Origin: an uncultured Lachnospiraceae bacterium
GTDB taxonomy: Bacteria > Bacillota > Clostridia > Lachnospirales > Lachnospiraceae
Direction of reading: 5' to 3'
Assembly: GCA_946631165.1 (NCBI GenBank)
Contig: CAMOZZ010000005.1
Span: 1-37,482, forward strand
Length of the DNA stretch: 37,482 bases
A program made the translations under genes and the position numbers. Under the pieces are notes generated by a model. It searched no databases, had not been told where the DNA came from, and saw nothing but the letters and a program-made list of their open reading frames with translations. This document shows positions 1 to 37,482 of this stretch, piece by piece. Numbering within the stretch: the stretch's first letter is position 1; each line of letters opens with the position of its first letter.

Positions 1-1301
1 ATCAGGCTCTCGACCTTCTGTGTCCCGGCGCCGAACCCGGCAATATACGGGGAACCGCAGGAAGGGCAGCGGTCAGGCATGCCGGCCGTATAACCGCAGT
101 AATGACATTTCAGAATATTGCCTTTATGCGCTGTCATAGATACATCGCAATGCGGACACCGGATCACTTTTCCGCAGGATCTGCAGGATATGGAGCCTGA
201 ATAGCCCCGCCGGTTCAGGAACAGCATGATCTGCTCCTTCTTCTCCAGCCGTTCCCGGATGCCCTCTTCGAGCTTCCGGCTGAACATCCCCTTGTTGCCG
301 TCCTTCAGTTCTTCACGCATATCGATGATATCCACATGCGGAAGCATGCTTCCGGAAGCAGCGCGGTGTTTCAGCAGGAATATGGAATATTTCCGGTCCA
401 TTGCAGTATTGAATGTATTCAGGGACGGTGTGGCGGATCCGAGCACAACGCCGGCGCTGGCCAGTTCCCCTCTTTTTACAGCCGCTTCCACTGCATTGTA
501 CCGGGGCACGGAATCAGATATGTACGCGCCTTCATGTTCTTCATCCACGATGATAATGCCAAGATCCGGAAACGGCGCGAACAGCGCAGATCTGGGGCCG
601 ATCATGATCGAAATCTCCCCTTTGCGCGCCCGTTCAAAGCACTCGTATTTTTCTCCCGCGGACAGCTTTGAATGAACAACGCCGACCTGTTCCCCGAACA
701 CCCTCGTGAATCTGGAAAGGTTCTGATACGTAAGAGATATCTCGGGAATCAGAAGGATTGCCTGTCTTCCGGCGGCCAGGACTCTTCTGATCAGCTCCAT
801 ATAGACTTCCGTTTTTCCGCTGCCGGTCACACCGAAAAGGACAGCCGGCCTTCTGTCCGGACGCCGGAATTCAGTCAGGATCCCGTTTACCGCAGCAAGC
901 TGTTCTTCGTTCAGCGGCTTCGGAGATTCATTTCCGCATGGCAGGCTTTCTTCCGTCTTCGTCCTGGCTTTCACCTTCCGTTTCACCGGAAGCACCGTCC
1001 GCAGCGCCTGATTCATCGTACAGCCGTAGGTATCCTTCATCCAGACAGCCAGCCGGATCAGCTGATACTCTATGGATGCTTCTTTCGTATTGACGGCTTC
1101 TATGGGCTTCAGTTTCTCCGGCGCAACATCCGTGCTGTCCGTGATCTCCGTAACAAAGCCGCTGATCTTCCGTTTTCCGAAAGGAACCGTGACCGGCGTC
1201 CCGACGGAGATCAGCGATCGCATATCATCCGGGATGATATACGTATAGCTTTTATCTACATCCTTATTTGAAATATCAACTATGACGCCGGCAAATTTCA
1301 A
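1..1301 (-). CDS. priA: Primosomal protein N' (PriA replication restart helicase), 3' end truncated by window edge
   Basis: Reverse-complement translation from TTG at 1301 (SD GGAAGG upstream): LKFAGVIVDISNKDVDKSYTYIIPDD...VLFGVTGSGKTEVYMELIRR...IIVDEEHEGAY...LNRRGYSGSISCRSCGKVIRCPHCDVSMTAHKGNILKCHYCGYTAGMPDRCPSCGSPYIAGFGAGTQKVE. Walker A, DEEH and paired CxxC zinc motifs are typical of PriA. Absent from the ORF track because there is no stop inside the window. Confidence 0.95.
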   Translation of the reverse strand, partial: MKFAGVIVDISNKDVDKSYTYIIPDDMRSLISVGTPVTVPFGKRKISGFVTEITDSTDVAPEKLKPIEAVNTKEASIEYQLIRLAVWMKDTYGCTMNQALRTVLPVKRKVKARTKTEESLPCGNESPKPLNEEQLAAVNGILTEFRRPDRRPAVLFGVTGSGKTEVYMELIRRVLAAGRQAILLIPEISLTYQNLSRFTRVFGEQVGVVHSKLSAGEKYECFERARKGEISIMIGPRSALFAPFPDLGIIIVDEEHEGAYISDSVPRYNAVEAAVKRGELASAGVVLGSATPSLNTFNTAMDRKYSIFLLKHRAASGSMLPHVDIIDMREELKDGNKGMFSRKLEEGIRERLEKKEQIMLFLNRRGYSGSISCRSCGKVIRCPHCDVSMTAHKGNILKCHYCGYTAGMPDRCPSCGSPYIAGFGAGTQKVESL

Positions 1302-1349
1302 TGTTTTTCCTTCCGCTTTCCGATTGCATGAAGGCCGCCCGGGAATGCA

Positions 1350-2723
1350 TCATTTCTGATCTGCTTCACGAAGCGCATCCAGCACTTCCAGAAGATGCAT
1401 TCCGTGCGAACCTTTCAGCAGTATGACATCGCCCGGTTCTTTAAACGATCGAAGAAAGTCAATCGCCGCAGCATTGTCCTCAAAACTGTCAACGGGAATA
1501 TTCTTTTCCGCATAGGCCTGTCCGATGTTTTTCGCGAGCGTCCCGATCACAACGACATGATCGATATTGAGACTGCTTCCGAAAGCACCTGTCTCATAAT
1601 GCAGTTTCGCAGCATCCGGTCCCAGTTCCAGCATATCTGCCAGAACGGCGATCCTTCTGCCATCCGCCTGCATATCCGAAAGAACACCGAGAGCCGCTTT
1701 CATGGATGCCGGGCTGGCATTGTAGGTATCATCTATATAAACAGCCGATGCAGTTCTGACGATCTCAAGCCTGTGTGAAAATCCGGTATAGGAAGCGATC
1801 CCGGAAGCTGCCTTGTCCCAGTCCACGCTCATGACTTCGCAGACAGCCAGCGCTGCAAGCGCATTCATGACCTGATGTTCCCCGGGCACAGCCAGCCTGA
1901 TCTCTTTTTCCTTCCTGCCGAGTTTCGCGGTAAACACCGTTTCCGTTCCGTCCCGGTGAATGTTCTCCGCTCTCAGATCATTCGTTTCCGACAGGCCGAA
2001 ATACAATACTCTGTCATGGTACTCCCTGCCCATCTTCATGAGCATATCATCGTCTCCGTTCAGGATGAGGCAGCCTTTCGGGGGCATGAGATCCGCGATC
2101 CGGAGTTTCTCCCTTGCGATCCCTTCCCTGGATCCGAGATTTTCTATATGGGCGTCGCCGATATTGGTGACCACGGCATGTGACGGCCAGGCGATCCTGT
2201 TGATCCGGCTCATCTCTCCCGGCTCACTGACCCCCATTTCTATAACGGCGGCATCGTACGTATTGTCCAGTCCGCTCACCGTAATCGGTACGCCGAGCTG
2301 TCCGTTGTTATTTCCTGCCGTTCCGGTCACACGCAGCGCGGCGCCGAGGGCCGCCATGATCATGGATCTGGTGCTGGTCTTACCGACGCTGCCGGTGATG
2401 CCGATCACCATGCCGCTGTATTTTCTTCTGTACCATGCGCCGAGATCCTGCAGCGCCTTTACAGTGTCTTCCACACGGATGAACGGATGCGGATCATCCA
2501 TCTCATCATGTTCCATGGTAAATGTCGCTGCTGCGCCTGCTTTAAAAGCGCCGTCAATGAATCTGTGAGCGTCCACCTTTGCGCCAATAATCGGCACAAA
2601 GATATCATTCCCTTTCATTGTGCGGGAATCAATGCTGATATGTTCTATGATTTTATCCGGGTCACCGCACAGAAGCGTGCCTTTTACTGCTTCAGCAATA
2701 TCCTTCACCGTTACATTAATCAA
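1350..2723 (-). CDS. murF: UDP-N-acetylmuramoyl-tripeptide--D-alanyl-D-alanine ligase (MurF)
   Basis: ORF 1350..2846; GITGSVGKTSTRSMI Mur ligase P-loop, IDSRTMKGNDIFVPI N-terminal domain, DDTYNASPASMKAAL. Start revised to TTG at 2723 (SD GGAG), because the longer ORF overlaps pgeF. Confidence 0.93.
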   Translation of the reverse strand: MINVTVKDIAEAVKGTLLCGDPDKIIEHISIDSRTMKGNDIFVPIIGAKVDAHRFIDGAFKAGAAATFTMEHDEMDDPHPFIRVEDTVKALQDLGAWYRRKYSGMVIGITGSVGKTSTRSMIMAALGAALRVTGTAGNNNGQLGVPITVSGLDNTYDAAVIEMGVSEPGEMSRINRIAWPSHAVVTNIGDAHIENLGSREGIAREKLRIADLMPPKGCLILNGDDDMLMKMGREYHDRVLYFGLSETNDLRAENIHRDGTETVFTAKLGRKEKEIRLAVPGEHQVMNALAALAVCEVMSVDWDKAASGIASYTGFSHRLEIVRTASAVYIDDTYNASPASMKAALGVLSDMQADGRRIAVLADMLELGPDAAKLHYETGAFGSSLNIDHVVVIGTLAKNIGQAYAEKNIPVDSFEDNAAAIDFLRSFKEPGDVILLKGSHGMHLLEVLDALREADQK

Positions 2724-2752
2724 GTCTGTTGTTCTCCTTATCCGATGATATG

Positions 2753-3628
2753 TCACGCACGTATTCTCAGGAACGCGTTCATGTTTCCTCTTCTTCCGCC
2801 GGTCGCACGATGCGAGAACAGATGCGTACTGTTCTCCGCTGTACACAGTCCCGAAAAGTGAATATGATCCGGTCTGACGCCGGCCGAGACCAGCGTATGC
2901 CAGACTGCGGCAGGAAGATCCACGAGCGAATGCGCGTCATCAATTCTTTTTATTATATCAGAACACGCACACTCTTTAAAGACCGTTCTGAATACTTCCG
3001 CTCCTGCTGTGCCGAACTCATAATGATCTCCCGAAATGCATGGTCCGATCACTGCAATGATATCCTCCGGAGGACAGCCCATCGTGCCCATCGCTGCTGT
3101 ACCGCGTTCCGCGATCCTGCCGACAGTCCCTTTCCACCCGGAATGAACGAGCGAGATGCATCTTCCGTTCCTGTCCGCCAGGAACACGGGCACACAGTCT
3201 GCAAATGTCGCGGAAAGGATCAGCCCCGGCTCATCCGTATACAGTCCGTCTGTTTCCCTGACCTTCAGCGTAAGCGTTTCACCAAGCGCCAGTTCGCGGG
3301 ATGCCTTCTGCAGATTCAGTTTATGCACCTGCTGCGTCATGACCACATCGTCAAGAGCGCCGCCAAACCTTCTCATCACTCTCCGGTAATTCATCAGTAC
3401 ATTTTCCGGTGCATCACCGCGGTCAAAACCCAGGTTCAGTTCAGAGAGATGTCCCGTGCTTACGCCGCCGTATCTTGTCGTAAACGCTGCATCTATGCCC
3501 GGCAGCGCATCAAGGCTGTGAAACCGCAGGAGCGGCAGTCCGCTTCCATCATCCTCAACATAAGCATCCCGGATATCCTTATCCCGGTAAAAAGACGATG
3601 CCGGTTCACTATAAATCAGATCAATCAT
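2753..3628 (-). CDS. pgeF: Peptidoglycan editing factor / laccase-domain (YfiH family) protein
   Basis: 291-aa ORF with FTTRYGGVSTG, ATFADCVPVFL, LVHSGWKGTVGRI, VIGPCISGDHYE signature motifs. Confidence 0.9.
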   Translation of the reverse strand: MIDLIYSEPASSFYRDKDIRDAYVEDDGSGLPLLRFHSLDALPGIDAAFTTRYGGVSTGHLSELNLGFDRGDAPENVLMNYRRVMRRFGGALDDVVMTQQVHKLNLQKASRELALGETLTLKVRETDGLYTDEPGLILSATFADCVPVFLADRNGRCISLVHSGWKGTVGRIAERGTAAMGTMGCPPEDIIAVIGPCISGDHYEFGTAGAEVFRTVFKECACSDIIKRIDDAHSLVDLPAAVWHTLVSAGVRPDHIHFSGLCTAENSTHLFSHRATGGRRGNMNAFLRIRA

Positions 3629-4364
3629 AATCTACCTTTATCAGACAAAGCCCTTTTGCCGGCGCTGTAACACCGGCAAGCGCTCTGCATTTCGCTTCCA
3701 GCAGCTCCTGCATGCTTTCCGGCGTCCGCTTTCCGGCACCGACTTCGAGAAGTGTGCCGGTCAGGATCCTCACCATATGCTGCAGGAATCCGTTTCCGTG
3801 GTAATAGAATGTAAGCCAGGGGCCTTTGCTGACGATGTCGATCTTATCCACACATCTTACCGTACTTTTCTTCATCCGCGGATTACTGCAGAAAGAAGCG
3901 AAATCATGCGTGCCTTTCAGATATTCCGCCGCAGCCCTCATCTGTTCAACATCCGGCCGGAATTCCGGCACATAAACGAAACGTCTTTCAAATACAGGCT
4001 TCTCATCGCCGACATAGCAGGTATATCTGTAGGTCTTCCCTGTCGCATTGTACCTGGCATGAAAACGGTCTCCTGCCTGCACCAGTTCATTGATGCTGAT
4101 ATCCTCCGGCAGATAACGGTTCATATAAGCTTTCAGTTCCGTGTCGGAAAGATCCGTATCAAGCCTGAAGTTTGCGACCATGCCGAGCGCATGCACGCCG
4201 GCATCCGTCCTGCCTGCTCCCAGCACTTCAACCGGTTCGCCGGCAAGCTTTGCAAGAACACTCTCCAGCTTTCCCTGTATCGTCATTTCCTTATCCGGCT
4301 GATGTTCCCAGCCGTAGAATCTGGTACCGTCATAGGAAAGGATGATCCTGTAATTCTTTTTCAT
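3621..4364 (-). CDS. truA: tRNA pseudouridine synthase A
   Basis: MKKNYRIILSYDGTRFYGWEHQPD...GAGRTDAGVHALGMVANF (catalytic Asp motif). Overlaps the pgeF start by 8 nt (ATGATTGA). Confidence 0.95.
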   Translation of the reverse strand: MKKNYRIILSYDGTRFYGWEHQPDKEMTIQGKLESVLAKLAGEPVEVLGAGRTDAGVHALGMVANFRLDTDLSDTELKAYMNRYLPEDISINELVQAGDRFHARYNATGKTYRYTCYVGDEKPVFERRFVYVPEFRPDVEQMRAAAEYLKGTHDFASFCSNPRMKKSTVRCVDKIDIVSKGPWLTFYYHGNGFLQHMVRILTGTLLEVGAGKRTPESMQELLEAKCRALAGVTAPAKGLCLIKVDYD

Positions 4365-4428
4365 ATTGCCCTGCCCCTGTATTATAACATCCAAAGTCCC
4401 GGACGGTCATCCGGAAACAGCCTTTCTG

Positions 4429-4974
4429 TTACGACAGTTTATGTCTTCTGTATATCTCTCCGTCAAGGGTCTTCCACAAAAATTCGTTCCCGTCAAATGT
4501 CATGTAGCCGCGCGGATGGTCCTGCTTCGGAAGCGAGACAGAGCCGGGATTCATGTATACATAGCTGCCATGGTCTTCACAGACAGACAGATGGGTATGT
4601 CCGTGCAGGAGGATATCGCCGTCCTTTAACGGCGGAAGCTGGTCATTATTAAAACGATGGCCATGGGTCATGAAGATCATATGTGTACCCGCGGCGATCA
4701 GTGCATAATCCGCCAGCACGGGGAAGTCCAGCACCATCTGATCCACTTCCGCTTCACAGTTTCCCCGTACACACAGGATTTCCGTTTTCATGGCGTTCAG
4801 CATCTTTGCGACAGCCGGCGGATCATATTCCTCCGGCAGCGGATTCCTGGGGCCGTGATATAAAATATCTCCGAGAAGCAGCATCCTGTCAGCTGCTTCC
4901 CGCCTGTATGCTTCCAGCGCCATCCTGCAGTAACGGGCCGATCCGTGAATGTCCGATACAATAAAATATTTCAT
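4429..4974 (-). CDS. yfcE: YfcE/MJ0936-family metallophosphoesterase
   Basis: MKYFIVSDIHGSARY...LLLGDILYHGPRN...VRGNCEAEVD...MTHGH...LLHGHTHLSVCED calcineurin-like metal-binding motifs. Confidence 0.88.
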   Translation of the reverse strand: MKYFIVSDIHGSARYCRMALEAYRREAADRMLLLGDILYHGPRNPLPEEYDPPAVAKMLNAMKTEILCVRGNCEAEVDQMVLDFPVLADYALIAAGTHMIFMTHGHRFNNDQLPPLKDGDILLHGHTHLSVCEDHGSYVYMNPGSVSLPKQDHPRGYMTFDGNEFLWKTLDGEIYRRHKLS

Positions 4975-5067
4975 TGATCATTTTCTCCGTTCTTTTTATA
5001 CATCCGGTCTATTATAACCAAAGTCGGATCAATAAGGAAGCAGAATTTTACCATATATTTCTTATCT

Positions 5068-5096
5068 TTGACACGATATAGCCTTTGTGTTACACT
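5068..5096 (+). promoter_or_regulatory. Sigma-70/A-type promoter for fbp
   Basis: TTGACA (5068-5073), 17-nt spacer, TACACT (5091-5096), upstream of the SD GGAGGAG and ATG at 5139. Confidence 0.7.
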
Positions 5097-5138
5097 AATT
5101 TAAGGGATTTTTCCCATTTTCAAGGAGGAGCACGAAGC

Positions 5139-7100
5139 ATGCACGAAAGCAACGATTATGACATGAAATATCTGGAAGCGCTCTCTTACCGCTTCCCGTC
5201 TATTGCCAAAACGAGTACAGAGATTATCAACCTCTGCTCGATCCTTCAGCTGCCCAAAGAGACCGAACATTTTATGACAGATATCCATGGTGAATATGAG
5301 CAGTTCGTTCATATCATGAAGAATGGTTCCGGTGCTGTCAGAAGCAAAATTGAAGACGAATTCGGCTTCAATCTTACCCCGCAGGATAAGAAGGATCTCG
5401 CTACCCTGATCTATTATCCGAAGGAGAAAATCGCGCTTGTCAAAGAATCCGGGGAAAACATGCACGATTGGTATCGTACCATGCTGCTGCGTCTCATCCG
5501 CATGGCGCGGCAGTCCGCCAAAAAGTACACCCGTTCCAAAGTCCGTAAATCGATGCCGGAAGATTTCGCCTATCTGATCGAAGAACTGATGAGCGAAACG
5601 GATTACGCGGACAAGGATAATTATTATGACAGGATCCTGGAAGCGCTTATCCAGACCGAACGTGTGGAAGAATGCATCGTGGCATTCTCGACGACCATCC
5701 AGAGGCTGACTGTCAACCACCTTCATATCATCGGCGACATCTACGACAGAGGCCCCGGTCCGGATATTATCATGGATACCATGATGGGCATCAAGAATCT
5801 TGACATCCAGTGGGGAAATCATGACGTTGTCTGGATGGGCGCTGCCTGCGGCAATCTCACACTGATCGCTACCGCCCTTCGTCTGACTGCCCGTTACGGC
5901 AATCTGGACACCGTGGAGAACGGCTACGGCATCAACCTGATCCCGCTGATGCGTTTTGCCATGGACGCTTACAAGGATGATCCCTGCAGCTGTTTCGGCC
6001 TGAAGTATGATGAAAAGACCTATGACATAAACGATCTGGAGCAGGATATCAAGATGCACAAGGCGATCGCCGTCATCCAGTTCAAGCTGGAGGGCCAGCT
6101 CATCAAGAGACACCCCGAATGGCATATGGAAGACCGTCTGCTGCTCGATAAGATCGACTGGGAGCGCGGCGTTATCAACTGTTACGGCAAAGAATATCCC
6201 ATGAAGGAAATGGGCTTCCCTACAGTGGATCCCAAAGATCCCTACGCCCTTACTGCAGAGGAAGAAGACGTGATGCTCCATCTTCAGAAGAGCTTCATGA
6301 ACAGTGAACGGCTGCAGCGGCATGTCCGTTTCCTGCTGAACAGAGGAAGGCTGTATCTGATCTACAACCAGAATCTCCTCTTCCACGGCAGCATTCCTCT
6401 TACGGAAGAAGGAGAACTGGCTGAAGTTCCGCTCGGGGACAAATGCTATAAAGGCAGGGAAGTGATGGATGTCCTGGACAATTATGTCCGCAAAGGCTAT
6501 TACCTTCCTGCAGGACCGGATAAAGATTATGCGACAGATGTTATTTACTTCCTGTGGACGCATCCGCTGTCACCGCTGTTCGGCAAATATAAGATGACGA
6601 CCTTTGAGCGCTACTTTATCGAAGATAAGGAAACGCACAACGAGCCGAAGACGCCTTATTACAAACTGTACAATAACGAAGAAGTCATTAAACGCATCTT
6701 CGACGAATTCGATCTCGACTGGGAAGAATCCCATATCATCAACGGCCATGTGCCGGTCAAGCAGAAGAAGGGAGAATCCCCTATCAAATGCGGCGGCAAG
6801 CTTCTGATGATCGACGGCGGTTTCTCCAGAGCTTACCAGAAGACCACCGGTATTGCCGGCTATACGCTGATCTCGAATTCCTACGGACTGAAGCTGGTCT
6901 ATCATGAGCCCTTTACATCAAAGGAAGATGCGATCAGGAACGGCAGCGACATCCATTCCGAGACGATGGTCGTGGAAGGCGTGCGCAAGCGCAAATCGGT
7001 AAGAGATACCGAACACGGCACCAGGATCCGGATGCAGCTGAAGGATCTCAAGGCCCTTCTGGAGTGCTACAGATCGGGACTGATTCCGGAGAAGGAATGA
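5139..7100 (+). CDS. fbp: Fructose-1,6-bisphosphatase class III
   Basis: ORF 5085..7100; start refined to MHESNDYDMKYLEALS after AAGGAGGAG because the promoter -10 overlaps the longer ORF. GDIYDRGPGPD, WGNHDVVWMGAACG, INGHVPVKQKKGE motifs. Confidence 0.95.
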   Translation: MHESNDYDMKYLEALSYRFPSIAKTSTEIINLCSILQLPKETEHFMTDIHGEYEQFVHIMKNGSGAVRSKIEDEFGFNLTPQDKKDLATLIYYPKEKIALVKESGENMHDWYRTMLLRLIRMARQSAKKYTRSKVRKSMPEDFAYLIEELMSETDYADKDNYYDRILEALIQTERVEECIVAFSTTIQRLTVNHLHIIGDIYDRGPGPDIIMDTMMGIKNLDIQWGNHDVVWMGAACGNLTLIATALRLTARYGNLDTVENGYGINLIPLMRFAMDAYKDDPCSCFGLKYDEKTYDINDLEQDIKMHKAIAVIQFKLEGQLIKRHPEWHMEDRLLLDKIDWERGVINCYGKEYPMKEMGFPTVDPKDPYALTAEEEDVMLHLQKSFMNSERLQRHVRFLLNRGRLYLIYNQNLLFHGSIPLTEEGELAEVPLGDKCYKGREVMDVLDNYVRKGYYLPAGPDKDYATDVIYFLWTHPLSPLFGKYKMTTFERYFIEDKETHNEPKTPYYKLYNNEEVIKRIFDEFDLDWEESHIINGHVPVKQKKGESPIKCGGKLLMIDGGFSRAYQKTTGIAGYTLISNSYGLKLVYHEPFTSKEDAIRNGSDIHSETMVVEGVRKRKSVRDTEHGTRIRMQLKDLKALLECYRSGLIPEKE

Positions 7101-7122
7101 TCGCGTTCGCTGAGAGCAGTGC

Positions 7123-7184
7123 ATAATGAAAAAGGAAGGCCGGGAGACAAGTTTACTTGTAACCCGGCTTTCCTTTTTCATTAT
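7123..7184 (+). terminator. Long hairpin / probable terminator of fbp
   Basis: ATAATGAAAAAGGAAGGCCGGG-ag-ACAAG-ttta-CTTGT-aa-CCCGGCTTTCCTTTTTCATTAT; 22-bp outer arm with a single G.U plus a 5-bp inner stem. Confidence 0.8.
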
Positions 7185-7236
7185 ATACGGCGACAGCCGT
7201 GTTGAGAACAAAAATCTCTGATTTTTGTTCGAACAA

Positions 7237-7292
7237 CTGCTCTCAGCTTGTGCTGCTCTCAGCCCATACTGCTCTCAGCCCATACTGCTCTC
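7237..7292. repeat. 16-bp tandem repeat, about 3.5 copies
   Basis: CTGCTCTCAGCTTGTG / CTGCTCTCAGCCCATA / CTGCTCTCAGCCCATA / CTGCTCTC. Confidence 0.9.
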
Positions 7293-7300
7293 CCCTTCAA

Positions 7301-7336
7301 AAAAAGACTGTGCAGGTCTTCCTGCACAGTCTTTTT
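7301..7336. terminator. Bidirectional intrinsic terminator between fbp and blaI-like gene
   Basis: AAAAAGACTGTGCAGG-tctt-type loop-CCTGCACAGTCTTTTT, perfect 16-bp stem with A/T tracts on both sides. Confidence 0.85.
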
Positions 7337-7365
7337 CGCTAATTAATTCTTTTCATACGAACAGA

Positions 7366-7704
7366 TCAGTCCCGCTCCGACTGTTCCATAAAACGTCCGT
7401 AAGCAGACAAAAATGTCTTTGACGCATCCGCACTCCAGAAATCTGCCATTCTTGCAGCATAGTCCTCAAGGAATTCCGTCTCTCCCACTTTCGGTGAGAA
7501 GCGCGAAGTTCCTTTCTTGTAGGAGCTTACGTATTTTTTGTCTTTCAGCCTTTTCAGAAAGGTATAAACTGTAGTTTCCTTATAAACAATATTATACGCT
7601 TCTTCTATGCTGATGATCAGTTCGCCTACTGTCATAGGAGAGCCTGACTCCCAAAGACATTTCATAACCATTAGCTCGCGATCGGATAAATCGGTAAAAT
7701 TCAT
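7366..7704 (-). CDS. BlaI/MecI/CopY-family winged-helix transcriptional repressor
   Basis: 112 aa: LSDRELMVMKCLWESGSPMTVGELIISIEE...VYKETTVYTFLKRLKDKKYVSSYKKGTSRFSPKV, the typical BlaI N-terminal wHTH. Confidence 0.87.
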   Translation of the reverse strand: MNFTDLSDRELMVMKCLWESGSPMTVGELIISIEEAYNIVYKETTVYTFLKRLKDKKYVSSYKKGTSRFSPKVGETEFLEDYAARMADFWSADASKTFLSAYGRFMEQSERD

Positions 7705-7746
7705 ATCAACCTCCAGCTGTATTTTTCCCCCCGACTTTCCATCACA

Positions 7747-7775
7747 ATTATAGTTTATATGGCGAATTCTAGCAA
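7747..7775 (-). promoter_or_regulatory. Promoter of blaI-like gene
   Basis: Minus strand TTGCTA-17 nt-TATAAT (-35 at 7770-7775, -10 at 7747-7752). Confidence 0.65.
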
Positions 7776-7783
7776 TTTAGAAT
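7766..7783. promoter_or_regulatory. Candidate operator (inverted repeat) overlapping the -35 of the blaI-like gene
   Basis: ATTCTA-GCAATT-TAGAAT, perfect 6-bp arms. Confidence 0.4.
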
Positions 7784-7817
7784 ATTTTTATTATATTTAT
7801 TATTTATTTTTTGAGAT

Positions 7818-8762
7818 TTACCCCCTGATAATCAGTGCAGCAGCTCCTGTCATACCCGCATCATTTCCCAGCGTTGCGCCTATAATATCGATATTTTTTA
7901 CCGCATGAAAAGCTTTTTCCGCATAAGAGGCTCTTATTTTCTCCAGAAGCCACTCTCCGGCACGGCTCATGCCTCCGCCGATAATGAACACTTCCGGATC
8001 GAAGGCGACTCCGAGAATGGAGAGCGTTTTCCCCAGCGTCTCGACCATCTCATTCACGACAGTATTGGCAAGTTCATCTCCGTCTTTTGCAAAATCGAAT
8101 ATATCTCTTGCGGTAAATTCTCTCAGGAAGGATAATCCGGAGCGCGACTCTCCTCCTGCGATCAGATGCCTGGTATAAGAGATCATCCCCTTTGCGCCGG
8201 CGATCTGTTCGGTACAGCCCCGCTTCCCGCATCCGCAATAATCGACTGCTTTGTCAAACATGGGCATGTGGCCAAATTCTCCGGCAGCCCCATGCGCTCC
8301 TGCGTGGATTTTTCCTTCGATAATGACGCCGCCGCCCAGGCCGGTTCCCAGCGTCAGCATGACGACGTCCCTCCTGCCTTCTCCGGCACCTGCAACCGCT
8401 TCTCCGAGCGCAGCCACATTTGCATCATTTCCGGCTTTTACCGGAAGATAAAACAGCTTGGAAGACAGCTCTTTCTTGACGTTTACCACGCCCCAGCCGA
8501 GGTTGACACAGTTGTTGACAACAGACTCCTCCAGTACCGGTCCCGGGATGCCGATGCCGATACCGAGTACATTTTCGGGTTTCAGATCCTTGTCCTTCAT
8601 CTCCTGTTTGATCGAATCCGCGATATCAGGGATGATATTTCTTCCGTTCTCTTCTGTCCTGGTCGGAATTTCCCATTTGCTGACCATCTGCAGGTCATCC
8701 TGAAACAGACCGATTTTAACCGTTGTCCCTCCAACGTCAACGCCGAAACAGTATTTCTCCAT
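7818..8762 (-). CDS. glk: ROK-family glucokinase
   Basis: FGVDVGGTTVKIGLF, GIPGPV, CGCGKRGCTEQIAGAKG (ROK zinc motif), GGGMSRAGEWLL. Confidence 0.9.
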   Translation of the reverse strand: MEKYCFGVDVGGTTVKIGLFQDDLQMVSKWEIPTRTEENGRNIIPDIADSIKQEMKDKDLKPENVLGIGIGIPGPVLEESVVNNCVNLGWGVVNVKKELSSKLFYLPVKAGNDANVAALGEAVAGAGEGRRDVVMLTLGTGLGGGVIIEGKIHAGAHGAAGEFGHMPMFDKAVDYCGCGKRGCTEQIAGAKGMISYTRHLIAGGESRSGLSFLREFTARDIFDFAKDGDELANTVVNEMVETLGKTLSILGVAFDPEVFIIGGGMSRAGEWLLEKIRASYAEKAFHAVKNIDIIGATLGNDAGMTGAAALIIRG

Positions 8763-8795
8763 TTTCTGTACTTCCTCTCCTGAAAAAGATTGCGA

Positions 8796-10115
8796 TCAGA
8801 TGCGTGTATCCACAAAAATTGAATAGATGGCTCTGATGGCTGCTTCAAAATCATCATTCTTAACGCCGATGATAATATTTTCCTCGTCAGATCCCTGGTC
8901 GATCATTCTGACATTGATCCGTGCATGGGCAAGCGAAGCGAATACTCTTCCGGCTGTGCCTCTGGCATCCTTCATCGAACGGCCGACTACTGCGATCAGT
9001 GCAAGATCCGTATCAATGCTGATCACATCCGGCGCAGCCATCCGGTTAATTGCCGCCAGCACAGCCTGTTCCTTGGGTTCAAATGCTTCCTGCTCCACGA
9101 ATACACTCAGCGTATCGATGCCGGAAGGCATATGCTCAAAGGAAATACCGTACTTTTCAAATGCTTCAAGCACCTTCCTGCCAAAACCGATCTCGGAATT
9201 CATGCGGTCCTTCTCGACATTTACCGCAACAAATCCTTTTCTTCCGGCAATTCCCGTGATGGTATATCTGGATTTCGCGCCGGTCGTCTTAACGATCATG
9301 GTGCCGGGCGCATCCGGGTCGTTCGTATTCCTGATATTGATCGGAATACCGGCTTTCCGCACAGGGAAGATCGCTTCATCATGAAGCACGCCGGCGCCCA
9401 TGTAAGAAAGCTCTCTGAGCTCTTTGTAAGTAATAATATTGATGATCACCGGATCCTTTACAATATGCGGATCCGTAAGAAGGAATCCGGAAACATCCGT
9501 CCAGTTCTCATAAAGGGAAGCCTTGATCGCTCTGGCAACGATGGAACCGGTAATGTCGGAACCGCCGCGGGAGAACGTACAGATACGGCCCTCCGGATCT
9601 GCACCGTAGAAGCCCGGAATGACCGCTTTCTCAATGCCGGAGAGCTTATCCGCCAGTACTTTGTCTGTCAGTTCGGGATCGAATTCACCGTCTTCATTGA
9701 AATAGATGACTTCGGCTGCATCCACAAACGTAAATCCCAGATAAGCCGCCATGATCTTTCCGTTCAGATATTCTCCTCTGGAAGCCGCATACGCGCGTCC
9801 GGCATGGGAATCAATTTTCCGTTCGATCTCCAGAAATTCTTCCGAAAGATCCATATCCATCCCGAGCCCTTTGATGATCTCATCATATCTTCCCCTGATC
9901 CGGAAAAGCTCCTCATGATAGTTTCTTCCTGCCTCCGCAAGATCATAGCAGCGGTAGAGAAGATCCGTCACCTTGGTATCCTTTGAATCCCGCTTTCCCG
10001 GCGCGGAAGGTACCACATATCTTCTGGAGATATCCGATCTGACTATGTCAGCCGCTTTTCTGAACTGTTCCGCACTGGCAAGCGAACTGCCGCCGAATTT
10101 GACTACTTTCTTCAT
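8796..10115 (-). CDS. lysC: Aspartate kinase with tandem ACT domains
   Basis: MKKVVKFGGSSLASAEQFRKAADIV, FSRGGSDITGSIVARA, C-terminal ACT region IALIAVVGRSMKDARGTAGRVFASLAHARINVRMIDQGSDEENIIIGV-like. Confidence 0.93.
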   Translation of the reverse strand: MKKVVKFGGSSLASAEQFRKAADIVRSDISRRYVVPSAPGKRDSKDTKVTDLLYRCYDLAEAGRNYHEELFRIRGRYDEIIKGLGMDMDLSEEFLEIERKIDSHAGRAYAASRGEYLNGKIMAAYLGFTFVDAAEVIYFNEDGEFDPELTDKVLADKLSGIEKAVIPGFYGADPEGRICTFSRGGSDITGSIVARAIKASLYENWTDVSGFLLTDPHIVKDPVIINIITYKELRELSYMGAGVLHDEAIFPVRKAGIPINIRNTNDPDAPGTMIVKTTGAKSRYTITGIAGRKGFVAVNVEKDRMNSEIGFGRKVLEAFEKYGISFEHMPSGIDTLSVFVEQEAFEPKEQAVLAAINRMAAPDVISIDTDLALIAVVGRSMKDARGTAGRVFASLAHARINVRMIDQGSDEENIIIGVKNDDFEAAIRAIYSIFVDTRI

Positions 10116-10123
10116 GTTTCCTC

Positions 10124-11692
10124 CTACATCTGCGGCGCAACCACCCGCAGGATATATCCGGTCATTCTCTTTATGAACGGATAAGTTTTTATATCTTCTT
10201 CAGTGATTTCCGTGCATTTCCGAAGCGTCTCCTGAAAATCGGCTTCCACATCAGCGACCATTGGATGGGCTGACGCATAGACACCGCATTCAAAATGCAG
10301 ATACAGGCTCCTGAAATCCATGTTGACTGTTCCGACCGTACAGCATCTGTCATCGGAAACAAAGCATTTGGAATGAATGAATCCGGGTTCATATTCAAAG
10401 ATCCTCACTCCGGCCGGGATCAGTTCCTCGTAAGCGATCCTGGCCAGAAGATAGGTATATTTTTTATCCGGAATATGCGGCAAGATGAGCTTCACATCCA
10501 CGCCCCTTTTGGAAGCGAACTTCAGTGCGTTCATCATTACATCGGGAAGCACCAGGTACGGAGAAAATATATGCAGATATTTTTCTGCATGATTGATAAT
10601 ATCCAGATACACGTACTCCCCGACAGGCTCATCGTCAAGAGGGCTGTCCGCATACGGCATCACGAACCCGCCCTGCCTGTCTCCCGCCGGCACGGGAGGC
10701 ATGATATATTTACTGTAATTTTCCTGTTCTGCACTCTCATGCCACATCTGCAGGAACATGACCGTAAGGCTCTTGACAGCATCGCCTTTCAGCATTACAG
10801 CACTGTCTTTCCAGTGCCCGAACCGTTCCTTCAGATTGATATATTCGTCTGCCAGATTTACGCCGCCGGTGAAAGCGGTCTTTCCATCTATGACGACGAT
10901 CTTCCGGTGATCTCTGTTGTTCTGATAAGTCGAGAACATCGGGATCACCTGGGAAAAGACCCTGCAGGATATGCCATACGCCTTCAGTCTTTCGGAGTAG
11001 TTAAACGGAAGCAGGCTGAGCGAGCATGTTCCGTCATACATGATCCTGACATCAACACCGTCTTTCGCCTTTCTCCTGAGGATATCCAGCACAGCTTCCA
11101 GCATTACTCCCCGGTCCAGGATAAAGAACTCCATGAAAATGAAGGATTCTGCTTCCTCCAGTTTCTCAAGCAGATCCGGGAAGAAATCATCGCCCAGCGG
11201 ATAATACTTCAGATCCGTATTTGTATAAGCCGGATATCCGCCGAACCGGTCCATATACAGTGCAAGACCGATGCTGTGCGGTTCCTCTTCATCCATTTTT
11301 CGGATGACAGACGGATTCTGCGTAAGATAGTCTTTTGTCTCAGTGATATTGTTCCTGAGCCTTTTCTGGATCCGCCTGCTGCCGGTCTGGCTTTCCACAA
11401 ATAGATAGAAAAGCACGCCGACGACAGGAAGCGTCATGATCAGGGCCATCCAGGACATCTTGAACGCAGCATCACTGCCCCGTCTGTTCATAATAAAAAT
11501 GACAAGGCCGAGCTGTATGAACAGGAATACACCATATACATAGAGTACGAACCGGGAGAGCCAGGCAAACAAAGCCCACAGTGCCAGCACCTGCAGGAGG
11601 ACCAAAAGGATCATGATCACCTTGCGGCTGAATAAGATGCTGAATATTCCTTTCCGACCTTTCTGAAAACGCTGTCTGTATAACGTCTCCAC
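10124..11692 (-). CDS. cls: Cardiolipin synthase (phospholipase D superfamily)
   Basis: 522 aa with N-terminal TM segments and two HKD motifs: NNRDHRKIVVIDGKTAFTGGVNLADEYI and FIHSKCFVSDDRCCTVGTVNMDFRS. Confidence 0.93.
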   Translation of the reverse strand: METLYRQRFQKGRKGIFSILFSRKVIMILLVLLQVLALWALFAWLSRFVLYVYGVFLFIQLGLVIFIMNRRGSDAAFKMSWMALIMTLPVVGVLFYLFVESQTGSRRIQKRLRNNITETKDYLTQNPSVIRKMDEEEPHSIGLALYMDRFGGYPAYTNTDLKYYPLGDDFFPDLLEKLEEAESFIFMEFFILDRGVMLEAVLDILRRKAKDGVDVRIMYDGTCSLSLLPFNYSERLKAYGISCRVFSQVIPMFSTYQNNRDHRKIVVIDGKTAFTGGVNLADEYINLKERFGHWKDSAVMLKGDAVKSLTVMFLQMWHESAEQENYSKYIMPPVPAGDRQGGFVMPYADSPLDDEPVGEYVYLDIINHAEKYLHIFSPYLVLPDVMMNALKFASKRGVDVKLILPHIPDKKYTYLLARIAYEELIPAGVRIFEYEPGFIHSKCFVSDDRCCTVGTVNMDFRSLYLHFECGVYASAHPMVADVEADFQETLRKCTEITEEDIKTYPFIKRMTGYILRVVAPQM

Positions 11693-11734
11693 CAGAAGTC
11701 CCTCCCATGCTCTCTTTTTTGCATAGACTAATAC

Positions 11735-11764
11735 AGTATACCTTTATTTCTCGTTCCGTGTCAA
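11735..11764 (-). promoter_or_regulatory. Promoter of cls
   Basis: Minus strand TTGACA-18 nt-TATACT. Confidence 0.6.
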
Positions 11765-11842
11765 TAAAACTTATTCTTCCGGTTTGAAGCCGTCTGTGCT
11801 AAACTGTTATGCAAAGTACAATTGTTTTAAAGTGAGGAAGCC

Positions 11843-12343
11843 ATGAATATTATTGCAGCGGTATCTGAGAACTGGGGAATCGGGAAAAAAAACGATCTTC
11901 TCTTTCACATCCCGGAGGATATGAAATTTTTCCGGCAGATGACAAAGGGGAAAACAGTGATCCTGGGGCGGAAAAATCTGGAATCCTTCCCCGGCGGAAA
12001 GCCTTTAAAAGGGAGAAGGCATCTGCTTCTGACGAACAATCCGCTGTTCAGCGCGGAAGGGGTCGAAGTATATCACAGTATTCAGGATGTGCTCGCAGAA
12101 GCCCGTCAGCTGCCCCCGGATGACGTCTGGGTGATCGGCGGCGGAATGATCTACGAACAATTCCTGCCATACTGCGACAAAGCGTACATTACGAAAATAC
12201 ATAAGGAAGTGCCGGCTGACGTATTCTTTCCTGATCTGGATGCGGATCCGGCGTGGGAACTGACAGCGCAGGGCGAAGATGCGATATCCGATGGTCTTTC
12301 CTATTGTTTCTGCACATATACCCGGGTAAAGAAAAAGGGATGA
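11843..12343 (+). CDS. folA: Dihydrofolate reductase
   Basis: MNIIAAVSENWGIGKKNDLLFHIPEDMKFFRQMTKGKTVILGRKNLESFPGGKPLKGRRHLLLT...VWVIGGGMIYEQFLPYCDKAYITKI. Confidence 0.95.
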   Translation: MNIIAAVSENWGIGKKNDLLFHIPEDMKFFRQMTKGKTVILGRKNLESFPGGKPLKGRRHLLLTNNPLFSAEGVEVYHSIQDVLAEARQLPPDDVWVIGGGMIYEQFLPYCDKAYITKIHKEVPADVFFPDLDADPAWELTAQGEDAISDGLSYCFCTYTRVKKKG

Positions 12344-12363
12344 CGTTGACCGTCATCCCTTTT
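12333..12363. terminator. Bidirectional intrinsic terminator between folA and pckA
   Basis: AAAAGGGATGACG-TTGAC-CGTCATCCCTTTT, perfect 13-bp stem. The folA TGA (12341-12343) lies in the ascending arm. Confidence 0.85.
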
Positions 12364-12375
12364 GCATGTTAAGTC

Positions 12376-13971
12376 TTATTTCTCGACCGGTGCAGGGCCG
12401 GCATTTACGATCTCCTTCGGCATGTTCGGATACTTCTCGGCGAAGTTCTTCTGGAACAGGCTTGCCAGCATGTTTGCTGTCTTATCATATGCGTCCTTGT
12501 CAGCCCATGTCCTTCTGGGATTCAGGATCTCTGAAGGAACGCCGGGTACCTCGTGCGGCATATGGAGTTTGAAGACTTCATGATAATCATAATTGACATC
12601 ATCAAGAAGGCCTTCCAGGGCAGCTGTGACCATCGCTCTGGTGTAATGGAGGTTGATTCTCTTGCCTACGCCGAACGATCCGCCGGACCATCCGGTATTG
12701 ATCAGGTAGACCTTCGTATCATGAGCGTCGATCCTCTCACCAAGCATCTCTGCGTAATGGCTGGGATCCATCGGCATGAAGGGCTCTCCGAACAGGGTGG
12801 AGAAGGTAGGCACAGGCTCTTTGATGCCGCGCTCCGTACCGGCAAGCTTTGAAGTAAAGCCGGTTACAAAGTGATACATGGCTTCGTTTCTGTCCAGTCT
12901 GGAAATTGGCGGAAGTACACCGTAGGCATCGGCGGTCAGGAAGATCACGACCTTCGGGATGCCGCCCATGGCAGGCTTTGCGATGCCGGGGATATACTCT
13001 ACCGGATATCCTGCACGGGTATTCTCGGTAAGAGAACCGTCTTCGAAATCCAGTTCTCTGGTATTCTTGTCTATCACAACGTTTTCAAGCAGGGTGCCGA
13101 AACGGATGGCGTCATAGATCTCAGGTTCTTCATCGCGGTCCAGACCGATACATTTTGCGTAGCAGCCGCCCTCGATATTGAAGATGCCGTCCGCAGACCA
13201 GCCGTGCTCGTCATCACCGATCAGGAGACGGTCGGGATCAGCGGAAAGAGTCGTCTTTCCTGTTCCGGACAGACCGAAGAAGACAGCGGATTCCTTCGTC
13301 TCGGGATCCATATTGGCGGAGCAGTGCATGGGAAGCACATTGAATTCTTTCGGAAGGACATAGTTCATCGTGGAGAACACGCTCTTCTTCAGCTCTCCGG
13401 AGTACTGTGTTCCGGCAATAACGATCATATGGGCTTCATAGTCGATCATGATCGCCGCTTCGGAATGTGTTCCATCGATCTTCGGGCTGCACTTGAATCC
13501 GGGTGCGGAGATCAGGGTGAAATCTGCAAGGCCGTAGTTCTCAAGCTCTTCTTCCGTAGGACGCAGAAGAAGCTGATGCATGAAAAGGCTCTGGCTTGCC
13601 AGCTCGGTTATGATACGGAACTTTTTCTGGTACTTGGGATCAGCGCCTGCCATACCATCAAAGATAAACACTTCGCGGTTCTGCAGATAAGCGGTGATCT
13701 TGCCTTTGATAGCGTTGAATTTTTCTCTGGAAATAGGACGGTTCACATTGCCCCAGGCAATGTCATCATGCACTCCGGGAGTGTCGACAATAAATTTATC
13801 TTTCGGGCTTCTTCCGGTATATTTCCCGGTCGTAACGACCAGTGCACCGGAAGTGCTCAGCATTCCCTCTCCTCTTCTTATGGCGGCTTCCGTAAGTTCA
13901 GCAGGTGAAAGATTACGATAAACAGCCTTTGCTCCGATTATACCCAGCTTTTCGATGCCGTATGTCTTCAT
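12376..13971 (-). CDS. pckA: Phosphoenolpyruvate carboxykinase (ATP)
   Basis: FFGLSGTGKTTLSADPDRLLIGDDEHGWSADGIFNIEGGCYAKCIGLDRDEEPEIYDAI; SD AAAGGGGG before ATG. Confidence 0.97.
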   Translation of the reverse strand: MKTYGIEKLGIIGAKAVYRNLSPAELTEAAIRRGEGMLSTSGALVVTTGKYTGRSPKDKFIVDTPGVHDDIAWGNVNRPISREKFNAIKGKITAYLQNREVFIFDGMAGADPKYQKKFRIITELASQSLFMHQLLLRPTEEELENYGLADFTLISAPGFKCSPKIDGTHSEAAIMIDYEAHMIVIAGTQYSGELKKSVFSTMNYVLPKEFNVLPMHCSANMDPETKESAVFFGLSGTGKTTLSADPDRLLIGDDEHGWSADGIFNIEGGCYAKCIGLDRDEEPEIYDAIRFGTLLENVVIDKNTRELDFEDGSLTENTRAGYPVEYIPGIAKPAMGGIPKVVIFLTADAYGVLPPISRLDRNEAMYHFVTGFTSKLAGTERGIKEPVPTFSTLFGEPFMPMDPSHYAEMLGERIDAHDTKVYLINTGWSGGSFGVGKRINLHYTRAMVTAALEGLLDDVNYDYHEVFKLHMPHEVPGVPSEILNPRRTWADKDAYDKTANMLASLFQKNFAEKYPNMPKEIVNAGPAPVEK

Positions 13972-14014
13972 ACAGACCCCCTTTATTAATACTGCTTTGC
14001 TGTGATAGAACGCC

Positions 14015-14030
14015 GAATTTAATTAAATTC
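14015..14030. promoter_or_regulatory. 16-bp perfect palindrome upstream of pckA (candidate operator)
   Basis: GAATTTAATTAAATTC, 44 nt upstream of the pckA ATG. Confidence 0.4.
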
Positions 14031-14200
14031 TGCGTCTTATTTATCTTAACATAAATGCTCTGTTTTGTGGAATACCCTTTTTATCTTTCGGTAAACTTTT
14101 TTTATATATAATAAAATTATGGATCTGAAATTGTTTTCTTCCGAAACCGCCCCAAAATGTTATATTTTTTCAGTTCATTGAAAAGTGTTAAGATGTTTTA

Positions 14201-14227
14201 ATAAAAAATCCGGATAAATATCCGGAT
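14201..14227 (-). terminator. Intrinsic terminator of murE
   Basis: Minus strand ATCCGGATATTTATCCGGATTTTTTAT. Confidence 0.8.
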
Positions 14228-14233
14228 CGAATT

Positions 14234-15697
14234 TCATTTATTCAGTGCTCTGATAACTGCTTCCGCTTCCTCTCTGTCGGAGAAATGGGTCCTTACCCCG
14301 TTTACTTCCTGATAGGTCTCATGGCCTTTGCCGATGATGGCGATCACATCGCCGTGCTGTGCATTCCTGATCGCATAGGCTATGGCTTCCCGCCTGTCCG
14401 GAATATCGATGCTCTTTCCTCCCGTCGGATCAAGCCCGATATGGATATCGGCCATGATGTTCTCCACGGCTTCATTTCTGGAGTTATCGGCAGTTACGAT
14501 GGAAAGATCCGACAACTCTCCGGCAGCGGCGCCCATTTCATACCTTCTGTGCGGATCCCTGTTCCCGCCGCAGCCGAATACCGTGACGATCCTTCCGGGT
14601 TTGTACTCTCTGAGTGTCTTCAGCAGGCTCCTCGTGCTGACGCCATTATGCGCATAATCCACGATCACGCTGAACGCATCTGAAGAATAGACCAGCTCCA
14701 TTCTGCCGTTTACACGGATCTCTTTCAGTGCGTCAAGCGTTCTTTCATTCAGGAGTCCCATCTCGGCCGTCACCGCCAGTGCTGACAGCGCGTTGTACAC
14801 ATTGAAGACGCCGGGGATCCCGACTTTCACATGCGCCTGCGCTTTCCCGCTCAGTTCAAACGCTGCGCCCATGAAAGGACCGTTTTTCTCCGGGCGGATA
14901 TCCGAAGCAGTATAGTCCTCCTCCCGGATGCCGTAAGTACGGATCGCACAGGTATGCCCTTCAAGAAGTGCTTCTGTCTCCGGATCATCCGCATTCACGA
15001 TGCCAATCCTGCATTGTTTGAACAGCGTCCCCTTCCAGTATCTGTATTCCTCAAAGGACGCATGCTCGTTTTTCCCGATATGATCGGGCGACAGATTGGT
15101 GAATACGCCGTAATCGAAGGTGATGCCGGCTACACGGTCCATCATCAGTCCCTGGGAGGAAACTTCCATGATCGCCGCGTCACAGCCCTGCTCCGCCATT
15201 TCATGGAAGTACCGCTGCAGTTCATAGGATTCGGGCGTGGTATTTTTCGTTTCGAAATGCTCGTTCCCGATCACAGCGCCGTTCGTCCCGATCAGACCGA
15301 CCTTTTTCCCGGCAGCTTCAAGCATCGTCTTCAGCATATAGGTACTCGTGGTCTTTCCTTTTGTTCCGGTATAGCCGATGGTGACCATTCTTTCCGTAGG
15401 ATAATCGAAGAAAGCCGCCGAGATCATGGAAAGCGCTTTCCTGGCTGACGGTACCCTGACGACCGTTACATTGTCATATTCCGGTACTTCTTTTTCGACG
15501 ACGATCGCCGCGGCGCCTTTTTCTATGACCTGCGGAATGAATTTATGCGCATCGACAGTCGTTCCGCTGATACAGATGAACAGCGCCTCCTTACAGTCTT
15601 TCCTGGAATCATAGACAATACCGGATATATTCGCATCCGCGGGTCCGGAAACATGCGTATAATCGATTTTTTCCAGTAATTCAGAAAGTTTCTTCAT
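14234..15697 (-). CDS. murE: UDP-N-acetylmuramoyl-L-alanyl-D-glutamate--2,6-diaminopimelate ligase (MurE)
   Basis: GYTGTKGKTTSTYMLKTMLE, NTTPESYELQRYFHEM, FGCGGNRDPHRRYEMG, TADNSRNEAVENI, IIGKGHETYQ. Confidence 0.92.
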   Translation of the reverse strand: MKKLSELLEKIDYTHVSGPADANISGIVYDSRKDCKEALFICISGTTVDAHKFIPQVIEKGAAAIVVEKEVPEYDNVTVVRVPSARKALSMISAAFFDYPTERMVTIGYTGTKGKTTSTYMLKTMLEAAGKKVGLIGTNGAVIGNEHFETKNTTPESYELQRYFHEMAEQGCDAAIMEVSSQGLMMDRVAGITFDYGVFTNLSPDHIGKNEHASFEEYRYWKGTLFKQCRIGIVNADDPETEALLEGHTCAIRTYGIREEDYTASDIRPEKNGPFMGAAFELSGKAQAHVKVGIPGVFNVYNALSALAVTAEMGLLNERTLDALKEIRVNGRMELVYSSDAFSVIVDYAHNGVSTRSLLKTLREYKPGRIVTVFGCGGNRDPHRRYEMGAAAGELSDLSIVTADNSRNEAVENIMADIHIGLDPTGGKSIDIPDRREAIAYAIRNAQHGDVIAIIGKGHETYQEVNGVRTHFSDREEAEAVIRALNK

Positions 15698-15741
15698 ACT
15701 ATCCTCGAATCTCCCGCAGACTATCCTGCAGGTCTTATTGT

Positions 15742-15770
15742 AAAAAAGACCGGGCGGGTTTGCCGCCCGG
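15742..15770 (-). terminator. Intrinsic terminator-like hairpin after ddh
   Basis: Minus strand CCGGGCGG-loop-CCGCCCGG followed by TCTTTTTTA. Confidence 0.75.
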
Positions 15771-15783
15771 ATGTAATCGTTCC

Positions 15784-16758
15784 TTACAGCAGATGGCTTC
15801 TGAGTTCTTCCGCAGACAGCGGGGACAGATAGGCGGGCGCGATATCGAATACTGTCAGCGCTCCCGTCTTTCCTTCCTCACTGAGTCTCTTAAGCGCTCT
15901 GGCATAAGCGACCAGGACGCTCGCGGTAAACTCCGGATTGGAGCCCAGATTCAGCGAATACTCAATGTGCTGCTTCGTTGCCTTGCCGGTAATTCCGCTC
16001 CTCATTACGAAACCGCCGTGCGGAAGCGTCGAATGGTCTCTGACGAACTCTTCGTCGGAAATGAAATGTACGGTAGTGTCGTATTCGTCAAAATAGTTCT
16101 TCATTGTGACGATCGCTTCGGTGATAGCTTCTTTGTCAGCGCCGTGCTCCGGAACAACAAAGCATTCCCTTGTATGTTTCTGACGTGTCGTAAGCTGCGG
16201 ATTCTTTCCTTCTCTGACGGCATCAAGCGCTTCCGGTACGGGAATCGTGTACTGAATGCCTCTCTTCACACCCGGGATCCTTCTGATCGCGTCGGAATGG
16301 CCCTGGCTTACGCCCTTGCCCCAGAAAGTATAAGTGTTTCCGGTGGGAAGGATCGACTCGGCATAGACTCTGTTGACGGAGAACAGGCCCGGATCCCATC
16401 CGCAGGAAATGATCGCTGCGGTACCGGCAGCCTTCGCTGCTTCATCGACATTCTTAAAATGCTCCGGGATCCTGGCGTGCGTATCAAAGCTGTCGATCAC
16501 ATTAAAGATGGAGGCGACTTCAGGCGTCTGGTGCGGCAGGTCCGTTGCGCTGCCGCCGCAGAGGATGACTACATCCACTTTATCCTTCCATGCTGCCATC
16601 TCGCCCATGGATACCACCGGGACGTCCCCTGCGGGCTTCACCGATTCCGGATCACGTCTTGTAAACACACAGACGAGTTCCATGTCATCGGCTCTTGCGA
16701 TCGCTGCTTCCACACCTTTGCCGAGGTTCCCGTAACCTGCTATTGCTGTTCTGATCAT
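15784..16758 (-). CDS. ddh: meso-Diaminopimelate D-dehydrogenase
   Basis: MIRTAIAGYGNLGKGVEAAIARADDMELVCVFTRRDP...CGGSATDLPHQTPEVASIFNVIDSFDTHARIPEHF...SCGWDPGLFSVNRV. Confidence 0.93.
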   Translation of the reverse strand: MIRTAIAGYGNLGKGVEAAIARADDMELVCVFTRRDPESVKPAGDVPVVSMGEMAAWKDKVDVVILCGGSATDLPHQTPEVASIFNVIDSFDTHARIPEHFKNVDEAAKAAGTAAIISCGWDPGLFSVNRVYAESILPTGNTYTFWGKGVSQGHSDAIRRIPGVKRGIQYTIPVPEALDAVREGKNPQLTTRQKHTRECFVVPEHGADKEAITEAIVTMKNYFDEYDTTVHFISDEEFVRDHSTLPHGGFVMRSGITGKATKQHIEYSLNLGSNPEFTASVLVAYARALKRLSEEGKTGALTVFDIAPAYLSPLSAEELRSHLL

Positions 16759-16776
16759 TTTATAATCCCCCTTTGA

Positions 16777-19731
16777 TTATGATTCTCCAAGTTCTTCAAG
16801 AAGCGCTTCGAACTGATCCATGCTCATCAGGATCTCTCTTGCTTTGGTCCCATTGTCCTCACTGACAACGCCGTAATCCGCCAGCTGATCCATGATCCTG
16901 GCTGCGCGGTTGAATCCGATCCTGAAAGCGCGCTGCAGATTGCCGATCGAAGCCTTTTCCTTCTCTATGATAAATCTGCCCGTCTGCGCGAACAGTTCAT
17001 CCCGTTCTCCCGCTCCCACGGTTCCTGCATCCTTTGCCGAAGCAGCCATATGCTGCTCGATCGATTTGTTGGAAACAGGCGCATCCTCTGTCTGATCCTG
17101 CAGGAAGCGGATAACTTCCGCGATCTCTTCATCCGACAGGAATGCCCCCTGCACTCTGACAGGTTTGGGATAGCTGGAAGGATAGAAAAGCATATCTCCG
17201 TTCCCGAGAAGCGTTTCGGCACCGCTCTGGTCGAGAATAATTCTGGAGTCGATGGAAGACTGTACAGACAGCGCGATCCTGGACTGCACATTTGTCTTGA
17301 TCAGGCCGGTAATAACATCCGCCGAAGGTCTCTGGGTAGCGAGCACCAGATGGATGCCGGCCGCTCTTGCAAGCGCTGCCAGACGGCAGATGGCGTCCTC
17401 GACTTCTTTCGCGGCGACCATCATCAGATCCGCCATCTCGTCCACGACGATCACGATCTGCGGAAGCTTGGGATGATCCGGATCCTCTTCTTCCATTGCC
17501 TTTTTGTTATAACCCTTAATATCCCGCACGCCGTAATCAGCGAATTTCTGATAACGGTCCGTCATCTCTGCCACTGCCCAGTTAAGCGCGCCGGCGGCCA
17601 TCTTTGCATCCGTCACGACTGGGATCAGCAGATGCGGAATGCCATTGTAAACGGATAATTCGACCATTTTGGGATCGACCATGATGAATTTTACATCATC
17701 CGGATGGGCTTTGTAAAGGATGCTCATGATCAGCGTATTGATGCAGACGGATTTTCCCGATCCTGTAGCGCCCGCGATCAACAGATGCGGCATCTTTGCC
17801 AGATCCGTTACGATAATATCGCCGGAAATGCCCTTGCCGACACCGAACGTGATCCTGGAAGCGGACTTCTTGAATTCCGGAGATTCCAGCAGTTCCCTGA
17901 AGCGGACCATCTGTTTGGTCTTGTTGGGTACCTCAATGCCGACGGCTGCCTTCCCGGGAATCGGCGCTTCAATTCTGATATCCGAAGCAGCCAGGTTCAG
18001 CTTGATGTCGTCAGCAAGGGAAGTGATCCTGCTGACCTTTACGCCCTGATCAGGCTGGAGTTCATATCTCGTGACAGAAGGGCCGCAGCTGATATCCGTG
18101 ACCGTAACGCCCACGCCGAAGTCCCTCAGCGTCTGCTGCAGCTTCAGCGCAGTCGCTTTCAGGGAATCCGCGGAGATATCCGATGACTGGTCCGCCGCTT
18201 TCAGCAGGCTGAGCGGCGGGAAGACATACTCCCGCTTCACGACCGGCTTCTCCGGCTCAGCCGGTCTGACCGGCGCTGTAAATGTCACGCCGGAATTGCC
18301 GTCCTTGGCTTCGCCTTTCCGCCAGATATCGCCGTCGTTCGATGAACTGCCGCGGCTTCCGGTACTTCCTGTTTTCCCGGCATGGCTGTTGGATGACACG
18401 TGTGCGGTCATCCTGCCTGCATTGGTATTCCGGACAGCAGTCTGTTCAGGTTCTTCCCTGTTCGCCCCGGCTTTTTCAATATCATCCTTTGTAGGAACCG
18501 GCGCTGCGGCAAAATCATCATAAGCAGCCATGCTGTCTTCAATATCCGGTTCCTCTTCGGCCGGATGAGCAGCTGCAGGCATATGAATGACCGGCTCGAA
18601 TTTCACTTCCGGTTCTTCTTCGAACACAGGGGGCTGAAGCGCTGTTTCCGCAGATGCAGGTGTTTTTGCAGTTCCTGTTTTCCTGCCGGATCTGCTTACT
18701 TCAGGGGCATCTTCCTCTGTTATATCAGTAAACAGATTCCTTCCGGCAAAACCGGTGTTCTCCGCTTCCGGTCCTGCTTTCCGGTCGAGTGACTCCAGTT
18801 CCGCCAGCGTCCGCTTATCCCGCTTCGGCAGATCTCGCGGATCGATCCCGTGTTTTTCCGTTCTGTTCACCTGCTCAGCCGGAAGCGTATTCTGCTGTTT
18901 TTTCTTTCCGCCTGAAATCTTCGGTTCGGGAATACGCTGTTCGGTGATCTCATCCTCTTCCAGCTTCGTCTCTTCCCCGAAGGCCAGGCTCTTTACATGG
19001 ATCTCAGCGCGTTTCGATTCTATTTCTTTCAGCCGTTCCCTTCTCTGAAGCTCTTCCTCTTCTCTTTTCAGCGCCCGGATCTCTTTCCTGACTTCGCGTT
19101 CGGATTGTGCATCCTCATACATTTCCAGTCCCCGTTCCCTGATCGGTCTGATCAGCGAGCGGCCCCTGGCAAATTCCAGTCCGATCAGCAAGAGGACGAT
19201 CAGTACCAGATAAGTCCCGGGGATACCGATGAGCGGATACAGCATGGTATAGAAGAAACCGCCGAAAAAGCCGCCGGTAAGCCCGTCTCCGCCGTAAGCG
19301 TAATAATCCTTCAGGGTCATGGTCAACTGGCTGCTGTTTCCGCTGATCAGCTCCAGAATCCCGCAGACCGAGATCAGCGCCACAAAAGCCGAAGCGACCT
19401 TCAGGGCTGTAAGACCGGGTTTTTCCTTATAATTAATGTGTACCAGCACAGCCGCCCACAAAAGGAAGAACGGAAAGATATAGCCGCAGGTCCCGAAAAG
19501 GCCCATCTGAAAATTCCTGAGTCCCTTTCCGGCACTGCCCGCCAGATCCAGATCTCCCAAAAGCAGCAGAACGCACAGTGTTATGAACAGCAAAAGAACG
19601 ACATCCGTATAAAGCACCGGTCTCTGGGACGATGCGCCTGATGTCCTGTTTGTCTGCTGTTTCTTCTTTTTTGCCGACGCAGTCTTTTTCTGTGCGTCGG
19701 CTTTTTTTGTTCTGTTCTTGTTTTTCGTCAA
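16777..19731 (-). CDS. ftsK: FtsK/SpoIIIE DNA translocase
   Basis: 984 aa: N-terminal TM domain, long acidic linker, LLIAGATGSGKSVCINTLIMSIL, IVVDEMADLMM, ATQRPSADVITGLIKTN, C-terminal gamma domain (IGNLQRAFRIGFNRAARIMDQLADYGVV). TTG start with GGAGGA upstream. Confidence 0.95.
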   Translation of the reverse strand: MTKNKNRTKKADAQKKTASAKKKKQQTNRTSGASSQRPVLYTDVVLLLFITLCVLLLLGDLDLAGSAGKGLRNFQMGLFGTCGYIFPFFLLWAAVLVHINYKEKPGLTALKVASAFVALISVCGILELISGNSSQLTMTLKDYYAYGGDGLTGGFFGGFFYTMLYPLIGIPGTYLVLIVLLLIGLEFARGRSLIRPIRERGLEMYEDAQSEREVRKEIRALKREEEELQRRERLKEIESKRAEIHVKSLAFGEETKLEEDEITEQRIPEPKISGGKKKQQNTLPAEQVNRTEKHGIDPRDLPKRDKRTLAELESLDRKAGPEAENTGFAGRNLFTDITEEDAPEVSRSGRKTGTAKTPASAETALQPPVFEEEPEVKFEPVIHMPAAAHPAEEEPDIEDSMAAYDDFAAAPVPTKDDIEKAGANREEPEQTAVRNTNAGRMTAHVSSNSHAGKTGSTGSRGSSSNDGDIWRKGEAKDGNSGVTFTAPVRPAEPEKPVVKREYVFPPLSLLKAADQSSDISADSLKATALKLQQTLRDFGVGVTVTDISCGPSVTRYELQPDQGVKVSRITSLADDIKLNLAASDIRIEAPIPGKAAVGIEVPNKTKQMVRFRELLESPEFKKSASRITFGVGKGISGDIIVTDLAKMPHLLIAGATGSGKSVCINTLIMSILYKAHPDDVKFIMVDPKMVELSVYNGIPHLLIPVVTDAKMAAGALNWAVAEMTDRYQKFADYGVRDIKGYNKKAMEEEDPDHPKLPQIVIVVDEMADLMMVAAKEVEDAICRLAALARAAGIHLVLATQRPSADVITGLIKTNVQSRIALSVQSSIDSRIILDQSGAETLLGNGDMLFYPSSYPKPVRVQGAFLSDEEIAEVIRFLQDQTEDAPVSNKSIEQHMAASAKDAGTVGAGERDELFAQTGRFIIEKEKASIGNLQRAFRIGFNRAARIMDQLADYGVVSEDNGTKAREILMSMDQFEALLEELGES

Positions 19732-19775
19732 ACCGATTCCTCCGTACGGATCCGGTTCTGATCCGCATTTGATGT

Positions 19776-19804
19776 ATTATAGCACGATATTTACGATTTG
19801 GCAA
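19776..19804 (-). promoter_or_regulatory. Promoter of ftsK
   Basis: Minus strand TTGCCA-17 nt-TATAAT. Confidence 0.65.
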
Positions 19805-19881
19805 AAAAGAATCAAACATATGTTTCCTTCTGTTTTCCTTAATAAATGAATTCAAATAAGCCAAATAATGAATCAAAAAGC

Positions 19882-19910
19882 TTGCTATGAATTGCCAAAT
19901 GATGTATTCT
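19882..19910 (+). promoter_or_regulatory. Possible promoter of hppA
   Basis: TTGCTA-17 nt-TATTCT. An alternative is TTGCCA (19892)-19 nt-TATGAT (19917). Confidence 0.4.
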
Positions 19911-19980
19911 GTAAGGTATGATACGGGGTATTTCTGCTGCTGGCAGAGTATCTCAAAATATAGAGAAAGGTGTATCAACT

Positions 19981-21993
19981 ATGCAGAATCTAATCTATGC
20001 AGCACCTGTCTGTGCAGTGATCGCACTGCTTTTTGCCCTCTACAAGGCAAGCTTTGTAAGCAAGCAGTCCGAAGGCACGGACAGAATGAAGGAAATCGCA
20101 TCCGCAATCAGCGAAGGTGCCCATGCATTCCTTTTTTCAGAGTACAGGATCCTCGTGGTTTTTATCGTTGTACTCTTTGTCCTGATCGGACTGGGAATCG
20201 GAAGCTGGATGACAGCTGTCTGCTTCCTGATCGGCGCGCTGTTCTCCGTAGCAGCCGGTTACGCAGGCATGACCGTTGCCGTTAAGGCAAATGTCCGTAC
20301 CGCAAACGCCGCAAAGGAATCCGGTATGAACAAAGCGCTTTCCGTAGCGTTCTCCGGCGGTTCCGTCATGGGAATGTGCGTGGTAGGTCTGGGACTTCTC
20401 GGCTGCTCGCTCATTTATATGATCACAGGGAATTATGAAATCCTCTTCGGTTTCTCACTCGGTGCCTCTTCCATCGCCCTGTTCGCCCGTGTCGGCGGCG
20501 GTATCTATACGAAGGCTGCTGACGTAGGCGCTGACCTTGTCGGAAAAGTCGAAGCCGGCATCCCGGAAGACGATCCCCGTAATCCCGCTGTTATCGCTGA
20601 TAACGTCGGTGACAACGTCGGTGACGTAGCCGGTATGGGCGCCGACCTGTTCGAATCCTATGTCGGTTCCGTCGTTTCCGCAGTAACGCTCGGTGCCACT
20701 TCCGCCGCCTTCGTGCAGTCAGGCATTGCCGGCGATGCTGCTGTATTCCCGCTCCTTCTTGCGGCAGTAGGCATCATCGCTTCCGTCATCGGAACCTTCT
20801 TCGTAAGAGGCGGCGAGAACGCCAATCCGCAGGCTGCGCTGACGATGGGTTCCTATGCTTCCGCCGTTGTTGTAGCAATTCTTGCGCTGGTCTTCTCCAT
20901 GCGTATCTTCGGCAGTGTAAATCAGGGCATTGCTGTGATTGCCGGTCTGGTCGTCGGTCTGATCATCGGTAAAGTTACAGAGATCTACACATCCGGCGAT
21001 TACAAATTTGTCAAAAAGATCGCAGAACAGTCCGAGACCGGTTCCGCAACCACGATCATTTCCGGTATTGCCGTCGGAATGATGTCCACCTGCGTACCGC
21101 TTCTTCTGATCTGTCTCGGCATCTTCATTTCCTTCAAGACAGCCGGCCTTTACGGTATCGCGCTCGCAGCAGTAGGAATGCTTTCCACTACCGGAATCAC
21201 CGTCGCGGTCGACGCATACGGCCCGATCGCTGACAATGCCGGCGGTATCGCCGAGATGTCCGGTCTGGACGAATCCGTCCGTGAGATCACGGATAAGCTC
21301 GATGCAGTCGGCAACACCACAGCTGCCATGGGTAAAGGATTCGCGATCGGATCTGCCGCTCTTACCGCACTTGCCCTGTTCGTATCTTACGCACAGGCTG
21401 TCGGCATCAGCGAAGCAGGCATCAACATCCTTGATTCCAACGTTACGATCGGTCTTCTGATCGGCGGCATGCTTCCGTTCGTATTCTCCGCCATGACCAT
21501 GGATTCCGTTTCCAAGGCTGCCTATAAGATGATCGAGGAAGTGCGCCGTCAGTTCCGTACCATCCCCGGCATCATGGAAGGCACCGGAAAGCCCGATTAT
21601 ACCAAGTGCGTTTCCATTTCCACGCAGGCCGCTCTTCACGAGATGCTTGTTCCCGGTCTGATGGCCGTTATCGTTCCTGTAGCTGTCGGCATCCTTCTCG
21701 GACCGGCTTCCCTCGGCGGACTGCTTGCCGGAGCGCTTGTAACAGGCGTTATGCTCGCCATCTTCATGAGTAATGCCGGCGGCGCCTGGGACAATGCAAA
21801 GAAGTTCATTGAAGAAGGAAATCACGGCGGTAAGGGTTCCGACGCCCACAAGGCTGCCGTTGTCGGCGATACCGTCGGCGATCCTTTCAAGGATACTTCA
21901 GGCCCTTCCATCAACATCCTCATCAAACTGATGACGGTAGTATCCCTTGTTTTCGCTCCTCTGTTCATTCAGATCGGCGGACTGCTGCTGTAA
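19981..21993 (+). CDS. hppA: Membrane-bound ion-translocating pyrophosphatase (K+-dependent type by motif)
   Basis: ORF 19918..21993; start refined to [77 protein letters not shown], many TM segments. Confidence 0.96.
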
Positions 21994-22011
21994 TAGTCAG
22001 AAAGAAGAGTC

Positions 22012-22040
22012 AAGGCGCGCCATTAAGCGGCGCGCCTTTT
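22012..22040 (+). terminator. Intrinsic terminator of hppA
   Basis: AAGGCGCGC-loop-GCGCGCCTTTT. Confidence 0.85.
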
Positions 22041-22517
22041 TCATTTCCAGAAATCCTTCAGTTTATCAACGGCAGCAGCCGCGTGTTTTTCCGTTGCTGC
22101 AACAGCAAATATTGTATCTTCTCCTGCGATAGTCCCGAGAATACCGTCCCATTTTGTCCGGTCCATTGCGGCACAGACAGCCTGCGCCATACCGCCGCTT
22201 GTTTTTATGACCACGATGTTTCCTGCGCTGCTTACAGATATCACCGCTTCCCCGAAAGTCGGATAGGCGCTGTGATAATCCCTGGCTGTTTCCGGAATCT
22301 GCAGTTCCGGCGCCGTATATACAGACCTGCCGTCCGCGTCAGGCGTCTTGACGAGTTTCAGTTCCCTTATGTCCCTCGATACGGTCGCCTGTGTGACATG
22401 AAATCCTTTTTTCTTCAGCAGCAGCATCAGCTCTGTCTGCGTGGAAACCGGCTCCTCTGCGATGATCCTCAGAATGCCTTCGCGCCTTTCATTGATCCCC
22501 TGACGTCCTTCACCCAT
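22041..22517 (-). CDS. argR: Arginine repressor ArgR
   Basis: RREGILRIIAEEPVSTQTELMLLLKKKGFHVTQATVSRDIRELKLVK and the C-terminal GILGTIAGEDTIFAV oligomerisation/Arg-binding motif. Confidence 0.94.
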   Translation of the reverse strand: MGEGRQGINERREGILRIIAEEPVSTQTELMLLLKKKGFHVTQATVSRDIRELKLVKTPDADGRSVYTAPELQIPETARDYHSAYPTFGEAVISVSSAGNIVVIKTSGGMAQAVCAAMDRTKWDGILGTIAGEDTIFAVAATEKHAAAAVDKLKDFWK

Positions 22518-22527
22518 CTCTTCCGCC

Positions 22528-23520
22528 TCATTTCAGCGTGGCATACATCACGGCCTTGATCGTATGCATACGGTTCTCGGCTTCGTCGAATACAACGGAT
22601 GCTTTTGAATTGAACACCTCATCGGTCACTTCCATCTCATTGAGCCCGAATCTTTCGCTGATCTCCCGGCCGATCGTTGTATTCAGATCATGGAAGGAAG
22701 GCAGGCAATGCATGAACAGCGCGCCCTGCGCGGCAAAATTCATCACCCTGCGGTTTACCTGATACCGTTTCAACAGGGAGATCCTCTGCTCCCATACTTC
22801 ATCAGGCTCACCAAGAGACACCCAGACATCGGTATAGATAACGTCAGCTCCGGCAGCACCCTCCGCAACATCATCGGTCAGCGTGATGCTTCCGCCGGTC
22901 TCTTTTGCAATTATTCTGCACTCCTCCACGAGCTTTTCATCAGGGAAGAGTTCCTTCGGCGCACAAGCCGTAAAATGAAGGCCCATCTTTGCGCAGCCGA
23001 CCATGAGGGAATTGCCCATATTATTCCTGGCATCTCCCATAAACGTGAATCTGACGCCCTTTAACCCGCCGAACTTCTCTTCGATCGTCAGCAGATCCGC
23101 CAGGATCTGTGTCGGATGGAAACTGTCCGTAAGACCGTTCCAGACCGGCACGCCGGAGCATCTTGCAAGATCTTCGACATGTTCCTGCGAGAATCCGCGG
23201 AATTCGATGCCGTCATACATACGGCCGAGTACTTTCGCCGTATCGGAAATGCTTTCCTTCTTTCCCATCTGGGAACTGCCCGGATCCAGATATGTCACGC
23301 CCATGCCGAGATCCATACCGGCCACTTCAAAAGCGCATCGGGTCCTGGTGGACGTTTTTTCAAAAAGAAGGACAATATTTTTTCCTTCCAGATATCTGTG
23401 CGGTGTACCGCAGCGCTTCATCTTTTTAAAATCCGCTGCCAGATCGAGCAGATACCGCATTTCTTCCGGTGTGAAATCCAGGAGCTTCAGAAAGCTTCTG
23501 CCGCTAAGATTTATTCCCAT
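22528..23520 (-). CDS. argF: Ornithine carbamoyltransferase
   Basis: Start refined to [56 protein letters not shown]. Confidence 0.94.
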
Positions 23521-23536
23521 AAAGACCTCCGTGTAA

Positions 23537-23554
23537 TGCAATAAATATTTATGA
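23537..23554. promoter_or_regulatory. ARG-box-like sequence over the predicted argF transcription start
   Basis: TGCAATAAATATTTATGA, similar to ArgR operators, immediately downstream of the predicted -10. Confidence 0.45.
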
Positions 23555-23557
23555 GCG

Positions 23558-23586
23558 ATTGTATCATTTATGCGCGGATAATTCAA
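23558..23586 (-). promoter_or_regulatory. Promoter of argF-argR
   Basis: Minus strand TTGAAT (23581-23586)-17 nt-TACAAT (23558-23563). Confidence 0.7.
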
Positions 23587-23593
23587 TAGACAA

Positions 23594-23607
23594 TGAATAT
23601 TTATTCA
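23594..23607. promoter_or_regulatory. ARG box (ArgR operator)
   Basis: Perfect 14-bp palindrome-flanked site TGAATATTTATTCA, matching the TGAAT-N4-ATTCA ARG-box core. Confidence 0.7.
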
Positions 23608-23723
23608 AATTCGATCCTTGTCTTCCAATCTCCTCTGTTTTTTCTTCGACCGGTACGGCCTGCTTTCCGGATGTCTGTTATCAAAGGTCTCCTGAAATAC
23701 TTCCCCGCCGGCAGCAAAACTCC

Positions 23724-23752
23724 TTTACAAACAAATCCGCAGACTTTATAAT
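23724..23752 (+). promoter_or_regulatory. Promoter of pyrB-pyrI
   Basis: TTTACA-17 nt-TATAAT, with ATG about 27 nt downstream of the -10. Confidence 0.7.
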
Positions 23753-23778
23753 TTTTAAAACAACATCAGGAGGTGCTC

Positions 23779-24696
23779 ATGAAACATCTGATCGATCCCA
23801 CTGATCTTACACTGGCCGAAATAGACGATATCCTGTCGCTTGCGGAGGATATTATAAAGAATAAAGAGGCCTATGCACATGTTGCCGACGGCAAAAAAAT
23901 CGCTACGCTTTTTTACGAACCCAGCACCCGCACACGGCTCAGTTTTGAAGCTGCCATGCTCGAGCTCGGCGGCTCGGTATTGGGTTTTTCTACGGCGGAT
24001 TCCAGTTCTACAGCCAAAGGCGAAAGTGTTGCTGATACCGCAAGAACCGTTGCCAAATATGCCGATGTCATTGCCATGAGGCATCCAAAGGAAGGCGCTC
24101 CGCTTGTAGCTGCCATGAATGTCGATATCCCCGTCATCAATGCCGGTGACGGCGGTCATCTTCATCCTACCCAGACGCTTACAGACCTGCTTACGATCAG
24201 GGAAGAGACCGGCAGGCTTTCCGATCTTACGATCGGTTTCTGCGGCGACCTGAAGTTCGGACGTACCGTTCATTCACTGATCAAGCAACTCTCAAGATAT
24301 GAAAATATCCGCTTTATTCTGATCTCACCCACAGAACTGCGCATCCCGGATTATATCAAGGACGAAGTGCTTGAAGCCTCCGGTGCCGATTATATCGAAG
24401 TGGAGCGCATGGAGGAAGTCATGCCCGAACTCGACATCCTGTATATGACCAGAGTGCAGAGAGAACGTTTCTTCAATGAAGCGGATTATATCAGACTGAA
24501 AGACTCCTACATCCTGGATCCCGAAAAACTGCTGAATGCAAAAGAATCGCTCAAGATCCTGCATCCGCTTCCCAGAGTAAACGAGATCTCCGTCAAAGTC
24601 GATGCCGACCCGCGTGCGCTTTACTTCAAGCAGGCGGAATATGGCAAGATCGTAAGAAAAGCACTCATCATGAAGCTGCTCGGCCTGTCGCTCTGA
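23779..24696 (+). CDS. pyrB: Aspartate carbamoyltransferase catalytic subunit
   Basis: [72 protein letters not shown]. Confidence 0.96.
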
Positions 24697-24745
24697 TTGA
24701 TTACGCCGTTTCAGATCATTATCATTCGTACGGAAAGGAAATACC

Positions 24746-25168
24746 ATGCTTAAAGTTGACTCCATAGAAAAAGGAATCGTTCTGGATCATATCAAAGCCG
24801 GCAAATCCATGCAGGTCTATGAATACCTTCATCTTGATGATCTTGACTGCACCGTCGCCATCATGCGCCGTGCCAAAAGCACAAAATACGGAACAAAGGA
24901 CATTATTAAAATTGCCGACCGTATCGATGTGGACCTGGATGTTCTCGGCTATCTCGATCCGGATATTACGGTAAATATTATTGAAGACGGCAGGACTGTT
25001 GAGAAGAAGAAACTGGAACTTCCCGAGAAGATCGTCAATGTAGCAAGATGCAAAAACCCCCGCTGCATTACGTCTACAGAGCAGGAGATCGACCATATCT
25101 TCCGCCTGGTCGACCGGAAGAACCGAGTATACAGATGCATTTACTGCGACCAGAAAGCAGGAAAGTAA
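24746..25168 (+). CDS. pyrI: Aspartate carbamoyltransferase regulatory subunit
   Basis: LKVDSIEKGIVLDHIKAGKSMQVYEYL...CKNPRCIT...YRCIYCDQKAGK four-Cys zinc domain. Confidence 0.95.
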   Translation: MLKVDSIEKGIVLDHIKAGKSMQVYEYLHLDDLDCTVAIMRRAKSTKYGTKDIIKIADRIDVDLDVLGYLDPDITVNIIEDGRTVEKKKLELPEKIVNVARCKNPRCITSTEQEIDHIFRLVDRKNRVYRCIYCDQKAGK

Positions 25169-25221
25169 TCTTCCCTTTTTCATGTTTCAAAGCAGCTTAG
25201 TATTCAGTAAGTGGAGATATT

Positions 25222-26511
25222 ATGTGCAACATTAAAGTATCAGTAATCATGCCCGTTTATAATGCCGAAAAGCATCTGCGGCAATGCCTTGACAGCGTTG
25301 CCGGTCAGACGCTTAAAGAGATCGAGATCATCTGCGTGGATGACGGATCCACAGATTCTTCACCGGCCATTCTCGAAGAATACGCTGCTTCTGACAGCCG
25401 GTTCCGGATTTACCATCAGCAGAATCTCTTCGCAGGCGTTGCCCGCAACAACGGAATGAGCCATGCGACAGGAAAATATCTGGCATTCTGGGACTCGGAT
25501 GATTATTTCTATCCTGAGGCGCTGGAAAAAATGTATGCCAAAGCCGAGGAGGATCATGCTGACATCTGTCTGTGTGATGCTGATCAGTATTATGACGGAA
25601 TCGATTTTGAAACGACAGGCGGTATGTATCTGAATCATAAACACCTGCCCGCAGAGACGCCGTTTTCCAGGAAAACACATCCCGATATTATCCTGAATAT
25701 CATCAATGCTGCTCCGTGGACGAAGCTGTTCAGACATGATTTTGTATCGGACACGGGCATCCTTTTTCAGGCTGTGCGCAACGGGAACGATGTCTATTTT
25801 GTAGAATGCATGCTTGCTTTGGCTGACAAAGTAACTTATGTGGATGAACCACTTCTTTGCTACAGAAGAAACCAGTCAGATTCCCTTGTCGGAACACTTT
25901 CTTCTGCCCCGACTGCGCCGGTGGATGCCTGGATCGCCATCCATGATACCTTAATGGAACGAAATGCCTTTCCTGCGAAAAGTTTCAGGAATAAAGTGAT
26001 GAGCAGCATGATCTATATGCTTAGAAATGCATCCGGATCATTTACGGCCTTCTCCGGTGCATATGATTACCTGAAAAACGTCGGTATCACCGGACTTGGC
26101 CTTGACCAGGCGGATCCTTCCGATTTCTTTGATCCCTGGCATTCTGATTGTCTGGATCATATAAAACAGGATGACGCGCAGGATTTCATGGCCTACCTGT
26201 TTCATTACACCTACATAAAGCTTACAGAAGCCAACGCCAAGCGGCTCAAACAGAAGCAGAAAGCTGCTGATGCGAAAGGCAAACTAAAAAATGTCAAAGC
26301 GGATCTGAAGGAAGCCGTTTCGGAAGGGAAGCAGCTCCGTAAAGAACTGGATGCCTTACAGGCAGAAAGAGATGCCCTGAGCGCTGACAAAAGCAGTCTG
26401 CAGGAAGAACTCGGTGAACTGCAGAAAAAGCTTGATGAGACCCTTAATTCCAATTCCTATAAAGTCGGACACGCCCTGATGTGGCTGCCCGGGAAAATAA
26501 AGAACGGATGA
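25222..26511 (+). CDS. Glycosyltransferase family 2 protein with C-terminal coiled coil
   Basis: VSVIMPVYNAEKHLRQCLDSVAGQTLKEIEIICVDDGSTDSSPAILEEY...YLAFWDSDDYF; heptad-like K/E/L-rich tail at about aa 330-415. Confidence 0.9.
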   Translation: MCNIKVSVIMPVYNAEKHLRQCLDSVAGQTLKEIEIICVDDGSTDSSPAILEEYAASDSRFRIYHQQNLFAGVARNNGMSHATGKYLAFWDSDDYFYPEALEKMYAKAEEDHADICLCDADQYYDGIDFETTGGMYLNHKHLPAETPFSRKTHPDIILNIINAAPWTKLFRHDFVSDTGILFQAVRNGNDVYFVECMLALADKVTYVDEPLLCYRRNQSDSLVGTLSSAPTAPVDAWIAIHDTLMERNAFPAKSFRNKVMSSMIYMLRNASGSFTAFSGAYDYLKNVGITGLGLDQADPSDFFDPWHSDCLDHIKQDDAQDFMAYLFHYTYIKLTEANAKRLKQKQKAADAKGKLKNVKADLKEAVSEGKQLRKELDALQAERDALSADKSSLQEELGELQKKLDETLNSNSYKVGHALMWLPGKIKNG

Positions 26512-26526
26512 TATCATCCGTTCTTT
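26499..26526. terminator. Bidirectional terminator, 28-nt perfect palindrome
   Basis: AAAGAACGGATGATATCATCCGTTCTTT between convergent genes. The GT2 TGA stop (26509-26511) lies in the stem. Confidence 0.8.
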
Positions 26527-26530
26527 TTCT

Positions 26531-28651
26531 TCAGGAGGCAGCCTGATCTGTACGCTTTAAGAGTCTTCTCCTGATCAGATAAACTATTACGATCATTGCG
26601 GAACAGATACAGCCGAGATAAAACGGGACCGGGACATACTTCAATACTACTTCATGTTCTCCGCTCTCTAATCTGACAGCGGTAAACATAATATCCCGGC
26701 GTTCTGTTTCTGCCTTTTTCCCGTCAATATATGCTTTCCAATTGGTGTTGTAAGGGATGGCAAAAACCAATTCCTCGTTACCCTCTGCTTGTGCACTGCA
26801 TATGAATCTGTCTGTAATGTATTTCAGTTCCAGCTTATCTCTTTTTGTATACTTTCTGTATAGCCTGTATATTCTTTTGAAACAGCGATCCAAATCATTG
26901 TCATTCTCAAAATCAGACCATATTCTGTCCGCCCTGTCCGCATTCCTGAGATATGCCATGCCGTTATAGTTCCTGTTCTCATAGACGATCCATCGGCGGG
27001 AATTAAAATATATTGTCTCTTTCCTTCGGAATCCCGGCGGACGCTGCCAGCTTCTCGCAAAATAATATTTCACTCCTAACAGCGAATTCAGATACCGGTT
27101 TTTATTCACACCGTAGGCACGTCCGACCTGTTCGGCATCATAGCTGTAATCCACAAGCTTCTGTGTATAGGTATTGCTTACGGAAAACCAGTACTGAAGA
27201 GAATTGTATCCGCATACCATAGCGGAATTCGGAGGCCGATTGTTGATCCTTGTAAATAAAGCAGAAGAAACCCTGAACAGATCGCTGTCGTTCTCAACGA
27301 TTTCCGAATAACAGACCGGCGAATCAATATATACGGAATATGCTTCATCAAACAGGATAAATCTTCTCCCCCAGTTCAGACCAAGCGGAGAAAAGGACAG
27401 GAACACGATCACACCGATATTTACAGCAGTCAGCAGTGAGACAGCAGGCAGGACCAGCTTCTGTTTTTTTAATACCGCCAGTTTCTCCTCGAATACGAAC
27501 TGCATGCAATGTGTAAAGATCAGAGCTATTGTCAGGTGCAAAATAACGATCCACCTGTTATTTGTCTCATTGAAGGCATTGAAAACAAGACCGACGATCG
27601 GGAAATGCAGTGCTGCAATTTCCGCTGCAAATACAGCAGCAATCACTTTTTCACGGGCTGTTTTATTTCTTTTTATCAGAAGGATAACAATAGCCGCCGT
27701 TTCAAACAGATGAATGCCGCCGGCATAGGAATAAGTGGAAGTACAGTAAAACGGGTTTATCAGCGAATACCAGATTTCAGGGAAGCTGACCGGTATATAA
27801 TACTTACCATTCAGTATCGTATGGATAACAGAGTATTCAGAATTTTCACTTCCAAAGAACGACGATACTTCAGGAAACAGTATCGGTGCTGACAGAAGAA
27901 CGCCTGCCATGCATATCAGGAGCAGCAAAACGCAGTTCTTCAAAGCCGTTTTCCAATTTCTCAGACCATACCTGAGGGTTAATCGGACAGGACAGTATAG
28001 AAAGAGAAGGATCGCAGAAATGTACAGGAAATAAATACTGCACAGACCGGCGTAAGCAGCAAACAATGCCAGGCAGACTTTTCCGTTTTTCTTCCTGTTC
28101 AGTACAAGTTCACATCCCAGGAAAAGCAGCGGTATGATAATGACCAGATCATACCACTGTGCATATCTTCCGGCACCAAAAACAGAGAACCCGCAGAACG
28201 GATAAGACAGCGCACCGCAGACCGCATAAACGCTCTTATATCCGAGTTCTTTAAAAAACCGGTACAAGACAGCCCCTGCGATCCATCCGCGCAGAAAAAA
28301 CAGGCCTGTAAAGATATAGGCACCGTTTGAGGCCGTTGCAAAGACTGCAAGGATGTTCAGCGGATCCCCAAAGCCGTAATAATTCAGTGTACCGATGATA
28401 TCTTCGCCGAATCCGATCGACAGATCATATAAAGGAAGTACGATTTGTCCATGCAGCAGACCGCTTAAGAATGTACGTATATATTTTCCTATATACAAAA
28501 AAGCCGGATAATACTGACCAATGCCGTCGATCCTCCAGATCAGGGAATGACCGTTTGCCAGCATCGGTCCGTATCCGATCGCCGCAATAAACAAAAATAA
28601 TAATGTATATATCAAAATTGGTTTAATCTGTTTTTGCTTCATTTGATCCAA
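26531..28651 (-). CDS. YfhO-family multi-pass membrane protein
   Basis: 706 aa, about a dozen TM segments then an extracytoplasmic C-terminal domain. IGQYYPAFLYIGKYIRTFL, GLGEDIIGTLNYYGFGDPLN-like, IPYNTNWKAYIDGKKAE...LESGEHEVVLKYVPVPFYLG. Start could be TTG at 28651 or ATG at 28642. Confidence 0.82.
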   Translation of the reverse strand: MDQMKQKQIKPILIYTLLFLFIAAIGYGPMLANGHSLIWRIDGIGQYYPAFLYIGKYIRTFLSGLLHGQIVLPLYDLSIGFGEDIIGTLNYYGFGDPLNILAVFATASNGAYIFTGLFFLRGWIAGAVLYRFFKELGYKSVYAVCGALSYPFCGFSVFGAGRYAQWYDLVIIIPLLFLGCELVLNRKKNGKVCLALFAAYAGLCSIYFLYISAILLFLYCPVRLTLRYGLRNWKTALKNCVLLLLICMAGVLLSAPILFPEVSSFFGSENSEYSVIHTILNGKYYIPVSFPEIWYSLINPFYCTSTYSYAGGIHLFETAAIVILLIKRNKTAREKVIAAVFAAEIAALHFPIVGLVFNAFNETNNRWIVILHLTIALIFTHCMQFVFEEKLAVLKKQKLVLPAVSLLTAVNIGVIVFLSFSPLGLNWGRRFILFDEAYSVYIDSPVCYSEIVENDSDLFRVSSALFTRINNRPPNSAMVCGYNSLQYWFSVSNTYTQKLVDYSYDAEQVGRAYGVNKNRYLNSLLGVKYYFARSWQRPPGFRRKETIYFNSRRWIVYENRNYNGMAYLRNADRADRIWSDFENDNDLDRCFKRIYRLYRKYTKRDKLELKYITDRFICSAQAEGNEELVFAIPYNTNWKAYIDGKKAETERRDIMFTAVRLESGEHEVVLKYVPVPFYLGCICSAMIVIVYLIRRRLLKRTDQAAS

Positions 28652-28675
28652 AAATAGTATGCCTTATCATCAGAA

Positions 28676-29776
28676 TCAGCCGCATTTCATCCTTATACGT
28701 CGTTTTACCGTATTGTAACAGGCTGCTGCCGGCCGTTCTATCATATAATATATTATGATCCCGACCAGTATTGAAAACAGCAGCGACAGAACGATACTTG
28801 CATAAACATGATTTACAAGAAATGCCGTGTTCTTCCAGAATGTTCGTTTCAAAATATTAAAGGATACCTGCTGCATCACGTAAATGGCGTAGGTATATTT
28901 CCCGAGCAAACCCATAAACGATATATCCAGCAATTTTGATACGATCCCTGCTCTTTCATCAAAACAGATCAGCAAAGCAGAGAACAGGATTACCATGACA
29001 AGAACATTTTTTAAACGAAAATGAGATACCAGCATGAGATACAGCAGTGACAGCAGTATTCCTGTTTCAGCGAACGAACACAGCAGGAAGCGGGCCGTTT
29101 TCCATCCTTTAAACGCAGAAAAATCAAAGGTTTCCTTCAGCGATCTCTTTCCGATATTGATGACGGCTCCCAAAGAGATACCGGCCAGACATCTGACAAG
29201 ACCAAGATTAATAAAACCGTATGCGATCCCCCGCCCGAGTCCTCCATTTGCAGCATTTACATTCAGGGCATATCCTGTATAAGCCAGAAGGGACAGCAGG
29301 AAGGCAGCATCCGCTCTCTTCAGCCTTTTCAGAATGAACATGACCAGGATACTGCTCCAGAAAAACGGGGCAATATACCAGATGATCCCTTTTTCAGATA
29401 ACGAAAGACCGGTACAGTGAAGGAGTGTTATATAAGACAGAAATGTCTCGAATTTCAGTCCGAACACGACCCGGCATACGACGGCATAAAAAGCAAACAC
29501 CGGCCAGAGCCTTATAAATCTGTCAACGAACAGTTCCGCAAACCCGGTATCTTTTTTTCTGCAGACAGATTCATATAAAAAGAATCCGCTGATCAGGAGA
29601 AAACCTTCGACACACCATGCTGCCCAGGCTGATCTGTCTTTCAGTACCAGATACAATTCTGTTCCGTTTGTTGCGGGAAGAATGTTTTCATGCAGTATAT
29701 GAAAATATACGATAATAACACACAGCAGAAATCGAACCGCTTCTATCGAATAGTTTTTTTTGCCGGTATTATTCAA
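28676..29776 (-). CDS. Acyltransferase-3 family membrane protein
   Basis: SIEAVRFLLCVIIVYFHI...EGFLLISGFFLYES...DRFIRLWPVF; roughly 10 TM segments; TTG start. Confidence 0.85.
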   Translation of the reverse strand: MNNTGKKNYSIEAVRFLLCVIIVYFHILHENILPATNGTELYLVLKDRSAWAAWCVEGFLLISGFFLYESVCRKKDTGFAELFVDRFIRLWPVFAFYAVVCRVVFGLKFETFLSYITLLHCTGLSLSEKGIIWYIAPFFWSSILVMFILKRLKRADAAFLLSLLAYTGYALNVNAANGGLGRGIAYGFINLGLVRCLAGISLGAVINIGKRSLKETFDFSAFKGWKTARFLLCSFAETGILLSLLYLMLVSHFRLKNVLVMVILFSALLICFDERAGIVSKLLDISFMGLLGKYTYAIYVMQQVSFNILKRTFWKNTAFLVNHVYASIVLSLLFSILVGIIIYYMIERPAAACYNTVKRRIRMKCG

Positions 29777-29808
29777 AAAAGAATATCTCCTTTCGCGGAT
29801 ATCGTGTC

Positions 29809-31071
29809 TTACTGTACAGAAGGTTCCGAATTACCCCTGTTGTCTGTCAGGGCAACTGAATTGATCGCGAGCATAAGAATCACCGCAGTGAACCATCCAA
29901 TATCCTGATTCCTTAAAGACATTCCATTATAAGTATGAAGCTGGGCAAACAGCAGGGAAATGCCGATCCAGCTCATATACTGTTTTCTTTTCAGGAAATG
30001 GTACGAGTAATACAGAAAGACTGAACCAACAAAAAGAATCGAAAACAGGATGCCGTAATCAAGCGCGAACATAAGAACAGGGAATTCGAACGCCGGAGAA
30101 AGATGTTTCATCTCCTTCAGATATGTTGTCCCATAGCCGTATCCCGTAAAAAATCTCAAAGGATAAAGATCCCCGGAAAAATACTCGATCAGTCTGTCTA
30201 CCCTGCCGGATGTAATGGTCGTGTTGGTAAACCGGTCGATCAGGTTATTCAGCAAACCGGAGAAATAAGCGGCGGCGGCTCCCAAAATATAAACGATAAA
30301 CCATCTCTTCTGCTTCCAGTTGATCAATACAAAGTAGAGAGCACACACTACTACAGCTGTTTTTCCGACACTTAAAACAGCATCTCCTATGATGGCAATG
30401 ACAAAAAAGAGGATCTTGGGATACCGTTTATTGATGCTCCGGTGATAAATATCATTCAGAATAAAGCAGGCGTTAAACAGGACTGCATTTGTAAGAGGGT
30501 GTCCCCAGAATGAGAAGAAACGCTCTACACCGCTGTCCAGCATGCTGACAAAAAGAGTGTACTCATTTGACTTCAGGCTGTTTACCCTGAGCCACTCCTC
30601 CAGCGTTCGGAACAGTATATGCCCGTTCATCTTCTCATATAGCCCTATACAGAAAAGCACTGCAACGAACAGATCAAAAACATACAGGACAATCCGGATC
30701 GTTTTTTCCCTGTTCTCAGAATTGATCCTCTGTATGATCAGAAATGCGGGGAACCAACAGTTCAATGCTGCCGTTACCGGTTTGTATAACGGCTGTTCCC
30801 TGCAGGAAAGAGACAGGGGAATCAGAAGCAGCAGCCAGAGCCCGCATAAGGCGAATTCCGCTTTTGTATAATCTCTTTTTGTGACCAGCAAAATAAGCGC
30901 TGCCAGTACACATGCAAAATTAGTCAGCGAATATGGTTTGAGCTGCTCAATTAATCTTAAAAACGGACGTCTCAAATGAATGGGGAGCAGGATCAGCCCC
31001 ACAAAGATCAAAACAAGTGCCAGAGGCCAAACGATGCTCCCCCCAATATTGGATCGATTTTTATTCTTCAA
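29809..31071 (-). CDS. O-antigen ligase/polymerase-like (Wzy-like) membrane protein
   Basis: 420 aa, many TM segments, a larger loop and a conserved-style GYGYGTTYL motif; neighbours acyltransferase and YfhO; TTG start. Confidence 0.65.
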   Translation of the reverse strand: MKNKNRSNIGGSIVWPLALVLIFVGLILLPIHLRRPFLRLIEQLKPYSLTNFACVLAALILLVTKRDYTKAEFALCGLWLLLLIPLSLSCREQPLYKPVTAALNCWFPAFLIIQRINSENREKTIRIVLYVFDLFVAVLFCIGLYEKMNGHILFRTLEEWLRVNSLKSNEYTLFVSMLDSGVERFFSFWGHPLTNAVLFNACFILNDIYHRSINKRYPKILFFVIAIIGDAVLSVGKTAVVVCALYFVLINWKQKRWFIVYILGAAAAYFSGLLNNLIDRFTNTTITSGRVDRLIEYFSGDLYPLRFFTGYGYGTTYLKEMKHLSPAFEFPVLMFALDYGILFSILFVGSVFLYYSYHFLKRKQYMSWIGISLLFAQLHTYNGMSLRNQDIGWFTAVILMLAINSVALTDNRGNSEPSVQ

Positions 31072-31117
31072 AGATCTTCTCTCCTGTATCGGATTAAAAG
31101 CTTTTATAAGAATTCCC

Positions 31118-32332
31118 TTACTTCATCGACAGCAGCTTTGCCTTCAGCTCGTCTTCCATCTTCTGGATCTCGACTTCGGCCTGACGGCGTCTGGTACGGC
31201 CCTCATCCTGGATCCTGGTGACTTCTTCCAGAGTGGAAATGAGCTGCTGGTTGGTATGTCTCAGTGTCTCCATGTCAACAATACCGCGCTCGGACTCTTT
31301 TGCTGTCGCTATCGTTGCAGTCTTAAGCTTGTCGGCATTCTTCTTGAGCATGGCGTTCGTCAGATCCGTCACTTCCTTCTGGGCTTTTGCAGCCTGCTCG
31401 GAATGGGCAAGACCAAGCGCGATGACCATCTGGCTCTTCCAGAGCGGGATCGTATTCACGATCGTGGACTGGATCTTGTCAGACATCATGACGTCGTTGT
31501 TCTGGACCAGTCTGATCTGCGGCGCCATCTGCAGGGAAATCGTCCTGGTGAGTTCCAGATCATGGATCTTCTTGTCAAAACGGTTCGCCTGCTCGACCAT
31601 ATCGTTGACTTTCTGGGCATCCTCCGGCTGACCGGTCTTTGCCGCCTGTTCCCGCAGCGCAGGAATCGTGACTTCCTCCAGTTCCTTCAGCTTCTGCTTT
31701 CCGGCCAGAATGTACATGGTCAGTTCTTTATAATAAGTAAGATTGAGCTGATAGAGCTGATCCAGCGTAGCAGTATCCTTCATCAATGTGACCTGGTGTT
31801 TCTCCAGCGAATCCACGATCTTGTTGATATTGGTCTCCGCTTTGGCATATTTCGCCTTCAGGGCAGTCAGATCGTTTGCTTTTCTTTTTACTCTTCCGAA
31901 AAAGCCTTTCTGCTCTTCATCAGCATCGAAGCCCTTCAGCTCTGTAACAGCGCTGGAGATCAGTCCGCCGACTTCACCCAGATCCTTGGTCTTTACATTG
32001 TCAAGCGCTTTCTCGGAAAATCCTGCGACTTTTGACTGTGCGCCGGCACCGTACTGGAGCACCTGAGCGGTATTCATGACATCGATCTGTTTCGCAAATT
32101 CAGCCACCATCTTCTTTTCTTCTTCGGAGAGCATACTGTCATCATAAGTGCGCTCTTCTTTCTTTTCCTCCGGTTCCGCGGGCGCTTCCTGTGCCTGTAC
32201 GCCGCCCAGAGAAAGCGTGATCGGCGTGCTCGGTGCGGCCTGGAGATCTGCCAGGAAATCGGCGGGCGCAGCCGCTGCTGCCGGTTCCGGTGATGTCAGC
32301 TCAAGATTGATATCATTTGTGTTTTCGCTCAT
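31118..32332 (-). CDS. Toxic anion resistance protein (TelA family)
   Basis: MVAEFAKQIDVMNTAQVLQYGAGAQSKVAGFSEKALDNVKTKDLGEVGGLIS...QMAPQIRLVQNNDVMMSDKIQSTIVNTIPLWKSQMVIALGLAHSEQAAKAQKEVTDLTNAMLKKNADKLK. Confidence 0.93.
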   Translation of the reverse strand: MSENTNDINLELTSPEPAAAAAPADFLADLQAAPSTPITLSLGGVQAQEAPAEPEEKKEERTYDDSMLSEEEKKMVAEFAKQIDVMNTAQVLQYGAGAQSKVAGFSEKALDNVKTKDLGEVGGLISSAVTELKGFDADEEQKGFFGRVKRKANDLTALKAKYAKAETNINKIVDSLEKHQVTLMKDTATLDQLYQLNLTYYKELTMYILAGKQKLKELEEVTIPALREQAAKTGQPEDAQKVNDMVEQANRFDKKIHDLELTRTISLQMAPQIRLVQNNDVMMSDKIQSTIVNTIPLWKSQMVIALGLAHSEQAAKAQKEVTDLTNAMLKKNADKLKTATIATAKESERGIVDMETLRHTNQQLISTLEEVTRIQDEGRTRRRQAEVEIQKMEDELKAKLLSMK

Positions 32333-32406
32333 AATAGCACCTCCTGTGGATTGCCAGTGAAATATGAAATAGGTTCGTCTTCAAATAATATATGGATACA
32401 GATCTT

Positions 32407-33669
32407 TTACTGTAATTTCTGCTCAAAAGGCTGGCCGACAAGGCCTTCCTGCGCCATCAGGTTCTGCAATACGGAAATATCCGAACTGACGTCCATAGCA
32501 GCCTCTGCGTAGAAATTATCCAGAAGCTTTTCATACGCATTATTGATCGTATCAAGCGTCTCCTCGATCTCTCTTTTCGCCCTGCTGATATTTTCGCCTT
32601 CCACAGGCTGGGCATCCAGTTCCCTGTAGGTCTGTACCAGCTTGTCCGTCGTCGGCATATAGTAATTCATGAATTTCCGAAGTTTCGGCAGCTCGTCCGG
32701 TTTCTGGGAAAGCACCACAAAGATCTTGTCCATCAGTTCCTCCAGCCTGGAGAGCTTCCTTGTGATCTCTTCCCCGGGAATGGCTGCATTGGCCTCCCTG
32801 ATCTTCCGGATATACATCTCGCCTTCCTGAATGGCATCCCGGAGTTCCTGATCTTCCGTTCCTGTTGCGAAAATACTCTCGTTCGCCGCTCTGGTCTCCT
32901 CTTCTTTTGCCGCACGCTCTTCAAACGCCCGCTGGGTTTCCAGAGACTGTCTGTAAGTCTCGTCATCCAGCATCAGCGTCGTCTTCTGAAGATCGACGTG
33001 GCCTGTAGGGAAGTACTTCTTATCGAACATCTGCTTCAGATCTTCGAGCACCTGCTCTTCGGTAACACCGGCGTCAGCCGCCAGTTCCCTGATGCTGCAG
33101 TAATTCCTGCCCGCAAGCGTACGGACATACTGCCGGAAACGTTTGATCAGTTTTCTCTGCTTCAGACCGTATCGCAAAAGCAGCAGGGAAGGTGCAAGGA
33201 ACGCAAGCGTTACAACAAATCCAATAATCGAAAAATCTGCAATCGTACCGATTGCCGCCAATCCGAACACGAATGAGAAAAAGCCTCCTATCGCGATCCA
33301 GATCGGGGAAGTGAACGCGCCCGAAGGGTTCTTTGTGAACAGCTCCGGCTTCCGCTCCCTGAATCGCTGTTCGAAAGTCTTTCTCTGACCGGCAGCGGTA
33401 TATTCATATCTCCCGGAAGGTCTTCTTCCCGAAGCAGACCACTGATCCGCACCGGATGCCGTATTCTCCGTACGTCCGCCTGTCGCCCAGGTACCGGCGC
33501 CGTAAGACGTCCGCTTCCCGTCAGACGGTCCGAATCCGAATTCATCGAAAATCGCATCGATCGTTTCCTGGATGCCCTTGTTCAGTTCTCCGAACTGACT
33601 GGAATTGACGGCATCCTCAACGACTCTCTGGATCGTATCTCCCAGATTGTTATCATATCTCTTTGACAT
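32407..33669 (-). CDS. XpaC-like 5-bromo-4-chloroindolyl phosphate hydrolysis family protein
   Basis: N-terminal YDNNLGDTIQRVVEDAVNSSQFGELNKGI, two TM segments, winged-helix-like region, C-terminal helical RKFMNYYMPTTDKLVQTYRELDAQPVEGENI characteristic of XpaC; adjacent to telA. Confidence 0.87.
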   Translation of the reverse strand: MSKRYDNNLGDTIQRVVEDAVNSSQFGELNKGIQETIDAIFDEFGFGPSDGKRTSYGAGTWATGGRTENTASGADQWSASGRRPSGRYEYTAAGQRKTFEQRFRERKPELFTKNPSGAFTSPIWIAIGGFFSFVFGLAAIGTIADFSIIGFVVTLAFLAPSLLLLRYGLKQRKLIKRFRQYVRTLAGRNYCSIRELAADAGVTEEQVLEDLKQMFDKKYFPTGHVDLQKTTLMLDDETYRQSLETQRAFEERAAKEEETRAANESIFATGTEDQELRDAIQEGEMYIRKIREANAAIPGEEITRKLSRLEELMDKIFVVLSQKPDELPKLRKFMNYYMPTTDKLVQTYRELDAQPVEGENISRAKREIEETLDTINNAYEKLLDNFYAEAAMDVSSDISVLQNLMAQEGLVGQPFEQKLQ

Positions 33670-33693
33670 TCTTACCCTCCGAAGAAGATATTC

Positions 33694-34917
33694 TTATCCC
33701 AAAGTTACTTTGCAGTATTTCTTTTTTCCGCGTCTTACCAGGATTCCGTCGCCGATCTCCTCTCTGGAAAACGTCTTCTTTACATCGGTGATCTTCTCTC
33801 CGTCCACGGTCACGCCGCCCTGCTCGGTATTCCTGCGGGCTTCCGAACGGGTCGGTGCAAGACCTGCTTTTACCAGAATCGCAAGGATGTCAGGATCACC
33901 GTTTGCGAAATCCTCTTCTGTCAATGCGACAGAAGGGGTATTCGCGTCATCTCCGCCGCCGCCGAACAGCGCTCTGGAAGCAGCCCTGGCTTTCTCCGCT
34001 TCTTCCTGACCATGGACCAGCGAAGTCAGCTCGTAAGCCAGGATATCCTTTGCCTCATTAAGCCTGCTGCCTTCCCAGGTATCCATCTCATCGATCTGTT
34101 CAAGCGGCAGGAAGGTGAGCATCCGGAGGCATTTCAGCACATCAGCGTCACCGACATTTCTCCAGTACTGGTAGAATTCATAAGGTGTGGTCTTCTCGGG
34201 ATCCAGCCAGACCGCGCCGGACTGGGTCTTGCCCATCTTCTTTCCTTCGGAATTCAGAAGAAGGGTGATCGTCATGGCATAAGCGTCTTTTCCGAGTTTT
34301 CTCCGGATCAGTTCCGTACCGCCGAGCATATTGGACCACTGGTCATCGCCTCCGAACTGCAGGTTGCAGCCGTATTTCTGGTAAAGCATATAGAAATCAT
34401 AGCTCTGCATGATCATATAGTTGAACTCCAGAAAGCTCAGGCCTTTCTCCATGCGCTGCTTGTAGCACTCGGCACGAAGCATGTTGTTCACAGAGAAATG
34501 GGCGCCGACTTCTCTCAAGAGTTCGACATAATTCAGATTCATCAGCCAGTCGGCGTTGTTGACCATCATCGCTTTTCCGTCAGAGAAATCGATGAAACGG
34601 CTCATCTGTTTCTTAAAGCAGTCGATATTGTGCTGGATGGTCTCCGGCGTCATCATTTTGCGCATGTCGGTACGGCCGGAAGGATCCCCGATCATACCGG
34701 TGCCGCCGCCCAGCAGCGCAATCGGCTTATTGCCGGCCATCTGCAGCCTCTTCATCAGGCACAGCGCCATGAAATGACCTACATGCAGACTGTCTGCTGT
34801 AGGGTCAAAACCAATATAGAAAACAGCATTACCGCTGTTAATGAGATCTCTGATCTCTTTTTCGTCGGTAACCTGTGCGATCAGTCCTCTCGCTACGAGT
34901 TCATCATAAATAGTCAT
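33694..34917 (-). CDS. tyrS: Tyrosyl-tRNA synthetase
   Basis: ORF 33694..34989; start refined to [18 protein letters not shown] after [49 protein letters not shown] (KMSKS-like), C-terminal S4 domain. Confidence 0.95.
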
Positions 34918-35059
34918 TAAAACTGCCTCCAAACAAATTCTTGAATGGGCATAGTATCCCCTTACCCATACATTCACATTATATTTCACACTCTTTTTGC
35001 CGATTTGTCAAGTGCATTTGGCTGATCAGCTGATATTTCAGTACAATTAAACTGCCTCT

Positions 35060-36055
35060 TTATTGCAGTGCCTCCTTCAGCACTTCCAGGTTGCTTTCCA
35101 TAATGGACAGATAGGTACTTCCGGCAGAAATGTCTTTCAGCGTCGTTCCCTGCATGGAATCCAGGCTCAGGATCTGCTGGTCTTTTGTCTGCGTGCTCTG
35201 CACGATCGTACCGGCAATCCGATGATCTGTTCCTTCAATGGTAAGAACAGTATGAAGGCCAAGCTCATCGATCTTCTGTGCAAGAAAAGTGATGGTCTCA
35301 AAACTTGCCTCTGTTTCCGCAGAGCAGCCGGCAAACGCGGCATAATATTCCAGATTGTAATCATCGGTCATGTAACGGAACGGGAAACGGTCTCCAAAGA
35401 GCAGGGTCTTTACTGAACCGGCAGAGATTGCTTCTTCATACTTTGCATCCATCTCATTGAGTTTTTCGATATACGCTTCCGCATTGGCTTTATAAATTTC
35501 AGCATTTGCTTCATCTGCATCGCAGACCGTCTCCGTGATGCCGTTCACAAGTACAGCCGCGTTTTTCAGAGAGAGCCAGACATGCTCGTCATATTCCGGC
35601 TCCTCTTCTTCCTTTTCTCTGTGCTGCATGCCTTCCACAGCTTCTTCCTTTGCGGAATCGCCCAGCATCTCCAGCAGATTCACCACAAGCATTTCTTTAT
35701 TCGCGGCTTCCTGCAGCGCGTCCTCTACCCACACATCCGACTCACCGCCCGTATAAATGAATATGTCACAGGAAGAGATCTTAAGGATATCGCCCGCTGT
35801 GGGCTGATAGCTGTGCAGATCCACACCGGAATCCATAAGCATCGTCACCTCCGCCTCCGCTGCTTTTTCCCCCAGGATGTTCATGACCCAGTCATATTCC
35901 GGGAAGATCGCTGCAACGATCTTAAGTTTTCCGACGTCTGATCCGCTTCCGGATGCATCCTTCTCACCGGTTGATATCTCACCTGTCTTACTGCAGCAGC
36001 AGAGACTGCCGCAAAGCATCAGTATTATAATAAGCGCTGCCGTTAAACGCTTCAT
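35060..36055 (-). CDS. Metal (zinc-type) ABC transporter substrate-binding lipoprotein
   Basis: Start refined to MKRLTAALIIILMLCGSLCCCSK (lipobox). VVAAIFPEYDWVMNILGEKA, DLHSYQPTAGDI, IYTGGESDVWVEDAL, DEHVWLSLKNA, ATSPERT-less ZnuA/AdcA-like fold motifs. Confidence 0.87.
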   Translation of the reverse strand: MKRLTAALIIILMLCGSLCCCSKTGEISTGEKDASGSGSDVGKLKIVAAIFPEYDWVMNILGEKAAEAEVTMLMDSGVDLHSYQPTAGDILKISSCDIFIYTGGESDVWVEDALQEAANKEMLVVNLLEMLGDSAKEEAVEGMQHREKEEEEPEYDEHVWLSLKNAAVLVNGITETVCDADEANAEIYKANAEAYIEKLNEMDAKYEEAISAGSVKTLLFGDRFPFRYMTDDYNLEYYAAFAGCSAETEASFETITFLAQKIDELGLHTVLTIEGTDHRIAGTIVQSTQTKDQQILSLDSMQGTTLKDISAGSTYLSIMESNLEVLKEALQ

Positions 36056-36121
36056 ACTTATTCCTCCGTTGCTGACCCGCACCGCTGACGGTCCGGATCA
36101 TTTTTCCATAAATTCCAGTCT

Positions 36122-36150
36122 GTTATATCATCAGCCTGTTTTCCTGTCAA
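36122..36150 (-). promoter_or_regulatory. Promoter of the substrate-binding protein gene
   Basis: Minus strand TTGACA-17 nt-TATAAC. Confidence 0.7.
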
Positions 36151-36212
36151 TAAAAATGGGAACGTTTATCAATTTCACTTTATACAGTAATAGAATTTTT
36201 TTGAAAAACCGG

Positions 36213-36241
36213 ATGACAAGACAGCCTCCTTTGAGTATAAT
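36213..36241 (+). promoter_or_regulatory. Promoter of carB
   Basis: ATGACA-17 nt-TATAAT; SD AGGAGGG before ATG 36284. Confidence 0.7.
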
Positions 36242-36283
36242 AGTAAAAATAAAATTTCAAAAGAAATACAGGAGGGACCATCT

Positions 36284-37482
36284 ATGCCGAAAAGAACAGA
36301 TATCCATAAAGTGCTGATCATAGGCTCCGGTCCGATCATCATCGGCCAGGCCTGCGAGTTCGACTATTCCGGCACCCAGGCATGCAAAGCTCTTCGCAAG
36401 CTCGGATATGAAATCGTTCTTGTCAATTCCAATCCCGCAACCATCATGACCGATCCCGAAACTGCCGACGTTACGTATATCGAGCCCCTGAATGTAGAAC
36501 GTCTGGAGCAGATCATTGCAAAAGAACGTCCCGATGCCCTTCTTCCCAATCTCGGCGGACAGTCCGGCCTCAATCTTGCAGCAGAACTTGCCAAAGAAGG
36601 CATTCTTGATAAATACAATGTCCAGGTCATCGGTGTTCAGGTGGACGCCATTGAGCGCGGTGAAGACCGGATCGAGTTCAAGAATACCATGAACGCGCTC
36701 GGCATTGAGATGGCCCGCTCCCAGGTCTCCTATTCCGTGGAAGAAGCACTTGCGATCGCCGATGAACTCGGTTATCCGGTCGTCCTCCGTCCGGCCTACA
36801 CCATGGGCGGTGCCGGCGGCGGTCTTGTATATAATAAGGAAGAGCTGAAGACCGTCTGCGCCAGAGGCCTGCAGGCTTCCCTTGTCGGCCAGGTACTCGT
36901 CGAAGAATCCATCCTCGGCTGGGAAGAGCTCGAGCTGGAAGTCGTACGTGATTCCGCAGGCAATATGATCACGGTCTGCTTTATTGAGAACATCGATCCC
37001 ATGGGCGTTCATACAGGTGATTCCTTCTGTTCCGCTCCCATGCTTACCATTTCCGAAGAAGTCCAGAAACGTCTGCAGGAGCAGGCTTACAAGATCGTCG
37101 ATTCCGTGCAGGTCATCGGCGGCACCAATGTTCAGTTCGCACACGATCCCGTCAGTGATCGTATCGTTGTTATTGAGATCAATCCCCGTACTTCCAGATC
37201 TTCCGCACTCGCCAGCAAGGCGACCGGCTTCCCGATCGCTCTCGTTTCCGCGATGCTCGCGACCGGCCTGAATCTGTCCGACATTCCCTGCGGCAAATAC
37301 GGCACGCTGGATAAATATGTGCCGGACGGCGACTATGTCGTGATCAAGTTCGCCCGCTGGGCATTCGAAAAGTTCAAAGGCGTGGAAGACAAGCTCGGCA
37401 CCCAGATGCGTGCTGTCGGCGAAGTCATGAGCATCGGCAAGAATTACAAGGAAGCCTTCCAGAAAGCCATCCGTTCCCTGGA
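36284..37482 (+). CDS. carB: Carbamoyl-phosphate synthase large subunit, truncated at the right window edge
   Basis: MPKRTDIHKVLIIGSGPIIIGQACEFDYSGTQACKALRKLGYEIVLVNSNPATIMTDPETADVTYIEPL...RPAYTMGGAGGGLVYN...INPRTSRSSALASKATGFPIA. Missing from the ORF track because no stop lies in the window. Confidence 0.96.
   Translation, partial: MPKRTDIHKVLIIGSGPIIIGQACEFDYSGTQACKALRKLGYEIVLVNSNPATIMTDPETADVTYIEPLNVERLEQIIAKERPDALLPNLGGQSGLNLAAELAKEGILDKYNVQVIGVQVDAIERGEDRIEFKNTMNALGIEMARSQVSYSVEEALAIADELGYPVVLRPAYTMGGAGGGLVYNKEELKTVCARGLQASLVGQVLVEESILGWEELELEVVRDSAGNMITVCFIENIDPMGVHTGDSFCSAPMLTISEEVQKRLQEQAYKIVDSVQVIGGTNVQFAHDPVSDRIVVIEINPRTSRSSALASKATGFPIALVSAMLATGLNLSDIPCGKYGTLDKYVPDGDYVVIKFARWAFEKFKGVEDKLGTQMRAVGEVMSIGKNYKEAFQKAIRSL

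Follow-up and report, generated by a model that had tools for sequence, protein, structure and literature searches.

A four-way-junction element behind fbp in a Lachnospiraceae genome, read as one copy of a dispersed Lachnospirales family

The window, a stretch of 37,482 nucleotides from an uncultured Lachnospiraceae bacterium, carries on its forward strand the Firmicutes fructose-1,6-bisphosphatase gene fbp (5127-7100; Pfam FBPase_2, E = 4e-289), the coding frame of which may begin upstream of 5127. A gene for a BlaI/MecI-type repressor (7366-7704, reverse strand; Pfam Penicillinase_R, E = 4e-14) is convergent to it. Immediately 3' of the fbp stop codon (TGA, 7098-7100) begins a leader, TCGCGTTC (7101-7108), followed on the same strand by the 5' strand of a closing stem P1, GCTGAGAGCAGT (7109-7120), which pairs perfectly with its reverse complement ACTGCTCTCAGC at 7236-7247. 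P1 encloses three hairpins: P2 (7122-7184), with 22 bp at 7123-7184, an inner 5-bp tip ACAAG-TTTA-CTTGT and A/T-rich arms in this copy; P3 (ATACGGC-GACA-GCCGTGT, 7185-7202), the most conserved part; and P4 (GAACAAAAATC-TCT-GATTTTTGTTC, 7206-7230), a perfect helix of 11 bp. Further strands of the P1 3' type occupy 7248-7292, and a bidirectional intrinsic terminator with a perfect 16-bp stem and A/T flanks, which lies outside the element family described below, is found at 7301-7336. All parts named by a sequence-only reading of the locus, the strong bidirectional terminator included, were present in the window where it had placed them.

The predicted fold of 7107-7247 is a closed four-way junction of P1, P2, P3 and P4, which bears out the closed multibranch junction proposed from the letters. 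When 7101-7250 was folded with the terminator left out, the minimum free energy (MFE) was −85.3 kcal/mol (z = −15.0) and none of 200 shuffled sequences was as good; folding beyond shuffled sequence thus holds outside the terminators. The MFE and centroid structures were the same, with the 12-bp P1 around P2, P3 and P4, and the P3 core ACGGC-gaca-GCCGT at 7187-7200 was lengthened by the fold to 7185-7202. The longer segment 7101-7340 gave −121.1 kcal/mol (z = −14.5), the P3-P4 segment alone (7185-7250) still beat its shuffled counterparts (z = −4.3), and the complement strand of 7101-7250 folded more weakly, at −79.3 kcal/mol. A sigma-70-like promoter match on the reverse strand (TTCTCA-17-TATAAT, 7180-7208) overlaps P2 and P3 and is probably due to chance. 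Matches of the P2 hairpin to miRNA families were rejected, since any long hairpin would give such matches.

The tandem reiteration of the 3' closing strand, also noted in the sequence-only reading, has a 16-nt period: CTGCTCTCAGC begins at 7237, 7253 and 7269 and is followed by a partial fourth copy, and the reverse complement of GCTGAGAGCAGT recurs at 7268-7279. With at most one mismatch, CTGCTCTCAGC matched five times in the window against 0.86 expected. About three extra strands are present here and about seven at the orthologous locus of a relative (G003); within the genus, the tandem motif GCTCTCAGC x2 was found only in G003 and in the window's own genome (G000). In the family at large, the 12-nt core recurs at least once within 200 nt downstream in 21 of 123 members, compared to six upstream and 0.9 in shuffled flanks, and in 13 members 30-nt 3'-terminal pieces are duplicated whole. 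Reiteration of the P1 3' strand is a recurrent trait of the family.

When the own genome and 40 relatives were searched with BLASTN, the only complete ortholog came from G003 (which holds RGIG2573), where it likewise follows fbp; the own genome yielded no second copy. Two weak 25-nt matches to ATACGGCGACAGCCGTGTTGAGAAC, behind guaA in G003 and between glmS and guaA in G010, pointed to loci with the layout of the window element and different stems. A search of 299 genomes with the core pattern and two mismatches returned mostly chance matches and one true copy, at guaA in another genus (G245). From these three loci, the window being excluded, a first covariance model (R1) was built. R1 found the window element at 7107-7246 over its full length (1-133) with E = 2.7e-8 in the own genome; because the window was absent from the training set, this match is an independent test. 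It also recovered the fbp ortholog of G003 and detected members in 93 of 397 genomes of a family sample. The refined model R2 (49 pairs, about 137 nt), which was trained with the window copy, scores it at E = 5.7e-22. We conclude that, as judged by these models, the window element is a member of the R1/R2 family of four-way-junction elements of about 140 nt. No Rfam model matched in the window at the gathering threshold, and no convincing copy turned up in a search of plasmids, phages or viral contigs.

R2 detected members in 134 of 392 genomes sampled from the order Lachnospirales, in seven families; among the carriers are Lachnospiraceae of the gut and the rumen. The own genome (75% complete) holds two copies, divergent and not near-identical; the second, found by covariance model only, lies behind rpsI (ribosomal protein S9; G000:C57:5052-5178, L213). 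Thirteen copies were counted in G005 and seven each in G003 and G008, the highest number being 19 in Hominifimenecus microfluidus; Cuneatibacter sp. NSJ-177 has five and Pseudobutyrivibrio sp. ACV-2 none with R2. In G017, G383, G005 and G727, similar or near-identical copies stand in unrelated flanks. Between copies of one genome, similarity starts near TTTGCGCG on the 5' side and stops with P1 or shortly past it. Members also occur in close pairs (L132 1369-1638, nearly head to tail; L174, L207, L179). A complete element follows glmS in G010 (L098, G010:C87:6311-6444). Its counterpart behind glmS in G003 (L111, G003:C81:5776-5857) is truncated, with a CCGCG leader joined to the P3 3' strand, and looks like the product of a deletion between short direct repeats.

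The fold is supported by covariation across the family; the search for homologues with compensatory changes proposed in the sequence-only reading yielded dispersed, covarying members. In an R2 alignment of 102 members, 86.9% of 4742 pair cells were standard pairs, with 1551 compensatory changes as opposed to 469 in shuffled controls, and slid-structure controls reached 35-40% standard pairs. For 42 members, 92.8% of 1296 pair cells were standard, with 439 two-sided changes compared to 121 when shuffled and 28-46% standard pairs when slid. Since the alignments were made by fitting members to the models, they are biased toward the structure; the effect is so large, and the slid controls are so much lower, that we nevertheless regard the fold as secure. 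The P1 pairs are compensatory across the alignment, the P3 strands read ACGGC/GCCGT in the window and GCGGC/GCCGC at other loci, all nine modelled P4 pairs show two-sided changes among relatives, and P2, which corresponds to helices 2-6 of the alignment, has 83-99% of its cells paired. Where hairpins are long and perfect, some of the covariation could be due to template-switch correction without selection. The element also has a polarity. G-U pairs outnumber A-C mismatches (178 vs 89, and 64 vs 29 between Watson-Crick neighbours), and the element's own strand outfolds its complement in 115 of 131 members. Such a bias is consistent with selection acting on one of the two strands, in the form of either RNA or single-stranded DNA.

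Some members are embedded in RNase P RNA. Those of G002 and G007 sit within a variable region, which we take to be P12 from the known RNase P fold and the alignment; other members of the genus carry a short stem there, and G010 was masked at this region. A copy in another genus (G185), which also matches Clostridiales-1, occupies the same region, so that the RNase P insertions span two genera. The RNase P RNA of G004 (L146) has in the P12 region AGCAAT-TCGAGCGACCGCGTGGC, which resembles the remnant of a lost element. A copy embedded in RNase P must fold by itself as RNA. Termination within such copies would destroy RNase P RNA, which weighs against the idea that the fbp structure is no more than an enlarged terminator serving fbp and the convergent BlaI-like gene. 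The perfect bidirectional terminator at 7301-7336 and the A/T-rich P2 arms of the window copy would agree with that idea; P1, P3 and P4, however, covary family-wide, and P2 scores as a terminator in just 5 of 123 members, so that P2 as a general terminator was rejected. We consider this explanation very improbable.

The position of the copies relative to genes was analysed for 131 stronger, de-duplicated members with mechanically called open reading frames. The upstream gene was co-directional in 86 cases and divergent in 42 (p = 1e-4), and a stop codon fell within −12 to +20 nt of the modelled 5' end for 42 of the 86 co-directional genes compared to 5 of 46 convergent downstream genes (p = 9e-6). 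The upstream genes, named by eye from their C-termini, include rubrerythrin (about ten), guaA, glmS, fbp, rpsI, EF-Tu, groEL, typA, purH, spoIVB and flgG. A T(C)GCG(T) leader, as in the window, also follows the stops of guaA, glmS and other genes in relatives. Copies at the rubrerythrin site share a common P1 variant, so that inheritance accounts in part for this site, and the 42 stop-adjacent cases include non-independent ones. A clear downstream terminator was seen in few stop-adjacent copies (5 of 40).

Comparison of the window with G003 revealed 4 differences in the 147 positions of the element, all in the leader or P2, as opposed to 85 of 261 at four-fold sites of fbp (p = 1e-14). A recombination tract behind this 97% identity was ruled out by the sharp shift of identity at the element edges: fbp third positions are 60-82% identical in every 150-nt stretch with no steady rise toward the element, and the 80 nt past it are 59% identical. 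On the strength of this single ortholog pair, the fbp copy looks to be under constraint, and of all the evidence its low divergence argues most strongly that the window copy has a function; other ortholog pairs are far more diverged, with compensatory changes. In UBA3645, whose fbp protein is 94% identical, the gene is followed by TGATCGCTTACGCGATCACTCC, a short palindrome, and by no element (L046); contig DFKM01000160.1 ends 46 nt past the last sense codon, and the site may be either empty or a deletion scar.

The low divergence of the fbp copy bears on the possibility that the family is purely selfish mobile DNA of the REP, PATE or MITE type, in which a transposase would read folded single-stranded DNA and the fbp copy would have no host role. 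In line with such an origin, the flank profiles are T-rich on the 5' side (positions −7 and −6), copies that are nearly identical occur at unrelated sites, and many copies lie at contig ends, as is typical of repeats; the strand asymmetry would suit single-strand transposition. Against it stand the 4 of 147 changes in the fbp copy, where about a third of neutral sites have changed, and same-site copies behind rubrerythrin that are conserved in many genera. We regard a purely selfish element as possible, at distinctly less than even chances. A free-standing sRNA, processed from the fbp 3'UTR and acting in trans via its arms, would account for the strong conservation of the fbp copy, P2 and P4 arms included, and would agree with the classing of Clostridiales-1 as probably not cis-regulatory in the table of Weinberg et al. 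(PMC2864571). The arm sequences are unrelated at other loci, though, and the forward strand shows no conspicuous promoter for such an RNA near 7100, which makes an sRNA unlikely.

Taking these data into consideration, the explanation we favour, and hold to be somewhat more likely than not, is that the element is one copy of a dispersed Lachnospirales family that now forms a domain of the fbp 3'UTR and is of mobile origin. With the stop codon before it and the terminator at 7301-7336 after it, the element would make up the first part of the fbp 3'UTR in the transcript. There it is predicted to fold as an independent RNA domain, with protection or definition of the mRNA 3' end as its most likely role. 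The family would spread as non-autonomous DNA moved by a putative enzyme, and sense 3'UTRs would be the places in which copies are either tolerated or exploited. The fold with its covariation, the dispersal, the strand polarity, the sense adjacency to stop codons and the sequence constraint on the fbp copy enter this explanation as observations; strand bias and covariation would equally fit a one-strand single-stranded DNA intermediate, which counts against it, as do the small number of clear terminators downstream of stop-adjacent copies and the greater divergence of the other ortholog pairs. The sequence-only reading had offered a small RNA, a 3'UTR-derived RNA or a REP/MITE-like element. 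Its dispersed-element and 3'UTR versions are supported by the many copies and genomes, the unrelated sites, the preference for co-directional stops and the covariation; a classical REP or a plain MITE is not, given the Clostridiales-1-like four-way junction. More tentatively, the family may represent a new class of mobile structured elements that spread through Lachnospirales by inserting in sense behind stop codons and into peripheral stems of functional RNAs, the 3' reiteration being a trace of copying and some copies, such as that at fbp, having been co-opted. If so, each copy would be built, as an RNA domain, into the transcript that carries it.

Among known systems, REP/REPIN (RAYT) elements are likewise short, dispersed, non-autonomous and intergenic inverted repeats; they are, however, palindromes of 20-40 nt, whereas the present family has a four-way junction of about 140 nt (about 137 modelled) and far fewer copies. 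No GTAG/CGTC tag is fixed in the family flank profiles. MITEs resemble the family in their inverted termini (the P1 strands), dispersed copies and lack of genes, and also in near-identical copies at unrelated sites (G017, G383, G005, G727), unlike the window's own genome. In contrast to MITEs, the family termini are incompletely conserved between loci, the 3' end is often reiterated and there is a sense preference behind stops; when the flanks of near-identical copies were compared by eye, no target-site duplication was apparent. Cyanobacterial STRRs are short repeats inserted in RNase P RNA. They share acceptance in a peripheral RNase P stem; in the present case the accepted piece is an entire folded domain that belongs to a dispersed family.

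The closest likeness is to Clostridiales-1 (RF01699), which shares the closed four-way junction, the order P1-P4, the strand, a long P2 with a GCUUGC-type tip and the taxa. It was listed as probably an RNA and probably not cis-regulatory, from Clostridiales and the human gut (Weinberg et al., PMC2864571). A literature search for a description of the family returned just this table row; no description of dispersal, stop-codon adjacency or RNase P insertion was found in the text of that paper, the supplement of which may already note part of the present findings. The RF01699 model matched five members in full length and on the element strand (L138 38.6, L131 36.3, L118 33.8, L126 30.0 and L191 28.8 bits), all below its gathering score of 48, and gave no match in the window either at gathering or at E ≤ 10 (7090-7345, 256 nt). 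A Clostridiales-1-type RNA in G024 (L256:676-850, TGATGCC...GGCATCA), a genome that also holds a member of the window family, has the same layout and was missed by R2; its P3 is long, whereas P3 is a short conserved GC-NNNN-GC hairpin here. Since RF01699 misses the window and matches five members below gathering, we read the window copy, on these model scores, as belonging to a sibling family of Clostridiales-1 rather than to RF01699 itself. Clostridiales-1, a candidate RNA dating from 2010, is still an orphan, and its placement in a much larger dispersed family would give a first lead on its nature, through stop-adjacency at housekeeping genes (rubrerythrin, guaA, glmS, fbp, rpsI, EF-Tu, groEL) and acceptance in RNase P. 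The multi-copy isolates Cuneatibacter sp. NSJ-177 and Hominifimenecus microfluidus offer a ready test bed.
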